64,000 nucleotides of DNA from Guptibacillus hwajinpoensis (GTDB lineage Bacteria; Bacillota; Bacilli; Bacillales; Guptibacillaceae): the NCBI RefSeq assembly GCF_020171785.1, contig NZ_JAIVAE010000003.1, positions 310,001-374,000 of the forward strand. The letters are read 5' to 3'. Shown here piece after piece: positions 1 through 64,000 of the stretch (position 1 is the first letter of the stretch; the number at the start of each line of letters is the position of its first letter). A program made the translations under genes and the position numbers. The notes under the pieces were generated by a model that made no database searches, was not told where the DNA came from, and was given only the letters and a program-made list of their open reading frames with translations.

Positions 1-45
1 GAAGCAAATAACGACAATAAGATGGACAATGTGTTTTAACCTCAT
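1..45 (-). CDS. Partial hypothetical protein, N-terminus only
   Basis: A minus-strand reading frame starts with ATG at 45 and runs off the window edge. The ATG follows an AGAGGAG ribosome binding site at a 5-nt distance. The 15 visible residues (MRLKHIVHLIVVICF) are a basic start followed by a hydrophobic run, which suggests a signal peptide or membrane anchor. Too little is visible to assign a family. Confidence 0.45.
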   Translation of the reverse strand, partial: MRLKHIVHLIVVICF

Positions 46-241
46 GGAAGCTCCTCTTTCTTTTACGTGCTAATTACATTATTCGTTCTATTGCTGAATG
101 AATTGTCTAGTAAAAAAGACCTGATCCGTATTTAATTATAGCCTCCTATATGCCATCTGAATATAGTTTATTTCTTTATACCCTAACCAAAAAACTTTTA
201 ACTTAAAATGAATCGTTGTTAAAAATACAAAATATCAAAAT

Positions 242-263
242 AAAAAACCGCTAAAGCGGTTTT
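242..263 (-). terminator. Intrinsic terminator after the 54-aa ORF
   Basis: A 7-bp stem AACCGCT/AGCGGTT with a short AA loop is flanked by A/T tracts on both sides. It lies directly after the stop codon of the 54-aa minus-strand ORF and could act in both directions. Confidence 0.7.
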
Positions 264-264
264 G

Positions 265-429
265 TTAAGAAGCATAAGAGCCTTTCCATTGTTCTACAAT
301 ATGTTGTGGCGTACTCCAACATAGCCAGGATACAAGTATTTTATTTTCTTCTGTTAACACCATCCAATATTCTACTCTCTTTTTGTCAAAATTCTGGTAA
401 AATCCTGATTTTTTTATAAAACGATCCAT
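265..429 (-). CDS. Small hypothetical protein, 54 aa
   Basis: The ATG at 429 is preceded by GGAGGGAAT, a strong ribosome binding site, and the stop at 265 is followed at once by an intrinsic terminator. The product begins MDRFIKKSGFYQ and ends WKGSYAS. It is rich in aromatic residues (W at 22, 35, 38 and 48), with no signal peptide or clear membrane segment. I do not recognise the family. A start site and terminator that both fit make it a convincing small gene. A CodY-like 15-mer lies about 70 nt upstream, so nutrient control is possible. Confidence 0.6.
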   Translation of the reverse strand: MDRFIKKSGFYQNFDKKRVEYWMVLTEENKILVSWLCWSTPQHIVEQWKGSYAS

Positions 430-498
430 ACTCGAATTCCCTCCAGTTTGTTCGTGTTATACATAACTAAATTCGATTAAGAACCTTAAAATCCTCTA

Positions 499-513
499 AA
501 TTTTCAGAAAACT
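499..513. promoter_or_regulatory. CodY-like operator
   Basis: AATTTTCAGAAAACT matches the CodY consensus AATTTTCWGAAAATT at 14 of 15 positions. It sits between the 54-aa ORF (minus) and the SASP gene (plus), about 70 nt upstream of the ORF start. The motif match is what is seen; control of the ORF is inference. Confidence 0.4.
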
Positions 514-550
514 AAGAGCGGTTTTACCATAATGTCCCTTTAACAAAGTT

Positions 551-580
551 GCATAGCATTTCTTTCTCCTGAGCATCATA
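551..580 (+). promoter_or_regulatory. Sigma-G-like promoter of the SASP gene
   Basis: GCATA (551-555), an 18-nt spacer and CATCATA (574-580) fit the forespore sigma-G pattern GYATR-N18-CATnnTA. It is directly upstream of an alpha/beta SASP gene, a classic sigma-G target. The ribosome binding site begins only about 7 nt after the -10 element, which is closer than usual. Confidence 0.45.
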
Positions 581-603
581 TTAGTCAAGGAGGTGTACAC
601 AAC

Positions 604-807
604 ATGGCAAACAACAATAGCTCAAACAATCTGGTAGTCCCTGGTGTACAACAAGCTTTAGATCAAATGAAGTACGAAATTGCAAGTGAATTCGGCGTTC
701 AACTTGGTCCAGACTCCACTGCTCGCTCTAACGGTTCTGTTGGAGGAGAAATTACAAAACGTCTTGTCCAAATGGCTGAACAGCAAATGGGCGGCGGGAG
801 CTACTAA
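604..807 (+). CDS. Alpha/beta-type small acid-soluble spore protein
   Basis: This 67-aa protein has the typical SASP layout: an N/S-rich start, [22 protein letters not shown], then [16 protein letters not shown]. These proteins coat spore DNA, protect it from UV and heat, and are digested by the GPR protease on germination. The expected GPR cut site is within [10 protein letters not shown], around E25-I26. The ATG follows AAGGAGGTG. The gene stands alone between a sigma-G-like promoter and a terminator. It belongs to the SspA/B/C/D family; which paralogue cannot be told here, so no symbol is given. Confidence 0.95.
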
Positions 808-832
808 TCGCTAACTGAATAGTATGGATAAA

Positions 833-866
833 GGGGGCGGAGAAATCCGCCTCCTTCTTATTCTCC
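833..866 (+). terminator. Intrinsic terminator of the SASP gene
   Basis: GGGGGCGGA, a GAAA loop and TCCGCCTCC form a 9-bp GC-rich stem (one G-U pair) ending near 853, followed by TTCTTATT. It lies just before the 3' end of the convergent gene at 858. Confidence 0.8.
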
Positions 867-1364
867 AAGAAGATTAGATGTTTGAATCGCATATTCAATA
901 AGATCACCTAAATCACTAATTTGATCTTCATTAATTTTACGGTTAAATTCTAGTAATACGTGTGTGGATAATGAAACTTCCTGGTGATCCTCTGCATAAG
1001 GAAAGGAAACAGTTTGACGTATAGTCGGACGGTTTCCCCAGATACTTCGAATGTCTTCTTCAATTTCAGCACAATCTTCTTCATCTGATATGAAGACATC
1101 GAAGTATATTTTAATTTCACATCCAGGTTCAATTTGGTCCAGCTGTAGCTGCTCAGCACTAAAATTAGCAAGGTCAGCGAATAGCTCGATTGTCACATCC
1201 ACATCTGCATTTCCAGTAAACTTCATTAGGTATTTTCTTGAAAGCGATGCGAGATCTACCAAATCTTCCCGACTTATGATCGAGATCTCTCCTTCAAGAT
1301 CCCGATCATAAAGTTCTCCTTCTAAGACTACTTTAACATTTTCATAAATGGTTGGATCAAACAT
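858..1364 (-). CDS. Conserved-looking hypothetical protein, 168 aa
   Basis: I do not recognise this protein. It is 168 aa, strongly acidic (for example the EEDCAEIEEDI stretch), with no signal peptide or membrane helix, so probably cytosolic. Hydrophobic residues alternate in short beta-like segments (VTIELFADL, EIKIYFDVFI), followed by a C-terminal helix ending IQTSNLLGE. The ATG at 1364 has a purine-rich GGGGGGTAACGGT upstream. It lies 53 nt downstream of a zinc-ribbon gene on the same strand, so the two may be cotranscribed. Confidence 0.75.
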   Translation of the reverse strand: MFDPTIYENVKVVLEGELYDRDLEGEISIISREDLVDLASLSRKYLMKFTGNADVDVTIELFADLANFSAEQLQLDQIEPGCEIKIYFDVFISDEEDCAEIEEDIRSIWGNRPTIRQTVSFPYAEDHQEVSLSTHVLLEFNRKINEDQISDLGDLIEYAIQTSNLLGE

Positions 1365-1417
1365 ACCGTTACCCCCCTATCGTTTCACTATATCATGAAT
1401 GTTAGAGGGACAAGTAG

Positions 1418-1669
1418 TTAGGAATGACGCGGGTGAGATTTAGCAAATTGAATAAAGGTGTCTTCATCTCCAATTTCACCACATGCAGCACACTGAACTC
1501 GAACATTTGGTCCTTTGTATTCCATATGAAAAGGATCCGCTTTCCCTTCCTCCATCACAGAAACCACTTCTCCAGATTCTGGGTCTAACTTCACTGAAGT
1601 TGCTTTTTGCTCAATTTTATTAAATCTCATACGATTCGTCTTACATCTAGGACACAAATATGCTGTCAT
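1418..1669 (-). CDS. Zinc-ribbon protein, 83 aa
   Basis: Two cysteine pairs, CPRC (C6, C9) near the N-terminus and CAAC (C60, C63) near the C-terminus, give the classic two-knuckle zinc ribbon. The protein is short and has no other domain. It starts at an ATG after GGGAGTGAGTTT. It lies between yppE and the 168-aa gene, all on the minus strand. A nucleic-acid-binding or regulatory role is plausible for a lone zinc ribbon, but nothing here shows the partner, so the function is left open. Confidence 0.75.
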   Translation of the reverse strand: MTAYLCPRCKTNRMRFNKIEQKATSVKLDPESGEVVSVMEEGKADPFHMEYKGPNVRVQCAACGEIGDEDTFIQFAKSHPRHS

Positions 1670-1740
1670 AAACTCACTCCCTTTTTTATTAGTGTTCCAC
1701 TAAAAAAGGAAATTTTATTCATTTAGTATGGTATGTGAAA

Positions 1741-1770
1741 TTTAATAATTAAACGGGAATCTCTCCCGTC
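1741..1770 (-). terminator. Terminator after yppE
   Basis: On the minus strand ACGGGA, a GAGA loop and TCCCGT form a stem followed by TTAATTATT. It begins directly after the yppE stop codon. Confidence 0.6.
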
Positions 1771-2133
1771 TCACTTCACTTCCTCTATTAACTTTTCTAA
1801 CACATATTCAACCGATTGTACCCGCTCATTAAATTTTTTTGGCCCTGTATCTTTTTGCCAGGCTACAACCGAAATCATTTCAATATTTTCAAACGTATTC
1901 TTAATTTGAATTGGATATAAATATTTAGGTTTGTTGGACATAACCCATTCCCTCGCTAAAGGCTCCCAATCTTTAAGAAGCATTAATGCTCGATCAGCAA
2001 AAGGTTTCACTTCTTCATAGAAATTCACCTTATAGTCATCAAGGTGAGTGCGCGTTGTATATTGCACTCTTGCTTCTTCATTTATTTCTAATAACTTCTT
2101 AGTCAGTTCACGTAATTTTTGTGTATTTTGCAT
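1771..2133 (-). CDS. yppE: YppE family protein (DUF1798)
   Basis: This 120-aa helical cytosolic protein resembles B. subtilis YppE. Recognisable parts are the N-terminal LRELTKKLLEINEEARVQY helix, the FADRALMLLKDWEPLAREWV segment and the C-terminal VEYVLEKLIEEVK helix. The biochemical role of the family is unknown. I place the start at ATG 2133 rather than an upstream TTG at 2151, because the upstream codons fall inside the G-rich ribosome binding site (GGGGGTGAGG). The position near racA, sspM, yppC and recU matches the ypp cluster of B. subtilis. Confidence 0.8.
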   Translation of the reverse strand: MQNTQKLRELTKKLLEINEEARVQYTTRTHLDDYKVNFYEEVKPFADRALMLLKDWEPLAREWVMSNKPKYLYPIQIKNTFENIEMISVVAWQKDTGPKKFNERVQSVEYVLEKLIEEVK

Positions 2134-2182
2134 GATCCTCACCCCCACCAATCTATCCTAACACACGATAATCGTTTACATA

Positions 2183-2213
2183 CAAAAACCTTATATCCAA
2201 TAGGACATAAGGT
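2183..2213 (-). terminator. Terminator after racA
   Basis: On the minus strand CCTTATGTCC, a TATT loop and GGATATAAGG form a 10-bp stem with one G-U pair, followed by TTTTTGTATG. It lies in the gap between racA and yppE. Confidence 0.75.
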
Positions 2214-2239
2214 CAGAAGGGAACCATATTCAACTCTTT

Positions 2240-2737
2240 CTAGAAACTGAACAGACTCATGATCCAGGGACGCTTTCCTTTGCCCGTCGACTGACCTACT
2301 GCCTCTTGTATAGACGTGTGATCTTCAAGCTCAATCAATTTTTCTTCCAACATGTTTATTTTTTGCATTAATTCATCTAATTCTGTTCGGTGCTGTAAAA
2401 CTTGCACGGTAATCACTTCATTAGCCTTTTCCTCCAACTGACGCTCAAGCTGTTCCAATCTTACTGAAAAACGATCTAGTCTTTGTTCAAACCGTTCTGG
2501 AGATATCATAACCTCTTCTTTATTACCGCTCGTTCCTGATGATTTGATTTTTTCCATTGAGTAACCCCTTCTTAAATCGTTTTTAATCGATTTTAGTTTC
2601 TCAACTGTTTCGCTTGAAAAAAGAAAATGTCCGAGTTCATTCTTCTCACATGCTAAATCAAAATACTTTACCCACCTTTGAACAGTAGTAGGGTTTACAC
2701 CAAGTTCATCTGAAACCTGCTTTGTTTTCAATAACAT
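2240..2737 (-). CDS. racA: Chromosome-anchoring protein RacA
   Basis: RacA links the chromosome origin region to the cell pole through DivIVA when sporulating cells form the axial filament. The 165-aa protein opens with a MerR-type helix-turn-helix (LLKTKQVSDELGVNPTTVQRWVKYFDL). A linker with NELGHFLFS follows, then a long coiled coil from about residue 80 to 145 (FEQRLDRFSVRLEQLERQLEE and the next heptads). The C-terminus ends in a short basic-hydrophobic tail (RPWIMSLFSF). It is slightly shorter than the B. subtilis protein. The gene is next to spore genes sspM and the SASP gene. It is followed by its own terminator and appears monocistronic. Confidence 0.88.
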   Translation of the reverse strand: MLLKTKQVSDELGVNPTTVQRWVKYFDLACEKNELGHFLFSSETVEKLKSIKNDLRRGYSMEKIKSSGTSGNKEEVMISPERFEQRLDRFSVRLEQLERQLEEKANEVITVQVLQHRTELDELMQKINMLEEKLIELEDHTSIQEAVGQSTGKGKRPWIMSLFSF

Positions 2738-2898
2738 GCAATCCCATCCCTTCTGTCATTCTCAGGCCTTTGCCTGTAAGTTTGTATACTACATATTCTC
2801 TTTCCTCTCCTCATTGCCTTCCCCGCTGACAAAACTAGAACGGTTTCGTCAAAGGTAGTGGTTTACTGCTAAAGGAAAGTAATTTCGACAAAGAAGGG

Positions 2899-2927
2899 GC
2901 ATGATTTTGTAACATCTGATCAAACTA
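2899..2927 (+). promoter_or_regulatory. Possible sigma-G promoter of sspM
   Basis: GCATG (2899-2903), a 17-nt spacer and CAAACTA (2921-2927) fit the sigma-G pattern with one -10 mismatch. sspM genes are forespore-expressed in B. subtilis. As at the SASP gene, the -10 element lies very close to the ribosome binding site, so this call is tentative. Confidence 0.3.
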
Positions 2928-2946
2928 AGAGTAGGAGGTGGTACAA

Positions 2947-3057
2947 ATGAACAAAAAACAAAAATTTGATAAACCAAATCAAAAAACAAAACAGCAAGAA
3001 CCGAAAACTGGGTACGGAAATAAGAAAACGGAAGGCCCCGATCGTCCTTCCACATAA
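2947..3057 (+). CDS. sspM: Small acid-soluble spore protein SspM (minor SASP)
   Basis: This 36-aa ORF starts with ATG after a very strong AGGAGGTGG site. The product is almost entirely K, Q, N, E and G and ends GPDRPST. B. subtilis SspM (34 aa) has the same composition and, from memory, the same end (GPNRPST). Minor SASPs of this type are made in the forespore; their exact role is unknown. The position beside yppC is the same as in B. subtilis, and a terminator follows directly. Confidence 0.85.
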   Translation: MNKKQKFDKPNQKTKQQEPKTGYGNKKTEGPDRPST

Positions 3058-3083
3058 AGCAGGGTTATCTCCTGCTTTTTTTT
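3056..3083 (+). terminator. Terminator of sspM
   Basis: AAAGCAGG, a 7-nt loop and CCTGCTTT followed by more T residues start at the sspM stop codon. The hairpin overlaps the last codons of the convergent yppC. Confidence 0.85.
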
Positions 3084-4024
3084 ATGAGCAAATTTTCTAT
3101 TTCAACAGCAACACGAATTTCACTTCTTTTCTTTTCATACCAATCCGATAAGGCAAGTTCAGCTGGAAGCGTTACGTCATTCTTTAGCATTTTCTTTACG
3201 AGTGATTGCCCATGGTACCAATCTCGTCTTTCTTTTCGATGATGATGAATGATCGGATAAACTTGACGTAGCATTTTGCCTTCTCGCTTTTTATTCATAT
3301 ACCGCTCATAATCAAATCGTGTCCCTGTAGGATACGTGTTTGTCGCGAAACGATAAAACTCTTCAAAATATGTCGGATGAAAGAGCAACTTAGCTAATTT
3401 TTTCCCAAGCTCAATGCGATCTTTCGTATGTCGGAAACGACTGACAGATAAACCGTATAACTCACCTCTCAAAGTTGGAAAGAGAACCGTACTAAAATGA
3501 AACCAATCTTGAATTGTAAAAAAGAAAGAATGAAAAACTTCTTTTGCATAAGTATGATGTTCCATTACTGGCGCTTCAATCACATGCTGTTCATTTATAA
3601 TTAGTGCCGTCATTAAGCGCTCTTCATCACCAGTTTGAAAAAACTTTTCCCATTCCTTCAAAATAAATTCCGATATATCTAATTTTTGTCCAAGCTCAAA
3701 ATAAGATCTCTTTCTTCTTTTGCTAATTTCGTATAGCATAAGCTGTGGCGCTGCATCATCAAATATTGTCCAATTGGCGCGTTCATATGTCATGAAGAAA
3801 TTGATTAATTGTTGCTTCGTTAATGCTTTTGGAAACCACTCTCCCTGTAAATCACACATACTCCAACCCGCATTCCGAGAAACCATTGAAGCTAAAAATG
3901 CCCATTTAATTTCTGGATTCCGTTGATAATAGTGATGATAAAATACGGTACGTGAAATATTATCCATATTCCACTTTTTCGTTTCTCTTCTAATTTGACG
4001 AATGATCTCCAACGCGTTTTTCAC
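3065..4024 (-). CDS. yppC: YppC family protein (DUF2515)
   Basis: A 319-aa cytosolic protein of the DUF2515/YppC family with no known function. It is rich in aromatic and basic residues (NAGWSMCDLQGEWFP, a YHGQSLVKKML segment near the C-terminus). A GTG at 4036 is also open, but the AGGTG site sits 9 nt before GTG 4024, so I choose the latter. It is divergent from recU, with about 100 nt between the two starts, as in B. subtilis. No signal peptide is visible. Confidence 0.8.
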   Translation of the reverse strand: MKNALEIIRQIRRETKKWNMDNISRTVFYHHYYQRNPEIKWAFLASMVSRNAGWSMCDLQGEWFPKALTKQQLINFFMTYERANWTIFDDAAPQLMLYEISKRRKRSYFELGQKLDISEFILKEWEKFFQTGDEERLMTALIINEQHVIEAPVMEHHTYAKEVFHSFFFTIQDWFHFSTVLFPTLRGELYGLSVSRFRHTKDRIELGKKLAKLLFHPTYFEEFYRFATNTYPTGTRFDYERYMNKKREGKMLRQVYPIIHHHRKERRDWYHGQSLVKKMLKNDVTLPAELALSDWYEKKRSEIRVAVEIENLLIKKSRR

Positions 4025-4122
4025 AACATTTTTCACCTGCTTGAAACATTTTTGTCGTACAACTCGTATTAAGTAAAGTAAAATAGATTCAGTGCACCTT
4101 CGAAATAGAAAGGATGATTAAC

Positions 4123-4725
4123 GTGCCGATTCGATATCCGAACGGAAAGCCGTACGTCCCTTCGGCTCAGAATCAGCTGGCAAGTCAAAAACAAAAGTCA
4201 TATAGCAACCGAGGTATGACACTAGAAGAGGATATTAATCAAAGTAATACGTATTATCTCTCAACAGGTAAAGCCGTTATTCACAAAAAGCCTACGCCCG
4301 TCCAAATTGTTAATGTTGATTATCCGAAACGGAGTGCGGCTGTTATTAAAGAAGCTTACTTCAAACAGGCTTCGACTACCGATTATAATGGAGTCTATAG
4401 AGGAAAATACATCGATTTTGAAGCCAAAGAAACGAAGAACAAAACGTCCTTTCCTTTAAATAATTTTCATGAACACCAGATCAGTCATATGAAACAAGTA
4501 CAGGATCATGATGGAATTTGCTTTGTCCTTCTCCGCTTTTCAATCACCGATGAGGTTTTTTTACTTGATGCAGTTGCTCTCTTTTCTCATTGGCAATTAA
4601 TGAAAGACGGCGGCAGGAAATCAATTAAAAAAGAAGAGATTGAAAAAGAAGGCACACATATCCCATATACCTTTCAACCACGCATTGACTATCTGAAAAT
4701 TATTGATAAAATGTATTTCAGCTAA
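4123..4725 (+). CDS. recU: Holliday junction resolvase RecU
   Basis: RecU cuts four-way DNA junctions during recombination repair and chromosome segregation. The 200-aa protein has the flexible N-terminal region, then [25 protein letters not shown], the nuclease core [21 protein letters not shown] (catalytic acidic residues and Lys) and FHEHQISHM, and ends [14 protein letters not shown]. An ATG at 4114 is in frame, but the ribosome binding site AAAGGA lies right against it. GTG 4123 has proper spacing and gives MPIRYPNGK, matching the usual N-terminus. It is followed after 81 nt by ponA, the standard recU-ponA operon. Confidence 0.93.
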
Positions 4726-4806
4726 TGATGTCTTCGATTTAATTCATAAAACAATGGATTCATTCGAATCCTATTACTAGTACAGGTTTGAAAGGCAGGA
4801 ATATTC

Positions 4807-7509
4807 ATGAGTGAATATCAATCACGTCAAGAAAGACGTAAAACAAGTAGTAAGAAGCAGAAAGCTCCCAAAAAATCAGGTAAGAAAAGTATTTTCAAAA
4901 AAATCTTTCTTACATTAATTGTTTTATTTCTAGTCGGTTTAGTTGCTGGAGGTATAACAGCCATTGCCTATATTAATAGTGCACCGGAGCTTGATCCTGA
5001 TAAGCTTACGAATCCACAGTCATCTGTCATTCTTGACCGAGATGATGAAGAGGTTCAAACAATCGAAGGCGCTGATGCAAGAGAAGTAGCAAAAATCGAT
5101 GAAATACCAGATGTTCTAAAAAATGCGTTTGTCTCAGTTGAAGATACTCGTTTCTATGAACATTTTGGTATTGACCCAAGAAGAATTGGTGGAGCCGTTC
5201 TTGCAAACATTACAAACGGTTTTGGAGCTGAAGGAGCCAGTACAATTACGCAACAGGTAATTAAAAACTCTCTATTAACATCTGAAAAATCATTAGAACG
5301 AAAAGTTCAAGAAGCTTATTTATCCATTAAGCTTGAGCAAGAATATTCAAAAGATCAGATACTAGAAATGTATTTAAATAAAATTTATTTCGGTAACGGA
5401 GCATGGGGCGTTGTCGATGCTGCCGAAACATACTTTGGTAAGAACATTACTGAAGAAGAATTAACACCAGGTGAAGCTGCCCTACTTGCAGGGCTACCAC
5501 AACGTCCAACTTACTACAATCCTTATGAATATCCTGATCAAGCTGAGCAGCGTCGTAATGTCGTTCTTAGCCTAATGGAAAAACAGGGTGTGATCACAGC
5601 AGAAGAAGCCGATAAATATCAGGCTGAAAAAGTTGGCGATATGATTGTGGCACTTACGGAAGAAAAAGAAAGCGATCAATATAAAGTCTTTATGGATCAA
5701 GTTGTCAAAGAGCTTCGAGAACGTGACGATATTTCTGAAAAAGATATTTACTCAGGTGGACTAGAAATTTATACTACGCTTGATACTCGCGCTCAAGATA
5801 TTACGTCTAACGTAATAGCAAACTATCCATATTCAAATGAAGATATGCGTTCAGGTCTTGTCCTAATGGATACGAAAACTGGTTCCATTCGCGCAATAGG
5901 TGAAACGCGAAAAGATGAAAATATCATTACTTATGCGACCACTGGTAAATTCCAGCCAGGCTCAACCGCTAAACCAATTATTGCATATGGTCCAGCGATT
6001 GAGAATGAGCAATGGTCAACAGGACGCTCGATTAAAGATGAGCCATTACAAATAGGTGACGCAAATATCCGAAACTGGGACCGCAAATACCGTGGCCAGG
6101 TTTCGATGAGACGTGCTCTTGAAATGTCATATAACGTGCCCGCTGTAAACACCTACCGTGAGATTGGAGTAGAACCAGCTCAAGAGTTCGCTAATAAACT
6201 TGGTATGGGGCTAAAAGATGAGGATATGGTTGCTACTGCTGCTATTGGGACATTTAGCACTTCTCCCCTCCAAATGACCGGTGCGTATGCCGCATTTGGT
6301 AATGGTGGAACGTACAACGAACCTCATACCGTTCGAAAAGTGGTTTTCCCGGATGGAAAAGAAATTAATCTTGAGCCTGAACCGGAGAAGGCAATGAATG
6401 ATTATACTGCTTATATGATTACCGATATGCTGAAGTCAGTTGTCGATGAAGGAACAGGAACCGATGTCAAAATCCCTGGTCTTCCTGTTGCCGGTAAAAC
6501 AGGAACAACGAACCACGATGCTAATACCATTCAGCAACAAGGTTTTCCTACTTCGGGAATTGTTAAGGATGCCTGGTTTGCGGGATACACGACTGAATAC
6601 TCGATGGCTGTTTGGACAGGATACAACGAACCAAATGCCCACTATCTTGATTCAAATAAAGGGGAAGACGATACGTCTAAACTGATATTCAAAGAAATTA
6701 TGAGTCAAGTATCAGAAGGCGTTAACACGGCTGACTTCCAGAAACCTGATTCTGTTGTAGAAGTTGGCGTAGAAAAAAGCACGGGGCTTCTTCCAAGTGA
6801 CTACACACCGAAAGATCAAATCGTGTATGAACTTTTTGTGAAAGGAAGCACGCCAGAAAAAACGTCTACCAAATACGAACAACCTGATGGCGTAAAAGGG
6901 CTATCTGCCCAGTACAATGCTGATTCTAATAGCATTGCCCTCTCTTGGCAGCCTGGTGAAGATAAATCCTTCACCTATAAAGTCGAAATGGCTGTAAACG
7001 GCGGTAGCTATCAAAGGTTGACGGAAACCGGGGACACTGGATTTACTGTACAAAATGTTGAAAAAGGTAGCGAATATAAATTTAAAGTAACAGCCGTCTC
7101 CGATTCAGGCGTTTCAACGAAACCAGCTGAAACTTCCGTGTCAGTTCCGAAAGAAGAAGAATCAGAGGAGCCTGAAGAGCCGGTAGAAGAAGAAAATCCT
7201 GAAGAAGAAGGCGAAACACCACCTGAAGAAGGAAGTAATGACCAAGGTGAAGACGGTAGCGGCGACACCGAAGGGAACCAGGGAGATGAAGAACAGCCTC
7301 CTGCCGATAATCAAGGTGGAAATGCTGACGCTGGAGATGATCAAGGAAACCAGGGCAACAACGGTTCAGGTGGTAATGGTGAAGATGGTTCTGGTAACAA
7401 TGCTGGAACAACTGAGCCTGATAATCCTGAAGATAATGAGAATACTGAAGAACCCGCTCCAGAGGGAAACGCTCCAGCTAATGCTCCACCTGCAAATGAA
7501 AACGAATAA
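4807..7509 (+). CDS. ponA: Class A penicillin-binding protein 1 (transglycosylase/transpeptidase)
   Basis: A bifunctional peptidoglycan synthase at the cell membrane. Layout: basic cytosolic tail (1-33); membrane helix (about 34-56); glycosyltransferase domain with catalytic Glu112 in VEDTRFYEHFG and the ASTITQQ motif; transpeptidase domain with S386-x-x-K389, S441-Y-N443 and K564-T-G566; a fibronectin type III-like domain (about 698-784). A tail of roughly 115 residues follows, made almost only of E, G, D, N, Q and P. At 900 aa it is near the usual length for Bacillus PBP1. The ATG follows GGCAGGAATATTC. It is downstream of recU and ends at a strong terminator. The ypoC gene that follows ponA in B. 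subtilis is absent. Confidence 0.96.
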   Translation: MSEYQSRQERRKTSSKKQKAPKKSGKKSIFKKIFLTLIVLFLVGLVAGGITAIAYINSAPELDPDKLTNPQSSVILDRDDEEVQTIEGADAREVAKIDEIPDVLKNAFVSVEDTRFYEHFGIDPRRIGGAVLANITNGFGAEGASTITQQVIKNSLLTSEKSLERKVQEAYLSIKLEQEYSKDQILEMYLNKIYFGNGAWGVVDAAETYFGKNITEEELTPGEAALLAGLPQRPTYYNPYEYPDQAEQRRNVVLSLMEKQGVITAEEADKYQAEKVGDMIVALTEEKESDQYKVFMDQVVKELRERDDISEKDIYSGGLEIYTTLDTRAQDITSNVIANYPYSNEDMRSGLVLMDTKTGSIRAIGETRKDENIITYATTGKFQPGSTAKPIIAYGPAIENEQWSTGRSIKDEPLQIGDANIRNWDRKYRGQVSMRRALEMSYNVPAVNTYREIGVEPAQEFANKLGMGLKDEDMVATAAIGTFSTSPLQMTGAYAAFGNGGTYNEPHTVRKVVFPDGKEINLEPEPEKAMNDYTAYMITDMLKSVVDEGTGTDVKIPGLPVAGKTGTTNHDANTIQQQGFPTSGIVKDAWFAGYTTEYSMAVWTGYNEPNAHYLDSNKGEDDTSKLIFKEIMSQVSEGVNTADFQKPDSVVEVGVEKSTGLLPSDYTPKDQIVYELFVKGSTPEKTSTKYEQPDGVKGLSAQYNADSNSIALSWQPGEDKSFTYKVEMAVNGGSYQRLTETGDTGFTVQNVEKGSEYKFKVTAVSDSGVSTKPAETSVSVPKEEESEEPEEPVEEENPEEEGETPPEEGSNDQGEDGSGDTEGNQGDEEQPPADNQGGNADAGDDQGNQGNNGSGGNGEDGSGNNAGTTEPDNPEDNENTEEPAPEGNAPANAPPANENE

Positions 7510-7514
7510 TGTTC

Positions 7515-7556
7515 AAAAGCCCACTCTGCGTATACGCAGAGTGGGCTTTTCTTTCT
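7515..7556 (+). terminator. Terminator between ponA and nth
   Basis: AAAAGCCCACTCTGCG and its exact complement meet at a TATA centre, giving a near-perfect palindrome followed by CTTTCTT. It can stop ponA transcripts and, in reverse, nth transcripts. Confidence 0.9.
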
Positions 7557-7581
7557 TATTAACATTACTGCTAACTATTCT

Positions 7582-8241
7582 TTACTTACCACGTGCTCGC
7601 TGCTTCATTCGCTTTTGTCCTTCTCGACATAGTTCCAATAGCGGACAAATTTCACACTGTGGTGATTGCGCTTTACAATGATACCTTCCGAAGAAAATAA
7701 AGCGATGATGAGACACAGACCACTCTTCTTCTGGAATTTTTCGCATGAGCGTTTTCTCTACTTCAAGTACTGAGTCCTTCCATCTGCAAATTCCAAGACG
7801 CTTACTCACTCTCTCAACATGCGTATCAACAGCAATGGCAGGTACGTTGAAAGCAACGGAAGCAATCACGTTCGCAGTTTTTCGGCCTACCCCAGCTAAC
7901 GCCATTAATTCGTCTCTCGTCCCAGGAAGGACCCCGTTATACTGTTCTACAACGGTTCTTGCTAGCTTTTTAATATTTTTTGCTTTGTTTCGAAACAAGC
8001 CAATGCGTCTTATATCATTTTCTAGCTCCTCAATTGGCACATGAAGAAAATCCTCTGGACCCTTGTATTTCTCAAATAGGCCCGGCGTTACCTTATTAAC
8101 AAGAGCATCTGTACACTGAGCCGATAGGACCACAGCAATAGCAAGTTCAAAAGGTGTCGAATGATTCAATTCACAATGCGCATCAGGGAACATCTCTCCC
8201 ATTGTTTCAAGAACAGTTTGTATTTGGGCTTTCGTTAACAA
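7582..8241 (-). CDS. nth: Endonuclease III
   Basis: A base-excision repair DNA glycosylase/AP lyase acting on oxidised pyrimidines. The helix-hairpin-helix LMALAGVGRKTANVIASVAF contains the catalytic Lys, followed by VDTHVERVSKRLG with the catalytic Asp. The C-terminal cysteines CKAQSPQCEICPLLELC form the 4Fe-4S loop. The frame is open to a GTG at 8310, but that codon lies inside a terminator hairpin. TTG 8241 has GAAAGGAAG 8 nt upstream and gives 219 aa, the normal family length. It is downstream of dnaD. Confidence 0.94.
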   Translation of the reverse strand: MLTKAQIQTVLETMGEMFPDAHCELNHSTPFELAIAVVLSAQCTDALVNKVTPGLFEKYKGPEDFLHVPIEELENDIRRIGLFRNKAKNIKKLARTVVEQYNGVLPGTRDELMALAGVGRKTANVIASVAFNVPAIAVDTHVERVSKRLGICRWKDSVLEVEKTLMRKIPEEEWSVSHHRFIFFGRYHCKAQSPQCEICPLLELCREGQKRMKQRARGK

Positions 8242-8292
8242 CAGTCCAACTTCCTTTCTTCCGTTCGGAACGATTTTTATTTCTTCACAAAC

Positions 8293-8316
8293 AAAAAACG
8301 GAAGCCACACTTCCGC
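8293..8316 (-). terminator. Terminator or attenuator between dnaD and nth
   Basis: On the minus strand CGGAAG, a TGTGG loop and CTTCCG are followed by TTTTTTGTTTG. It lies between the dnaD stop (8332) and the nth start (8241), so it may reduce read-through into nth. Confidence 0.7.
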
Positions 8317-8331
8317 TTTCTTGATACGTAT

Positions 8332-9048
8332 TTATCGTCCAAGCCAATTATAGATTGGTGCACTTTGGTTTGAATCATTTTTCGTTTCTGTTTTAGCAGG
8401 CGATTTTTTATCGTACTGATGCTTTCGAAACTTTTCGCCGTAGGCCCTCGCCTGTTCTATCGTTTTGATGCCATTTCGTTTCCATTCAAAAAGAATTCGG
8501 TCAATGTAGCGGAAGTTTAACTTACCGCCGAGCACAGCTTCTTTTAACGCTGCTTTAATCAGCTCTGCATCATGCTTGTCAGCATCAATCCACATCCCAA
8601 GTGTCTCACATTCAATTGGCGAGAGCGGCCTTGCAAACTCACGCTCAAATAACGTATAAAGACTTTCTTCCTTTTCCATGTTTTTCGCTGCAGACTTTTC
8701 TGCTTCTTCCTGCTCAATTGCTTTAAAAATTCTTTCCCACAATGGTAGAAGCGAATAGGCTTCTGAATAATAACTTTTCACATCATTCTGGTGTTCCTCA
8801 ATTGTTAAAACACCTTTTTGCATCAACTGCTGTATTTTATCCAAACAAGCTTGAGGCGAATAGGTCATCGCTGATGCAAGCTCTTCTGGCGTTGGAAAAG
8901 TGTTTCCCTGTTCAATAAAACTGTGTAGCTTAATTAAAAAGAAAGTATCCTCTTCTTGCAAACCAATGTGAACATAGTGGTTTAACAACAATCTTGGTAC
9001 TGAAACATTTCCTTCGTTCATCATATGAATGATTTGTTCTTTCTTCAT
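8332..9048 (-). CDS. dnaD: DNA replication initiation protein DnaD
   Basis: DnaD works with DnaA, DnaB and DnaI to load the helicase at oriC and at stalled forks. The 238-aa protein has the N-terminal winged-helix DDBH1 domain (about 1-100) and the DDBH2 domain with LYTLFEREFARPLSPIECET and the YIDRILFEWKRNGI motif. It ends with the conserved YNWLG. ATG 9048 is chosen over ATG 9057 because the AGGTGG site directly abuts the latter. It is upstream of nth, as in B. subtilis. Confidence 0.93.
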   Translation of the reverse strand: MKKEQIIHMMNEGNVSVPRLLLNHYVHIGLQEEDTFFLIKLHSFIEQGNTFPTPEELASAMTYSPQACLDKIQQLMQKGVLTIEEHQNDVKSYYSEAYSLLPLWERIFKAIEQEEAEKSAAKNMEKEESLYTLFEREFARPLSPIECETLGMWIDADKHDAELIKAALKEAVLGGKLNFRYIDRILFEWKRNGIKTIEQARAYGEKFRKHQYDKKSPAKTETKNDSNQSAPIYNWLGR

Positions 9049-9202
9049 CCCATCCACCTCTACCTTTCATTATAGCATGCCGGCATTTTGTGATGGGAGT
9101 AGAAAAAAATGCCTTTGCTACGTGCAATACATTTTTTAATCTATCCTCTAACAATATCCATCTTTGGTACTTTAAATGCTTCTAATTTCGGCAATTTTTC
9201 AG

Positions 9203-9236
9203 ATAAAGACGCTTCTCTCATAACGAAAGAAGCGTC
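9203..9236 (-). terminator. Terminator after asnS
   Basis: On the minus strand GACGCTTCT and AGAAGCGTC form a 9-bp stem with an 11-nt loop, followed by TTTATCTG. The T tract is weak. It lies 16 nt after the asnS stop. Confidence 0.7.
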
Positions 9237-9251
9237 AGCTTTGTTAGTTTA

Positions 9252-10544
9252 TCATGGATATAGACGATTTAAAAGACGTGGGAACGGAATTGTTTCACGA
9301 ACATGTTCCACACCTGAAAGCCAGGCAACCGTCCGCTCTAAACCAAGACCGAATCCTGAATGTGGAACAGAACCATAACGACGTAGTTCAAGATACCACT
9401 TATAAGCATCATCTGTTAAGCCGTGTTCCTCGTAGCGTTTTTCCATAAGAGATAAATCATCGATTCGTTGACTACCTCCGATAATTTCACCATAGCCTTC
9501 GGGAGCAATTAAGTCAGCACATAAAACGACTTCTTCGCGTTCAGGATCTGGTTTCATATAAAAGGCCTTAATATCTTTCGGGTAGTTCGTAATAAAGACT
9601 GGCTTCTCGAAACTTTCAGCAATGGCTGTCTCGTGAGGTGCACCAAAGTCTTCGCCCCACTCAATATCCGTAAATCCTTTATCTTTCAACAATGTAATGG
9701 CATCATCGTAAGAAATACGTGGGAACGGCGCTTGAATCGCTTCAAGTTTTGAAATATCTCGCTCGAGCGTTTTTAATTCTAATTGACAATTATCTAGTAC
9801 TGATTTCACAAGGAAGCTGACATATTGTTCTTGAACCTCAAGACTTTCATCGTGATTCATAAACGCCATCTCAGGTTCAATCATCCAGAACTCAATTAAG
9901 TGACGACGGGTTTTGGATTTTTCAGCACGGAACGTTGGACCAAAGGAAAAAACGCGTCCAAAAGCCATTGCAGCTGCTTCCATGTAAAGTTGTCCACTTT
10001 GAGAAAGATAAGCATCTTCTTCAAAATATTTCGTATGAAAGAGATCCGTTGTGCCTTCTGCCGAACTTCCTGTTAAAATAGGCGGGTCAATTTTAACGAA
10101 ATCATTTTCGTTAAAGAACTGGTACGTAGCGCGAATAATTTCATTTCGAATGCGAAGAATCGCATTTTGACGCCTTGAACGGATCCATAGATGACGATTA
10201 TCCATTAAGAATTCTGTCCCATGTTCTTTAGGGGTAATCGGGTAATCGACAGCTTCGTGAATAAGCTCCACGTTCGTGACAGTTAATTCATAGCCAGATT
10301 GAGATCGATCATCTTCACGTACCACTCCTGTTACCCAAACGGATGATTCCTGCGTAAGATTTTTCGCTGTTTCCCATGCTTCTTCAGAAACTTCTTTCTT
10401 AACCATAACTCCTTGAATAAAGCCAGTACCATCGCGAAGCTGAAGAAACTGGATTTTACCACTAGATCGTTTATTATGTAACCAGGCACCAATTGTAACG
10501 GTTTGTTCAACCTGCTTATTTACGTTTGAAATCGTCGTTTTCAC
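9252..10544 (-). CDS. asnS: Asparaginyl-tRNA synthetase
   Basis: Charges tRNA-Asn with asparagine. This 430-aa class IIb enzyme has an N-terminal OB-fold anticodon domain (about 1-110) and a catalytic core. The core carries the motif 2 region ([19 protein letters not shown]) and motif 3 ([13 protein letters not shown]) near the C-terminus. Start is GTG 10544, preceded by GGAGGGAAATTAGCA. It has its own promoter and a leader hairpin (10571-10613) placed like an attenuator. In B. subtilis asnS follows aspB directly; here the 146-nt gap contains separate expression signals. Confidence 0.96.
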
Positions 10545-10570
10545 TGCTAATTTCCCTCCAACTAATTAGA

Positions 10571-10613
10571 AAAAATTGGCGCACATTCCCAGTTTATAAT
10601 GAGAATAGCGCCA
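10571..10613 (-). promoter_or_regulatory. Leader hairpin with U-tract before asnS (possible attenuator)
   Basis: On the minus strand TGGCGC-ATTC pairs with GAAT-GCGCCA around a 14-nt loop, with small bulges, and is followed by ATTTTTT. It lies between the asnS promoter and its ribosome binding site. It can be an aspB terminator, a leader attenuator, or both. No T-box sequence is visible, and the leader is too short for one. Confidence 0.55.
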
Positions 10614-10656
10614 TGCATCTATTTATTAAGATGGCTAAATCGAATGTTCGGTACTT

Positions 10657-10685
10657 ATTATACCGGTAATTTGTATATTGAACAA
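10657..10685 (-). promoter_or_regulatory. Sigma-A-type promoter for asnS
   Basis: A perfect TATAAT (10657-10662) lies 17 nt from TTGTTC (10680-10685), read on the minus strand. It is just downstream of the aspB stop and about 110 nt before the asnS start. Confidence 0.6.
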
Positions 10686-10690
10686 CTCAC

Positions 10691-11875
10691 TTAAGCCTGT
10701 TTGGACTTTACGAATCGCTCAATACGATCAATAGCTTCGAGAATGACTTCGAGTGATGTTGCGTAAGATAGTCTTACGTTATCAGGCGAGCCAAATCCTG
10801 AGCCAGGAACAAGCGCTACTTTTTCTTCTTCTAAAAGTCCTTTGACGAAAGCATCGACATTTTCATACCCTGTTTTCTCTGCTGCTTCTTTTGCGTTAGG
10901 GAACAGGTAAAAAGCCCCTTGAGGTTTCACGCAAGTAAATCCTGGAATATTATTCAGTTTTTCATAAACGGTGTTCAATCGTTCTTCAAATGCTGTTTTC
11001 ATTTCATTGACAGGTTCCTGTGACCCTTCGTAAGCTGCTAAAGCAGCATACTGTGAAATAGATGTAGGATTTGACGTAGAATGACTTGCTAAGTTCGTCA
11101 TTGCTTTAATGATTTCTTTTCGTCCTGCTGCATACCCAATTCTCCATCCAGTCATCGAATGTGATTTAGATACCCCGTTAATGATAATCGTTTGTTCTTT
11201 TAAATCCGTAGAAAGTTCTGCGATAGAAGTATGTTTTACTCCATCATAAACGAGCTTTTCATAAATTTCATCAGAAACAATAAGAATATCGTTTTCTAAA
11301 CAAAAAGCACCGATTTCTTTCAACTCATCTGGTGTATAAATCGAGCCGGTTGGGTTTGAAGGAGAATTAATAATAACCGCCTTTGTTTGAGGCGTGATCG
11401 CGTTCTCTAGCTGCGCCACTGTTACTTTAAATGCATGATCTTCTTTACCCTCTACATAAACTGGATTTCCGCCAGCTAGCTTTACTTGTTCAGGATAACT
11501 TACCCAGTAAGGTGTAGGAATAATGACTTCATCACCTTCATCAAGGATTACTTGAAACAATGTATAAAGCGCATGTTTCGCTCCCGTACACACAATGATT
11601 TCATCAGCATTGTAAGCGATATTTTGATCTTCCTGGAACTTTGCGATAATACTTTCTTTTAGAGGAAGAATACCACCTGAAGGCGTATATTTTGTTAGTC
11701 CCTCATCCATTGCTTTCTTAGCTGCATTCAGAATATGTGAAGGCGTATTAAAGTCAGGTTCGCCTGCACCAAGTGCGATTACATCATGACCTTCAGCTTT
11801 CAACGCTTTTGCTTTTGCTGTAATTTCTAGAGTGGCAGATGGTGTTAGAGCTGCTACACGAGTTGATAATTGCAT
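10691..11875 (-). CDS. aspB: Aspartate aminotransferase, PLP-dependent class I
   Basis: Interconverts aspartate/2-oxoglutarate and oxaloacetate/glutamate. The 394-aa protein has the class I fold-type I signatures: GAGEPDFNTP, NSPSNPTG, the DEIYEKLVYDG turn with the PLP-binding Asp, and SKSHSMTGWRIGYAAG carrying the PLP lysine. The frame is open 36 codons upstream, but ATG 11875 follows GGGAGGAAATGAA and gives the usual MQLSTRVAALTPSAT start. It is 22 nt downstream of tseB, so it probably forms an operon with ypmA and tseB. Related class I transaminases cannot be fully excluded, but the context supports AspB. Confidence 0.92.
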   Translation of the reverse strand: MQLSTRVAALTPSATLEITAKAKALKAEGHDVIALGAGEPDFNTPSHILNAAKKAMDEGLTKYTPSGGILPLKESIIAKFQEDQNIAYNADEIIVCTGAKHALYTLFQVILDEGDEVIIPTPYWVSYPEQVKLAGGNPVYVEGKEDHAFKVTVAQLENAITPQTKAVIINSPSNPTGSIYTPDELKEIGAFCLENDILIVSDEIYEKLVYDGVKHTSIAELSTDLKEQTIIINGVSKSHSMTGWRIGYAAGRKEIIKAMTNLASHSTSNPTSISQYAALAAYEGSQEPVNEMKTAFEERLNTVYEKLNNIPGFTCVKPQGAFYLFPNAKEAAEKTGYENVDAFVKGLLEEEKVALVPGSGFGSPDNVRLSYATSLEVILEAIDRIERFVKSKQA

Positions 11876-11897
11876 TTCATTTCCTCCCTTAAATCCA

Positions 11898-12395
11898 TTA
11901 ACTTTGTTTAATCGACCGTGAGCGCCAGTAGTCCCCATTACTAAAGTAATAATAGGCAAATGTATAGCGATTGTCGGTATCAATAAACGTTGCTTCCCAT
12001 ACGAGTACTTGTTTCTTTTCTTGATTCACTTCAATACCTGGTTTGATATTAATAATCTCTTGTGGAGAAAATTCATTATTCAATTTCTTTTTAACCGTTT
12101 CTGCACTAACGCCTTCCTCCACTTTCTTTGTTACAAGAGGTTGAGCGTTGTCTGGTACAAAAACGTAAACCTCATCCTTGTTCTTATCGCTTCCTTGTAA
12201 GACGACATACGCATCACTCGTCCCATGATATTGGACGGCATTATCAACTTCTTCGATCACTGCTTCAGATTCAGCTCGAGCAATCGCTTTGTCCTCTAAC
12301 TTATCAGGATGATCCGTAATAGCGTTATAAAAAGAGACTCCTTGCCAAATCATCAGTGCTACAATAACACCAGCAATAATTCCTATCAGTCGCAT
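11898..12395 (-). CDS. tseB: Cell wall elongation regulator TseB-like (YpmB, DUF5590)
   Basis: A 165-aa membrane-anchored extracellular protein. It opens with a signal anchor (LIGIIAGVIVALMIWQGVSF, about 3-22), then two small cystatin-like repeats rich in YVVLQGSDKNKDEVYVFV and VWEATFIDTDNRYTFAYYYF. In B. subtilis YpmB/TseB is linked to PBP2A-dependent cell elongation and beta-lactam sensitivity; the function here is inferred by homology. The ATG follows AGGGTGATAGT. Neighbours ypmA and aspB are the same as in B. subtilis. Confidence 0.85.
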   Translation of the reverse strand: MRLIGIIAGVIVALMIWQGVSFYNAITDHPDKLEDKAIARAESEAVIEEVDNAVQYHGTSDAYVVLQGSDKNKDEVYVFVPDNAQPLVTKKVEEGVSAETVKKKLNNEFSPQEIINIKPGIEVNQEKKQVLVWEATFIDTDNRYTFAYYYFSNGDYWRSRSIKQS

Positions 12396-12407
12396 ACTAT
12401 CACCCTA

Positions 12408-12578
12408 TTATGTACGATAGATCGTGAAAATCATTTGTTCCTGATCTTCTTCATCAAGTGCAAGCCCAAACATGAGGTCTTTTTCTTTTAACGTACGATT
12501 TAACGAATCTACAATTTTGTAAATATCAAGGGACTTACTCACTTTTACTGTCGATAAAACTTCAATGTTGCTTTCCAT
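12408..12578 (-). CDS. ypmA: YpmA family protein (DUF4264), 56 aa
   Basis: A 56-aa ORF starts MESNIEVLSTVKV and ends MIFTIYRT. Its position directly upstream of tseB, its length and its sequence match the YpmA family, which has no known function. ATG 12578 is chosen, with GGGAG upstream; an in-frame ATG three codons earlier overlaps that site. The stop is 12 nt from the tseB start. Confidence 0.8.
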   Translation of the reverse strand: MESNIEVLSTVKVSKSLDIYKIVDSLNRTLKEKDLMFGLALDEEDQEQMIFTIYRT

Positions 12579-12618
12579 TCCTGTCATCTCCCTGTGCTAT
12601 ATGTGTTGATGCCTATAT

Positions 12619-12758
12619 GGAGTGCTGCGCTTACTCCGGGATAAATTTACTACTTATAGATGGCAGAAGGTGAGACAAACTATAAGTACCGTCAGAGACG
12701 GTGCATTAAATCTGCTCCACTTCCAACAGTGCCTGCGCCATGCGCAGGCTATTTTTTT
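12619..12758 (+). ncRNA. Candidate structured RNA ending in an intrinsic terminator
   Basis: The plus strand shows four consecutive hairpins: GGAGT/ACTCC (12619-12637), TACTTATAG/CTATAAGTA (12651-12688), ACCGTC/GACGGT with an AGA loop (688-702 of the same kilobase), and GCCTGCGC/GCGCAGGC with a CAT loop (12731-12749). The last is followed by TATTTTTTTATG. No plus-strand gene precedes this terminator, since ypmA upstream is on the other strand, so a short plus-strand transcript would explain it. I found no convincing promoter. Read in reverse, the hairpins could be the ypmA 5' leader, but the T tract fits the plus strand. Confidence 0.4.
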
Positions 12759-12853
12759 ATGTTGCTTTCTTACACAAACCTTATAAAAAACATTTTCTCT
12801 TCCTATTTTTAAATAAGTTCCGTTTTTTTGCAACAATTTCGATGAGGAAACTT

Positions 12854-13681
12854 TTATCTTGTTTCTTTTGTAGGAAGAGTGATGACATCATAGCGATCAT
12901 TTTGAATACGAAGGGTCACACTTCCGATTCGATAAGGATAGTAAACGTCCGTCCAGCTTTCATTCAAACGTTCGAGTACCGATTCACTTACGTCAATGTT
13001 GTTATGACGAAAGATAACTGCCATTTGTGGATCAATTGCACTAAGAAATTCGGTTGAACTGCCATTTCCAGCACCAAAATTAGCCACTTTCAAAACTTCT
13101 ACCGCTCTCCCGGAAGAGGCAATTTCTTCTTCAAGTTCAAGATCTGTTTCCCCCATCATTAATAAATCCTGACTTCCTAAGGATAGCATAAAAGTAACGG
13201 AACCTGTCTTAGAGATGTTCAGTATTTCTACATTCACATCCTCCATCAGCTCAAGCTGTTGATTTTCTTGAATGTGCTGTTTACGAATGTGGGATGGAAT
13301 CGATGTAAGAAAAGCCGTTTCTACTCCTTTTGATAAAAACACTTCTTTCACATCATAATAGTGAAGCAAGTTGGAAAAATTCCCTGTATAAGCTTCATCC
13401 GCATTTGTAAGCCAAAGTTTTCTAATTTCCTTTACCTTAAACATTTTCAGACGATTTATTAACTCTTGTTCGGAATGAGAACTACCTGTATTAATTAAAA
13501 CAGCTCCATTTTCTTTTGATTGAAGAAGAATGGCTTCTCCAATTGAAAGGTCAAGAAACGTCACTGCCACTTCATGATTTCTTAAATGAAGATCAACAGA
13601 TTGAATTGAGGCTTCAGCACTCGTTGCACCGAGCATAAGACTATAAGTACTTATCATCAACACAAGTAATTTCTTCATCAC
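12854..13681 (-). CDS. Secreted ComEC-C-like metallo-beta-lactamase fold protein, metal site apparently lost
   Basis: The 275-aa protein has a signal peptide (2-24, likely cut in AEAS) and then follows the ComEC/Rec2 C-terminal metallo-beta-lactamase layout: TFLDLSIGEAILL (41-53), INTG (63-66), and a later VEVLKVANFGAGNGSSTEFL (194-213). Each metal motif is altered. The HxDADH region is LTNADEAYTG (91-100), the GD motif is MGETD (176-180), and HHGS is NFGA (201-204). So it probably does not hydrolyse and may bind a ligand outside the membrane. It lies between ypmA and dinG, where B. subtilis has no such gene as far as I recall. The start ATG follows GGAGGG. Confidence 0.75.
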   Translation of the reverse strand: MMKKLLVLMISTYSLMLGATSAEASIQSVDLHLRNHEVAVTFLDLSIGEAILLQSKENGAVLINTGSSHSEQELINRLKMFKVKEIRKLWLTNADEAYTGNFSNLLHYYDVKEVFLSKGVETAFLTSIPSHIRKQHIQENQQLELMEDVNVEILNISKTGSVTFMLSLGSQDLLMMGETDLELEEEIASSGRAVEVLKVANFGAGNGSSTEFLSAIDPQMAVIFRHNNIDVSESVLERLNESWTDVYYPYRIGSVTLRIQNDRYDVITLPTKETR

Positions 13682-13721
13682 AATCCCTCCTCATAGAAGT
13701 AGTTTGTGATGAAGATGTGCA

Positions 13722-16517
13722 TTATAACCAGAGATCTAGTTCATTTACCAATTCTTCTGTTGTCCCTTTAATTAATGGGACATCAGGTAAGGATTTTACA
13801 AATAATCGACCGTACCTAGTCGAAATGATACGGCGATCGAATATAAATACTGCACCTCGATCACGCTGCGAGCGAACGAGCCTACCAAACCCCTGTTTGA
13901 AGCGAATAATCGCTTCAGGCAGCGAAAGTTCCATAAATGGGTTACCACCCGAACTTTTCAATTGCTCTGATCTCGCCTGAAAAACGGGGTTGTCAGGCGG
14001 CGAGAATGGAAGGCGAACGATGATAAGGCAACTTAAATCTTCTCCTGGAATATCCACACCCTCCCAGAAGCTACTCGTACCAAACAAAATCGCGTCTTCA
14101 CTTTCTTTAAAATTCTTTGTTAGCCTAACCCTGCTTCCGCTATCAACACCCTGACTAATCAACGTTAGTTCATCATGAGCGATTAATTCTTTCATCCGAT
14201 GATGTGCTTTTTTAAGCATGTCGTAAGATGTAAACAAAACAAGCATTCTTCCCCTCGTGACGCGGGCAATTTGAAGAATCGCATCCGTAATATGTTCAAC
14301 AAATTGAACATCGGATACATCTTTAATCATAGGCAAATCTGTAGGTATCATCAGTCGTGCTTGCTCACTATAGTCAAATGGAGAATGATATTGGTGAATG
14401 AGCGGCCCAAATTCATCCAAACCAAGTCGCTTCGTAATATAATCAAACGAATTCTTTACTGTTAGCGTAGCGGATGTTAACAATATACTTTTTTTCTTTC
14501 CGAAGTAGTCGCTTGAAAGTAGGGAACCCACTTCCACTGGTCTACTGAACAAAAATGCCGAATTTAACGATCCTTTAGGATCAATTTCTACCCACTTTAC
14601 ATCATTTTCACTTTCATTAAGAAGAAGATAGTCCACTTTTGAAAGCTCCTCTAAAACAGAAGCATGAATGCCTTTAAAGTCAGCTGACGTATTTAACTGT
14701 TCTCTCGTTAGCTCATCTTCTTTTAAATCAAGTTCTTTCTCTAGCTTTTTTAATGATTTATCTAGATCTTTCAGATAGAAAACCAAACGATGTGCTGCTT
14801 CTTGAATTGCTTCCCAAGCTGAGCCATTCTCACCTGTAATCCGATAGCTTAATCGACCAATTTCATTTGAGCGATGAATGTTTTTTTGTACGTAACGATG
14901 AAGCATACGAAAAAGTTCATCAACATCTCCAAGAATCGTTTTCACATATGCATCAATTTCATTTTTTGTCTCTTCTACTTCGACTTCCAGGTTTTTTAAA
15001 ATGCTCAGAACTTTTCCATAAATTCCGTCGCCATCCTTTAGTCCCATTCGGACAAACCCCTGTAGAATCGAGAAATAATCGGTTTTGATGCCAAAAAACT
15101 CAGTAGCAATATCTTCAAGATGATGAGCTTCATCAATCACGGCCTGCTGATAAGCGGGTAATAACTGATGCTCATTAATTAAATCACTGAATAATAAAGC
15201 GTGATTTGTAATAATTAAATCCGCATTCATCGCAAAGCGTTTTCTTCGATGATAAAAGTCACGCGAAAACCATGGAGAACGGTGATTAGCGGAAACGGCT
15301 GCATCACTTTTTACCTGATGCCAAAAAATCTTTCCACCGCTAGAAAGGTTTAACTCTTCCACATCCCCATAATCCGTTTCAAGAAGCCAGACGAGAATTT
15401 GTGACTTCGTTAAAATCGTATCGTAATTGTCTTCTTCAACGTGATGTAGCTGTTGTTCGAACCGGGTTAAGTCTAAATAATGACTTCTTCCTTTGATAAT
15501 CGTAGCTTTAAAGGAAAATGGTAAAATATCACGAAGAAAAGGCAGATCTCGATGTAGCAGCTGTTCTTGTAATTGAATTGTATGGGTACTAACAATAACT
15601 GGCTTGCCGGAGTTCTTAGCATGAACGACTCCAGGTAGTAAATAACCTAATGATTTACCTATACCTGTTCCTGCCTCAATGAGAATATGTTGATTTGTAT
15701 CAAAGGCATGAGCCACCTGCTTCATCATATCGCTTTGACCCGTTCGCAATTCAAAGTCTGGAATTGTTTCAGCCATTTTTTGTTCAAACTCTTTTTGTGC
15801 ATTCTCGAATTGAATCGACTGATGGGGAGAATCCACTTCACTGGTTTGTTCTTGTAACTTAATCGCAATGTCTCGAAAGATCTCAAAATTACCTTCTGGT
15901 TCAATCCTATTCTTTTTATCTTGTATGATCTCATGTAAGACCACTTCCATATCGCTCGATAGTCGAGTGGAAAGCTCCGCTAACTGTTCGAGTGTTACAA
16001 GTGGTAAACCATACAGTTTATCAAAAAGAAAGAGCAATAGTTCAGCTGTCACTTCAGCATCACTATCTGCTTGGTGTGGATTGTCATGTTGAATATCTAA
16101 ATATTCTGCAAGGGAAGACAATTTATATGCTTCTGCTGTTGGCAATAATATTCGAGCAAGTTCCACCGTGTCAATTGTTGGTCCTGTAAACGGATCATAT
16201 CCACTCACATCAAGCTGAGCATTCATAAAGTTAAGATCGAATCGTACGTTATGGGCGACAAAATAAGCCCCATCCAATCGTTTGAGAAGCTCTGGAGCCA
16301 CCTCTTCAAATAATGGTGCATCTTTCAAATCTTCATCCGTTATTCCTGTCAATTGTTGTATAAATACAGGAAGTGATTTCTCAGGGTTTACAAATGATGC
16401 ATACCGATCAACGATCACTCCATCTTCAATAACTGCTAATCCTATCTGAATGATTCGATCCCCATTTTTAGGGGAGTTTCCTGTCGTTTCAAAATCTATT
16501 ATGGTATATCGATTCAT
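13722..16517 (-). CDS. dinG: DinG-type helicase with N-terminal 3'-5' exonuclease domain
   Basis: A 931-aa fusion typical of Bacillales. The N-terminal DnaQ-like exonuclease (about 1-170) has IDFETTG (8-14), AHNVRFDLNF and a later HQADSDAEVT. The C-terminal XPD/DinG-like superfamily 2 helicase has Walker A EAGTGIGKSLGYLLPG, DEAH, and the motif VI region RFKQGFGRLVRSQRDRG. The Fe-S cysteines of E. coli DinG are not obvious in the corresponding insert. In Gram-positive bacteria the protein acts mainly as a nuclease. The ATG follows AGGTGAAAACGT. It lies downstream of the pan operon, separated by a terminator. Confidence 0.94.
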   Translation of the reverse strand: MNRYTIIDFETTGNSPKNGDRIIQIGLAVIEDGVIVDRYASFVNPEKSLPVFIQQLTGITDEDLKDAPLFEEVAPELLKRLDGAYFVAHNVRFDLNFMNAQLDVSGYDPFTGPTIDTVELARILLPTAEAYKLSSLAEYLDIQHDNPHQADSDAEVTAELLLFLFDKLYGLPLVTLEQLAELSTRLSSDMEVVLHEIIQDKKNRIEPEGNFEIFRDIAIKLQEQTSEVDSPHQSIQFENAQKEFEQKMAETIPDFELRTGQSDMMKQVAHAFDTNQHILIEAGTGIGKSLGYLLPGVVHAKNSGKPVIVSTHTIQLQEQLLHRDLPFLRDILPFSFKATIIKGRSHYLDLTRFEQQLHHVEEDNYDTILTKSQILVWLLETDYGDVEELNLSSGGKIFWHQVKSDAAVSANHRSPWFSRDFYHRRKRFAMNADLIITNHALLFSDLINEHQLLPAYQQAVIDEAHHLEDIATEFFGIKTDYFSILQGFVRMGLKDGDGIYGKVLSILKNLEVEVEETKNEIDAYVKTILGDVDELFRMLHRYVQKNIHRSNEIGRLSYRITGENGSAWEAIQEAAHRLVFYLKDLDKSLKKLEKELDLKEDELTREQLNTSADFKGIHASVLEELSKVDYLLLNESENDVKWVEIDPKGSLNSAFLFSRPVEVGSLLSSDYFGKKKSILLTSATLTVKNSFDYITKRLGLDEFGPLIHQYHSPFDYSEQARLMIPTDLPMIKDVSDVQFVEHITDAILQIARVTRGRMLVLFTSYDMLKKAHHRMKELIAHDELTLISQGVDSGSRVRLTKNFKESEDAILFGTSSFWEGVDIPGEDLSCLIIVRLPFSPPDNPVFQARSEQLKSSGGNPFMELSLPEAIIRFKQGFGRLVRSQRDRGAVFIFDRRIISTRYGRLFVKSLPDVPLIKGTTEELVNELDLWL

Positions 16518-16721
16518 ACGTTTTCACCTCAGTTGCTTCAACCCTTCAAGCGGTTACCTTCATTACTTTATCATTTTTTCTCTTGAACGGAAAATAATTT
16601 CTTATTCATTTAAACTCAATTTACCTAAATGTTTTCTAAAACATAGTCCGCTGTGGGTTAGAAGGAAGCGTTCTATATCTGAGAGCACGCATGGTGAAAA
16701 GAACTTTCCATATCATCCTTC

Positions 16722-16753
16722 AAAAAAATGCCCTGGACAGAGTCCAGAGCATT
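16722..16753 (-). terminator. Terminator of the panBCD operon
   Basis: On the minus strand AATGCTCTGGAC and GTCCAGGGCATT pair with one mismatch around a TCT loop, followed by a TTTTTT tract. It begins 4 nt after the panD stop. Confidence 0.85.
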
Positions 16754-16756
16754 TTC

Positions 16757-17140
16757 TTATAAAATTGTTGCTTCAGGCTCTAGCCCAATCATATCAACGA
16801 TCGTATTATGTTCATTCATAATGGCTACGCGCGGCGTATATTGTTTCGCTTCTTCCTCACTCATCATAGCGTAAGCAACAATAATCACGACGTCTCCTTC
16901 TTGAACAAGTCGTGCAGCTGCTCCATTTAAACAAACAACTCCCGATCCTCTTTCACCAGGAATAATATATGTTTCTAACCTTGCACCATTATTATTATTT
17001 ACAATTTGAACTTTCTCATTCGGAAGCATGCCTACAGCTTCAATAATGTCCTCGTCTATTGTAATGCTTCCCACATAGTTTAAATTAGCTTCCGTTACAC
17101 GGGCGCGATGAATTTTACCCTTCATCATTGTTACAAACAT
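16757..17140 (-). CDS. panD: Aspartate 1-decarboxylase
   Basis: Makes beta-alanine from aspartate for pantothenate. The 127-aa proenzyme self-cleaves at G24-S25 (NYVGSITID) to form the pyruvoyl cofactor. That position agrees with the E. coli numbering and supports ATG 17140 as the start. Other signatures are [22 protein letters not shown] and the YAMMSEEEA tail. It is the last gene of panBCD, 3 nt after panC. Confidence 0.95.
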
Positions 17141-17143
17141 CTT

Positions 17144-18007
17144 CTACACTCCTATCGCAATTTCACTTCTAGTTGTAACCTTGTTATCTATGAGTCGTGC
17201 AGCAGTAAATTGAACAGCCACCGCTACAATGATGTTTTCTTTCATCACATCAATGGCTTCTAACGCTGGATATGAAAGAACTTCAACATAATCAATCACT
17301 CCAGAAGTTTGGTTTAAATAAGAAATAATCAATTCTTTAATCCGTACTGGATTCGTTTCCCCTCGCTCAATCGCATTTGCTGCAGCATCAAGACTTCTTG
17401 ACAACTGAATGGCCTCTTCTCGTTCAGTAGGCGTTAAATATACATTACGCGAGCTTTTCGCAAGCCCATCTTCCTCTCGGATAATTGGACACGGTACGAT
17501 TTCAACGGGAACGTTAAAATCCTCCACAAGCCCCTTTATCACGGCTACTTGCTGAGCATCTTTCATACCAAAGTAAGCGCGATCTGGGAGAACGATCTGA
17601 AGCAATTTCATAACGACGGTAGCTACGCCATCAAAGTGTCCTGGCCTTGATTCACCACATAATGTATCGACACGTTCCTGAACAGTTAATCGTGTGGTAC
17701 GTTCTTTCGGATACATCTCTTTCACATTTGGATAGAACAGGATGTCTACTCCCGCCTGTTTCGCAAGTTCTTCATCGCGCTTCAAATCTCTCGGATAGCG
17801 ATCAAAATCTTCATTCGGACCAAATTGCAAAGGATTTACAAATATGCTCATGATAACGCAATCATTTTGTTTCAACGCTTCTTCAACAAGACTCATATGT
17901 CCTTCATGAAGATAACCCATCGTAGGTACAAAGCCAATCGTCTTCCCCGATCTTAACGTTTTTTTAGAAAAAGTCTGCATTTCGTTGATCGTCGTTATGA
18001 TTCTCAT
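17144..18007 (-). CDS. panC: Pantothenate synthetase
   Basis: ATP-dependent condensation of pantoate and beta-alanine. The 287-aa protein has the nucleotidyltransferase signatures [16 protein letters not shown] (HxGH), [35 protein letters not shown] and YFGMKDAQQ. The KSSRN loop corresponds to the KMSKS region. ATG 18007 overlaps the panB stop by 4 nt, indicating translational coupling. Confidence 0.96.
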
Positions 18008-18843
18008 GATCTCGTCCCTCCGTACATCCCTGATAGCTGCTCTTCCTTCATATTAAACGAGTGCTTTTGCTCTGGAAATTGACGTTCTTTCACTTCTGCA
18101 ACATACTCACCAATCGCCTTCGAAATAACGTTTGAAACATGACTATACTGCTTCACAAATTTAGGTACATGACCTGTACCATAACCGATCACATCGTGAT
18201 AAACGAGAACTTGCCCATCTGCCTGAACACCCGCTCCAATGCCAATGACTGGAATTGAAAGCTCATATGCCACAATTTCCGTTAGCTGTTGAGGGACACA
18301 TTCCAATACAAGCGCAAAGGCTCCTGCTTCTTCTATTGCTTTTGCCTCTCTAACGAGTAAGGCCGCACTATCAGATTCTTTTGCCTGTACTTTATAGCCA
18401 CCTAATACGCCTACAGATTGCGGTGTTAGTCCTAAATGGCCCATAACCGGTACACCTGCTGTAGTTAACTTTCTTACTTGTGGAATAACTTCTCCACCGC
18501 CTTCAAGCTTAACTGCATGAGCCCCAGCTTCTTGCATAAGTCTTCCTGCATGTGCAAGCGTCTCTTGAAAAGTACTATGATAGGTAAGGAAGGGCAAATC
18601 TGTTACTACAAATGTATGAGGCGCTCCACGTTTTACTGCTTTCGTATGCAGAACCATATCATCCATCGTAACCGGTACAGTTGAATCGTAACCAAGTGCC
18701 ACCATGCCTACCGAATCACCTACTAACAAGAGATCCATCCCTGCTGCTTCTGCTAGTTTTGCTGAAGGATAATCATATGCGGTTAACATCACAATTGGCT
18801 CTTTGTTTACTTTCATTTTTTTGAAATCGCTTGTCGTCTTCAT
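18004..18843 (-). CDS. panB: 3-methyl-2-oxobutanoate hydroxymethyltransferase
   Basis: First committed step to pantoate, using 5,10-methylene-tetrahydrofolate. The 279-aa TIM-barrel protein shows [46 protein letters not shown] and [17 protein letters not shown]. The frame extends to 18876, but ATG 18843 follows AAGGAGGAAAAAG and gives [10 protein letters not shown]. It is the first gene of panBCD, preceded by a 235-nt structured leader. Confidence 0.95.
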
Positions 18844-18881
18844 CTTTTTCCTCCTTTTTTTAGAGGAACATTTCACCGCAC

Positions 18882-18999
18882 AAAAAACCTCCTAACATGG
18901 AAATGCAGCAGACAGGGGTATCCCATCAGTCTATGTACGCATAGACTTGCCGCAAAACTCCACGTTAGGAGATTACTTCATCGGTTTTATCCCTCTGTC
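18882..18999 (-). promoter_or_regulatory. panB leader: pan-RNA-motif-like structure with overlapping terminator
   Basis: In the minus-strand RNA, GACAG-A-GGG (991-999 end) pairs with CCCCTGTC (911-918), leaving one bulged A. Bulged adenines in the stem are the hallmark of the pan RNA motif known upstream of panB in Firmicutes. An inner 8-bp hairpin (18928-18947) is present. A 13-bp stem (18889-18901 with 18959-18971, one G-U) runs into six U residues, forming a terminator. The two long stems cross, so they exclude each other, as expected for a riboswitch-like control. Confidence 0.6.
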
Positions 19000-19083
19000 C
19001 CAGTCCATACGGATCAAGGCAGACTATTATTTTAGTAAGAATAAATGGTGCGGCTCTAATCAGATACCGCCCTTACACCTGTT

Positions 19084-19092
19084 AGTATAGCA
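19084..19092 (-). promoter_or_regulatory. Extended -10 promoter for panBCD
   Basis: On the minus strand TGC-TATACT is an extended -10 element; the -35 region is poor. It would start transcription near 19077, just upstream of the structured panB leader and just downstream of the birA stop. Confidence 0.45.
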
Positions 19093-19110
19093 GAAAATAT
19101 GACACAATCG

Positions 19111-20088
19111 TTAACAGATTTCAATATCTGCAGAATAAATATAGTGCATCTTTCCACTTTCATCTTCTAAAAGCAGCACGCCTTCTTCTGTAATCCCTTT
19201 TGCAAGGCCTTCGATTACGCCATTTAACGTTCTAGCCTTTATTTTACGACCTAGACTAACTGCATAACTTTCCCATAGAAGTTTGATCATCCTAAATCCA
19301 TTGTTTAAATATTCTTCATAAAGCGTTTCTAATTCATTTAATATGGCAGCTAGAAGGGCTGAACGGGTTATATCCCTGCCAGACTCAATCTTAAGCGAAG
19401 TTGCGGTCGTTAACTCATCCGGAAAATCTTCTTTGCTCGCATTCACATTAATGCCCATCCCAATAATGATTGACTTAATTTGATCTGCTTCAGCCTGAAG
19501 TTCTGTCAGTATGCCCACAACTTTTTTTCCATCAATTAAAATATCATTCGGCCACTTAATTTCTGCTTCAAGTCCCGTTTGCTTACGAATCGCATGCACC
19601 ACGCTAACCGCAGCAATCAGTGTAAACTGTGGTGCCCTCTGAGGTGGGAGTTTCGGACGCAAAATAATACTTGTCCAAATCCCGCTCCCACTAGGAGAGT
19701 GCCAGGAGCGACCAAGTCTTCCTTTCCCTGCTGTTTGTTCGTCAGCTACAATGATGGTGCCATCGGAAGCTCCTCGATGGGCTAAATCATGCGCAATAAA
19801 TTGAGTTGATTCGACAGTAGGATAAGTATATATGGTTTTCCCTAGAAAATTGGTCGTTAGCTTAAGAGCAATTTCTTCTTTACTAAGCATATCCGGTCTG
19901 GAAACAATTCGATAACCTTTTTTTTGAACTGCTTCAACTTCGTAGCCGTTTTTCCTAAGTTCTGACACGTGTTTCCAAATAGCTGTTCGAGATACGTTGA
20001 GCGTTTCACTTATCATTTGACCTGAAACGTAGTTTTCTGCATGCTCTTCAAGCATTTGCAGCAGGCGCTGCCTTATTGAGTCTGCCAC
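19111..20088 (-). CDS. birA: Biotin-protein ligase / biotin operon repressor
   Basis: Attaches biotin to carboxylases and, when bio-AMP-bound, represses biotin genes. The 325-aa protein has an N-terminal winged helix-turn-helix (LNVSRTAIWKHVSELRKNGYEVE, about 27-50), so it is the bifunctional type. A catalytic domain follows with EQTAGKGRLGRSWHSP and IKWPNDILIDGKKVVGIL, and an SH3-like C-terminal domain. Start GTG 20088 has AGAAGGTGG upstream and overlaps the 3' end of cca. It is the last gene of the long operon that begins at ypjD. Confidence 0.95.
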   Translation of the reverse strand: MADSIRQRLLQMLEEHAENYVSGQMISETLNVSRTAIWKHVSELRKNGYEVEAVQKKGYRIVSRPDMLSKEEIALKLTTNFLGKTIYTYPTVESTQFIAHDLAHRGASDGTIIVADEQTAGKGRLGRSWHSPSGSGIWTSIILRPKLPPQRAPQFTLIAAVSVVHAIRKQTGLEAEIKWPNDILIDGKKVVGILTELQAEADQIKSIIIGMGINVNASKEDFPDELTTATSLKIESGRDITRSALLAAILNELETLYEEYLNNGFRMIKLLWESYAVSLGRKIKARTLNGVIEGLAKGITEEGVLLLEDESGKMHYIYSADIEIC

Positions 20089-21260
20089 TGTTTAAGCCAC
20101 CTTCTAATGCTGGATTTCTCATTTTTAATTTCATCATTGATTACGGCTAGCTCAATTTGCTTTAGAGCCTCACCAACCCACGGTCCTGGAGAGCATTCTC
20201 TCCAGCGAATGAGGTCCTCCCCTGTCACAGCAAGCATTTTGGAGGAGGTTATCGTAAGGTTTGAAGTGATCTGTTCCACACTTTCAAGAAACGGACGACG
20301 CTTTTCGAACACCGATCGAAGCCTCTCACATGACTTCACTTCTGGGAGTGCATTATAAACGGTTTCCTTATTCCACCCTTTATCTTGTGAATTCTTTACA
20401 TTTACTAAAAGATGCTCCACTTCTTTAATAATCCGATTTGACAATCGCCACTTTTTTAAAAATTGACTTGGCTTTTCAGTCGTGGAAGATAGCCACGCCC
20501 ACCGCTCTATTTCTGTCGTTAAATTCACCAAAAAAGGAAATTCATCAAATGATTGCTCAATTTCTTGAAGTTCTGGTAAAACGAGATGAACATTTGCCTG
20601 GACAAGTGTATGAAGTGCTTGATCTACGGCTTTTCCAGCTAGTAGTTTGCTGAACTCCATTTGAATTCTTTCAATTGCAACATATTGAAGCAAGTCCGCT
20701 TGTTTCTTTAACGCTTGTTCCGTTTGTTGGTCAAGTGTAAAGTTAAGCGTGCTTTGAAATCGAAGGGCTCTTATCATCCGTAATGCATCTTCTTGAAATC
20801 GTTCATCTGGATTACCGACCGTACGAATGAGACGATTTTTAAGATCCTCTTGTCCACCATATAGGTCGATAAGCGTTCCATCTATTGAAAGCGCCAGGCT
20901 ATTCATAGTGAAGTCACGTCTCGCGAGATCTTCCTCTATTGAACCTAAGAAAGAAACCGCATTTGGATGCCTAAAATCATTATAAGACACATCAGTTCTA
21001 AATGTTGTTATCTCGTATGAAAACCCATCATAAATAACAGTAACCGTTCCATGATCGATCCCTGTTGGAATGACTGTATGAAAACTAGCCATGATTTCTT
21101 CAGGTTTAGCTGAAGAGGCAAGATCAAAGTCAGAAACAGGTAAACCGAGTATCGCATCTCTCACTGCGCCTCCAACAATATACGCTTCATGTCCGGCGTC
21201 CTTCAGAAGTTGTAGCACCTCAAGACAACATTCATAAGCTCTACCCGTTAGTATAATCAA
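20073..21260 (-). CDS. cca: CCA-adding tRNA nucleotidyltransferase
   Basis: Adds or repairs the 3'-CCA of tRNAs. The 395-aa class II enzyme has [22 protein letters not shown] (G-box and DxD metal site), [29 protein letters not shown] and the [14 protein letters not shown] motif with the EDxxR template residues. Start is TTG 21260; its TTGA overlaps the bshA stop, so translation is coupled. The C-terminus overlaps the birA start. Confidence 0.95.
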
Positions 21261-22393
21261 GTAAGTGCCCCCTGAAGCGTTTTATAATAAATCGCCTCAT
21301 ACTGTTCTAAAATGCGTTGGGAAGCAAATCTAGTTTGAACAGCTTTAACCGCGGCCGAACTCATTTGGTTATGCAACTCTTTATTCGATAGTAACTGCAC
21401 AGCATAAGCGGAGATAATGTCTATCTCACCAACTTCTGCTATAAACCCGTTCACCTCATGTTCAATGACTTCCGGAATTCCGCCTATGTTCGTTCCGATT
21501 GCAGGTACGCCACACGCCATCGCTTCAAGAGCAACTAAACCAAAACTCTCTTTTTCAGATAACAATAATTTCAAATCACAGATAGAGAGAATTTCAGCTA
21601 CATTTTCTTGTTTACCGAGAAACTTCACTTTCTCTTTTAACCCTAAATCGTTTACGAGTCGACAGGCAACTTGAATTTCAGGGCCATCACCAATGAGCAA
21701 TAACTTTGCAGGCATTTCTTTTTGGATGCGGTGAAATACCTTAATGACATCAGGAACACGTTTTACCGCTCTAAAATTCGAAATGTGAACAATAACCTTT
21801 TCCTCTTCCGTAATGCCGTAACTTTTCTTCAAGTCTGCAGGAGGTTTTGGATAATAAATGCGTTCATCTACAAAGTTATATACTGTGTCAATCGGTTTGT
21901 CTGTTTCAAGTAATCGGTGTGTTTGATCAACGAGATCGTTTGATACAGCTGTTACGCGATCAGATTTTTCAATACCAAATCGAATTAGTTGTGTTAACGA
22001 CGGATCATATCCAAGTACTGTAATATCTGTTCCGTGCAGGGTTGTAACAATTTTAATATCTCCTCCAACCATTTCTTTCGCGAGGAAAGCACAAACAGCA
22101 TGCGGAACAGCATAGTGAACATGAAGGAGATCAAGGTTTTCTCGTTGAATCACCTCTGCCATTTTACTAGCAAGGGTTAAATCATACGGAGGATAACGAA
22201 AAACAGCATATTGGTTGACTTCAACTTCGTGAAAATAAATGTTGGGGTGAAACGTATCCAGGCGGAATGGAACGCTACTTGTGATAAAGTGAACTTCATG
22301 CCCCTTTTCAGCCATCATCTTTCCAAGTTCTGTCGCAATAACGCCAGATCCCCCCACAGTTGGGTAACAAGTAATTCCTATTTTTAATGTCAT
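21257..22393 (-). CDS. bshA: N-acetyl-alpha-D-glucosaminyl L-malate synthase
   Basis: First step of bacillithiol synthesis, joining GlcNAc from UDP-GlcNAc to L-malate. The 378-aa GT4 glycosyltransferase has the N-terminal [34 protein letters not shown], the [17 protein letters not shown] region and the sugar-nucleotide motif [25 protein letters not shown] 22393 overlaps the bshB1 stop by 4 nt. The position between bshB1 and cca matches B. subtilis ypjH. Confidence 0.95.
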
Positions 22394-23103
22394 CGTCTTT
22401 CTCCTAACGGAAATTCTTCCAGGGACAGCAGGTTCTTCGCAATAAACCCTTCTGCATATTCTACTCCTGACTCTTTGCCATATAAATATTCTCGATGAAT
22501 TACTTTATCAACGTACCCATTTGTTAAAGGAGTGGATACACTATCGGACGTGAGAGTAAATTGACTCTCATACGCTTCAAGCGATTGTCTTTTTGCCTCA
22601 ATTTGATTACTGATGTTAATCGTAAATTGAGGACGATGGAATCCGTTAATAAAGTAATAATAGATTTGACTTACTTTATGAGCATCTCCTAATTGTGGAT
22701 GATATTTTCGAATGCCCGCTGAAAAAACGGCTTCTTCCACTAATCGAGCCGCATGACCATGATCCGGGTGGCGATCTTCTGAGTAAGGAACAAAAACAAT
22801 CCGCGGCTTTTTCTTGCGTATGATTTTAACTAGTGCTGAAAGCTTATCATCTGAAATACCCAATCCACGATCAGGAAATTTCATATTTAAACGCGTTGTT
22901 ACCGACAAAATTTCAGCTGCATGCTGGGCTTCGTGATGTCGGGTGAAAACAGTACCGTTTGAAGAAAGTTCAGCCTCTGTTAAATCACAAATACCTGTCG
23001 TCCTACCTTCTTCAGCGAGTTTCTTTAGCGTGCCACCCATTCCAATTTCAACATCATCTGCGTGGGCCCCAAACGCAAGTATATCAAGTATTATTTCTTC
23101 CAT
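22390..23103 (-). CDS. bshB1: Bacillithiol biosynthesis deacetylase BshB1
   Basis: Zinc-dependent removal of the acetyl group from GlcNAc-malate, the second bacillithiol step. The 237-aa PIG-L family protein has [17 protein letters not shown] (AHxDD zinc motif, about 11-27), [12 protein letters not shown] and a later HPDHGHAA with the third ligand. The frame extends 20 codons upstream, but ATG 23103 follows GGAGAGAAATTGTAC and gives the normal length. It overlaps the end of mgsA by 20 nt. Confidence 0.94.
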
Positions 23104-23494
23104 GTACAATTTCTCTCCAATCCAATTCTCCCCTTGCCAGGGCGTGAACAAGTATTTCCGCACTGCCCATATTTGTTGCTAGCGGGATATCATATACATC
23201 ACATAGTCTAATGAGCGCTGTAATATCTGGCTCATGCGGCTGTGCTGTTAGGGGATCTCGAAAGAAAATCACTGCATCCATATCATTCTCTGCAATCATT
23301 GCACCAATTTGCTGATCCCCACCAAGAGGACCAGATTGGTAACGATGCACGTTTAAACCAGTTTCATCTATGATTCGTTTTCCAGTTGTCCCAGTCGCAT
23401 AAAGGTCGTGTGGATCTAAAATCATTTTATAAGCTAGTGTAAAACGAACAAGATCGTCTTTTTTCTTATCGTGCGCGATTAAAGCGATTTTCAT
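23084..23494 (-). CDS. mgsA: Methylglyoxal synthase
   Basis: Converts dihydroxyacetone phosphate to methylglyoxal, a bypass of glycolysis under phosphate limitation. The 136-aa protein has [24 protein letters not shown] with the phosphate site, the [14 protein letters not shown] motif with the catalytic Asp, and [18 protein letters not shown] follows TAGGGGATGTTCTC. It is between dapB and bshB1 in the conserved operon. Confidence 0.95.
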
Positions 23495-23505
23495 GAGAAC
23501 ATCCC

Positions 23506-24306
23506 CTACTCCATTATATTTTCAAGACCGTAAACAAGCTGATCAATTTTTAGAACCGTTTCAACAGCAAGCTGTACACCTGGCATGAAGGACGCTCTGT
23601 TCATTGAGTCATGACGAATTTTCAATGTTTGTCCTTCGCCTCCAAAAAGAACTTCTTGGTGGGCCACAAGACCTGGCAAGCGAACGCTGTGAATCCTCAT
23701 GCCTTCATAATCTGCACCACGTGCTCCAGCCAGGTCCTCTCGTTCATTTTCATGCCCCTGCTTCTTTTCTTCCCTTACTTCTGAAATCATTTTTGCCGTT
23801 TTTACTGCTGTTCCAGATGGCGCATCAAGTTTTCGGTCATGATGTTGCTCAATAATCTCAACATCAGAGAAATATTTAGCTGCCATTGTAGCAAATTTCA
23901 TCATTAACACAGCACCGATTGCAAAGTTAGGAGCAATAATCGCACCTAACCCTTTTTCTTCTGCCGTTCTTGATAGTTCGTCCACATCATCATTTGAAAA
24001 TCCTGTTGTTCCTACAACGGGTCGGACTCCATGATCAAACGCAATTTGCATATGCTTTTTCCCATGTTCAGGCGTTGTTAAGTCAATCAAAACGTCACAT
24101 TCTACTTCAGATAAACATTGATCTAGATCCGTATAGATAGGTGAATTTAGTGATGGCAGTCCACTAATATCTGCCACCGTTTGTCCAGACGATTTACGGT
24201 CCACAACAGCAGTTAACGTGAAATGCGCTGTTCGATCGACAAGTTTTACTGCTTCCATCCCCATATTCCCTCTTGGTCCTGCTATCACAATTTTCACTTC
24301 TTGCAT
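23506..24306 (-). CDS. dapB: 4-hydroxy-tetrahydrodipicolinate reductase
   Basis: NAD(P)H-dependent step of lysine, meso-diaminopimelate and dipicolinate supply. The 266-aa protein has the Rossmann [39 protein letters not shown] and the catalytic [15 protein letters not shown] segment. The frame is open to 24339, but ATG 24306 gives the usual length and start [13 protein letters not shown]. The ATG overlaps the ypjD stop, so the two are coupled. Confidence 0.95.
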
Positions 24307-24647
24307 CAGTCGCCACTCTCCTTCTCGATTTTTGTCCAACGATCTTTATCTCTGGTTTGAAACTTATTCATCACTCTTCCAAATGCTTCATCAAGGTCAA
24401 TATCTAACGAATTCGCAAAACAAGTAAGCACAAATAAAAGATCGCCCATTTCATCTTCAATGGTTCGTTCTTCTTCCGAATTCTTTTTTGGTTTTTCACC
24501 ATGATAATGATTAATTTCACGTGCTAACTCACCAAGTTCTTCTGTCATTCTGGCTAGCATGGCAAGTGGACTAAAGTATCCTTCTTTAAATTGACTTATG
24601 TATTGGTCTACCTCTTCTTGCATTTCATGTATTGTGCGTTCTGACAC
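24306..24647 (-). CDS. ypjD: MazG-type nucleotide pyrophosphohydrolase (YpjD)
   Basis: An all-alpha NTP pyrophosphatase of the MazG superfamily; house-cleaning of non-canonical nucleotides is the family role. The 113-aa protein has the metal-binding [10 protein letters not shown] and [16 protein letters not shown] motifs (ExxE and ExxD). GTG 24647 is preferred over GTG 24659 because AAAGGTGG lies 8 nt upstream, giving [13 protein letters not shown]. It is the first gene of the operon running to birA. Confidence 0.92.
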
Positions 24648-24676
24648 AAACCATTCCACCTTTCACATCAGTTCTT

Positions 24677-24705
24677 ATGTTAGCTAAAAGAAGAACATTT
24701 GACAA
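24677..24705 (-). promoter_or_regulatory. Sigma-A-type promoter for the ypjD-birA operon
   Basis: TTGTCA (24700-24705), a 17-nt spacer and TAACAT (24677-24682), read on the minus strand, lie just upstream of ypjD. The -35 matches 5 of 6 and the -10 4 of 6. Confidence 0.45.
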
Positions 24706-24758
24706 ATGTTTCACACGAATTCCTCTCATTAACTTATAGCGAGTATAACAGAATGAAA

Positions 24759-24787
24759 TTGCTGTCTGCTCGGTATTTGATTATAAT
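24759..24787 (+). promoter_or_regulatory. Sigma-A-type promoter for ypjC
   Basis: TTGCTG, a 17-nt spacer and a perfect TATAAT (24782-24787) precede the ypjC start by about 35 nt. Confidence 0.65.
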
Positions 24788-24822
24788 GTAGATTGTTGGT
24801 TCATACGTTAGGAGTGTCGGAT

Positions 24823-25692
24823 ATGGAAGGTATACGAACAAAAAATGTGTTCTTTATTTTATTAGGCTCTGCCATTTTTGCATTTGGGCTTGTGCATTTC
24901 AATATGGAAAACAATTTAGCTGAAGGTGGTTTCACCGGCATAACACTATTACTTTATTTTCTATTCAATATCGACCCAGCTATTTCGAATCTTGTTCTTA
25001 ACATTCCCTTATTTCTCATTGGCTGGAAGCTACTTGGTCGAAAAGCATTTATTTACACGATTATTGGAACCGTTTCCTTATCTCTGTTTCTATGGATCTT
25101 TCAGCATTATTCAGCGCTCTCAATACCTCTACAAGATGATTTAACGCTTGCCGCTCTGTTTGCAGGTGTTTTCGTAGGAGTAGGACTCGGGATTATTTTT
25201 CGGTACGGAGGGACAACTGGCGGCGTAGATATTATCGCGAGACTTGGATCTAAATATGGTGGATGGAGTATGGGAAGAACGATGTTTGTTTTTGATTTTT
25301 GCGTCATTGCCATATCACTTGTTTATCTTAACTACAAAGAGGCCATGTATACGCTTTTAGCCGTTTTTGTAGCTGCTCGCGTAATCGACTTCATTCAGCA
25401 AGGTGCATATGCAGCAAAAGCTGCAATGATTATTAGTGAGAATAACAAAGAAATAGCGGATACCATTATGAGCCAAATGGATCGTGGCGCAACCGTCTTA
25501 AACGGGAAAGGAAGTTTCTCAGGATTACAAAAAGAAATTCTCTATTGCGTCGTAGCACGAAATGAAATCGTACGTCTAAAAAACATTATTAAACAGGTAG
25601 ACCCTCATGCATTTGTCGCCGTAAATGATGTACATGATGTGCTAGGTGAAGGGTTTACGCTTGATGAAAATAAAAATCCAATTGAACAGTAA
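24823..25692 (+). CDS. ypjC: YitT family membrane protein (YpjC)
   Basis: A 289-aa integral membrane protein with about five or six helices in the first 190 residues (VFFILLGSAIFAFGLVHF, then LFLWIFQHY, LAALFAGVFVGVGLGIIF). It carries the GGTTGGVDIIARL signature of the YitT/DUF161 family. A soluble C-terminal DUF2179 domain follows (about 205-280, with TVLNGKGSFSGLQKEILYCVV). The substrate is unknown. ATG 24823 has TTAGGAGTG upstream; an earlier in-frame codon lacks one. It is divergent from ypjD, and its terminator is shared with yugP. Confidence 0.88.
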   Translation: MEGIRTKNVFFILLGSAIFAFGLVHFNMENNLAEGGFTGITLLLYFLFNIDPAISNLVLNIPLFLIGWKLLGRKAFIYTIIGTVSLSLFLWIFQHYSALSIPLQDDLTLAALFAGVFVGVGLGIIFRYGGTTGGVDIIARLGSKYGGWSMGRTMFVFDFCVIAISLVYLNYKEAMYTLLAVFVAARVIDFIQQGAYAAKAAMIISENNKEIADTIMSQMDRGATVLNGKGSFSGLQKEILYCVVARNEIVRLKNIIKQVDPHAFVAVNDVHDVLGEGFTLDENKNPIEQ

Positions 25693-25724
25693 CGTCACTG
25701 CCAAAAAGAAAAAATAAATGAACT

Positions 25725-25755
25725 AAAAAAATCTCGCCAGTAGGCGAGATTTTTC
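25725..25755. terminator. Bidirectional terminator between ypjC and yugP
   Basis: AATCTCGCC and GGCGAGATT form a 9-bp stem with a 4-nt loop, flanked by A and T tracts on both sides. It serves two convergent genes. Confidence 0.9.
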
Positions 25756-25756
25756 A

Positions 25757-26434
25757 TTAATCTTCGTTCATTCCGATAAAGATAAACACAAAGCGTACCA
25801 ATTCTAATAGCGCAACAACTGCTGCTGCTACATATGTTAACGCGGCTGCATTCAATACTTTCTTTGTTTCTCTTTCTTCGTCATTTCGAATCACACCAGT
25901 GGATACAACTTGCTCCATCGCTCTGTTAGATGCATTAAATTCTACCGGGAGCGTTACTAGCTGGAACAAAACAGCTGCACTCATAAAGATAATCCCTAGC
26001 AAGATAAAGTTTGCAGAAGACATGAGAATACCAGCAAGAATGACAAAATAGCTAAAGTTTGAACCAAGATTCGCTACTGGAACAAGCGTATGACGGAACC
26101 GAAGTGGTGCATAGTCTTGCTCATCTTGAATCGCGTGTCCTACCTCGTGCGCCGCTATAGCTGCACCCGCTACAGAATGCCCATGAAAGTTTCCTGATGA
26201 AAGTCTTACCGTTTTGGAACGTGGATCATAATGATCTGAAAGGTGACCTCGTACTTCTTCTACCCCTACTGAATACAATCCATTTTCATCAAGAATTTTT
26301 CTTGCAACTTGAGCACCAGTCATTCCAGAAGAATTAGGAACTTTGGAATATTTTTTATAGGCGCTCTTCACTCTGCCCTGTGCCCAGAGTGGAATGATTA
26401 ACAAAAGCGCGAAGTATATTAGAAAACCAGCCAT
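25757..26434 (-). CDS. yugP: Zinc metallopeptidase, YugP family
   Basis: A 225-aa membrane-bound peptidase. It has an N-terminal membrane helix (FLIYFALLLIIPLWA), the HEVGH zinc motif in AIAAHEVGHAIQDEQDY with the downstream Glu region, and two or three further helices (FVILAGILMSSANFILLGIIF and the C-terminal VAAAVVALLELVRFVFIF). ATG 26434 follows GATGGAGG at 7 nt; the longer frame has no such site. In B. subtilis yugP is elsewhere; here it sits inside the ypj cluster and has its own promoter. Substrates are unknown. Confidence 0.9.
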   Translation of the reverse strand: MAGFLIYFALLLIIPLWAQGRVKSAYKKYSKVPNSSGMTGAQVARKILDENGLYSVGVEEVRGHLSDHYDPRSKTVRLSSGNFHGHSVAGAAIAAHEVGHAIQDEQDYAPLRFRHTLVPVANLGSNFSYFVILAGILMSSANFILLGIIFMSAAVLFQLVTLPVEFNASNRAMEQVVSTGVIRNDEERETKKVLNAAALTYVAAAVVALLELVRFVFIFIGMNED

Positions 26435-26487
26435 TTTCATTCCTCCATCACATGTGTAATTGCTTTTTAAAACTCTTATTAACGTCA

Positions 26488-26516
26488 ATTTTAGTCAAAT
26501 TCACCTTGAAAGTCAA
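26488..26516 (-). promoter_or_regulatory. Sigma-A-type promoter for yugP
   Basis: TTGACT (26511-26516), a 17-nt spacer and TAAAAT (26488-26493), each matching 5 of 6 consensus positions, lie between ypjB and yugP on the minus strand. Confidence 0.65.
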
Positions 26517-26549
26517 TTACACAGTTTCAGGTTCACAAGATCTTCAAAT

Positions 26550-27311
26550 TTAATCCATCTGTTTCCTTTTTAATGTCTCTTTTTCTCCTTTATACTTTCG
26601 ATAAATTACATAAACCAATGTGAAAATAATGATTCCGCCAATTGAGACGATTAACCACATGAGAGAAGATTCTTCAGAATAAGATGGATTATAGGCGTTT
26701 TTAAAATCATCATACATCGTTTCAAGCTGACCAGATAATTCTGTATTTCGTCCTGACGCGTACTTTTCGATAAAAGCGATATGAGAATCAAGACGCTGCT
26801 GAGTTTCAGGAGATAGATCAATTGCCATCGCAGGTCGAATAGTGCTGTAACTACCTAAAAAACGATCTTTACTTGCTTTATAAACATCTACATCTCCGTG
26901 TTCAATAGCAGTGGACATCTCATGAATTAGTGGTAAAATCTGATCATCCGTTTGATGCCAAATCGGCTGTTCTTCCGTAACCAGAGCATCTACCGCCAAT
27001 CGAAATTCTGTTAATGCCTGAATTCGCTGATCATTTGCTTTATCCATAGATGTTACAGCTTTAAGTGCACGATCATGCGTATTTAGTATCACCCTAAGTT
27101 CCGTATTCGAAAGTTCACTTGACTGTTTACCGGGAAAAACGATTGAAAATTCCTCTAACATCATTTTTGATCGATCAAACTTCTCTTGCTTTCCAAATTC
27201 CAGGACATTTGCGGCTATGTCATTCCAGACTTGTTTCGAATCGGCCTGTGAAGCGTGTACATTTACCGGGAGCGTGAAAAGCAACACTAATAGGAGCCAT
27301 CGTCTACCCAT
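26550..27311 (-). CDS. ypjB: Sporulation protein YpjB
   Basis: A 253-aa type I membrane protein: signal peptide (WLLLVLLFTLPVNVHAS), a helical extracellular part, a single C-terminal membrane helix (LIVSIGGIIIFTLVYVIYR, about 222-240) and a basic tail. It matches the YpjB family, annotated as a sporulation protein; the mechanism is unknown. ATG follows GAGGGACAGGA. It lies 62 nt downstream of ypjA and probably shares its transcript. Confidence 0.82.
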   Translation of the reverse strand: MGRRWLLLVLLFTLPVNVHASQADSKQVWNDIAANVLEFGKQEKFDRSKMMLEEFSIVFPGKQSSELSNTELRVILNTHDRALKAVTSMDKANDQRIQALTEFRLAVDALVTEEQPIWHQTDDQILPLIHEMSTAIEHGDVDVYKASKDRFLGSYSTIRPAMAIDLSPETQQRLDSHIAFIEKYASGRNTELSGQLETMYDDFKNAYNPSYSEESSLMWLIVSIGGIIIFTLVYVIYRKYKGEKETLKRKQMD

Positions 27312-27373
27312 TCCTGTCCCTCCTTCTTCCTACTTCAATGTATGAAGAAATGGACAAGAGTAGACCACCGACC

Positions 27374-27970
27374 TTAGTGGATCGAGAGCTTAAACCGTTC
27401 TTTTCGAACGGCTAAGAAATACACAATCGTAAGGGAAACTACCGATAGCCAGAATGTAAAATATCCGATTAGTGATGTGTATTCGCTTAAGATCGAATAT
27501 CGCGGCATTTGACCAAACACATAATCAATTACATCATTATGTAATGTCCAAATGGCTACAGCCACTAAATGCCAACGTTTTATTTTATAAAATGGGGTAA
27601 AGAGCAATCCTTCAATTGCCATACCTAAGTGCGAAAGAATTAGCATGATTGCAATGGGAGATAGTTGACCAGTTTCGATCATCACAAGAGCATTCATCAC
27701 AACAGCCCAGATTCCATACTTAAATAGCGTAACGGCTGCTAGTCCTTCCATAAGCGGCCAGTTTTTCTTAAAAAGGAATGCTAATAAAACGAAACAAAAG
27801 AAAAGACTCGCGGTTGGACTATCGGGCACAAACAATAAAAAAATCGGGTCTGTATCAGCTAGTTGCCAGCCATACCAATAGTAACCGTAAATTGTTCCGG
27901 GTATATTAATAAGAAGCAACAATATGAGAAAAGGTTTTGACTTAAGTAAATAAAAAAATTGAGAAATCAT
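27374..27970 (-). CDS. ypjA: DUF1405 membrane protein YpjA
   Basis: A 198-aa protein with about five or six membrane helices (FLILLLLINIPGTIYGYYWYGWQL at the N-terminus, FFCFVLLAFLF, WLSVVSLTIVYFLAV near the end). It matches the DUF1405/YpjA family of unknown function. ATG 27970 follows AGGAGATCAGG; the frame is open further upstream without a site. It is between qcrC and ypjB, as in B. subtilis. Confidence 0.85.
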   Translation of the reverse strand: MISQFFYLLKSKPFLILLLLINIPGTIYGYYWYGWQLADTDPIFLLFVPDSPTASLFFCFVLLAFLFKKNWPLMEGLAAVTLFKYGIWAVVMNALVMIETGQLSPIAIMLILSHLGMAIEGLLFTPFYKIKRWHLVAVAIWTLHNDVIDYVFGQMPRYSILSEYTSLIGYFTFWLSVVSLTIVYFLAVRKERFKLSIH

Positions 27971-28020
27971 CCTGATCTCCTTTACAAGAGGTTTAAGTTG
28001 TATCTTCAAGCTAAATCAGA

Positions 28021-28052
28021 AAAAAAGCTGACTGCAACAGTCAGCTTTTTTC
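28021..28052 (-). terminator. Terminator of the qcrABC operon
   Basis: On the minus strand AAAAAGCTGACTG and CAGTCAGCTTTTT pair around a TTG loop and end in T residues. It lies 4 nt after the qcrC stop. Confidence 0.9.
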
Positions 28053-28055
28053 ATT

Positions 28056-28823
28056 TTATTGATTTGCCTCAGACGTTTCAACAATGAAGTCAGCTAGCTT
28101 TTCAAGTTCCTCATCAGAACCTTTAAAGGCGTTCGCTGGCATTCCGCCGATTCCGTTCACAGCAATATCCATAATGGATTCTTTTGTTTGCTTTGTTTCA
28201 AGAAGTGATGGACCGGATCCACCTTGAAGACTATCACCGTGACAACCAATACAAGATTGTCCTGAATAAATAGCATATCCTTCCGCTTCTTTGTCTACTT
28301 CAGCTTCAACAATTTCCCCTTGCTTAGCTGCTTTCTCCCAGTCATGTGTAACAACTGATTCCCATGTTAGGTAAACAGTTGAAATAAGACCAAGAAGCAT
28401 TAACGCCGTTGCTACAGGTCGCTTAGCAGGTCTTCTTTCAGGACCTGGATCAAGCCATGGAGCAAGAAGAAGTGCACCAAATGCAAGACCTGGCATAATG
28501 ACTGTACCTACAAGTGTATAGTCACCAGCCGCAAACTTGTATTTCAAGAGCTGGTATAAAAAGAGAAAATACCAGTCAGGAAGCGGCGTATACGTGGCAT
28601 CAGTAGGGTCCGCTACGCGCTCAAGCGGAGATGGATGGGCAATTGTAAGAGCAAGATACCCAATTAGGAATACCGCACCTACCATCCACTCTTTTAACAA
28701 GAAGTTCGGCCAAAACGCTTCTGTTTTGCCGGGGTACTCTGAATAATCTTTTGGAATGTTAGGCTTTCTCTGCGCAGGGATACGCGAGTCGCCAACAAAC
28801 TTCATTCCTTTTCCGCGATGCAT
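28056..28823 (-). CDS. qcrC: Menaquinol:cytochrome c reductase cytochrome b/c subunit
   Basis: Part of the bc complex that passes electrons from menaquinol to cytochrome c and pumps protons. The 255-aa protein fuses a subunit-IV-like membrane part (helices about 47-62, 103-122 and 139-153, with PDWYFLFLYQLLKYKF) to a C-terminal cytochrome c domain. The haem motif is C191-I-G-C194-H195, with likely axial Met228 in GGMPA. This b/c fusion is typical of Bacillus. ATG follows GAAGGAGGGGGACAG. Confidence 0.95.
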   Translation of the reverse strand: MHRGKGMKFVGDSRIPAQRKPNIPKDYSEYPGKTEAFWPNFLLKEWMVGAVFLIGYLALTIAHPSPLERVADPTDATYTPLPDWYFLFLYQLLKYKFAAGDYTLVGTVIMPGLAFGALLLAPWLDPGPERRPAKRPVATALMLLGLISTVYLTWESVVTHDWEKAAKQGEIVEAEVDKEAEGYAIYSGQSCIGCHGDSLQGGSGPSLLETKQTKESIMDIAVNGIGGMPANAFKGSDEELEKLADFIVETSEANQ

Positions 28824-28887
28824 CTGTCCCCCTCCTTCGTATAAAAAATTGTGTCGTCAATTAAATATAAGTTCTTTAGAATACGTC

Positions 28888-29559
28888 TTATAGAGGGCCA
28901 GAAATACCCTGCTTACGAATCATGATAAAGTGAGCAGCAAGCAATCCTAGGAGTGCAGCTGGTAAGAAGAATACGTGAATCGCAAAGAATCGTGCAAGAG
29001 TTTGCGCTCCGATAATTTCTCCACCTGCTAGAAGGGTCTTTGCCCATTCACCTACAACAGGAATTGTTACCGCAATTTCAAGACCAACTTTTGTCGCAAA
29101 TAGCGCTTTCATATCCCATGGTAAGAGATATCCCGTAAATCCTAAGCCTAGCATAACGAAGAAAATCAATACACCAACTACCCAGTTCAATTCACGAGGT
29201 TTTTTGTAAGAGCCGGTAAAGAATACGCGAAGGGTATGTAGAAACATCATAACGATAACGAGACTGGCTCCCCAATGGTGCATTCCTCTTACAATTTGTC
29301 CAAATGCTACTTCATTCTGAAGATAGTATACAGACTCCCAGGCGTTAACAATGTCTGGTACATAATACATTGTTAAGAACATCCCGGATAAGATTTGGAT
29401 CACAGTAATAAAAAACGTTAAACCGCCAAAACAATAAACAAACGCTGAAAAGTGGTGAGCTGGGTTAACGTGCTCAGGCACTTCGTGATCTGCAATATCG
29501 CGCCACATCGGCGTAATATCTAAGCGTTCATCTACCCAATCATAGATTTTATTTAACAT
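28888..29559 (-). CDS. qcrB: Menaquinol:cytochrome c reductase cytochrome b subunit
   Basis: A 223-aa b6-type cytochrome with four membrane helices. Haem-ligating histidines sit in VRGMHHWGASLVIVMMFLHTLRVF and in FFAIHVFFLPAALLGLLAAHFIMI, and GFTGYLLPWD is the quinol-site signature. ATG follows AGGGGGCGTAATCT. Genes qcrA and qcrC flank it in the usual order. Confidence 0.96.
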   Translation of the reverse strand: MLNKIYDWVDERLDITPMWRDIADHEVPEHVNPAHHFSAFVYCFGGLTFFITVIQILSGMFLTMYYVPDIVNAWESVYYLQNEVAFGQIVRGMHHWGASLVIVMMFLHTLRVFFTGSYKKPRELNWVVGVLIFFVMLGLGFTGYLLPWDMKALFATKVGLEIAVTIPVVGEWAKTLLAGGEIIGAQTLARFFAIHVFFLPAALLGLLAAHFIMIRKQGISGPL

Positions 29560-29571
29560 AGATTACGCCCC

Positions 29572-30069
29572 CTAACGTGGTTCAGGTTTTCCGAGGTAAA
29601 GTTTTCCATCTTCAACTTTCTTGTTGTAAACATCAAGCGGCGCAAGTGGTGGTGTACCCGGAACGTTCACACCATCTTTCGTATAACGCCCCGCGTGACA
29701 TGGGCAGAAAAACTGATCAGGATATGCAGGATTTGAAGACCAGTCAACTGTACATCCGAGGTGTTTACAAACAGGTGAAAGTGCGACAATTTCGTCTTTT
29801 TCATCTTTGTAAACCCAGGCGGATTGCGTTACTTCAGATTCATACCAACCATCTACCTGGTCAATTTTGAATTCTTTACGAACTGGTTTGTCCGTAATCT
29901 CGCTTGTGTCCATAACAGGTACAAAATCCTGCTTGGCTCCTTCTTTTAACAATGGATCAATTGCAAAACGAACCATCGGCATTAGCATCCCTGCTGCCAT
30001 AAAACCGCCGACACCAGTCAGGCTGTAGTTTAGAAATTGGCGTCTTGTTACTTCCTTCTTCTTCGCCAT
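29572..30069 (-). CDS. qcrA: Menaquinol:cytochrome c reductase Rieske iron-sulfur subunit
   Basis: The 165-aa protein has a twin-Arg-like N-terminus (VTRRQFLNY), a membrane anchor (about 17-36) and the Rieske domain. Cluster ligands are C101 and H103 in CKHLGC and C122 and H125 in CPCH; C106 and C124 form the disulfide. ATG follows AGGGGGGAAACCA. It is the first gene of qcrABC and has a good upstream promoter. Confidence 0.96.
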   Translation of the reverse strand: MAKKKEVTRRQFLNYSLTGVGGFMAAGMLMPMVRFAIDPLLKEGAKQDFVPVMDTSEITDKPVRKEFKIDQVDGWYESEVTQSAWVYKDEKDEIVALSPVCKHLGCTVDWSSNPAYPDQFFCPCHAGRYTKDGVNVPGTPPLAPLDVYNKKVEDGKLYLGKPEPR

Positions 30070-30141
30070 TGGTTTCCCCCCTATCCTATGAAGTCAGTCC
30101 AGCCGGACAAAATAGTACACACATATAACTAGGACATTCCT

Positions 30142-30171
30142 ATGATAGCGTAGTCAGTCTTGCTCTGTCAA
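30142..30171 (-). promoter_or_regulatory. Sigma-A-type promoter for qcrABC
   Basis: A perfect TTGACA (30166-30171), an 18-nt spacer and TATCAT (5 of 6) are read on the minus strand about 75 nt before qcrA. Confidence 0.75.
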
Positions 30172-30201
30172 TATTCGGATTGGTCTTTAGCATGCCACAA
30201 A

Positions 30202-30672
30202 TCAACTATTTATATTACTTTGCCACGTATTTGTTACAAATTGTAAAACCTGCTTCACTTGAGCTGAGACCGTTTCCATTTTATATTGTTCATCCATATG
30301 TTCAAGTGGAATTGCCGGCATCCATAATAAAGCACTCGAGATTTGGTCCTCCACCTGTTTCCATTCTACATCAGCAGTTAAGGTGATAATATGTTTAATA
30401 CCTCCTTTATGCAATTCTACCTCTATCTTTTTCAAGCGGTCCGTTTTAAAAGTTTGTTCCTCTGAAATTAAATAGGTATAAGCAGGTAATAAAAGAAGAC
30501 GACCTTTTAATTGTCTTTCTAGTTCATTTGATATGATTGAGATATACTCTCCCATAGATACGATCGTTTTCATATTGTTCGTCATTGATATTGGAACGAG
30601 TGGAAGAACGACTGTATCTACATATTCTTTTTCTTTTTCAAATAACGCAATATCTGCTTCAGTCCATTTCAT
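30202..30672 (-). CDS. ypiF: YpiF family protein (DUF2487)
   Basis: A 156-aa cytosolic protein matching the DUF2487/YpiF family: MKWTEADIALFEKEKEYVDTAV-type N-terminus, VPISMTNNMKTIVSMGEYIS, then LLLLPAYTYL. The function is unknown. ATG 30672 follows AAAGGAGTTTATACA, whereas the longer frame has no site. The start overlaps the 3' end of the GNAT gene, so the two are cotranscribed. It lies next to qcrA, as in B. subtilis. Confidence 0.85.
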   Translation of the reverse strand: MKWTEADIALFEKEKEYVDTVVLPLVPISMTNNMKTIVSMGEYISIISNELERQLKGRLLLLPAYTYLISEEQTFKTDRLKKIEVELHKGGIKHIITLTADVEWKQVEDQISSALLWMPAIPLEHMDEQYKMETVSAQVKQVLQFVTNTWQSNINS

Positions 30673-31534
30673 TGTATAAACTCCTTTTTTGTCCATATAA
30701 ACACCAAGTTGTTTGGTGAGAATAAGATTCTAGCCACTTAGCCTGCTGGATTGGCAAGTCGATCCATATGGTTCTTGCTTCTTCAATCGCATAAGCGGTA
30801 ACCATTTTCCACATCTCTCTGCTATATAGCGTTGTTTCATTTAAGACCTTAACATGCAAATACGATGCACCTTTCTCTTCTCTCACCAGCATAAACCCAC
30901 CCGTATCGTTAGCAAATAGCTCTACTTGCTCAAGATAAGTGGAAGAAAGGGAAGGTAAGTATGGAAGTGGATAATAGATCGAGTAAGGAAAAAATAATTG
31001 ATCACTCTCTTTCCAATACTTTTCGATCGTAGCTTGCTTATTCTCTTCTGTCACTCTATTAAACGACCTTGTGTCGGTTTGTCCGATAATTGTATGAGGA
31101 CTTATACGAGAAGACACAATTTGCGATTCAAGATGCATCTGCAAATGAGGCGCTATACCGTTACCTCCCGTGTTATAGTCTTCTGTTGCATAGCCAACCC
31201 AGGTAATAGCTGGGTTTTCAAATGCCTCAATTAGCAACGTATTCATTAATTCTGAAGCGATTCCTCTTTTTCGAAAATCACTATGTGTCCTTAATCGACC
31301 TAGGACAGCAGCTTCACCTTCAATTATCGTCAGACCAGCAATACCAACAAGCATTTCTTTCTTGAAATATCCTACCATCTTCTCTTCTTGCATTAGTTTA
31401 TGTATGATGCGAATAACGTAATCATCTTCCATCCCCGTGGGCATCTCTTTAACGAGAGGAATATCCTCGTATTCTAGGGTTCGAATCAACTCTTTCTCTC
31501 CTTTCATTAAGCCGATCTGATCAATGTCATTCAT
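30659..31534 (-). CDS. GNAT-family N-acetyltransferase
   Basis: A 291-aa protein with a GNAT fold in its first half. The acetyl-CoA motif is in LRTHSDFRKRGIASELMNTLL (R-x-x-G-x-A at about 87-94), preceded by VGIAGLTIIEGEAAVLGRL. The C-terminal half (about 160-291) has a second, weaker alpha/beta domain of unknown identity. The substrate cannot be inferred. It has its own probable promoter, a LexA-like box further upstream, and overlaps ypiF. I do not recall a gene here in B. subtilis, so it looks like an insertion between ypiF and reoY. Confidence 0.75.
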   Translation of the reverse strand: MNDIDQIGLMKGEKELIRTLEYEDIPLVKEMPTGMEDDYVIRIIHKLMQEEKMVGYFKKEMLVGIAGLTIIEGEAAVLGRLRTHSDFRKRGIASELMNTLLIEAFENPAITWVGYATEDYNTGGNGIAPHLQMHLESQIVSSRISPHTIIGQTDTRSFNRVTEENKQATIEKYWKESDQLFFPYSIYYPLPYLPSLSSTYLEQVELFANDTGGFMLVREEKGASYLHVKVLNETTLYSREMWKMVTAYAIEEARTIWIDLPIQQAKWLESYSHQTTWCLYGQKRSLYNEMD

Positions 31535-31564
31535 TCGCCGACCCTAGTTCTTGCATTTCTTTCT

Positions 31565-31593
31565 AGTATATCATTTGTATAGAAAGTGTTGAA
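31565..31593 (-). promoter_or_regulatory. Possible promoter of the GNAT gene
   Basis: TTCAAC (31588-31593), a 17-nt spacer and TATACT (31565-31570) are read on the minus strand about 30 nt before the GNAT start. The -35 is weak. Confidence 0.45.
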
Positions 31594-31603
31594 GATTTTT
31601 CCT

Positions 31604-31617
31604 AGAACGCACGTTCC
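31604..31617. promoter_or_regulatory. LexA (SOS box)-like site
   Basis: AGAACGCACGTTCC agrees with the Bacillus SOS box CGAACRNRYGTTYC at 13 of 14 positions and has the GAAC-N4-GTTC core. It sits 10 nt upstream of the GNAT -35 element, not over it. Match seen; SOS control is inference. Confidence 0.35.
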
Positions 31618-31634
31618 AAAATACTTAAGCCAAA

Positions 31635-31661
31635 CAAAAAACCCCTGATCAATCAGGGGTT
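31635..31661 (-). terminator. Terminator of reoY
   Basis: On the minus strand AACCCCTGAT and ATCAGGGGTT pair with a very short loop, followed by TTTTTGTTTG. The hairpin starts at the reoY stop codon. Confidence 0.88.
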
Positions 31662-32196
31662 ATAAATGACTCAATTGCTTACTTAAATGGAGAAATGCTA
31701 TTTCATCATTTCGATCCAGTGCCTCATCAATTTGTTTCAAAATGGATTCCTTTTTGAAACGTGTGAATGACTCGTCGAGGACCATTTCAGCCATAAACGA
31801 ATATTTTTTATCAGCTGCCATATTCTCCGGTAAAAATGGATTCTCTTCTAAAACAGCTACGTAGTGAGGAGAAACATTTTTACTTTTGAAGTTTAGCTGA
31901 ATATAAATAGGCTCGTCCTGATTCAGGCGAATGTCATGAAAAGACTTTTCAGGGTCTGTCGTAATGATGTTATGTTTGTAAAAACGAAAAGGCGCATTTT
32001 CTACACAGTGCGTGGAAATCACAAGCGCTTTTGGACAAAATTCAGCGTTCTCAACAAAATGAACATTCCCCATCAACACTTCATCACTTATTAAATAGTT
32101 CAAAAGCCAGACACATTCACGTTTCTTCACCTGATACTTCTTTAGAAACCATTTCAGAAAGTCTTTTTTTTCAACGACAGAAACGGAGCTGCTCAT
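31660..32196 (-). CDS. reoY: ReoY family proteolytic degradation factor (YpiB, UPF0302)
   Basis: A 178-aa cytosolic protein of the YpiB/ReoY family. In Listeria ReoY, with ReoM, delivers MurA to the ClpCP protease and so sets peptidoglycan precursor flow; that role is carried over by homology. Visible family parts are the N-terminal [23 protein letters not shown] and the C-terminal [35 protein letters not shown] follows AGGGAGGAATCGCT. It lies downstream of the TPR gene ypiA, as in B. subtilis. Confidence 0.88.
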
Positions 32197-32264
32197 AGCG
32201 ATTCCTCCCTGAGATTTTCCTAATTTAACAATTCGTCATTGAAGGTACATTTCCTTCTTCACCT

Positions 32265-33539
32265 TTAATCCTCTTTGAAAGTTTCCGCATCAAACCTCAA
32301 AATTTCTTCTTCAAGATGGACGAGCGATGGGTCTAGCTTTAGAGCAAGTTTGAAGGCTTTCACTGCTTCTTCTCTTCTACCTTCTTCAATTAAGAAGGCA
32401 CCATATTCCTCTAGAAAAATTGGATCCTGTCTGAAATAAGTATATGCATTTTCATAGCGTTTTATGGCATCTTTATACTCTTCAACCTGTGCATAAGCTG
32501 TTGCCGCTGACCAATCAAGGTATGGATCACTTTGCTCTCCCTCTTCAATGTTTCGCAAGAGATCCAAAATATCTTCATATCGTTCCTCTGTCTTCAAATA
32601 GGCGGCTAGCGTTTTCGCAGCTTCTATATGCGCTGGATTAATGGCTAGTAATTCACGTAAATACTGTTCTCCGCTTGCATTATCGTGTGTTTTAAAGGTT
32701 AACCTACTAGCTTGTATATATAGCTCTTCATTAAATTCATCAAATTTAATTCCTTGGGCTAGTACCTCAATTGCTTCAGCTACCGCACCTTCTTTTTCAT
32801 AAGCTTTGGCAAGATAAGGATAAAGTGTACTATACTGGGGATCTAGTTCTTTTAGCTCATTAAACGCATTAATGGCTTTTCGGTATTCATTGATTTGAAG
32901 CGCCGTAAACCCATAACCAAACAGGGCGTTAATTTCACGCGCGTTCTCGAGTCCCTTCTCATAGTAAGTAAGCGCATCTTCAAATTGTCCACTCCCGCTC
33001 AATGCTTCAGCCAATCGAAGTTCAATATTTTCATTAGCAAGCTCTCCTTTGGTTCCAAGAACTGCTTCATAGTAAGGAACTGCCTTTAAATGATGACCTT
33101 GTGTTAAATAAAATTCACCAAGTCCAAAATCGATGATTGGTTCATCAGGCGAAAGTCGCTTTGCTTCCAGCAGTTTTTGCTCTGCAACTTCTTCCAATCC
33201 TTCCGTTTGGTAAAGATCGGCCAATAAGAGAAGGGCAGGTGGATATGCAGCATCATTTTCATCAATTTTATTTAAAGCAGCAATGGCATCCTGCTCTTGT
33301 TCAAGATCAACATAGCATTCCGCTGCCTGTACAAGTAATTCACCTTCATTTGGGTAATGAATAAGTAGCTCTTCTACGACGTCTCTAGAATCTTCAATAA
33401 GTCCAAGACTGTAGTAAATGTTGGAGAGATCATATAAGCTTTCATGATCAGCTTCTTTTCGTACTTCTTTTAGTTCTGTTAAACCTTTTTCAAAATTTCC
33501 CGACTCAATTAATGAGACAGCCTGTTTAAGACGATCCAC
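32265..33539 (-). CDS. ypiA: Tetratricopeptide repeat protein YpiA
   Basis: A 424-aa protein composed almost entirely of TPR units of about 34 residues from end to end, for example FEKGLTELKEVRKEADHESLYDL and the unit ending LKLDPSLVHLEEEIL. There is no signal peptide, so it should be a cytosolic scaffold. Partners are unknown. The start is GTG 33539 with AGAAGGAG 9 nt upstream. It pairs with reoY, 68 nt downstream. The 443 nt upstream hold a possible small RNA rather than a gene. Confidence 0.88.
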   Translation of the reverse strand: MDRLKQAVSLIESGNFEKGLTELKEVRKEADHESLYDLSNIYYSLGLIEDSRDVVEELLIHYPNEGELLVQAAECYVDLEQEQDAIAALNKIDENDAAYPPALLLLADLYQTEGLEEVAEQKLLEAKRLSPDEPIIDFGLGEFYLTQGHHLKAVPYYEAVLGTKGELANENIELRLAEALSGSGQFEDALTYYEKGLENAREINALFGYGFTALQINEYRKAINAFNELKELDPQYSTLYPYLAKAYEKEGAVAEAIEVLAQGIKFDEFNEELYIQASRLTFKTHDNASGEQYLRELLAINPAHIEAAKTLAAYLKTEERYEDILDLLRNIEEGEQSDPYLDWSAATAYAQVEEYKDAIKRYENAYTYFRQDPIFLEEYGAFLIEEGRREEAVKAFKLALKLDPSLVHLEEEILRFDAETFKED

Positions 33540-33783
33540 GTTCCAAAACTCCTTCTAACACTACTTATTTTCTTTCGATGACTCCAAGCATAAACTCATT
33601 TTATTGCGCCACCCTTCATTTTTACTGTAAAGGATGGTTCTCTTTCTGTTATTTACGACAAAGCTCTGAAATGAATGGGTCTCCTCCATCATAATCAAGA
33701 ATTTCGTTATCTTCAACTTCATTGCCTAAATTCATCAAATCAGTAAGTCTAGAAGTGAGGAAATTTATTAATTAAGATCAATG

Positions 33784-33874
33784 AAAAAAATTCCCTGTGC
33801 AGAAAGCGGTTGTTAACGCTTTCAAAACACAGGGACAAAATAAATATGGATAGGAGTGGAGAGAAACCATTACT
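33784..33874 (-). ncRNA. Candidate CcpA-linked small RNA
   Basis: A minus-strand unit of about 90 nt has its own promoter (33881-33908), no well-placed coding frame, and a strong terminator. The terminator has outer stem TCCCTGTG/CACAGGGA, inner stem GAAAGCG/CGCTTTC, then seven T. A perfect cre match lies inside. The single-stranded part contains a pyrimidine stretch (TTTCTCTCCACTCCTATCC) that could pair with ribosome binding sites. It may instead be an attenuated leader of ypiA, 240 nt downstream. Confidence 0.45.
33811..33824. promoter_or_regulatory. cre (CcpA operator) candidate
   Basis: TGAAAGCGTTAACA, read on the minus strand, matches TGWAANCGNTNWCA at every position. It lies about 50 nt after the predicted start of the candidate small RNA, where CcpA could act as a roadblock. 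Part of the motif is also one arm of the terminator hairpin, so chance cannot be excluded. Confidence 0.45.
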
Positions 33875-33880
33875 ACATTT

Positions 33881-33908
33881 AGTATAACAGGAAAAGATAT
33901 AAAATCAA
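33881..33908 (-). promoter_or_regulatory. Sigma-A-type promoter of the candidate small RNA
   Basis: TTGATT (33903-33908), a 16-nt spacer and TATACT (33881-33886) are read on the minus strand. An imperfect CodY-like sequence (three mismatches) overlaps the region just upstream. Confidence 0.5.
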
Positions 33909-33962
33909 CTGATTCTTTAGAAAATTTTGCGTATTTTTAAAAATTCAGCAGTTCCTGTTACA

Positions 33963-33997
33963 AAAAAACAAAAAGCAGGTTCCTAGGAACCTGCTTT
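33963..33997 (-). terminator. Terminator of the aro-trp supraoperon
   Basis: On the minus strand AAAGCAGGTTCC and GGAACCTGCTTT form a 12-bp stem with a TA centre, followed by TTGTTTTTTTG. It includes the last codons and TAG stop of aroA. Confidence 0.92.
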
Positions 33998-35269
33998 AAG
34001 CTTCTTTAAATGGTCAAAGAAATCAGGATATGACACTTTGATAGCATCAGGTAATGCAAGCTCGACAGCGCCTTCCGTTATACATCCAGCGACAGCAAGC
34101 ATCATACCAATCCGATGATCGCCTAAACTTGAAACTTCCCCACCATGAAGAGGCGTAGGCCCTTCTATCACCATGCCGTCTGGTGTACCAGTAATCGAGG
34201 CCCCTAAAGTTTGCAAAGCTTCCACTACTGCATCTATGCGGTTCGTTTCTTTGACTTTTAATTCTTCAGCGTTGCGAATAATTGTCTTTCCATTCGCCTG
34301 GGTTGCAAGAAGCGCAATAATCGGCAACTCATCAATTAAGCGTGGAATGATATCTCCTTCAATAACTGTTTCACGAAGATTACTCGTACAAATTGTAAGA
34401 TCTGCTACTTCTTCTTGATTGACTACTCGTCTATTTTTAATCGATAATGCTGCACCCATTTGTTCAAGGACATCTAATATGCCAGATCTTGTTTCGTTAA
34501 TGCCCACATTTAATAAGGTTATTGTGCTGTTTGGAACGATTGCCCCCGCTACGAGGAAAAAGGCAGCTGAAGAAATATCTCCAGGTACTTCAACATTCGT
34601 AGCAGTTAGCTTTTGACCGCCTTCTACACTAACTGAAAGTCCATCTCTTTTAACTTTTACGCCAAAACTCTCCAGCATATTTTCGGTGTGATTTCTGGAG
34701 CGATGTGTTTCAGAAACAGTCGTAACTCCTTCAGCTTGTATACCAGCTAGAAGAATGCCTGATTTAACCTGAGCACTTGCGACAGGCGACTGATATGTAA
34801 TGCCTTTTAAATTGCCACCTCGGATTGAGATTGGTGCATATGTGCCCTGCTCTCTTCCATCAATAACAGCACCCATCTGTGATAAAGGAACTGTTACACG
34901 ATTCATCGGTCGTTTAGCAATTGACTCGTCTCCCGCTAAAACCGAGTGAAAAGGGCGACCCGCAAGTAATCCCATCATTAAACGAAAAGTAGTACCCGAA
35001 TTCCCTACATCGAGAAGCTGAGAAGGTTCCTTGAGTCCTTCAATTCCTTGCCCTTCTACAACAACAGATGCGCCATCTTGTTCAATACGAACCCCCATCT
35101 GTTTAAAACAGGAAATGGTACTTAAACAATCTGCTCCAGGAAGGAAGTTCGTAATCCGCGTTGTGCCATTAGCAATTGAACCAAACATGATCGCACGGTG
35201 GGATATAGATTTATCTCCAGGTATCACGACTGTTCCTTTAAGACTGTGCGCTTTCGTTATGGTTTCCAT
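33983..35269 (-). CDS. aroA: 3-phosphoshikimate 1-carboxyvinyltransferase (EPSP synthase)
   Basis: Sixth shikimate step, target of glyphosate. The 428-aa protein has [18 protein letters not shown] (N-terminal Lys), [17 protein letters not shown], the [13 protein letters not shown] segment, [14 protein letters not shown] and the C-terminal [15 protein letters not shown] 35269 follows GGAG at 9 nt and gives the same length as the B. subtilis enzyme (there named aroE). It is last in the trp-hisC-tyrA-aroA operon. Confidence 0.96.
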
Positions 35270-35282
35270 AGTTACGTTCTCC

Positions 35283-36389
35283 TTATTTATCATCTACATA
35301 TGTTTCAAAATCACAATCTAGGATTACTTTCGCATTATCACGGTCAGTTTCTGAGCGAAAGCTCACTCGAAGCACACCCATAATATCTTCTCGGGTTTCA
35401 ATGATTCGAATGTTTGTAATTGAAATTTCTTCCTTTGCGAGTTTTTGCGTAACAGCAGCGATTACACCGGGCTGATCCTGTACATCAAGGAACAAATCAT
35501 AAAAGGCCGGTATCGCTCCTCTTGAGCGAACAGGTAATCCATCACGAAAGTCTTTCGCGCCAGAAAAATAATTAAAAATACCGTCCTCATTTTCTTCTTT
35601 AATATAGCCCTGAATTCTATCTAATTCTAACTTCATGTCTTCTGTCATATGAAGTAGAACATCTTTGTTCCGCAACAGAATGTCACGCCACATCACAGGA
35701 CTAGCTGATGCGATACGCGTAATGTCTCGAAACCCTCCAGCTGCAAACCTTGCGACGTTAAAGCGCTGACTATCATTTCGATCACTAACAAAGTTCACAA
35801 GACTTGCAGCTAAAATATGCGGGAAATGACTAATTAATCCGACTAAATAATCATGTTCCTGTGCTTCAAGCTCAACAAAAGTAGCATTGGTAGAACTTAA
35901 AAGGTCCATTAAGTCGTGTAGTTTCGATCGATCGACAGCATCATCTGGTGTTAAAATATAAAAAGCATTCTCAAACAGGTGGGATTTTGCTGCTGTCACG
36001 CCCGTTTTGTGGGAACCAGCCATCGGATGCCCACCAATAAATGTTATAGAAGGATTAAGAATTTTCTTCGCATGACTTACGATCGAAAGTTTAGTACTCC
36101 CCACATCCGATACGATGACGCCATTCTTTAATTTTATTGAGGAAAGTTGTTCTAAGATTTGCTCCGTTTGCACGACAGGAGCTGCAATCATGATATAGTC
36201 TGCTTTTTGCACCGCTTCTTCAAGAGAAGAAGCGGTGTCATCTACGACACGAAGAGCTTTTGCAAGATCAAGCTGGTTTTGATTCACATCGAACCCTGTA
36301 ATCATGGCGTCCTGATGCCCTGCTTTAATGGCCAGAGCAATCGATCCCCCGATTAGTCCAAGACCGATGATTGCTACATTTTTACTCAT
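35283..36389 (-). CDS. tyrA: Prephenate dehydrogenase with ACT domain
   Basis: Oxidative decarboxylation of prephenate to 4-hydroxyphenylpyruvate for tyrosine. The 368-aa protein has the Rossmann motif [40 protein letters not shown] with a catalytic His, and [10 protein letters not shown]. An ACT domain (about 300-365, [23 protein letters not shown]) suggests feedback control by tyrosine. ATG 36389 overlaps the hisC stop. Confidence 0.95.
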
Positions 36390-37489
36390 GACTTTCGCAT
36401 TCTCTTGTCATTAAGAAATTGAGATAGACAGTCAATGATTTCCTTGTTTTGCTCTTCCGACCCGACGGTTATTCGCGCTGAAGTTGGAAAGCCGAGAGCA
36501 GAACCAGAGCGGACAATGTACCCATGCTTCATGAGATAGTCAAATACTTCATCTGCCGGAAGACCAAAATCGATAAGAACAAAATTCCCTTGAGAAGGAT
36601 ACACAGATAATTCAAATTGCTCACAAAAAGCATAGTAAAGAGCGCGACCCTTCTCATTTTCTTCTCGACACTTCTTTATAAATTGCTGGTCTTTTAGGGC
36701 AGCAATTGCAGCAGCTTGTGCGACGCGGGAAGTATTAAACGGTTCTCTGGAAGGTTCAATGGATGCGATCACTTCCGAGTTAGCTACACCATACCCAACG
36801 CGCAACGCAGCGATGCCATAAGCTTTAGAAAACGTACGTAAGATGACCAGATTTTTATATTTTGAAAGGGTTGCAAGCGTGTCAGGATAATCAGTAGCAG
36901 TCACATATTCTTTGTATGCTTCATCCATTACCACAAGCACGTGCTCTGGAACCTTATCCAAAAACGCAAATAGCTCATCTTCTGGAATGTGTTCTCCAGT
37001 CGGATTATTAGGTGAACAAACCCAAATGATTCGCGTATTCTCATCTATAGCTTTCAACATCTCAGTTAATTGATGCTTTCCATCGATTAAGGGAACTTCA
37101 CGAACCTCAGCATCTTCAATGACCGCATTATGACGGTATTGCGGAAAAGTTGGTGTAGCCATAACCGTGTTAGTTCCTTTTTCAAGATACGTTCTGCAAA
37201 GAATTTGAACGACTTCGTCTGATCCATTACCGAAAACGAGCTGATCTTCATTTACATTAAGATGCTTTGCTACCTCAGTCCGAAGAGAAGCTGCATAGCC
37301 ATCTGGATAAATGTGTAATTGCGACAGTTCTTTTTCAATCGCCTCTTTCACACTTTGAGAAGAACCAAATGGATTTTCATTTGAAGCAAGCTTAATAACT
37401 TGTTTAAGACCAAGTTCTTTCTTTACTTCTTCAATCGGTTTACCTGGCTTGTAAGGGGTTAACCCTTTCATTTGTCTTTTTGGAATCAT
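36386..37489 (-). CDS. hisC: Histidinol-phosphate / aromatic aminotransferase
   Basis: A 367-aa class I/II PLP aminotransferase: [11 protein letters not shown] at the N-terminus, NNPTGE, the [11 protein letters not shown] turn, [17 protein letters not shown] with the PLP lysine, and a C-terminal Arg in TSARITVGS. In B. subtilis HisC serves both histidine and tyrosine/phenylalanine synthesis, which explains its place in this operon. ATG follows GTGAGGTGCAGGC. Confidence 0.94.
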
Positions 37490-37498
37490 GCCTGCACC

Positions 37499-38326
37499 TC
37501 ACGAATGGATTTTCACTTTCCCATATGGAGAAATCAAATTTCGTACATATGCCCGAATTTGATCTATCCCTTCTTTCTGGGATGCTTCTTTCTTCAACAC
37601 TTCCACTTGTTCCTCAACTTGACGAATAATCGCACTACCAACAATAACGCCATCACAGTGCTCTTTTAGCTTTTCAACTTGTTCAGGAGCCGAGACTCCA
37701 AAGCCAACCGCAACTGGAATCATACTATGCTCTTTCACTCGATCGAGAAATGTAAAGACTGAGGAATGAAAGTCAGTCCTCGTTCCCGTAACACCGAGTG
37801 ACGAGACGCAATAAAGAAATCCAGTAGCTTCTTTCGAAATGGCCTGCAGTCTTTTATCTGAAGTTGTTGGCGCAACAAGAGAAATCAGCGCAGTCTCATT
37901 AGCATTGCAACTTTCTCTCCAGTCTTCACTTTCTTCAAAAGGAAGATCTGGAACTAATAGTCCGTCAATATCATTTTCTCGCACTAAAGCGAAGAAGCGT
38001 TCTTCTCCTAATTGTAACAAAAGATTGTAATAAGTAAATATCACAACTGGAATTTCAAGTCCTTTTTCTCGCATTTGTTTCACGAGACCCATCGCTTTCT
38101 CAAGGCTCATTCCGTGTTCTAATGCACGTAGTGACGCACGCTGAATCACTGGACCATCTGCTAGAGGATCAGAATATGGAATACCGAGTTCAATTGCATT
38201 AGCTCCTTCTTCTTGAAGCATCAATGCTAAATTAATAGTCGTTTCTTCTGTTGGATCACCAGCTACAACAAAAGGTATGAATAGATCGTTTCGTCCATCT
38301 ACATGTTTCTCAAATCGTTTATTCAT
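37499..38326 (-). CDS. trpA: Tryptophan synthase alpha chain
   Basis: Cleaves indole-3-glycerol phosphate to indole and GAP. The 275-aa TIM barrel has the catalytic Glu in [23 protein letters not shown] and the Asp in the same stretch, [11 protein letters not shown], and [13 protein letters not shown] for phosphate binding. ATG 38326 follows GGAGGTGACGTTA and overlaps the trpB end; an ATG five codons earlier is less likely. Confidence 0.96.
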
Positions 38327-39506
38327 TAACGTCACCTCCAAGATGTTCCATTATCGTGTGCACATCCTTATCTCCTCTTCCTGAGAGGCATACAAGAATA
38401 ACTTCATTTTCATTCATGTCTGGCGCTTGCTTAATTGCTTCAGATAGCGCATGAGCACTTTCAATCGCCGGAATGATACCTTCCTCTTCGGATAGAACTT
38501 TTAATGCATGAAGTGCTTCATTATCAGTAATTCCTGTATATGTCACGCGACCCGTTTCATTTAAATAGGCATGTTCAGGTCCAATTCCAGGATAATCGAG
38601 TCCGGCAGAAATTGAATGTGGTTCTTGAATTTGTCCCGTTTCGTTTTGCAATAAGTAAGTAATTGAGCCATGAATAACACCGAGACGACCTTCAGAGAGC
38701 GTTGCGGCGTGTTCTCCAGTATGAATTCCCTTACCGGCAGCTTCTACGCCAATCAAGCAAACATCATCTTTAAGAAATGGATAGAACATGCCCATTGCAT
38801 TACTTCCACCTCCAACACAAGCGATTACCTTATCGGGTAATGCTTCCATTTGTTCGCGGGATTCATCACCGATCACGCGCTGAAAATCCCTTACCATTTT
38901 CGGATAAGGATGCGGGCCAACTACAGAGCCAATTAAATAGAACGTATCTTCCACATTTGCTACCCAGTACCGAATCGCTTCATTCGTCGCATCTTTTAAC
39001 GTTTTGCTACCAGAAGAGACTGGGACAACTTCAGCACCGAGGAGCTTCATTCTGAACACATTCAATTCCTGACGTCTAATATCCTCTTCTCCCATAAACA
39101 CTTTACATTCTAATCCAAATCGAGCAGCTACAGTTGCAGCTGCAACACCATGCTGGCCAGCACCTGTTTCAGCAACAATTTTTTCTTTCCCCATACGAAC
39201 GGCAAGAAGAGCCTGTCCAATTGCATTATTTAATTTATGTGCCCCTGTATGGTTAAGATCTTCACGCTTCAAATAAATTTGTGCCCCGCCAAGTCTTTTT
39301 GACAAGTTTTCTGCATGTGTAATCGGCGTTGGTCGACCTGAATATTTTTTCAGTTCCTCATGATAACTCGTCATAAATTTTTCGTCTGCCATTGCTTCGT
39401 TTAACGACTGTTCTAATTCTTCTAGCGCATACATAGCTGTTTCAGGAACATACTTTCCACCGTATCTACCATATCTTCCGCGTTGATCAGGTACACTTGT
39501 TGACAT
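38319..39506 (-). CDS. trpB: Tryptophan synthase beta chain
   Basis: Joins indole and serine to tryptophan with PLP. The 395-aa protein has [10 protein letters not shown], the PLP lysine in [29 protein letters not shown] with the substrate Glu, and the GGGSNAMG phosphate loop. The start at 39506 is 3 nt from the trpF stop. It partners TrpA, encoded next. Confidence 0.97.
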
Positions 39507-39508
39507 TG

Positions 39509-40147
39509 TTATCCCAGCCTTTCGATTATGGTGTTCATTTTCGTTTTATCTTTCCTATCATCGGTTTCGATTCCACTTGATACATCTATTCCATCTGGAT
39601 GGTAGCTTATCAATTCTTGAACATTATCTGGCTTTACTCCACCTGCTACAAATAAAGGCACCCTTTGCTCAGCCGCTTCAGCCTGATATGACGGGATAGA
39701 ATCCCAATCAAATCGTTTTCCGGTTCCTCCCCATTGTCCAGGTAGTTTTGTGTCAACGATATATCCATCAGCGATACCTTCGTATCGTTTCATTTCATCT
39801 AGAGATCTTTTACCATGATGAATCACTTTCCAAATCGTTTTCCCTGTCATTTGTTTAATCTTGGCCGCGAAAGCTGGTGTTTCATTACCATGGAGTTGGA
39901 GGATATCAAGCGGTACTTCACTTACCGTTTGCGCTAACTCTTCTAATTCCGGGTTCACAAACACACCTACAATTTTCGTATCATTCAGAGGTGGATAATC
40001 GCTTAACCAACCTTTAACTTGTTCATCCGTAACGCGCCGTACGCTATTTGCAAAAATAAATCCTGCATATGGGACACCGCTCACTCTCACGCTCTCCCAA
40101 TCCTCTAACGAGCGATTACCGCACAGCTTAAGTTCAGGCTTTCTCAT
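39509..40147 (-). CDS. trpF: Phosphoribosylanthranilate isomerase
   Basis: Third step of the tryptophan branch. The 212-aa barrel begins with [11 protein letters not shown] (catalytic Cys; family consensus K-[IV]-CG), then [28 protein letters not shown] and a later [15 protein letters not shown] 40147 overlaps the trpC end and has GGTGA upstream, although the frame is open 16 codons further. Confidence 0.94.
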
Positions 40148-40904
40148 GAACTGTTTCACCAAACAAATGCTTAATTCCCTTTTCATAAGTACCATCTCTC
40201 ATAAGAGCCTCACCTACTAGTACGGCTTTCGCTCCCGCACTTTTCACGTCTTTAATATCCTCGTAAGTTGATATGCCGCTTTCGCTAATCATCAATGTTG
40301 ACTGAGGAATATACTGGCTGAGTGAGTGTGTTTGTTTAGTAGACGTTTCAAATGTTGCGAGATTCCGATTGTTAATTCCTATGACTTCTGGAGTGAAGTG
40401 ATCAGTAAGCGCTTCAAGCTCTTCTTTGGAATGTACTTCAACAAGGCATTCTAATCCTAAATTTGAAGCATAATCATAAAATTCCTTGGTCTTTGTTGCG
40501 CCAAGCGCTCGCACAATTAATAGAATAGCATCTGCACCAATACGTTTACTCTCTTCAATTTGTCTTTTATCAATAATAAAGTCTTTCCGTAAAACCGGTA
40601 AAGACACGTGCTTTTTAACTTCTGTTAGGAAAGAATTTGCGCCCATAAAGAATGACTCATCCGTTAAAACAGAAACGGCATCCGCTCCTGCTTTTTCATA
40701 AGCTTTAGCTACTTCTACAGGATCAAAGTTAGCGTTAATAATACCTTTTGAAGGAGAGGCTTTTTTCACTTCTGCAATCAATCCTAATTCATGCGTTGGC
40801 TTACGCAAACTTCCTACAAATGAAACATTTGTCACTTTTTCATCATCCGGCATAATAAACCGTTCCATCTCTTCGTGCTTCACTTTAATAATTTGATCAA
40901 GCAT
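40134..40904 (-). CDS. trpC: Indole-3-glycerol phosphate synthase
   Basis: Ring closure of CdRP to indole-3-glycerol phosphate. The 256-aa barrel has IAEVKKASPSKG, AVSVLTDESFFMG, LPVLRKDFIID, GINNRNLATFE and ISESGISTYED, which cover the catalytic Glu and Lys residues. ATG 40904 gives MLDQIIKVK, as in relatives. An ATG two codons upstream is closer to AAGGAG and remains possible. It overlaps trpD. Confidence 0.95.
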   Translation of the reverse strand: MLDQIIKVKHEEMERFIMPDDEKVTNVSFVGSLRKPTHELGLIAEVKKASPSKGIINANFDPVEVAKAYEKAGADAVSVLTDESFFMGANSFLTEVKKHVSLPVLRKDFIIDKRQIEESKRIGADAILLIVRALGATKTKEFYDYASNLGLECLVEVHSKEELEALTDHFTPEVIGINNRNLATFETSTKQTHSLSQYIPQSTLMISESGISTYEDIKDVKSAGAKAVLVGEALMRDGTYEKGIKHLFGETVHEKA

Positions 40905-41922
40905 GAACATTCAACTCCTTGTTTGTGCTTAATGCATTTAGTTGCTTTCGACCAGTACCATTCATAATGGCATCTTTAGCCATCTGCACACCTTCTTTAA
41001 TAGTTGCACACGCTCCTGCAAGGTAGAGAGCAGCTCCAGCATTATAGAGAACAATTCCAGTGCTAGCTTCATTTCCTTCATCGTTAAAAATTCGTTCAAT
41101 TAAACTCGCACTTTCTTTTGAAGTGTTGACCACTAAATCCTGAGCGTTACCTGTTGATAGACCAACTTCTTCTGGTGTGCGGCGATAAGTCATGATCTCA
41201 CCATTTCTTAATTCGACAAAATCAGTGTAAGTTGAAATAGAACACTCATCGATTCCTTCCCCACCAGTCACCAGTAAAGCGCGTTTTGTTCCTAGACGCT
41301 TTAATGCTTTCGCCATTTTCAATGCTTTGTCATGACTATAAACACCAATTAGCTGTGACTGACTACCGGCTGGATTTGCTAGCGGTCCCAGGCTATTAAA
41401 AACCGTTCTAAAACCAATCGCTTTTCGAGCACTTACAGCGTGCTTCATAGCTACATGGTAATTCGGAGCAAATAGGAAACACATGTTTCTTTCCTTCAAA
41501 GTTGCAACAGCTTCGCTACGACTTGATTGTGTAGGGATACCGAGCTCATCAAGAACATCTGCGCTACCACTCTTAGAGGAAACAGCTTTATTACCGTGTT
41601 TCGCAACTTTGACACCCAGGCTAGATACGAGTATGGCTGAAGCAGTTGAAATATTGAAGGTAGAGTGGCCGTCCCCTCCTGTACCACAAGTATCGATTAG
41701 CGGCAGTCCACCATGATCAAGCTGAACAACATGGTTTCGAAGGGAGCGAACAAACCCAGTCAATTCATCAACCGTTTCTCCCCTCATTTGGAGAATGGTT
41801 AGGAAGCTAGCAATTTGTGCATCATTCGCTCTTCCTTCCATAATAACATCCATGACCTGTTCTGCTATGGATTCAGACAGCGTGTGCCCTTCCATCATTC
41901 TGCTTAATTGTTCTTTAAACAT
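40897..41922 (-). CDS. trpD: Anthranilate phosphoribosyltransferase
   Basis: Transfers phosphoribosyl to anthranilate. The 341-aa protein has the PRPP loop DTCGTGGDGHSTFNIST, KHGNKAVSSKSGSADVLDELG, and the metal site in GGEGIDECSIST (D-E). The ATG overlaps the trpE stop (coupling) and follows GGAGGAGCAGCTAA. Confidence 0.96.
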   Translation of the reverse strand: MFKEQLSRMMEGHTLSESIAEQVMDVIMEGRANDAQIASFLTILQMRGETVDELTGFVRSLRNHVVQLDHGGLPLIDTCGTGGDGHSTFNISTASAILVSSLGVKVAKHGNKAVSSKSGSADVLDELGIPTQSSRSEAVATLKERNMCFLFAPNYHVAMKHAVSARKAIGFRTVFNSLGPLANPAGSQSQLIGVYSHDKALKMAKALKRLGTKRALLVTGGEGIDECSISTYTDFVELRNGEIMTYRRTPEEVGLSTGNAQDLVVNTSKESASLIERIFNDEGNEASTGIVLYNAGAALYLAGACATIKEGVQMAKDAIMNGTGRKQLNALSTNKELNVHA

Positions 41923-43426
41923 TTAGCTGCTCCTCCTTTTGGTCGAAAATGGCTTCCGCTACCTGAATCGCTTTAATAAGAGCACTCGCCTTATTTCGCG
42001 TCTCTTCCCATTCGCTCTCAGGTACGGAATCAGCTACGATCCCTGCTCCTGCTTGCACGTATGCTGTACCGTCTTTGATCACCATTGTTCGAATGGCGAT
42101 GCATGAATCAACATTGCCATCAAATCCTATATATCCAATAGCTCCTGAATAAATGGATCGCGAAGTTGGTTCAAGCTCGTTCAATATTTGCATCGCCCTT
42201 ACTTTTGGCGCACCAGAAACTGTACCTGCAGGAAAGGAGGCTACTACCGCGTCTAAACTAGTAAATCGAGGTGCCAAAACACCTGTTACTTTAGAAATAA
42301 TGTGCATCACATGAGAGAAGCGTCCAATGTCCATTAGCTGAGGTACTAAAACACTTCCGTATTCCGCTACTCTCCCAACGTCATTTCTTGCAAGATCGAC
42401 GAGCATATAGTGCTCTGCTCGTTCCTTCTCATCTTCAAGCAACTCTTCAGCGAGCTCGTTATCTTCTTGAGCTGTTTTTCCACGTTTTCTCGTCCCTGCA
42501 ATTGGATCGATCTCAATTTTCCCATCTTGTACCTGAACTAATTTCTCAGGTGAACTACCGATGATTTCTACATCGTTCATTTTTAAATAAAACATATATG
42601 GTGATGGGTTAATGACTCGGAGAACTCGATAAAGATCTAATCCTCCAATGGTGACATCTTTTTCAAACCTTTGAGATAATACCGCCTGGAAGACATCCCC
42701 TTCTTCAATATAAGATTTTATTTTATTCACATCATTTAAGAATTGCTGCTTTTCATAGTTCGATTTAATTTCAGAGAAATCCACCTCATGTGAAGCATCT
42801 TCAGGAAGAAGCATCACTTCACCTTGATTAGGCTTTGATGCAAGAGAGACAAGTTCTTCCATAATCGAAAAAGCATCGGTATAAACTCGTTCAACATCTA
42901 AAGCCTCTTTTACCCTGGCGTGATGACAAACTGTTAGTCGCTTTAAATGATGATCATAGATTAATAAATTCTCACAAACCATAAAATGAACTAACGGCAT
43001 ATCTTCGTCCCGGTCAGGATGAACTGGAATTTTGTCAAATTGACTAACAGCATCATAGCCAATATAGCCAACAGCTCCACCATAAAAAGGGAAGTCGTGA
43101 TCTGGTAGCTTAGGATTTAAATATTCAAATAGCGCTTTTACTCCTGACTGGAAATCATTTCGTTGAAGGATTCTATTCCCATCCACATCATTAACAGAGA
43201 AAACACCTTTTTGTTCAACCAGGGAATAGACTGGATCTACTCCTATAAATGAATAGCGTGACCAGCTTGACTCTTGATCACTACTCTCTAATAGAAAGCT
43301 TGCTCGTTTACCTATATTTTGAAAAATTTGAATGGGTGTTGTCGTATCAAGGAAATACGACTTCATTAATGGGATCATCCCGTAAGTTTCGGAATCCCTT
43401 TGAAAAGAAGAATAATTTGAAGTCAA
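41915..43426 (-). CDS. trpE: Anthranilate synthase component I
   Basis: Makes anthranilate from chorismate, with the glutamine amidotransferase subunit encoded elsewhere (no trpG here). The 503-aa protein has the tryptophan-binding LLESSDQESSWSRYSFIG, and the chorismate core GSSPEKLVQVQDG, IAGTRKRG, DLARNDVGRV, FPAGTVSGAPKVRAM and QAGAGIVADSVPE. The frame opens 36 codons earlier, but TTG 43426 has GAGAGGTGAGAAAG just upstream and fits the usual N-terminus. The weak start and the hairpin over its ribosome binding site suit translational control by TRAP. Confidence 0.95.
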   Translation of the reverse strand: MTSNYSSFQRDSETYGMIPLMKSYFLDTTTPIQIFQNIGKRASFLLESSDQESSWSRYSFIGVDPVYSLVEQKGVFSVNDVDGNRILQRNDFQSGVKALFEYLNPKLPDHDFPFYGGAVGYIGYDAVSQFDKIPVHPDRDEDMPLVHFMVCENLLIYDHHLKRLTVCHHARVKEALDVERVYTDAFSIMEELVSLASKPNQGEVMLLPEDASHEVDFSEIKSNYEKQQFLNDVNKIKSYIEEGDVFQAVLSQRFEKDVTIGGLDLYRVLRVINPSPYMFYLKMNDVEIIGSSPEKLVQVQDGKIEIDPIAGTRKRGKTAQEDNELAEELLEDEKERAEHYMLVDLARNDVGRVAEYGSVLVPQLMDIGRFSHVMHIISKVTGVLAPRFTSLDAVVASFPAGTVSGAPKVRAMQILNELEPTSRSIYSGAIGYIGFDGNVDSCIAIRTMVIKDGTAYVQAGAGIVADSVPESEWEETRNKASALIKAIQVAEAIFDQKEEQLNV

Positions 43427-43436
43427 CTTTCTCACC

Positions 43437-43458
43437 TCTCCATTGTTAGTCATGGAGA
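43437..43458 (-). promoter_or_regulatory. Hairpin that can hide the trpE ribosome binding site
   Basis: On the minus strand TCTCCAT and ATGGAGA form a 7-bp stem with an 8-nt loop. The 3' arm merges into the trpE Shine-Dalgarno sequence (GGAGAGGTG). It is the counterpart of the Shine-Dalgarno-blocking hairpin of the B. subtilis trp leader. Confidence 0.6.
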
Positions 43459-43550
43459 ATGGAAAAGCTGAGTAATCCGAGGATAAAAATGTGGTATAAC
43501 AAAGAACAGACTGTAATTGTCTGAATGTTACCAATATCGAAAAAGGGTAT

Positions 43551-43579
43551 AATAAAACCCCCTAATAACCTCAGGGGGT
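43551..43579 (-). terminator. trp leader attenuator terminator
   Basis: ACCCCCT, a 9-nt loop and AGGGGGT form a GC-rich stem followed by TTTTATT, within the leader and about 125 nt before trpE. Upstream TTAGAGGG can pair with CCCCCTGA of the stem's 5' arm, giving a competing antiterminator. Confidence 0.85.
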
Positions 43580-43595
43580 GTATAAACGTATCCCT

Positions 43596-43669
43596 CTAAG
43601 CTCTCCTCAACTCAACTATCCTATTCTCTGCTCTCTCAACTCGTAATACCTAATCGTGCCTCTGCTCTA
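43596..43669 (-). promoter_or_regulatory. TRAP binding site, GAG/UAG repeats
   Basis: About 13 GAG or TAG triplets occur on the minus strand. Eight (3' positions 43596, 601, 606, 611, 616, 621, 626, 631) have exact 5-nt spacing, and the others lie at 635, 640, 650, 660 and 665. This is the target pattern of the 11-mer ring TRAP (MtrB), whose gene is at 51.4 kb. Tryptophan-bound TRAP would block the antiterminator and permit termination. Confidence 0.92.
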
Positions 43670-43681
43670 AAACTTATTTCT

Positions 43682-43710
43682 ATCCTAGTATGATGAATCT
43701 CATTTGTCAA
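43682..43710 (-). promoter_or_regulatory. trp operon promoter
   Basis: A perfect TTGACA (43705-43710), a 17-nt spacer and TAGGAT (43682-43687) are read on the minus strand. The -35 overlaps the aroH stop codon. Transcription would start near 43675, just before the first TRAP triplet. Confidence 0.75.
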
Positions 43711-44069
43711 CTCGCAAGATCTGGACGAAGTGACACAGCTTTCTCTAAATAAATGTGATTAATTTCATCCTGGTCAATTGTTGTATTCACCGTCATTAAC
43801 AGTCGAATACACAGCGGTAGCGCTCCTTGAACAGGGATTTCTGATGAGCAAAGCAACGGAACGTTTGACCACCCTTTAAATGCTCGAACTGCTTCTGCAG
43901 GGAATACAGCATCTAAATCCCCAGTCATCGTAAACTGAATGGACGCCACCATAGCAGGATCGATTTTATTATGTTCGATTAGTTGTTCTAGTAATGTCGT
44001 CGTTGCATGAATAATTTCATCTTTTTTATTAAGGTTAACTGTGGTTGCTCCTCTAATCCCTCGAATCAA
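43707..44069 (-). CDS. aroH: Chorismate mutase, AroH type
   Basis: Chorismate to prephenate, monofunctional trimeric Bacillus-type enzyme of 120 aa. It begins MIRGIRGATTVN with the active-site Arg, and has CSSEIPVQGALPLCIRLLMTVN with the catalytic Glu and Arg. Start is TTG 44069, overlapping the aroB stop as TTGA. The stop codon overlaps the trp promoter -35. Confidence 0.96.
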   Translation of the reverse strand: MIRGIRGATTVNLNKKDEIIHATTTLLEQLIEHNKIDPAMVASIQFTMTGDLDAVFPAEAVRAFKGWSNVPLLCSSEIPVQGALPLCIRLLMTVNTTIDQDEINHIYLEKAVSLRPDLAS

Positions 44070-45142
44070 TGTGCTCCACTCCCTTCCATACTAGATCGAA
44101 GCAGTTCAAGGGCAGATTCATCGTTTATCATTACCTTAACAGGCTGACCGATCTTCTTTAATAAAACAAATTGTAATGTTTTGTTTTCCGCTTTTTTGTC
44201 TTTCTTCATCCGGCCAACTAATTTGTGAATACTAAGCTCATTAGGAACTGCAGTAGGAAGACCGATATCTTGAAACCATTTCGTTATTTCATCCATACGA
44301 AACGTTGTTTGAAAATATTCCTCACTTAATTTAAGGGCATAGATCATACCAATAGCAACCGCTTCTCCATGTGTCATTTTTCCATATCCAAGTTCTGATT
44401 CAATCGCGTGACCTAGTGTATGACCAAAATTCAAGTAAGCTCTTATTCCTTGTTCGCGCTCATCTTCCTTCACAATCGTGCCTTTGACCGTAATACCCTT
44501 CTTAATAATGAATTGAAGCTCTTCATCTGTGTACTCCTGAACTTTCTTTCCTCTATCCATTAGCCATTGTAAAAACGATTCATCATGTATGAGCGCATGC
44601 TTGATCACTTCACTAAATCCCGAACGCCATTCGCGATCGGGAAGGGTTCGTAGACACTCTGTATCATAAATAACGGCTGATGGCTGATGAAAGGCACCAA
44701 TTAAATTCTTACCTACTTCATGGTTAATCCCTGTTTTCCCACCAACGCTCGAGTCATGAGCTAGTAACGTAGTTGGAATTTGAATAAATTCAATTCCTCT
44801 CATGTATGTAGCGGCAGCAAAGCCGGCTAGATCACCTACTACCCCACCACCAAGAGCGATGATACAGGCTTTTCGATCCAACTCCGCTTTAAGTAATGCC
44901 GTCATTACTTCATAATACATAGCAAAAGATTTCGATTCTTCTCCAGAAGGCACAACGAAAGTCTGGATATTCTCATGACCTTGAATTGATGATAAATATC
45001 TTTCTTCAACTGCTTCATCTGTAATAATGAAAAAACGTGAGTAAGAAGCGTAATCAATCAGATCTCTCCATTTGTTTCGAATCCCAGTTCCAATATGAAC
45101 AGAATAACATCCCCCATTTGTATCAATCGTTAAACTGTCCAT
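44066..45142 (-). CDS. aroB: 3-dehydroquinate synthase
   Basis: Second shikimate step. The 358-aa NAD and metal enzyme has PSGEESKSFAMY, GGGVVGDLAGFAAATYMRG, TTLLAHDSSVGGKTGINHEVGKN and the metal ligands in FGHTLGHAIES. ATG follows GGGAGTTTTAAAG, 2 nt after aroC. The order aroC-aroB-aroH is the start of the supraoperon. Confidence 0.96.
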   Translation of the reverse strand: MDSLTIDTNGGCYSVHIGTGIRNKWRDLIDYASYSRFFIITDEAVEERYLSSIQGHENIQTFVVPSGEESKSFAMYYEVMTALLKAELDRKACIIALGGGVVGDLAGFAAATYMRGIEFIQIPTTLLAHDSSVGGKTGINHEVGKNLIGAFHQPSAVIYDTECLRTLPDREWRSGFSEVIKHALIHDESFLQWLMDRGKKVQEYTDEELQFIIKKGITVKGTIVKEDEREQGIRAYLNFGHTLGHAIESELGYGKMTHGEAVAIGMIYALKLSEEYFQTTFRMDEITKWFQDIGLPTAVPNELSIHKLVGRMKKDKKAENKTLQFVLLKKIGQPVKVMINDESALELLRSSMEGSGAH

Positions 45143-45144
45143 CT

Positions 45145-46317
45145 TTAAAACTCCCGGCTATATGTCCTGAAGCGTTCAAGCGCATCTGCAATTTCTTCAA
45201 TACGATCATGACCAAACTTATCAAGAATTGAACACGCTACTTCCCATGCCACAACATTCTCAGCCACGACACTTGCGGCTGGAACCGCACAGCTATCAGA
45301 TCGTTCTATACTCGCTTGGAATGGCTCTTTTGAATCGATATCTACGCTTTGCAGTGGTTTGTATAATGTTGGAATAGGTTTCATAACCCCTTTCACAACG
45401 ATAGGCATACCGGTTGTCATACCACCTTCAAAACCACCAAGGCGATTTGTTTTACGTGTGTATCCCTCTTCCTCAGACCATTGAATTTCATCATGGACTT
45501 CACTTCCAGGAATTTTCGCTGCATCAAAACCTATTCCAAATTCAACACCTTTGAATGCATTAATACTCATAACAGCCCCAGCTATTTTCGAATCAAGCTT
45601 TCGATCATAGTGAACATGACTTCCAAGACCTACAGGCAATCCTTCTACGATCACTTCGACGATTCCACCAATTGAATCTCCATTTTTCTTCGCATCATCA
45701 ATTGCTTCCATCATTTTCTGACCAGCTACTTCATCAAGGCTTCGAACAGGCGATTCTTCTGAAACACGCTGTATTTCTTCAAGAGACATACCACCATCGT
45801 ATTGACTCTCAATTCCTCCAATCATGCGCACGTGCCCAGCCACCTTAATACCAAGTGTCTTAAGTAGTTTTTTAGCTACAGCTCCAGCAGCAACTCTTAC
45901 CGTTGTTTCTCTAGCAGATGAACGTTCCAATACGTTTCTCATGTCACGGTGGTTATATTTAATAGCGCCATTTAAATCTGCATGCCCAGGACGCGGACGT
46001 GAGATTTGACGCTTCATGTTTTCTTCTTGTTCTTTCGTTAATGGCTCTGCACCCATATAATTTTTCCAGTGCGTCCAGTCTTTATTTTCTACAACAAGCG
46101 CAATGGGAGCACCCGTGGTTTTCGCATGTCGAACTCCGCTTAATATTTGGACTTGATCCTTCTCAATTTGCATACGGCGACCTCTCCCGTATCCAAGTTG
46201 GCGCCTCGCAAGTTCAGTGTTAATATCTTCCGCCAATAGCTCAAGACCAGAAGGAAGTCCTTCAAGTATTGTTGTTAGCTGTGGTCCGTGTGATTCTCCT
46301 GCTGTTAAGTATCTCAT
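45145..46317 (-). CDS. aroC: Chorismate synthase
   Basis: Makes chorismate from EPSP with reduced FMN. The 390-aa protein has [61 protein letters not shown] and [18 protein letters not shown] 46317 follows GGAGGAGATTGAG and gives the B. subtilis length (there named aroF). It is the first gene of the aro block, with its own promoter. Confidence 0.96.
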
Positions 46318-46356
46318 CTCAATCTCCTCCATTATCCTTTGGCGCTTTTACGTACT

Positions 46357-46365
46357 ACTATACCA
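46357..46365 (-). promoter_or_regulatory. Extended -10 promoter for aroC-aroB-aroH
   Basis: TGG-TATAGT on the minus strand about 40 nt before aroC is an extended -10 element. No good -35 is visible. Confidence 0.4.
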
Positions 46366-46537
46366 CACCATATAAAATTCGTGTAAGTATTTTTAATTTT
46401 TTCAATGATGGTTGGGCATATCCTAACACAATTTAACTAAAAAAACACAAAATTTCTATTCTTTTCTCTAGTAGATTGCTTCATCCGTTTTCTTTCGTTA
46501 ATGTTGAAGATATAACCTACAACAAGGAAGTGTCTAG

Positions 46538-47956
46538 ATGGAAATTACAAATCTTACAGCTCAATCCATGGCCAAAAAAATACAAACAAAAGAGATTTCG
46601 CCTGTGGAAGTTGTGCAAAGTCATCTCAATCGAATAAAACGTTTGAATCCTAAACTGAATTTATTTATTACTGTATTTGAAGAGCAAGCGATAGAAGAAG
46701 CTAAAGCAGCTGAAAAAGAACTGATGAATACAGGTACAAGAGGACCTTTGCACGGTGTACCAATCGCATTAAAAGACCTTACATCAGTAGCTGGCCGGCG
46801 TACTACGTTCGGTTCTCCACTTTTCAAGGACCACATTCCACAATCAGAGCCGACAATTGTAAAAAGGATTCGAAACGCAGGTGCTATTATTATCGGAAAA
46901 ACAAATACACCAGAATTCGGGCATAAAGGCACAACAGACAATCTTTTATTAGGTCCGACAAAGAATCCATGGGACACTTCTAGAACTGCCGGAGGATCAA
47001 GTGGTGGATCTGCTGCTGCAGTAGCAAGTAAGTGCGTGCCACTAGCAGAAGGAAGTGATGGAGGCGGTTCGATTCGTATTCCTTCATCCCTAAATGGCAT
47101 TATTGGTCACAAACCAACGTTTGGTCGCGTACCGTTTGACAGCTCACCTTTCAATCGCTTTGGAACCACTCAACCTTTTGTTCATTATGGTCCAATGGCG
47201 AGATCTACCGGTGACGCAGCTCTCCTCCTTTCTGTGATGGAAGGCTACCAGCCAACTGATCCGTATTCGGTTCCAGTTACAGAAGAAAATTTACTTGAGG
47301 AAATGAAATTAGGTGTTAAAGGTAAAAGGTTCGCCTTTACTGAAAACTTTGGATTGTATCCCTTTGAGCAAGAAATTTTAAGTCCGCTAGAAGAAGCGAT
47401 CAGTCTTTTACGTGATCACGGGGCAATCGTAGAAAATATCCCATTTCAATTTGGTATGAAACTTGAAGAATTGATTTCATTCTTCAATAAGATGTGGTAT
47501 GCAGGTTTGGCAACAGCTTATGGGTCGCTTTATGATCGCTTCCCTTCAAAATTTAGTCTCTCTGTTTCTCGCATGATTGAATCAGGTAGACAGCTTAGCG
47601 CAATAGAATTAAGAGAAACCGAAATGAAGCGTACGATGATTTGGAACACAATTCAACAAGAATTAGATCGGTACGACGCTATTCTCTCTCCAGTTGTTGG
47701 AGTAACTGCTTTTTCACATCAGATTGAAGGCCCTGATACGATAAACGGAAAAGCTGCCGCCCCAATCTCTGATTGGATGATGACCCAGTTATATAATTGT
47801 ACTGGACATCCAGCGATATCGATCCCAGTCGGAAAAGCACGATCCGGTTTACCCGTAGGTCTTCAAGCTGCGGCCGGCAAATTCAACGATAGTTTATTAT
47901 TTAGAATTGCCCATACACTTGAACAGGAAAAAGGTTTTGAATCCCCAATCATCTAA
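46538..47956 (+). CDS. Amidase, amidase-signature family
   Basis: A 472-aa amide hydrolase with the Ser-cisSer-Lys triad at K79 (ALKD), S154 (AGGSSGGSAAAV) and S178 (DGGGSIRIP), the same spacing as GatA. The substrate is unknown. It stands alone without gatB or gatC, so it is a general amidase, not the tRNA amidotransferase subunit. ATG follows AAGGAAGTGTCTAG. It is on the plus strand between aroC and ndk. In B. subtilis that slot holds cheR, so this looks like a replacement or insertion. Base composition resembles the neighbours. Confidence 0.9.
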   Translation: MEITNLTAQSMAKKIQTKEISPVEVVQSHLNRIKRLNPKLNLFITVFEEQAIEEAKAAEKELMNTGTRGPLHGVPIALKDLTSVAGRRTTFGSPLFKDHIPQSEPTIVKRIRNAGAIIIGKTNTPEFGHKGTTDNLLLGPTKNPWDTSRTAGGSSGGSAAAVASKCVPLAEGSDGGGSIRIPSSLNGIIGHKPTFGRVPFDSSPFNRFGTTQPFVHYGPMARSTGDAALLLSVMEGYQPTDPYSVPVTEENLLEEMKLGVKGKRFAFTENFGLYPFEQEILSPLEEAISLLRDHGAIVENIPFQFGMKLEELISFFNKMWYAGLATAYGSLYDRFPSKFSLSVSRMIESGRQLSAIELRETEMKRTMIWNTIQQELDRYDAILSPVVGVTAFSHQIEGPDTINGKAAAPISDWMMTQLYNCTGHPAISIPVGKARSGLPVGLQAAAGKFNDSLLFRIAHTLEQEKGFESPII

Positions 47957-47980
47957 CCACCTATTCATCGCTTTAACTAA

Positions 47981-48014
47981 AAAAGAACCAGACAGAGTTC
48001 TGTCTGGTTCTTTT
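47981..48014. terminator. Bidirectional terminator between amidase and ndk
   Basis: AAAAGAACCAGACAGA and its exact complement surround a GT loop, giving a 16-bp perfect stem. The T tract works for both convergent genes. Confidence 0.93.
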
Positions 48015-48046
48015 AATATAAGCGCTTTCATTTTTCTTCCAGTAAA

Positions 48047-48490
48047 TTAAACCCACTTGGAAACCGTCTTTGTATATTCATTTAATTCATTTTCATTAAA
48101 AAACAATGCAATTTCACGCTCCGCACTTTCAGGTGAATCTGAGCCATGGATCACATTCATACTGACTTGAACACCGTAGTCACCGCGAATGGTTCCTGGA
48201 TTAGCATCTTTCGGATTCGTTGCCCCCATCATCGTACGAGCAGTAGAAATAACATTTTCACCTTCCCAAACCATTGCGAAGACAGGACCTGATGTAATAA
48301 AGTCAACTAGTTCCCCGAAGAATGGACGCTCTTTATGTTCACCATAATGAGTTTCTGCAAGGTCTTTTGAAACCGTCATCAATTTTGCCCCTACTAAATT
48401 AAATCCTTTATTCTCAAAGCGTGATACAATTGCACCAATCAAATTACGTTGAACTCCGTCAGGCTTTACCATTAGAAAAGTTTTCTCCAC
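48047..48490 (-). CDS. ndk: Nucleoside diphosphate kinase
   Basis: Balances NTP and dNTP pools. The 147-aa protein has [35 protein letters not shown], and the phospho-histidine in [16 protein letters not shown]. Start is GTG 48490 after GAGGAGATTTTT. It lies downstream of hepT. Confidence 0.97.
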
Positions 48491-48592
48491 AAAAATCTCC
48501 TCACTTTCAACACTTTGTATGTATAGGGCAGAAATATTTATCTGCCCTTCAAAATTCTATCAAATATTCGCAAAAATAACAACATTTCCTTT

Positions 48593-49564
48593 TTAATGTT
48601 TTCTTTTGCCGATATATTCTGCGATTTGTTTAAGTGACGTTCTTGCTGAAGAAGCGGGGAGCTGTTCTAGTTCATAGAAAGCTTTTTGAAGGTAGCGATC
48701 ACTAATCTGTCGAGAATGTTCAATACCACCTGACAATTTCACAATAGACAGAACTTGATCCACCTGCTCTTGAGAAGCATGGAGCTCTTCTGAAAAAACA
48801 TCCATGATTTTCTTCTTTTCGTTTTTTTGATTCATCGCATAAAGGACAGGTAACGTAATGTTACCCTGTAGTAGATCTCCACCTGCTGGTTTCCCAAGCT
48901 GTTTAACAGTTCCTGTATAATCTAATATATCATCCGTTATTTGGTAAGACATACCAACGTAATAACCGAATTGCTTTAAGTGAAGCTGCTCTTGTTTAGA
49001 TGCTCCCGCTGCGACTGCCCCTAGCTCACATGAAGTTGAGATTAGAAGGGCTGTTTTACGTTTAATTCTGCGAAAATAATCCCGGACATTTTGATCCCAA
49101 TTAAATTGATCACGAATCTGTTCAATTTCACCAACGCTCATCTCTAGAATGGCATGGGACAAAATTCGATTTGCAGTCGGGTCATTTAATTCGGTCACTA
49201 GTTCAATGGCTCGGGCAAAAATATAATCTCCAGTATACATAGCTACACGGTTATCCCATTTTGCTTTTATTGTTTTAGCGCCCCGTCTCATTTCAGCGTC
49301 ATCAATGACGTCGTCATGAACGAGAGAAGCCATGTGAATTAGTTCAAGCGCCACCGCCACGTTCTTCATGAGAGGCAAATTGTAGTTCCCGAACTTACCT
49401 GAAAGCAGAACGAAAACAGGACGGATTCGTTTCCCTCCAGCTTTTAATAGGTGGTTTGATGCATCCCGAAGAACGGGATGATGAGCATCTACCGTTTGCT
49501 CCAGTTCAGTTTCAATAAATGACAAGTCTTTTTTTAAAGAAGCGTATATCGTTTTTAATTTCAT
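48593..49564 (-). CDS. hepT: Heptaprenyl diphosphate synthase component II
   Basis: Catalytic subunit that builds the C35 side chain of menaquinone-7. The 323-aa polyprenyl synthase has KAGGKRIRPVFVLLSG, the first Asp-rich motif LVHDDVIDDAEMRRG and the second YQITDDILDYTG. ATG 49564 follows AGGTGGATCTC. It requires HepS, encoded two genes upstream, with menG between them. Confidence 0.94.
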   Translation of the reverse strand: MKLKTIYASLKKDLSFIETELEQTVDAHHPVLRDASNHLLKAGGKRIRPVFVLLSGKFGNYNLPLMKNVAVALELIHMASLVHDDVIDDAEMRRGAKTIKAKWDNRVAMYTGDYIFARAIELVTELNDPTANRILSHAILEMSVGEIEQIRDQFNWDQNVRDYFRRIKRKTALLISTSCELGAVAAGASKQEQLHLKQFGYYVGMSYQITDDILDYTGTVKQLGKPAGGDLLQGNITLPVLYAMNQKNEKKKIMDVFSEELHASQEQVDQVLSIVKLSGGIEHSRQISDRYLQKAFYELEQLPASSARTSLKQIAEYIGKRKH

Positions 49565-49584
49565 GAGATCCACCTAACTGATTT

Positions 49585-50313
49585 TCACAAAATATCTGTT
49601 CTCTTATTCACTGGTTTAAAACCTCTGTGCATCGCTGCAACACCGCCAGAATATGGCTTTGTATCGACGCGGCTGAAGCCATTTTTGAAGAAAAGTTGTT
49701 TTAACTCTTCTCTTCCGGGAAACGTGCTAGCTGATTCCTGAAGCCAAGAATACTCGTCATAACTTTTCGCGAGCACTTTACCAAGAACTGGCATTACGTG
49801 CTTAAAATACCCGTAATAAACTTGTTTAAAGACTGGGATGGTAGGCTGGCTCGTTTCGAGGCAGACAACTTGTCCACCCGGTTTAACCACGCGATACATT
49901 TCTTTAATAACCTGGTTATAATCGGGTACGTTTCTTAGTCCAAAACCAATCGTAACGTAGTCAAATGAATTGTCTTCAAAAGGAAGATTCATTGCATTTC
50001 CATGAATGAGGGTAACGTTTTCTTTCCTTTTCTCATTCACTTTGACATGACCGACTTCAAGCATGTTTTCACTAAAATCAAGTCCAATGGCTGATCCGCT
50101 TTCTCCAACCGCATCAGCCATTGCAATTGTCCAGTCTGCTGTGCCACAGCAAACATCAAGTGCTGATGATCCTTTTTGAACATCCATTAATCTCATTGTA
50201 TCTTTTCGCCATGCTTTGTGACGCTGAAAGCTGATAACTGAATTCATTACATCATAACGTTTTGAAATCGTTTGAAATACATCGTGAACGCGTTCTTCTT
50301 TTGATGAAGCCAT
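49585..50313 (-). CDS. menG: Demethylmenaquinone methyltransferase
   Basis: Last step of menaquinone synthesis, a SAM-dependent C-methylation (also called UbiE/MenH). The 242-aa protein has [20 protein letters not shown], the SAM site [12 protein letters not shown], and [28 protein letters not shown] follows GAGGGATAAAGC. It lies between hepS and hepT; all three serve menaquinone, the electron donor for the Qcr complex. Confidence 0.95.
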
Positions 50314-50316
50314 GCT

Positions 50317-51144
50317 TTATCCCTCTTCCGCCATTTTCTTTTCCTGGATACCCTTCATGCCCCAATTGTATTCGAAACGCTCCTGAAATAGCTGATGGAG
50401 TTCTGAATGCTGTTGGAGAAGTTGGTCCATTTCTTTTTTTGCATAGGCAATATAAGAATCGAGAACAATTTTTGCTTTTGATGCCTGATTTGTTGATAAC
50501 TTCGCACCTTTTACCGAGAGGAGCGTAGAAGCAATTTTTTGTAACATAAATGTACCTGATTGAATGATCCCCTGCTTTCTTTCAGTTAAAAGACGATTCA
50601 TGTAGAAATAGTGTGAACCGAAGCTTTTCCAATTCGTAAGACCATAGTGTTCAGCAACTTTGCGAACTAAAATGGATTCAATCTCTTTCAAATTGTCAAA
50701 CACGGGTTCAATCGTACTATACTCAGTTTGGTAAAAAGACATCTTTGCTTCATTAATCTCCTGAATAGCTTCAGAAAGTGTCCGAATCAGCTCATTATCT
50801 TCCCATTTAGAAAGAAGGTGATAATACATGCTACTAAAATAATCACCTGCAAGTACTGTCAACTGTCGATTTTTTCGATCACCCTCGTTATCGATCTCCT
50901 CAAGTGAAATAAGATCATGCGTATCAAGAGCTATTTGCACAAGCATGATGGAAAGAAGTGTATCCTGTTTCCTTTTATGTTCGAGCTTCGCTTGTTCTAG
51001 CATGCCATAAAAAACATATAACTTCTCTTCATCAATCACTGGAAAGTCGATAAATCGAAGTAAATATGAATGGGATAGGCGAGACTGCAGCATGTCCCGA
51101 ACTCCTGCTATTTTTTTATGTGTGGTTTCCTTCGGATTTGTCAT
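50317..51144 (-). CDS. hepS: Heptaprenyl diphosphate synthase component I
   Basis: Non-catalytic subunit that sets chain length with HepT. The 275-aa helical protein shows the family segments SHSYLLRFIDFPVIDEEKLYVFYGML, QIALDTHDLIS and LAGDYFSSMYYHLLS. The start is less certain: ATG 51144 has AGGGG upstream, while ATG 51171 has no site. It is the first gene of hepS-menG-hepT and has an upstream extended -10 promoter. Confidence 0.88.
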   Translation of the reverse strand: MTNPKETTHKKIAGVRDMLQSRLSHSYLLRFIDFPVIDEEKLYVFYGMLEQAKLEHKRKQDTLLSIMLVQIALDTHDLISLEEIDNEGDRKNRQLTVLAGDYFSSMYYHLLSKWEDNELIRTLSEAIQEINEAKMSFYQTEYSTIEPVFDNLKEIESILVRKVAEHYGLTNWKSFGSHYFYMNRLLTERKQGIIQSGTFMLQKIASTLLSVKGAKLSTNQASKAKIVLDSYIAYAKKEMDQLLQQHSELHQLFQERFEYNWGMKGIQEKKMAEEG

Positions 51145-51271
51145 ATCCCATACCCCTAACATGTCTTCCATTTAGAAAAGTGGGCTAGCCGCTTTATAGC
51201 GGTGAAAGCTTAGTTTTCTTTTCTTCTTTAAATACCCTTATTCGTAATGGTTCAATTATGTATTCAATTCT

Positions 51272-51280
51272 AGTATAGCA
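51272..51280 (-). promoter_or_regulatory. Extended -10 promoter for hepS-menG-hepT
   Basis: TGC-TATACT is read on the minus strand about 130 nt before hepS. The -35 region is poor. The leader between carries a small CCGCT/AGCGG hairpin. Confidence 0.45.
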
Positions 51281-51321
51281 CAATAACCTTTGACCTAAAA
51301 CGAGCGGCTCTTGTTTTAAAA

Positions 51322-51353
51322 TGAAAGAAAAGCAGGTTTCGGTTTCCTGCTTT
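51322..51353 (-). terminator. Terminator of mtrB
   Basis: AAAGCAGG, a 10-nt loop and CCTGCTTT followed by TCTTTC are read on the minus strand, starting at the mtrB stop. Confidence 0.8.
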
Positions 51354-51573
51354 ACTCTTCTGTACTTATTTCACCGTGTTCTGTTTGAATAACGGCTTTC
51401 CCTCTTACCTTAACGGCAGAAGTATGTTCAGTGAACTGGGCAATCATCACTTCTCCCTTATCAAGTTTCTCTGAATGATGAAATCTTGTATCTGACCCTC
51501 GTGTTAACCCAATGACGTTCACGCCATTTTCTAAGGCTTTAATAACAAAAAAATCATTGCTATCGCTTTTCAT
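51352..51573 (-). CDS. mtrB: Tryptophan RNA-binding attenuation protein TRAP
   Basis: An 11-mer ring that, with tryptophan bound, wraps GAG/UAG repeats in RNA and shuts off trp genes. The 73-aa protein keeps the RNA-contacting residues that correspond to K37, K56 and R58 of B. subtilis (here K36, K55, R57), within [11 protein letters not shown] and [10 protein letters not shown]. It also keeps the tryptophan pocket [11 protein letters not shown] 51573 has GGAG 8 nt upstream. It is 22 nt after folE (mtrA), the same pair as in B. subtilis. A matching target lies in the trp leader at 43.6 kb. Confidence 0.96.
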
Positions 51574-51595
51574 ATCAATCACTCCGTTTAAAGGT

Positions 51596-52162
51596 TTAGC
51601 CTTTAATCAACCCAAGGACTTCAGCTCGTGCAGCTGTGTCATTCTCAAACACACCTCTAACTGCTGACGTTACGGTTGATGATCCAGGCTTTTTAACGCC
51701 TCTCATCGTCATACACATATGCTCAGCTTCTACGACAACCATCACGCCGTGAGGTTCAAGTGTATCCACCATTGAATTCGCTATTGTCGATGTAATTCGC
51801 TCTTGAAGTTGAGGGCGCTTAGTAACAGACTCGACAGCTCTTGCCAGTTTGCTAAGTCCTGTTACTTTACCGCCTTTCGGTATGTATGCCACATGCGCCT
51901 TTCCAAAGAAAGGAACGAGATGATGCTCACAAGTTGAATAGAACGGGATATCTTTCACTAAGACAAGCTCTTCGTGATCTTCCCCAAAAATAGTTTGAAA
52001 ATGCTCTTTTGGATCTTGATGTAGCCCCTGAAAGATTTCTTCGTACATTCTTGCGACACGTTTTGGAGTATCTAACAATCCTTCGCGATTTGGATCTTCC
52101 CCAATTGCTTCAAGGATCATTGTCACTGCTTCTTGTATTTTTTCATGATTAACTTCGTACAT
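51596..52162 (-). CDS. folE: GTP cyclohydrolase I
   Basis: First step of folate synthesis. The 188-aa zinc enzyme has [37 protein letters not shown] with Cys and His ligands, and [12 protein letters not shown] third ligand Cys is in [19 protein letters not shown] follows GGAGGAGTAAGAACA. It forms the mtrA-mtrB pair with mtrB. Confidence 0.97.
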
Positions 52163-52231
52163 TGTTCTTACTCCTCCATTCAGGGCCTATATTACCTATG
52201 AAGATTCTAGCACATGGAGAAAAAGTTAGCA

Positions 52232-52268
52232 AAAAAGAAGAGCCGCATAATGTGCGACTCTTCTTTTG
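52232..52268 (-). terminator. Terminator of hbs
   Basis: On the minus strand AAAAGAAGAG-CGCA pairs with TGCG-CTCTTCTTTT across an imperfect centre, followed by more T. It lies between hbs and folE. Confidence 0.88.
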
Positions 52269-52281
52269 CCCTATGTATTTC

Positions 52282-52554
52282 TTACTTAACTGCATCCTTA
52301 AGGGCTTTACCAGGTTTAAATGCAGGAACCTTACTTGCAGCGATTTCGATTTCTTCGCCAGTTTGAGGATTACGCCCTTTACGAGCAGAACGCTCACGGA
52401 CTTCAAAGTTACCAAAACCAATTAGTTGAACTTTGTCACCCTCTTGCAAGGATTGCATAATGTTATCAAAAACTGAGTCAACAGCTTTTGTCGCTTCTTT
52501 TTTAGAAAGCTCTGCAGATTCTGCAACAGCATTGATTAGATCTGTCTTGTTCAT
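52282..52554 (-). CDS. hbs: DNA-binding protein HU
   Basis: The main nucleoid protein. The 90-aa protein begins [21 protein letters not shown] and has [28 protein letters not shown], the DNA-binding arm, then [15 protein letters not shown] 52554 is chosen; a GTG three codons earlier lies inside the GAGGAGGTGAACAG site. It follows spoIVA on the same strand but has its own promoter region. Confidence 0.97.
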
Positions 52555-52654
52555 TCTGTTCACCTCCTCTCAAGAGAGATGGATAAATACATTCATTCAC
52601 TTAATGACCAATATTTATACGTTGCAATGCACGTTTAGTACGTTTGCAAGCCCT

Positions 52655-52683
52655 ATATTATACGAAGATGCGAAAGAATTCAA
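52655..52683 (-). promoter_or_regulatory. Promoter of hbs
   Basis: TTGAAT (52678-52683) precedes overlapping -10 candidates: a perfect TATAAT at 15 nt or TAATAT at 17 nt, on the minus strand. Confidence 0.5.
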
Positions 52684-52888
52684 TACGTTTGTGTCGATTT
52701 CAACGATTTTTCAGTGTTTTTTTACCTATTATCTGCGATATTCACTATTTGTAAACGCTCTAACGATCACTTTCCTCATTATTGATTAATTCAATCAATT
52801 CCGTTAATGCTTTACTGAACTCTGTACTTATTCACCGCTCGTAGAAACTATATTACCCCTTATACAAGTATGGTTAAACCTACAAAGC

Positions 52889-52921
52889 GAAAAATCGACT
52901 CCATAAATTGGAGTCGATTTT
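52889..52921 (-). terminator. Terminator of spoIVA
   Basis: AAAATCGACTCCA and TGGAGTCGATTTT form a 13-bp perfect stem with a 5-nt loop, directly after the spoIVA stop. Confidence 0.92.
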
Positions 52922-52922
52922 G

Positions 52923-54401
52923 TTATAGTATAATCGCAATTAAACCGCCTGATCCTTCGTTAATAATGCGCTCTAACGTCTCTTTTAATTTATAACGAGC
53001 ATTTTCAGGCATTAAACCAAGTTTTGCCTGAATCCCTTCTCTTACGATTGAATTTAGGGAACGACCGAATATATCAGAGTTCCAGATCGAAAGTGGGTCT
53101 TCTTCAAAATCTTGCATTAAATAGCGTACAAGCTCTTCGCTTTGCTTCTCTGTTCCGATGATTGGGGCAAATTCGGATTCTACATCTACTTTTATCATAT
53201 GGATTGAAGGTGCAACTGCTTTTAACCTTACACCAAACCTCGACCCTTGGCGAATAATCTCTGGCTCATCTAGACTCATATCTTCAATAGCAGGGGCCGC
53301 AATACCATATCCTGTCTGTTTCACCATACGAAGAGCGTCAGAGACGTGGTCATACTCTGCTTTAGCAAACGCAAACTCCTGCATAAGTTGAAGAAGGTGA
53401 TCTTTGCCTCGAATTTCCACACCAACCACTTCTTTAAGAATTTGATCATAAAGATCTTCCGGTGCATACAGATCGATTTCCGCTATTCCTTGCCCCATCT
53501 CAATTCCAGCAAGGCGAGCATCTTGTATAAATTCAAACTCTTCAAATTGCCCAACGACACGATCAACATCGCGAAGTCGCTTAATATCTTTAACTGTTTC
53601 TCTTACAGATTCTTCATAATTTTGCCTTAACCAATGATCCTGGTGGAGAACCATAACCCAACTAGGCAAGTTTACGTTAACTTCTAATACTGGAAATTCA
53701 TAAAGCACTTCTCTCATCACATTGTTAATATCATGCTCTGTCATACTCTCTACACTTAGTGAGATGACTGGTATGTCATACTTATTCGAAAGATCTCCAC
53801 GTAATGCTTCTGTTTGAGGATGGTGAGGATGAGCTGAATTGACAATCATAATAAATGGTTTGCCTACTTCTTTTAATTCTTCAACGACTCTTTCTTCTGA
53901 TTCGAGATAGTCATGTCTTGGAATCTCTCCAATAGAACCATCTGTTGTAATCACTACTCCAAGAGTGGAATGCTCTTGAATGACTTTTCTTGTACCAATT
54001 TCAGCTGCTTCCTGAAACGGAATAGGCTCCTCATACCAGGGTGTATTGATCATACGAGGTCCATCCTCATCTTCATACCCTTTTGCTCCAGGTACCGCAT
54101 ACCCAACGCAGTCAACAAGTCTAACATTCACGTCTAGGCCATCTTCTACATGAATTTGAACAGCATGATTCGGGACGAATTTAGGTTCAGTCGTCATGAT
54201 CGTCCGGCCTGCAGAACTTTGTGGTAGCTCATCTTGTGCCCTTGCTCGATCTGAATCGCTTTCCATATTGGGCAAGACGATAAGTTCCATGAACTTCTTA
54301 ATAAACGTTGATTTCCCTGTTCGAACAGAACCTACGACTCCAAGGTATATATCTCCCCCTGTACGCTCTGCGATATCTTTGAAGATATCTACTCTCTCCA
54401 C
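52923..54401 (-). CDS. spoIVA: Stage IV sporulation protein A
   Basis: An ATPase that polymerises on the forespore surface and forms the base layer of the spore coat. The 492-aa protein has the Walker A GVVGSVRTGKST near the N-terminus, a Walker B-like VRLVDCVGY, and ends GSGGLIAIIL, the C-terminus needed for SpoVM binding. The frame opens 20 codons earlier, but GTG 54401 follows AGGAGGCGATCAC and gives the exact B. subtilis length. A sigma-E-like promoter lies upstream, and a terminator follows directly. Confidence 0.97.
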   Translation of the reverse strand: MERVDIFKDIAERTGGDIYLGVVGSVRTGKSTFIKKFMELIVLPNMESDSDRARAQDELPQSSAGRTIMTTEPKFVPNHAVQIHVEDGLDVNVRLVDCVGYAVPGAKGYEDEDGPRMINTPWYEEPIPFQEAAEIGTRKVIQEHSTLGVVITTDGSIGEIPRHDYLESEERVVEELKEVGKPFIMIVNSAHPHHPQTEALRGDLSNKYDIPVISLSVESMTEHDINNVMREVLYEFPVLEVNVNLPSWVMVLHQDHWLRQNYEESVRETVKDIKRLRDVDRVVGQFEEFEFIQDARLAGIEMGQGIAEIDLYAPEDLYDQILKEVVGVEIRGKDHLLQLMQEFAFAKAEYDHVSDALRMVKQTGYGIAAPAIEDMSLDEPEIIRQGSRFGVRLKAVAPSIHMIKVDVESEFAPIIGTEKQSEELVRYLMQDFEEDPLSIWNSDIFGRSLNSIVREGIQAKLGLMPENARYKLKETLERIINEGSGGLIAIIL

Positions 54402-54475
54402 GTGATCGCCTCCTGAATTCCGCCTCAAAGGACGAAATGATTCACTCCAGACCGCAGACATTCTTGAACACTACC

Positions 54476-54503
54476 ATTCTATGATGTTGTCCAATAAATA
54501 TGA
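54476..54503 (-). promoter_or_regulatory. Sigma-E-like promoter of spoIVA
   Basis: TCATATT (54497-54503), a 13-nt spacer and CATAGAAT (54476-54483), read on the minus strand, fit the mother-cell sigma-E pattern (KMATATT, CATACANT). spoIVA is a known sigma-E gene in B. subtilis. Confidence 0.65.
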
Positions 54504-54566
54504 CACCTTAAAGCAAAAGGATTTGATGTAACAAGTAAACTTTGGCTACCTTACTGTTTAAATTCA

Positions 54567-54614
54567 TAAAAAAATCCCTCCTCTTTTTAATAGTTGTATT
54601 GCTAAAGAGAAGGG
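54567..54614 (-). terminator. Terminator of yphF
   Basis: On the minus strand CCCTTCTCTTT pairs with AAGAGGAGGG around a long loop, followed by ATTTTTTT. Confidence 0.75.
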
Positions 54615-54621
54615 AAAATAC

Positions 54622-55341
54622 CTATTTCACTAAAAAAACAGCTTTATCATCTTCAAGCGTATACGGAACGGATGCCACTGGTACATAGAACGAATTGTTC
54701 GCTAACAAATCACGGATATCATCACCGTTTTGATAGTTATGGTCGGGATTACTTTCAATCGCTTTAGTAAGGTCACTTGAGTAGTCAATATGTACATTAC
54801 CATTCTGATCAAGGAAAAACGGAAGTTGGTCGTTTGTAAACGGGCTCTTTACCGTTATCTCTTCCTCGATACCCATCGCGTCGTAATCGATTGAATAACG
54901 ATCTTTCGCAAGTACTTCCTTAAAAGGAGGATAGTCTTTTTTTCTTCGATAATCATTTATACGGAGCTGCAGATCTTTTACTTTTTCAATCATTAGTAGA
55001 TCAATTAACCTTACTGTAGGGTTTTCTTCCACGTTAATTAGAACATATTGAAAGACCCCTCCATTTTCAAAGGAATTCCCTGGTGCTTGTTGCAAAAAAG
55101 CAGGTACTAATTTCTTGAAATCAATGGGGTACTTTTGATAGATTGGCGTTTCCTGATCTCTCGTTTTGATTGGAAGAACTGACTTGTTACCCTGATATTG
55201 CTCAACGGCTGTTTGAACAGATTGTATTTGATCTGTATATGGAATCTGATTCTCGTTCTTCTGGCTTTCGGGATACAAACAACCTGAAAGCATCGTAACA
55301 AGACTCGCCCATAATACAAGCTTTGTAGCTAATCGCTTCAT
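54622..55341 (-). CDS. yphF: YphF family lipoprotein
   Basis: A 239-aa exported lipoprotein: signal peptide with lipobox LSGC (Cys about 21), then a long soluble part with FQYVLINVEENPTVRLIDLLMIEKV and VKSPFTNDQLPFFLDQNGNVHIDYSSD. The position between spoIVA and yphE matches B. subtilis YphF. The function is unknown. ATG 55341 lies 12 nt after GGAATG, a modest site. Confidence 0.8.
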   Translation of the reverse strand: MKRLATKLVLWASLVTMLSGCLYPESQKNENQIPYTDQIQSVQTAVEQYQGNKSVLPIKTRDQETPIYQKYPIDFKKLVPAFLQQAPGNSFENGGVFQYVLINVEENPTVRLIDLLMIEKVKDLQLRINDYRRKKDYPPFKEVLAKDRYSIDYDAMGIEEEITVKSPFTNDQLPFFLDQNGNVHIDYSSDLTKAIESNPDHNYQNGDDIRDLLANNSFYVPVASVPYTLEDDKAVFLVK

Positions 55342-55372
55342 TTCACTCATTCCTTAATCAAAGTTTACTTGC

Positions 55373-55570
55373 TTAGTTTGTAGGGCCAGTGACCACGACT
55401 AGAAGCATCAGGACACCTGCAACGAACATACACATATAAGCAAAAGTCGATACAAGTATTCGAAAAAAACCTTTCAGCTTCGAGCGGCTTAGCATTATGG
55501 CCATAACAGCAATAAACATTAAGCCTAGTGCAGAAAGCGCTACCCACATTTTAATTAACGCTGGTGACAT
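55373..55570 (-). CDS. yphE: YphE-like membrane protein (DUF2768)
   Basis: A 65-aa protein with two membrane helices (about 8-27 and 37-60), separated by SRSKLKGFFR. It matches the short DUF2768/YphE family of unknown function by size, topology and position. ATG follows CTAGGGGGATAAATA. yphF starts 31 nt downstream, so the two are probably cotranscribed. Confidence 0.75.
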   Translation of the reverse strand: MSPALIKMWVALSALGLMFIAVMAIMLSRSKLKGFFRILVSTFAYMCMFVAGVLMLLVVVTGPTN

Positions 55571-55904
55571 TATTTATCCCCCTAGTATGACAAAATCTAA
55601 CTTACACTGCCAATCATTATATCAAATCTTATCCCTTTTTACCTATAGCCGTTTTAACATTTTAAAAGGAGCTTTTTTAAATACGTTCGTCAGTTCTTTT
55701 TTGAGAAATATCACGTTTAATTGTCAACAGATCCGATAACGCTTCCAAACCCACAAATAAAAAGCTGAAGAAAGGGGCTTTTCTTCAGCTTTGACTATAT
55801 GGATTTCTTATAGAAGTATGCTTTTGCACATTGATGGTTCCTTATTAGTATATGGTCTTTCATCGAAGGCGGTATCGTTGATTAGCCTAAGTTTTATCAT
55901 TTTT
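55571..55904. other. 334-nt stretch between spoVIF and yphE
   Basis: It contains a strong terminator hairpin (55757-55792) for spoVIF/gpsA transcripts and then upstream sequence of yphE. No further gene with a ribosome binding site was seen. Confidence 0.55.
55757..55792 (-). terminator. Terminator downstream of spoVIF
   Basis: On the minus strand AAAGCTGAAGAAA and TTTCTTCAGCTTT form a 13-bp perfect stem with a 6-nt loop, followed by TTATTTG. It lies about 110 nt past the spoVIF stop. Confidence 0.88.
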
Positions 55905-56156
55905 TTATTTTTGACTAAAAAGTTTGGCAATCGCAGACAAATCGAACGGCATATTCTTGTTGACGATCGCTTTTACGATTCGATCTTCTTTTTCTTTTGA
56001 GACAGGTACATTCGCAACGCGTGCAACATTCGCTATTAATCTACGCACTGTTTTCTCATCAGTAAAATCTGCGCCCTGAACGGAATTTGCTAACTTAAAG
56101 ATGTCTTCTTTTTTGACATTCGTTTTCTTTTCTATGTTATCGAACAGATCGCTCAC
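55905..56156 (-). CDS. spoVIF: Stage VI sporulation protein F family
   Basis: An 83-aa small soluble protein: LFDNIEKKTNVKKEDIFKLANSVQGADFTDE, then RRLIANVARVANVPVSKEKEDRIVKAI. This matches the SpoVIF (YjcC) family, needed for late coat assembly in B. subtilis. Its location after gpsA is typical of other Bacillaceae. Start is GTG 56156 after AAGGAGGAAACAGC. The exact paralogue is not certain. Confidence 0.8.
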   Translation of the reverse strand: MSDLFDNIEKKTNVKKEDIFKLANSVQGADFTDEKTVRRLIANVARVANVPVSKEKEDRIVKAIVNKNMPFDLSAIAKLFSQK

Positions 56157-56225
56157 GCTGTTTCCTCCTTACCATTAAGGTTCAACATAGTGTATGCAAG
56201 GAGGAATACTTCGTGCTTCGCCTGC

Positions 56226-57281
56226 TTATAGTTCTTTAGGATTTAATTCAAAACGATCAGCAAGTAGTGAAGTAAGATCTTCTGTTTCATGGGTTCGAAG
56301 TCGTCCCATTAATTGATCTACGCCATCTTTCGGATCTTTGTTATTGAATAGCACCTCAAATAACACAGATGTAATTGGCATTTCTACGTTCTGTTTTTGC
56401 GCAAGGTAATATGCCGCTTTCGTCGTCCGGACACCTTCTACGACCATACCCATATTTTCGAGAACTTCATCAAGGTTTTTCCCTTTACCTAACAAATTAC
56501 CAGCTCGCCAGTTACGGCTATGTACACTTGTACACGTTACAACAAGATCTCCTATACCTGTTAAACCCATAAACGTAAGCGGGTTTGCCCCCATCGCTGC
56601 CCCAAGACGCGCAATTTCAGCTAAGCCTCTTGTAATCAGTGCAGCTTTGGCATTGTCGCCATATCCAAGTCCATCAGACAAACCAGCACCAAGCGCAATG
56701 ATATTTTTTAAAGCTCCTCCAAGTTCAACGCCAATTATGTCATGATTCGTATAAACTCGGAAATTCGAATTAATAAATAGATCCTGGACATATTCAGCTT
56801 GAGCCATGGACTTAGAAGAAGATGTGACAGTTGTTGGGTGACGAAGGCTTACTTCTTCCGCATGACTAGGTCCTGATAAAACAACAACTGATTTCCTTAG
56901 ATTTTCCGGAATCTCTTCTTCAATCACTTCAGAAATTCGCTTGGACGTCTCAGGTTCAATTCCTTTACTTGCGTGAATGAACGTTACGGGTGTTGATAAG
57001 TATGTCTTAATTTCAGGAAGAACTTCTCGAAGCGCTTTCGTTGGTGTAACAAGCAAGATGGCTTCAGCATCTTTTACACTTTCTTCAAGTGAACTAGTGG
57101 CTTTAATCCCTTCAGGTAGACTAATGCCAGGAAGATATTTATTATTTGTATGCTTCTCATTTACTTCCTCTGCAAGATCTGTTCTCCTTGCCCATAATGA
57201 TACCTCATGTTGATTATCTGCTAGTACAATTGCAAGAGCTGTTCCCCAGCTTCCTGCACCTACCACTGAAATTTTTGCCAT
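56226..57281 (-). CDS. gpsA: Glycerol-3-phosphate dehydrogenase [NAD(P)+]
   Basis: Makes sn-glycerol-3-phosphate for phospholipids. The 351-aa protein has [18 protein letters not shown] (NAD site), [43 protein letters not shown] with the catalytic Lys, and [19 protein letters not shown] follows GGAGGAAGTTCA. It follows plsY at 12 nt; both act in phosphatidate synthesis. Confidence 0.97.
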
Positions 57282-57293
57282 TGAACTTCCTCC

Positions 57294-57893
57294 TTACTGC
57301 TCGACCTTTTGACCGAGCTTGCTTTCAGTACCAGTGAACAACCGTTTCACATTTGTACGATGTCGCCAAACTGAAAGAATCGCCAGAATCGTCCCTAACA
57401 AAATATAAGATGCTGGGTTTCCTCCAAGCAAGAATATAAATGCAGGCGTTAGCACAACAAAAATTAAGGAACCAAGTGAAACAAATCTCGTAATCACAAT
57501 CGCAAAGATAGCAATAATCCCAGCATAAAGTGCTGGTAAGAACGCAATTGTAGCAAATACTCCAATCGTTGTTGCCACACCTTTTCCGCCTCGAAACCCA
57601 AAAAATACCGGCCAGTTATGACCTAAAATCGCACATATTCCTGCAAGGAAAGGAACGATTGGTTCACTAGAGAACCAATACCCTAACCATACAGCAAGTA
57701 TGCCTTTAATCACATCGAGAGCCAGGACAGTAATAGCAGGACCTGTCCCGAGTACTCGAAGTGTATTTGTCGCTCCTGCATTGCCGCTCCCGTGATCTCT
57801 TATATCGATCTTCTTCACGAATTTTGCAATTAAATAACTGAAGCTAATTGAACCGAGCAAGTACGCAGCAATGCAAATTAGGATCGCGATCAT
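57294..57893 (-). CDS. plsY: Acyl-phosphate:glycerol-3-phosphate acyltransferase PlsY
   Basis: Makes lysophosphatidate from acyl-phosphate and the GpsA product. This 199-aa membrane protein has about five helices and the conserved loops GSGNAGATNTLRVLG, GHNWPVFFGFRGGKGVATTIG and a later SVWRHRTNVKRLF. In B. subtilis plsY (yneS) is elsewhere; placing it directly before gpsA joins two consecutive steps. ATG has a GGGG-rich site. Confidence 0.95.
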   Translation of the reverse strand: MIAILICIAAYLLGSISFSYLIAKFVKKIDIRDHGSGNAGATNTLRVLGTGPAITVLALDVIKGILAVWLGYWFSSEPIVPFLAGICAILGHNWPVFFGFRGGKGVATTIGVFATIAFLPALYAGIIAIFAIVITRFVSLGSLIFVVLTPAFIFLLGGNPASYILLGTILAILSVWRHRTNVKRLFTGTESKLGQKVEQ

Positions 57894-57943
57894 CTCATTT
57901 CCCCCTTTTAATTAGCAAGGTCCCCCGAACGAAACAAGGTTAA

Positions 57944-59257
57944 TTATTCGCTTTTTCTTCGAGCAAGAATACGTAATGGCGTTCCCTTAAAGCCAAACGT
58001 CTCACGTATACGGTTCTCTAAGAAGCGTTTGTAAGAGAAGTGAAGCAATTCTGGGTCATTAACAAATAAAACGATAGTAGGCGGCTTTACAGCCACTTGC
58101 GTCGCATAGTTAATTTTCAGTCGTTTCCCATTATCTGTCGGTGTAGGGTTCATCGCAACTGAATCCATAATTAATTCATTCAATACATTTGTTTTCACAC
58201 GTAATGCATGATTCTCAGCTACTGTGTTCACAACAGGTAGTAGCGTGTGAAGACGCTGTTTCGTTTTCGCAGATAAGAACACAATCGGTGCATAGCTAAG
58301 GAACAAGAAATGATCGCGAATTTTTTGCTCGAATTCACGCATTGTCTTATCATCTTTTTCAACAGCATCCCATTTGTTGACAACGATCACTACGGCTTTA
58401 CCAGCTTCATGAGCATAACCCGCTACTTTCTTATCCTGCTCGATGATCCCTTCTTCACCATCAATAACGACTAAAACAACGTCTGAACGTTCAATCCCGC
58501 GCATGGCTCGAAGAACGCTGTACTTCTCAGTCGTCTCATAAATCTTTCCTCGTTTTCTCATTCCTGCCGTATCAATAATGACATAATCTTGACCATCACG
58601 CGTAAACATCGAATCAATGGCGTCACGTGTCGTTCCAGCTATATCACTTACGATCACACGTTCTTCCCCAAGGATTGTATTAACAAGCGATGATTTCCCT
58701 ACGTTTGGACGGCCGATTAATGAAAACTTAATCGTTCCTTCATCATATTCTTCCTCATGTTCTTCAGGGAAGGATTTAAACACTTCATCTAGAAGATCAC
58801 CTAGTCCCAGACCATGAGAACCTGAAATACCGAATGGAGTACCAAATCCTAGAGCATAGAAATCATAAATAAGCGTTTGCTGTTCCGGGTTATCTACTTT
58901 ATTTACAGCTAATACAACTGGTTTATTGGAACGATAAAGAATTTTTGCAACTTCTTCATCGGCATTTGAGATCCCATCTCGGCCATTCACCATAAATATA
59001 ATAACGTCAGCTTCGTCAATGGCTATTTCTGCCTGGTAACGAATTTGCGAAAGAAACGGCTCGTCACCGATCTCAATACCACCTGTATCGATAATATTAA
59101 ATTCACGATTTAACCATTCTCCTGTACTATAGATACGATCTCTTGTTACTCCTGGAGTATCTTCTACAATCGATACTCTTTCTCCTACTATACGATTAAA
59201 AATGGTCGATTTCCCAACATTTGGTCGACCCACTATTGCGACAACTGGTTTTGTCAT
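57944..59257 (-). CDS. der: GTPase Der (EngA), ribosome assembly
   Basis: Essential tandem GTPase for 50S maturation. The 437-aa protein has two G domains ([12 protein letters not shown] with DTPG, and [12 protein letters not shown] with DTAG, plus NKxD motifs NKVD and NKWD) and a C-terminal KH-like domain. ATG 59257 gives [17 protein letters not shown]; a GTG three codons before has no spacing from its site. It follows the YIEGIA module after a weak terminator. Confidence 0.97.
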
Positions 59258-59334
59258 TTTATGCACGCCCTTTCTAAAAGACTATCTAAGCTTGAAACCA
59301 GAAAGTCGTGGACAAACTTTCCAGGAGTTCATGA

Positions 59335-59359
59335 TAAAAACCCTCCTCTATAAGAAGGG
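59335..59359 (-). terminator. Weak terminator upstream of der
   Basis: On the minus strand CCCTTCT and AGAGGAGGG pair imperfectly around a short loop, followed by TTTTTATC. Confidence 0.5.
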
Positions 59360-59453
59360 CGTAGTCTTCGATAGCTTTTATATCTTATCAAAAAAGCAAC
59401 CATTGAACAACAGACGATCAAATGAATCTTCTTTCAATCACTCCTAAACTTTA

Positions 59454-59639
59454 CTAATGCTTTACAATTATATACACACCATTACTTAACTTGTGCGCAA
59501 TCCCATCTAGGATGGCTTCAAGATCAGCTGCTACTCCGTCCATTTCTTCTTCCGAGTCACAAACAAAAATATTAGCTCCAACAGGGGCTTTTGCTACTGA
59601 TCGCGTAACAGTTGCCAGTATTGCTTTTTCTATTTTCAA
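59454..59639 (-). CDS. Capping complex subunit for YIEGIA
   Basis: A 61-aa soluble protein, beginning MKIEKAILATVTRSVAKAPVGANIFVC and ending KLSNGVYIIVKH. It matches the small protein family named as the capping complex subunit for YIEGIA. Start is TTG 59639, overlapping the stop of the YIEGIA gene as TTGA. Such tight coupling fits a one-to-one complex. The molecular role is unknown. Confidence 0.78.
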   Translation of the reverse strand: MKIEKAILATVTRSVAKAPVGANIFVCDSEEEMDGVAADLEAILDGIAHKLSNGVYIIVKH

Positions 59640-60526
59640 GACTCGTCACTCCCCTTTTCCTTCGTTTCCGTTGGCATACGTATGGCGTTTTCGAGCGTCG
59701 GGACTTGTGAAATGACTTTCATAGCAAGATCAACATTTTTATTTTGAGGTAAAATAAAAACGCCAATACGTCCATCATCAAGATCGCGTTTAATTAATGG
59801 CACAAGGGCTGGAGTACCAGAATCACGATAGACACCGAGTGAAATGGCAAGGTCATGTAGAATCGCTTGTCTTTGACCAAGATTACCAATTGTCATACGC
59901 GCATCAAAATTTTTCGGTGAAATTGTAAAACCAAGCCCATGTTGTAAAATCTCTTGCTGCCTTGCTGGAATCCCAATATTCATAATATAAATGTTATCAA
60001 CATAAAGGCCAGCCCCATCAAATGTCACTTCTTTTTGTTCAATGATCGCAATCTTTCCTAACTTGCTTCCAGTCATGTACTTTCTCGCTACTAAAAACGC
60101 AAGCAATGCTGCGACTAATCCCGCCCATAAGTTTATAGCTAAATAGGCAAATGATGTGACAAATGAAATAAAGATAACTAAGTAGTTTCTACCTTCAAAC
60201 GTAACAGCTATTCCCTCGATGTACGAAGCCCCTCTCGGAACGAGTTCGAGCGAATCCATTTCAGTTAGGGTTTTTCTTTCCATATTGCGCACTTCTCTAA
60301 ATTGTGAAGCTGCAAGCGTTAAAAAGGTAACGGCCGTAAATTCTTGTTCCATAATGGAAGGCACAACGAGTGAACCTAGTGATGCGGCAATAAATCCAAG
60401 GGCAAGGTGGATGATCATCCCATGTGGGTATGTAGGGTATTGGCGGTAATCAGTCCTGAACATATAAATTCTCGCAAGTGTACCTGCGATCACCCCAAAC
60501 AATATTGAAATTGTGTACTCATTCAT
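59636..60526 (-). CDS. YIEGIA family membrane protein
   Basis: A 296-aa protein with N-terminal membrane helices (ISILFGVIAGTLARIYMF, IHLALGFIAASLGSLVV, LAINLWAGLVAALLAFLVA), the namesake motif S-YIEGIAVTF (about 101-110), and a soluble C-terminal half. The family is found in spore formers; I recall B. subtilis YphB (SeaA, spore envelope assembly) as a member but am not sure. ATG 60526 overlaps the yphA stop (ATGA). Confidence 0.8.
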   Translation of the reverse strand: MNEYTISILFGVIAGTLARIYMFRTDYRQYPTYPHGMIIHLALGFIAASLGSLVVPSIMEQEFTAVTFLTLAASQFREVRNMERKTLTEMDSLELVPRGASYIEGIAVTFEGRNYLVIFISFVTSFAYLAINLWAGLVAALLAFLVARKYMTGSKLGKIAIIEQKEVTFDGAGLYVDNIYIMNIGIPARQQEILQHGLGFTISPKNFDARMTIGNLGQRQAILHDLAISLGVYRDSGTPALVPLIKRDLDDGRIGVFILPQNKNVDLAMKVISQVPTLENAIRMPTETKEKGSDES

Positions 60527-61125
60527 GAATATCCCCGTCTTTCTTGATGTTTTTTCAAGAGTTTTTCAAGATGAAGCGTTACTTTTACAAATCCTGACCA
60601 AGCAGCTGTGCTCATTACTGAAATAGCCAGTATATCCAATGAGGCTAACTCTCCAATAACTCGTTCAAACCCCATCCCATTAAATATCATTCCTAAAATC
60701 ATTTCGCCGTGGACGATACTGAGAATTAGAAAAGAGCAGCGTTCGAACGTACCGTTAATCGTTAAGTGAATGATGACAAGAAGAATTGCTGAAATCGACC
60801 ATCTTGTATACAAAAAAGTAAATACCGGATCATAAATTGCAAACAGCTGAATCGATGTAAATGCTGCTGTTAACATGATCAAAATAATCATTGCGTAAAC
60901 CGTGTTAACACGATATTTCATTAAAAGAAAATACCCAACTCCCAGTAAAAGCAGCCATAAAGCTGATACCGTAACATTGAAAGTTTCTACCGTTGTATGA
61001 ATTAAGCAAATCGCTAGCAAAAAAACAAATGTTAACAGCGTGCGATTGAAAGAAGCTTTTTGAAAAAAAACGGCAATAACCAGTCCCATCCACGCGAACC
61101 AAACGAATATAATCCCATCCACCAT
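60523..61125 (-). CDS. yphA: YphA-like membrane protein
   Basis: A 200-aa integral membrane protein with about five or six helices from residue 4 to 180, ending in a basic tail (LEKLLKKHQERRGYS). It resembles B. subtilis YphA in size and position, next to ypzI and the YIEGIA gene. The function is unknown. ATG is close to GGAGGAG. It is the first gene of a three-gene coupled set. Confidence 0.75.
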   Translation of the reverse strand: MVDGIIFVWFAWMGLVIAVFFQKASFNRTLLTFVFLLAICLIHTTVETFNVTVSALWLLLLGVGYFLLMKYRVNTVYAMIILIMLTAAFTSIQLFAIYDPVFTFLYTRWSISAILLVIIHLTINGTFERCSFLILSIVHGEMILGMIFNGMGFERVIGELASLDILAISVMSTAAWSGFVKVTLHLEKLLKKHQERRGYS

Positions 61126-61184
61126 TTCTCCTCCTCTCAGTATGATCAGTATGGGATGTTTTCATAATAGATAGACTTAAAAAT

Positions 61185-61214
61185 GCATAACTTCTAAACC
61201 TTTTTTTCATTATA
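61185..61214 (+). promoter_or_regulatory. Sigma-G-like promoter of ypzI
   Basis: GCATA (61185-61189), an exact 18-nt spacer and CATTATA (61208-61214) fit GYATR-N18-CATnnTA. The same arrangement (GCATA, 18 nt, CATCATA) precedes the SASP gene at 551-580. A strong AAAGGAGGG site follows 17 nt later. Confidence 0.5.
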
Positions 61215-61245
61215 AGAAGAGGTTCGTTTGAAAGGAGGGTGAAAA

Positions 61246-61386
61246 ATGGGGAAAGATCGGCAGGAAAAAAAGTTAAAAAACTCAAAACGAGTTGAGTCAG
61301 ATCGTGATCAATCTCTTGAACATCAAGGAGCAGCCATGTTAGAAGGAGCTTCTGATGCTAGAAAGCGAAATGGTCAGAAGGGATAA
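61246..61386 (+). CDS. ypzI: YpzI family small protein, 46 aa
   Basis: ATG after AAAGGAGGGTGAAAA opens a 46-aa frame: MGKDRQEKKLKNSKRVESDRDQ and onward, ending RKRNGQKG. Charged residues make up about half of it. Size, start and position between yphA and the rpsA homologue match B. subtilis YpzI (from memory). The sigma-G-like promoter suggests a forespore product. A strong terminator follows. Confidence 0.8.
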   Translation: MGKDRQEKKLKNSKRVESDRDQSLEHQGAAMLEGASDARKRNGQKG

Positions 61387-61404
61387 AGCTTCACATTTTG
61401 CACA

Positions 61405-61441
61405 TAAAAAGCTCTCTGCATCTTAATGCAGAGAGCTTTTT
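61405..61441. terminator. Bidirectional terminator between ypzI and rpsA homologue
   Basis: AAAAAGCTCTCTGCAT and ATGCAGAGAGCTTTTT form a 16-bp perfect stem with a CTTA loop, serving convergent genes. Confidence 0.93.
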
Positions 61442-61449
61442 GAATTTCA

Positions 61450-62595
61450 TTATTTGTATTTCTTTAGCTGATCACCGATCATATCTCCAAGAGAAAATGG
61501 AGCGTTTCCATCGCTCTCTTTTTGATATTCTTCAACTTCGCTTGATACTTGTTCTGTCTCTAGAACTTTAATACTTAGTGAAATTCGCTTTTCCTCGAGA
61601 TTGACATCGAGCACTTTCACTCGTACTGTTTCGCCCTCTGAAAGGACTTCCTGAGGTGTACCAATATGTTTGTTCGAGATTTCTGAAATGTGTACAAGAC
61701 CTTCAACGCCAGGCGCTACTTCAACAAATGCGCCAAAGCTAACTAAACGTTTTACAGTACCTTCAATTTCATCTCCAGTACTAAGCTTGCCCTTCACTTC
61801 TTCCCACGGTCCTGGGAGTGTTTCTTTTATGGATAGTGAAATTCTTTCGTTGTCACGATCAACAGAGAGAATTTTAACATTCACTTGCTGACCTTCTGTT
61901 ACAACTTCAGACGGTGTTTCCACACGATGGTGAGCCATCTGAGAGATGTGAACGAGCCCATCAACTCCACCGATATCGACAAATGCGCCAAAATCAGTTA
62001 ACCGTTGAACCGTTCCCTCGACAACTTGTCCTGCTTGAAGAGATGCAAGCGTTTCTTGTTTTTTATAATCCGCTTCTTGTTCAAGAACAGCGCGATGTGA
62101 TAAAATCACCTTCGCTTTCTCTGGATCAAACTCAACAATTTTCACACTCAGGCTTTTACCTTTGTAGTCTGAGAAATCTTCAACGTAGTGTCTTTCTACA
62201 AGGGAAGCTGGAATAAATCCGCGAACACCAAGATCAACTACAAGACCACCCTTAACCACGTCTGCAATTTCAACATCGAATGCCACAGAATTTTCATACT
62301 TGTCTTGCAGGGCATCCCATGCTTGATCAGCTTCGACTGCTTTCTTAGAAAGCACTAGTTCATCTTCAGAAACTTTGATTACTTTAACTTCTATTTCATC
62401 ACCTTCTGAGAGCACGTCGCTAACCTTTTCGACGTGAAGGCTTGACAGTTCGCTGATTGGCAGCACTCCATCAACTTTAAAACCAACATCAACTGATGCG
62501 TGTTTTTCTTCGACTTTGGAGATTTTCCCAGTCACCACATCTCCAATTTCGAATGATTTGAACTCAGTCATTTCCTGATTCATCTCTTCACCCAT
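61450..62595 (-). CDS. rpsA: 30S ribosomal protein S1 homologue (YpfD)
   Basis: A 381-aa protein with four S1 RNA-binding repeats (about 15-85, 100-170, 185-260, 272-345), for example VVEGTVQRLTDFGAFVDIGGVDGLVHISQM. Bacillus S1 homologues lack two of the six E. coli repeats; YpfD is not essential in B. subtilis. ATG 62595 has AAGGAGGAG at 7 nt. It is downstream of plsC and ends at a shared terminator. Confidence 0.94.
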   Translation of the reverse strand: MGEEMNQEMTEFKSFEIGDVVTGKISKVEEKHASVDVGFKVDGVLPISELSSLHVEKVSDVLSEGDEIEVKVIKVSEDELVLSKKAVEADQAWDALQDKYENSVAFDVEIADVVKGGLVVDLGVRGFIPASLVERHYVEDFSDYKGKSLSVKIVEFDPEKAKVILSHRAVLEQEADYKKQETLASLQAGQVVEGTVQRLTDFGAFVDIGGVDGLVHISQMAHHRVETPSEVVTEGQQVNVKILSVDRDNERISLSIKETLPGPWEEVKGKLSTGDEIEGTVKRLVSFGAFVEVAPGVEGLVHISEISNKHIGTPQEVLSEGETVRVKVLDVNLEEKRISLSIKVLETEQVSSEVEEYQKESDGNAPFSLGDMIGDQLKKYK

Positions 62596-62730
62596 TGACA
62601 AACTCCTCCTTCAATCCAAAAGAAATAAAACTTTTCGATATGATTTATAAAAGTCTTCCACTATTAGCGAAAGAAATTTATTGAAAAGTTAAGCACCCTT
62701 TCCTCTAACTTTCACTAAAAATGACGGATT

Positions 62731-62747
62731 TGTCAAGTATCCTGACA
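62731..62747. promoter_or_regulatory. Dyad with perfect -35 sequence upstream of rpsA
   Basis: TGTCA-N7-TGACA is an inverted repeat. Its minus-strand 3' arm belongs to TTGACA, a perfect -35, but no good -10 follows at 16-18 nt. It could be an activator-dependent promoter or an operator. Low confidence. Confidence 0.25.
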
Positions 62748-62777
62748 CATTTGTTTAAATTTTTTAACAATATTGAA

Positions 62778-63362
62778 TTATTTATGATGGATTTCGATCA
62801 AATCTTGTATTTCTTTCATGATTGCCTGCGTCGCTTTTTTTGCTGCACCCTGTTCTTCACGTAAGGAAGAAAGGTCGACAGGTTTTCCATATACGATTTT
62901 CAAGCGACCAAATGGTTTATAAGAGCCCTTTATCGCGCAAGGGACAACTCTTACCTCAGGACGAAGTGCAAAAAAACCTGCTCCAGATAGACCCTCACCT
63001 AGCTTTCCATCTTTGCTTCTTGTTCCTTCAGGAAATAAACCAACAACGCCGCCATCTTTTAGAAATTTCATTCCACTTCTAAGGGCTTGTTTATCACTCA
63101 TACCTCTTTTCACAGGAAATGCGCCAACCTTTTCAATCAACTTCCCAAGAATTGGAATAGAAAACAATTCTGATTTGGCCATGAAATGCACATCTCTCGG
63201 GAACATCGCACCTACTAATGGTGGATCCAGGTTGTTTATATGATTTGAACAAAGGAGAATTCCCTTATCTTTTGGAACGTTTTCTCTTCCTACAACTGTA
63301 ACTCGATTGAATAGCTTAAAATAAACGCGAAATAAGCCCTTCCCGACACCGTATAAACTCAC
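62778..63362 (-). CDS. plsC: 1-acyl-sn-glycerol-3-phosphate acyltransferase
   Basis: Forms phosphatidate from lysophosphatidate at the membrane. The 194-aa protein has the catalytic SNHINNLDPP (HX4D, about 40-49), GAFPVKRG, LFPEGTRSKDG and a later VVPCAIKGSY. Start is GTG 63362 with AAAGGGC upstream. It is 4 nt after cmk, the usual cmk-plsC-rpsA order. Confidence 0.94.
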   Translation of the reverse strand: MSLYGVGKGLFRVYFKLFNRVTVVGRENVPKDKGILLCSNHINNLDPPLVGAMFPRDVHFMAKSELFSIPILGKLIEKVGAFPVKRGMSDKQALRSGMKFLKDGGVVGLFPEGTRSKDGKLGEGLSGAGFFALRPEVRVVPCAIKGSYKPFGRLKIVYGKPVDLSSLREEQGAAKKATQAIMKEIQDLIEIHHK

Positions 63363-63366
63363 GTCA

Positions 63367-64000
63367 TCATGCCCTTTCTTTCGCTAAATGTAAAATATGA
63401 TCCACAACATCTGAGATCGACATAGTGGTCGTATCAATTTCAATTGCATCGCTTGCTTTAACGAGAGGGGCTACTTCTCGCTCAGTATCACGCTTATCTC
63501 TTAATGCAATTTCATCTTTTATCTGATCATAATCTGCTTCGATTCCATTTTCAATTAACTCTTTGTAGCGACGTGAAGCTCTTTCTTCTACTGAAGCAAT
63601 TAAGAATACTTTAAGTTCAGACTTCGGAAGAACGTGTGTACCGATATCACGACCATCCATCACAACGCCACCTCGGTCTGCGAGTAGTTTTTGTCGTTTA
63701 ACCATTTCTTCTCGTACTTCACTTTGTCTTGCAACGAATGAAACATTGTTGGTTACGTGTGAAGATCGAATATCCGTGGTAACATCAGTATGGTCAACCA
63801 ATACAAGCTGCTCACTTTCGCCAACTTGAAGATCAATGACAGTAGTATCTAATAAATCTTTAAGCGCAGGGCCGTCTTCTAAATCAACTTCATTTTCAAT
63901 AGCTTTAAAGGTTAAAGCACGGTACATTGCACCTGTATCAATATAAAGAAATGTTAAATGATCGGCTACTTTTCTTGCTACAGTACTTTTACCAGCTCCA
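63367..64000 (-). CDS. cmk: Cytidylate kinase, partial (5' end outside window)
   Basis: The open frame runs to the window edge and encodes about 211 residues. It opens with GAGKSTVARKVADHLT, the end of the P-loop, then YIDTGAMYRALTF, VDHTDVTTDIRS, GGVVMDGRDIGTHVLP and RASRRYKELIENG. Only a few N-terminal residues are missing. It phosphorylates CMP and dCMP. An internal ATG at 63927 would lose the P-loop and is not the start. Confidence 0.96.
   Translation of the reverse strand, partial: GAGKSTVARKVADHLTFLYIDTGAMYRALTFKAIENEVDLEDGPALKDLLDTTVIDLQVGESEQLVLVDHTDVTTDIRSSHVTNNVSFVARQSEVREEMVKRQKLLADRGGVVMDGRDIGTHVLPKSELKVFLIASVEERASRRYKELIENGIEADYDQIKDEIALRDKRDTEREVAPLVKASDAIEIDTTTMSISDVVDHILHLAKERA

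Follow-up and report, generated by a model that had tools for sequence, protein, structure and literature searches.

The window analyzed here is a 64,000-nt stretch of the Guptibacillus hwajinpoensis genome in which aroA (33983-35293) and a gene for a TPR protein (32265-33539), which we take to be ypiA, are separated by a gap of 443 nt. Both products, EPSP synthase and the TPR protein, were recognized from their protein sequences. An original prediction had placed a complete minus-strand transcription unit at 33784-33908 within this gap, and its coordinates, strand, and description all hold. The promoter it specified, TTGATT-16-TATACT read on the minus strand, is composed of a -35 element TTGATT (33903-33908), whose TTG is invariant in 41 of 41 aligned loci, a 16-nt spacer, and a -10 element TATACT (33881-33886) carrying an extended -10 TG. 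The predicted small RNA of about 92 nt would occupy 33784-33875 of the minus strand, with a 5' end placed to within 3 nt by the promoter and a 3' end at the T run.

Close to the 5' end lies a near-invariant block of 24 nt, ATGGTTTCTCTCCACTCCTATCCA (33847-33870, minus strand), which is the putative target-pairing region. The two-tier terminator with seven T that had been described is also present, as a minus-strand hairpin at 33835-33792 followed by T residues at 33790-33784. Inside this hairpin, the sequence TGAAAGCGTTAACA (33824-33811, minus strand) fits the cre consensus, TGNAARCGNWWWCA, at every position, which bears out the claim of a perfect cre match and makes this site a candidate CcpA operator. 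Just upstream of the -35 element on the same strand is a CodY-like box, AATTTTCTAAAGAAT (33926-33912), with three mismatches to the consensus. A sequence scan also revealed that aroA ends in a terminator-like hairpin of its own (33972-33997, minus strand), which separates the small RNA gene from the operon, and 244 nt lie between the small RNA terminator and ypiA.

A fold of -26.7 kcal/mol (z = -5.99) is predicted for the segment 33875-33782, and all 200 shuffled sequences were less stable. The hairpin at 33835-33792 was not among the calls of a simple terminator scan; the size of its loop and the pair of A residues ahead of the T run are the probable reasons. Promoter-like sites alone occur at a chance level, with six in the region versus 4.0 expected (sd 2.3), and the case for the unit therefore rests on conservation. 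On that basis, the unit at 33784-33908 has the appearance of a stand-alone gene for a small RNA, transcribed from a putative sigma-A promoter. The prediction of a small RNA unit thus stands, but its scope had been underrated: the unit is not restricted to this gap, and its CU-rich stretch is a near-invariant core.

Conservation and genomic setting among the Bacilli

A BLAST search with a 151-nt region matched 29 of 101 genomes, its own included, and 14 of 65 genera. In 28 of the matching loci (its own locus and a site at galT excluded), 26 letters, ATGGTTTCTCTCCACTCCTATCCATA, are identical and lie shortly 3' of the promoter; reading these same loci revealed a variable linker after ATGGTTTCTCTCCACTCCTATCCATA and then a hairpin with a T run. 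This search did not demand the block, and it recovered the block unchanged from other families. An exact 20-nt pattern search in named genomes found at least 118 stretches. Among the matches listed are Paenibacillus (including P. polymyxa), Cohnella, Fontibacillus, Brevibacillus, Aneurinibacillus, Thermoactinomyces, Laceyella, Melghirimyces, Fictibacillus, Shouchella, Halalkalibacter, Alteribacillus, Marinococcus, and Geomicrobium. Because these 118 loci were found by the exact pattern, the invariance of those 20 letters among them was imposed. The ATGG that precedes these letters in 142 of 142 loci was not imposed by the search, and neither were the BLAST and model matches.

A model built from the sequence alone of the promoter and block matched 149 of 398 genomes in a sample of the class at E<=1e-5 (the weak end of these matches was read in part), representing 29 families, and 189 of 398 at E<=0.01. 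In a sample of the order, 58 of 299 genomes matched at E<=1e-5 and 69 of 299 in all. The matches weaker than 1e-4 that were read in the order sample (G061, G607, G555, G671, G512, G513, G027, G371, and G077) have 8-11 mismatches to the block. They do not look like the small RNA, G607 being the nearest to a doubtful case; counts were therefore taken at E<=1e-5. In divergent members most of GGTTTCTCTCCACTCC is retained; the changes fall chiefly at its edges, and a few members differ inside it.

A set of 147 loci was compared, 142 of them distinct. A promoter just upstream of the block is present in 141 of the 142 distinct loci versus 109 of 1352 control positions, the one miss (L141) being masked at the promoter position. 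A terminator likewise follows in 141 of 142, at 52-90 nt from where the block begins, versus 72 of 659 controls, and here the one miss (L131) is a locus that runs off its sequence stretch. Loss of the promoter and hairpin in relatives had been named beforehand as a result that would count against the unit, and each is kept almost without exception. By sequence, then, these loci carry the own promoter and own terminator that are generally expected of a trans-acting small RNA. The terminator sequences differ between lineages, and the block is predicted to be mostly unpaired (mean probability 0.72, minimum 0.54; 141 loci). Some genomes carry second copies of the small RNA elsewhere, for example at L258 and L274 (genomes G357 and G323), each with its own promoter and a short terminator. 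No copy was found in the plasmids or in the viral contigs that were searched.

In 133 of the 147 loci, an aromatic-operon gene, by our own reading of ORF clusters as HisC, TyrA, or AroA, is found within the two nearest ORFs on one side. This shared neighborhood indicates that most carriers possess one orthologous, free-standing gene. The unit points in the operon direction in 110 loci and is inverted in place in 23 (L023, L050, L092, L113, and 19 others), which include both Bacillaceae and Paenibacillus; nine loci were judged by the other flank alone and five have neither. Such inversion argues against a piece of a 3' UTR or a leader. Many Bacillaceae have ypiA on the far flank; in many Paenibacillaceae the gene there is, by sequence reading, one for an ECF sigma factor. 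Many Bacillaceae (L010-L017 and others) also have an ORF of about 300 amino acids (our cluster 6) in the interval from the small RNA to ypiA; this ORF is absent from the species of the window and its nearest kin.

Sites resembling cre accompany the unit nearly everywhere. Between positions -80 and +120 of the block, a cre with at most one mismatch is present in 137 of 147 loci versus 65 of 4455 background windows, which are the other 200-nt windows of the same 147 loci, and a perfect cre is present in 98 of 147 versus 2 of 4455. The excess at one mismatch is about sixtyfold among loci that include near relatives and so are not independent. The position of the site varies: in 76 of the 147 loci it occurs in the promoter region only, and in 55 only downstream from the block, where it usually falls within the terminator hairpin. 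The ten loci without a cre within one mismatch (L031, L033, L039, L044, L066, L088, L112, L127, L138, and the masked L141) include both of those from Aneurinibacillus and five that were read as Thermoactinomycetaceae.

The original prediction also noted the imperfect CodY-like site upstream, which finds modest support across the loci. A box with three or fewer mismatches lies upstream of the -35 element in 30 of 141 loci versus 1.0% of mononucleotide shuffles, and the loci that carry it are mainly Bacillaceae and in part near relatives. These observations lend modest support to the possibility that CodY controls the small RNA.

Complementarity to aroG, galT, and other gene starts

The genes followed across genera as possible targets were aroG, galT, and a cggR-like gene, along with ccpA. 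The lead to aroG, the name used here for the gene encoding a bifunctional chorismate mutase/DAHP synthase, came from a complementary match at the start of this gene in Brevibacillus parabrevis. When pairing energies were compared with a background of 799 gene starts, the aroG start ranked within the best 5% in 17 of 26 carriers (among them the genome that suggested aroG and two of its congeners) and outside it in nine, versus 1 of 29 non-carriers within it (Fisher p = 8.8e-7; Mann-Whitney p = 1.9e-7). Non-carriers were genomes of the order without a model match, of which 30 were searched and 29 had aroG; their mean energy of -14.2 equals the background level. The longest perfect pairing has a median of 8 in carriers versus 5 in non-carriers. 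Pairing of aroG with the anti-Shine-Dalgarno sequence did not differ between the two groups (p = 0.35), and the complementarity in carriers is therefore not due to stronger ribosome binding sites.

Carriers and non-carriers belong to different families, and shared ancestry is therefore a partial confounder of this comparison. The contrast persists when family means are used (15 versus 25, p = 1.3e-5), with families assigned from database codes for some genomes and by our own grouping of genus names for the named ones. Genomes without a match over the chorismate mutase end (4 of 30 carriers, 3 of 30 divergent genomes, and 1 of 30 non-carriers) were left out of the aroG counts, as were second aroG copies. 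The four carriers concerned, from Paenibacillus and Cohnella, yielded only another type of DAHP synthase, and one of the four has a good site, which would bring the total to 18 of 30. In the genome of the window itself, the RNA and the aroG leader form 14 consecutive pairs, GATAGGAGTGGAGA, ending 4 nt before the start codon.

Among genomes with divergent forms of the RNA, aroG falls within the best 5% in 7 of 27 and outside it in 20. No overall compensatory change between the RNA and aroG was detected in 24 divergent genomes (mean of -17.7 for each genome's own pair and -17.1 for swapped RNAs); in two genomes of one genus, G432 and G483, the fit is better with their own RNA than with swapped ones. 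An accessible conserved seed complementary to a conserved target, another general mark of trans-acting small RNAs, is thus present, although not in most of the divergent members. From sequence comparisons of this kind, aroG is probably the target, being the best supported of the conserved ones, and the small RNA would switch off the first enzyme of the aromatic pathway. The next gene downstream from aroG is ccpA, recognized by its conserved N-terminal motif, in 21 of the 26 carriers. The ccpA start, scored in the same way as aroG, is complementary to the small RNA in 0 of 21. In the genome of the window, a terminator-like hairpin lies directly 3' of aroG and the gap to ccpA is 337 nt.

In this same genome, the second-best match of the small RNA is the antisense of the galT start, whose gene belongs to the family of UDP-glucose-hexose-1-phosphate uridylyltransferases. 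Within the genus, galT is present in 12 of 14 genomes and its start is complementary in all 12, with energies of -28.8 to -41.1 kcal/mol that lie beyond all 799 background gene starts (minimum -25.4); in seven of the 12, the pairing extends over 23 pairs with one mismatch. Second galT copies, found in four genomes of the genus, are not complementary (-11 to -14). In other genera, some with uncertain start codons, galT is within the best 5% in 0 of 9 genomes. The start of hom, encoding homoserine dehydrogenase, scores -30.4 kcal/mol in the two genomes read, one of them that of the window. The complementarity at aroG and galT starts supports the proposal that the pyrimidine-rich part of the RNA is able to pair with ribosome binding sites.

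Other gene starts gave narrower results. The start of the cggR-like gene is complementary in some Paenibacillus (L333, L337, and L357) and may be a lineage-specific target. As a general target this gene was rejected, for it reached the best 5% in 1 of 29 genomes, with one more exactly at the line; its name reflects our own reading of it as a glycolytic regulator, and its NCBIfam matches are to regulators, below threshold. In genome G016, a start read as carA (L187, near 1223) is complementary to the block with three mismatches in 18. Long complementary sites are little enriched genome-wide, with 93 non-self sites versus 69 for the reversed pattern in 30 genomes, and of the 80 non-self sites that were read, 14 could be ribosome binding sites. 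In a complementarity search of 15 genomes, one run recurred in many copies per genome and was for that reason taken to be rRNA.

Relation to known small RNAs

No small RNA had been known at this locus when the unit was first proposed, and no Rfam 15 family matches it at the gathering threshold, either in the window or in 18 carrier loci. A scan of the aroA-ypiA gap with E values up to 10 returned only matches below the family thresholds. The single Rfam match at threshold in the whole window is a pan motif RNA (RF01749; 18991-19073, minus strand, 69.4 bits). In the open-licence literature, we found no report of the block sequence or of a small RNA and CcpA in connection with DAHP synthase, and nothing relevant on CcpA-linked small RNAs in Paenibacillus, Brevibacillus, or Thermoactinomyces or on aromatic amino acids. 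A study of P. riograndensis reports 27 small RNAs, of which three carry names from Rfam and the rest have no assigned function (PMC5670726). The present small RNA may be among them.

The closest parallel is RsaI, or RsaOG (RF01775), of Staphylococcus aureus. This RNA is reported to be repressed by CcpA when glucose is plentiful and to pair with Shine-Dalgarno sequences to block translation (PMC9266662, PMC8216469), and to have two G-rich regions that bind RsaE and to be conserved in Staphylococcus and not in Bacilli (PMC8216469). The RNA described here carries a conserved cre-like site, through which CcpA may control it, and shares with RsaI a C-rich region complementary to target Shine-Dalgarno sequences, although the targets differ (aroG and galT rather than glcU_2 and fn3K). 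Unlike RsaI, it has no single-stranded region rich in G (the transcript's one GGG lies in the terminator stem), and its CU block lies at the very 5' end. The RsaOG model had no match at the gathering threshold in the window or in the 18 carrier loci.

RosA of Bacillus subtilis is described as a stand-alone RNA of about 225 nt with a sigma-A promoter, repressed by CcpA, that has three G-rich regions and no C-rich regions and serves as a sponge of RoxS and FsrA (PMC8216469). The present RNA differs from that description in being about 90 nt long and CU-rich and in matching messenger RNAs, and, by reading, its sequence does not show the RosA combination of G-rich regions complementary to RoxS and FsrA with no C-rich region. 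Our RNA may work like RsaI, and RsaI and RosA are its nearest analogues in control; by the tests made, they are not its relatives.

The remaining comparisons are more distant. SR1 of B. subtilis is reported to be made when glycolysis is low and to pair with ahrC, a messenger of amino acid metabolism, while being mainly controlled by CcpN, 205 nt long, and also encoding a small protein (PMC8464778). Its model (RF02376) has no match at the gathering threshold in the window or the 18 loci; one hit on the opposite strand scored 12.8 bits, where the threshold is 45. The C-rich regions of RoxS/RsaE and FsrA are reported to pair with target messengers (PMC8216469), under control by Rex/ResD or Fur (PMC8464778), and the RsaE seed is given as UCCCC (PMC9217828), which is absent from the block of our RNA. 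Neither RoxS/RsaE nor FsrA has an Rfam match at threshold in the window or the 18 carrier loci.

Proposed function and its alternatives

The original prediction likened the unit to Gram-positive small RNAs of carbon control. This likeness is supported by the conserved promoter, block, and terminator, by the cre-like sites, and by the complementarity to ribosome binding sites, all of which argue for a base-pairing small RNA under putative CcpA control. Building on this anatomy, conservation, cre association, and specific complementarity, which are directly visible in the genomes, we consider it likely that an independent gene encodes a trans-acting RNA of about 90 nt that would be transcribed under CcpA control and would repress aroG, and in this genus galT and hom as well. 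The direction of control and the physiology outlined below are inferred from the biology of CcpA.

As long as a preferred sugar is available, CcpA together with HPr-Ser-P would occupy cre and shut off synthesis of the small RNA. In the window it would do so as a roadblock within the short transcribed stretch, and in Paenibacillaceae by covering the promoter. Once the sugar is exhausted, CcpA would leave cre and the RNA would be made. Its largely unpaired 5' block would then pair with ribosome binding sites containing GGAGUGGAG-like sequence and block their translation. The enzyme encoded by aroG consumes phosphoenolpyruvate and erythrose-4-phosphate at the entry to aromatic synthesis. Covering the aroG ribosome binding site would lower AroG synthesis and thereby spare phosphoenolpyruvate when glycolysis is slow. 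In this genus galT would be added as a target, and in at least two genomes hom.

Among the alternatives, we see some chance, well short of an even one, that the RNA is real and controlled by CcpA and that its main role lies elsewhere. Its principal partners would then be numerous ribosome binding sites, some other RNA, or a protein, and aroG would be a minor or lineage-specific target. The block is conserved over all 24 nt, which is more than pairing with aroG requires, most divergent members (20 of 27) lack an outstanding aroG site, and other partners are suggested by the galT and hom sites and by the cggR-like gene in some Paenibacillus. Against this, aroG stands out from ccpA (0/21), the cggR-like gene (1/29), and galT outside the genus (0/9) under the same scoring, and its complementarity tracks the presence of the small RNA. 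It is rather unlikely that cre is not repressive here, either because CcpA activates or because the terminator stem merely gives rise to a cre-like sequence. The site in the window does sit in that stem and cre is itself partly self-complementary, but 76 of 147 loci have it solely in the promoter region, apart from the hairpin and where repression is expected. A slightly more doubtful proposal is a feedback loop in which the RNA represses an aroG-ccpA transcript and hence its own repressor. The order of the two genes in 21 of 26 carriers would suit it; the ccpA start itself, however, lacks complementarity in all 21, and the terminator-like hairpin after aroG, with its 337-nt gap, makes a loop through ccpA unlikely in the genome of the window.

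Two further readings concern the unit's immediate surroundings and its coding potential, and we give both very little credence. A cis-acting leader or attenuator of ypiA would be compatible with a terminator upstream of that gene on the same strand, but the gene downstream from the unit varies between lineages, the orientation of the unit is reversed in place in 23 of 147 loci, and its terminator is 244 nt from ypiA. A leaderless small protein beginning at the ATG of the block (MVSLHSYP...) would account for the ATG in 142 of 142 loci and for the lack of a stop codon inside the block. The reading frames from this ATG, however, range from 8 to about 100 codons, twelve of the peptides have no similarity after the block, several divergent members lack the ATG, and there is scant room for a ribosome binding site between the promoter and the ATG.

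A trans-acting, CcpA-controlled RNA that represses aroG therefore remains our preferred explanation. We also favor, with somewhat less assurance, the broader view that this RNA is older than the families of the class Bacilli and connects entry into the shikimate pathway with carbon catabolite control. At least one common target, aroG, would have preserved the 24-nt block. Meanwhile, the CcpA operator would have moved between promoter and terminator, terminators would have been replaced, the gene would have been inverted in place, and lineages would have added targets of their own, such as galT here.

To our knowledge, most Gram-positive small RNAs do not extend beyond a genus or family. If our interpretation is correct, an RNA that Rfam 15 lacks and whose block is matched in 29 families of one class would rank with the best conserved base-pairing RNAs of these bacteria. 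The shifting cre would constitute a natural experiment in which an operator has been relocated with its control retained. Because Paenibacillus polymyxa, Brevibacillus, Cohnella, and Fictibacillus carry the small RNA, these proposals can be tested in tractable strains, and strains used for the production of aromatic compounds could be affected. Most broadly, amino acid synthesis in these bacteria would come under RNA-mediated carbon control.
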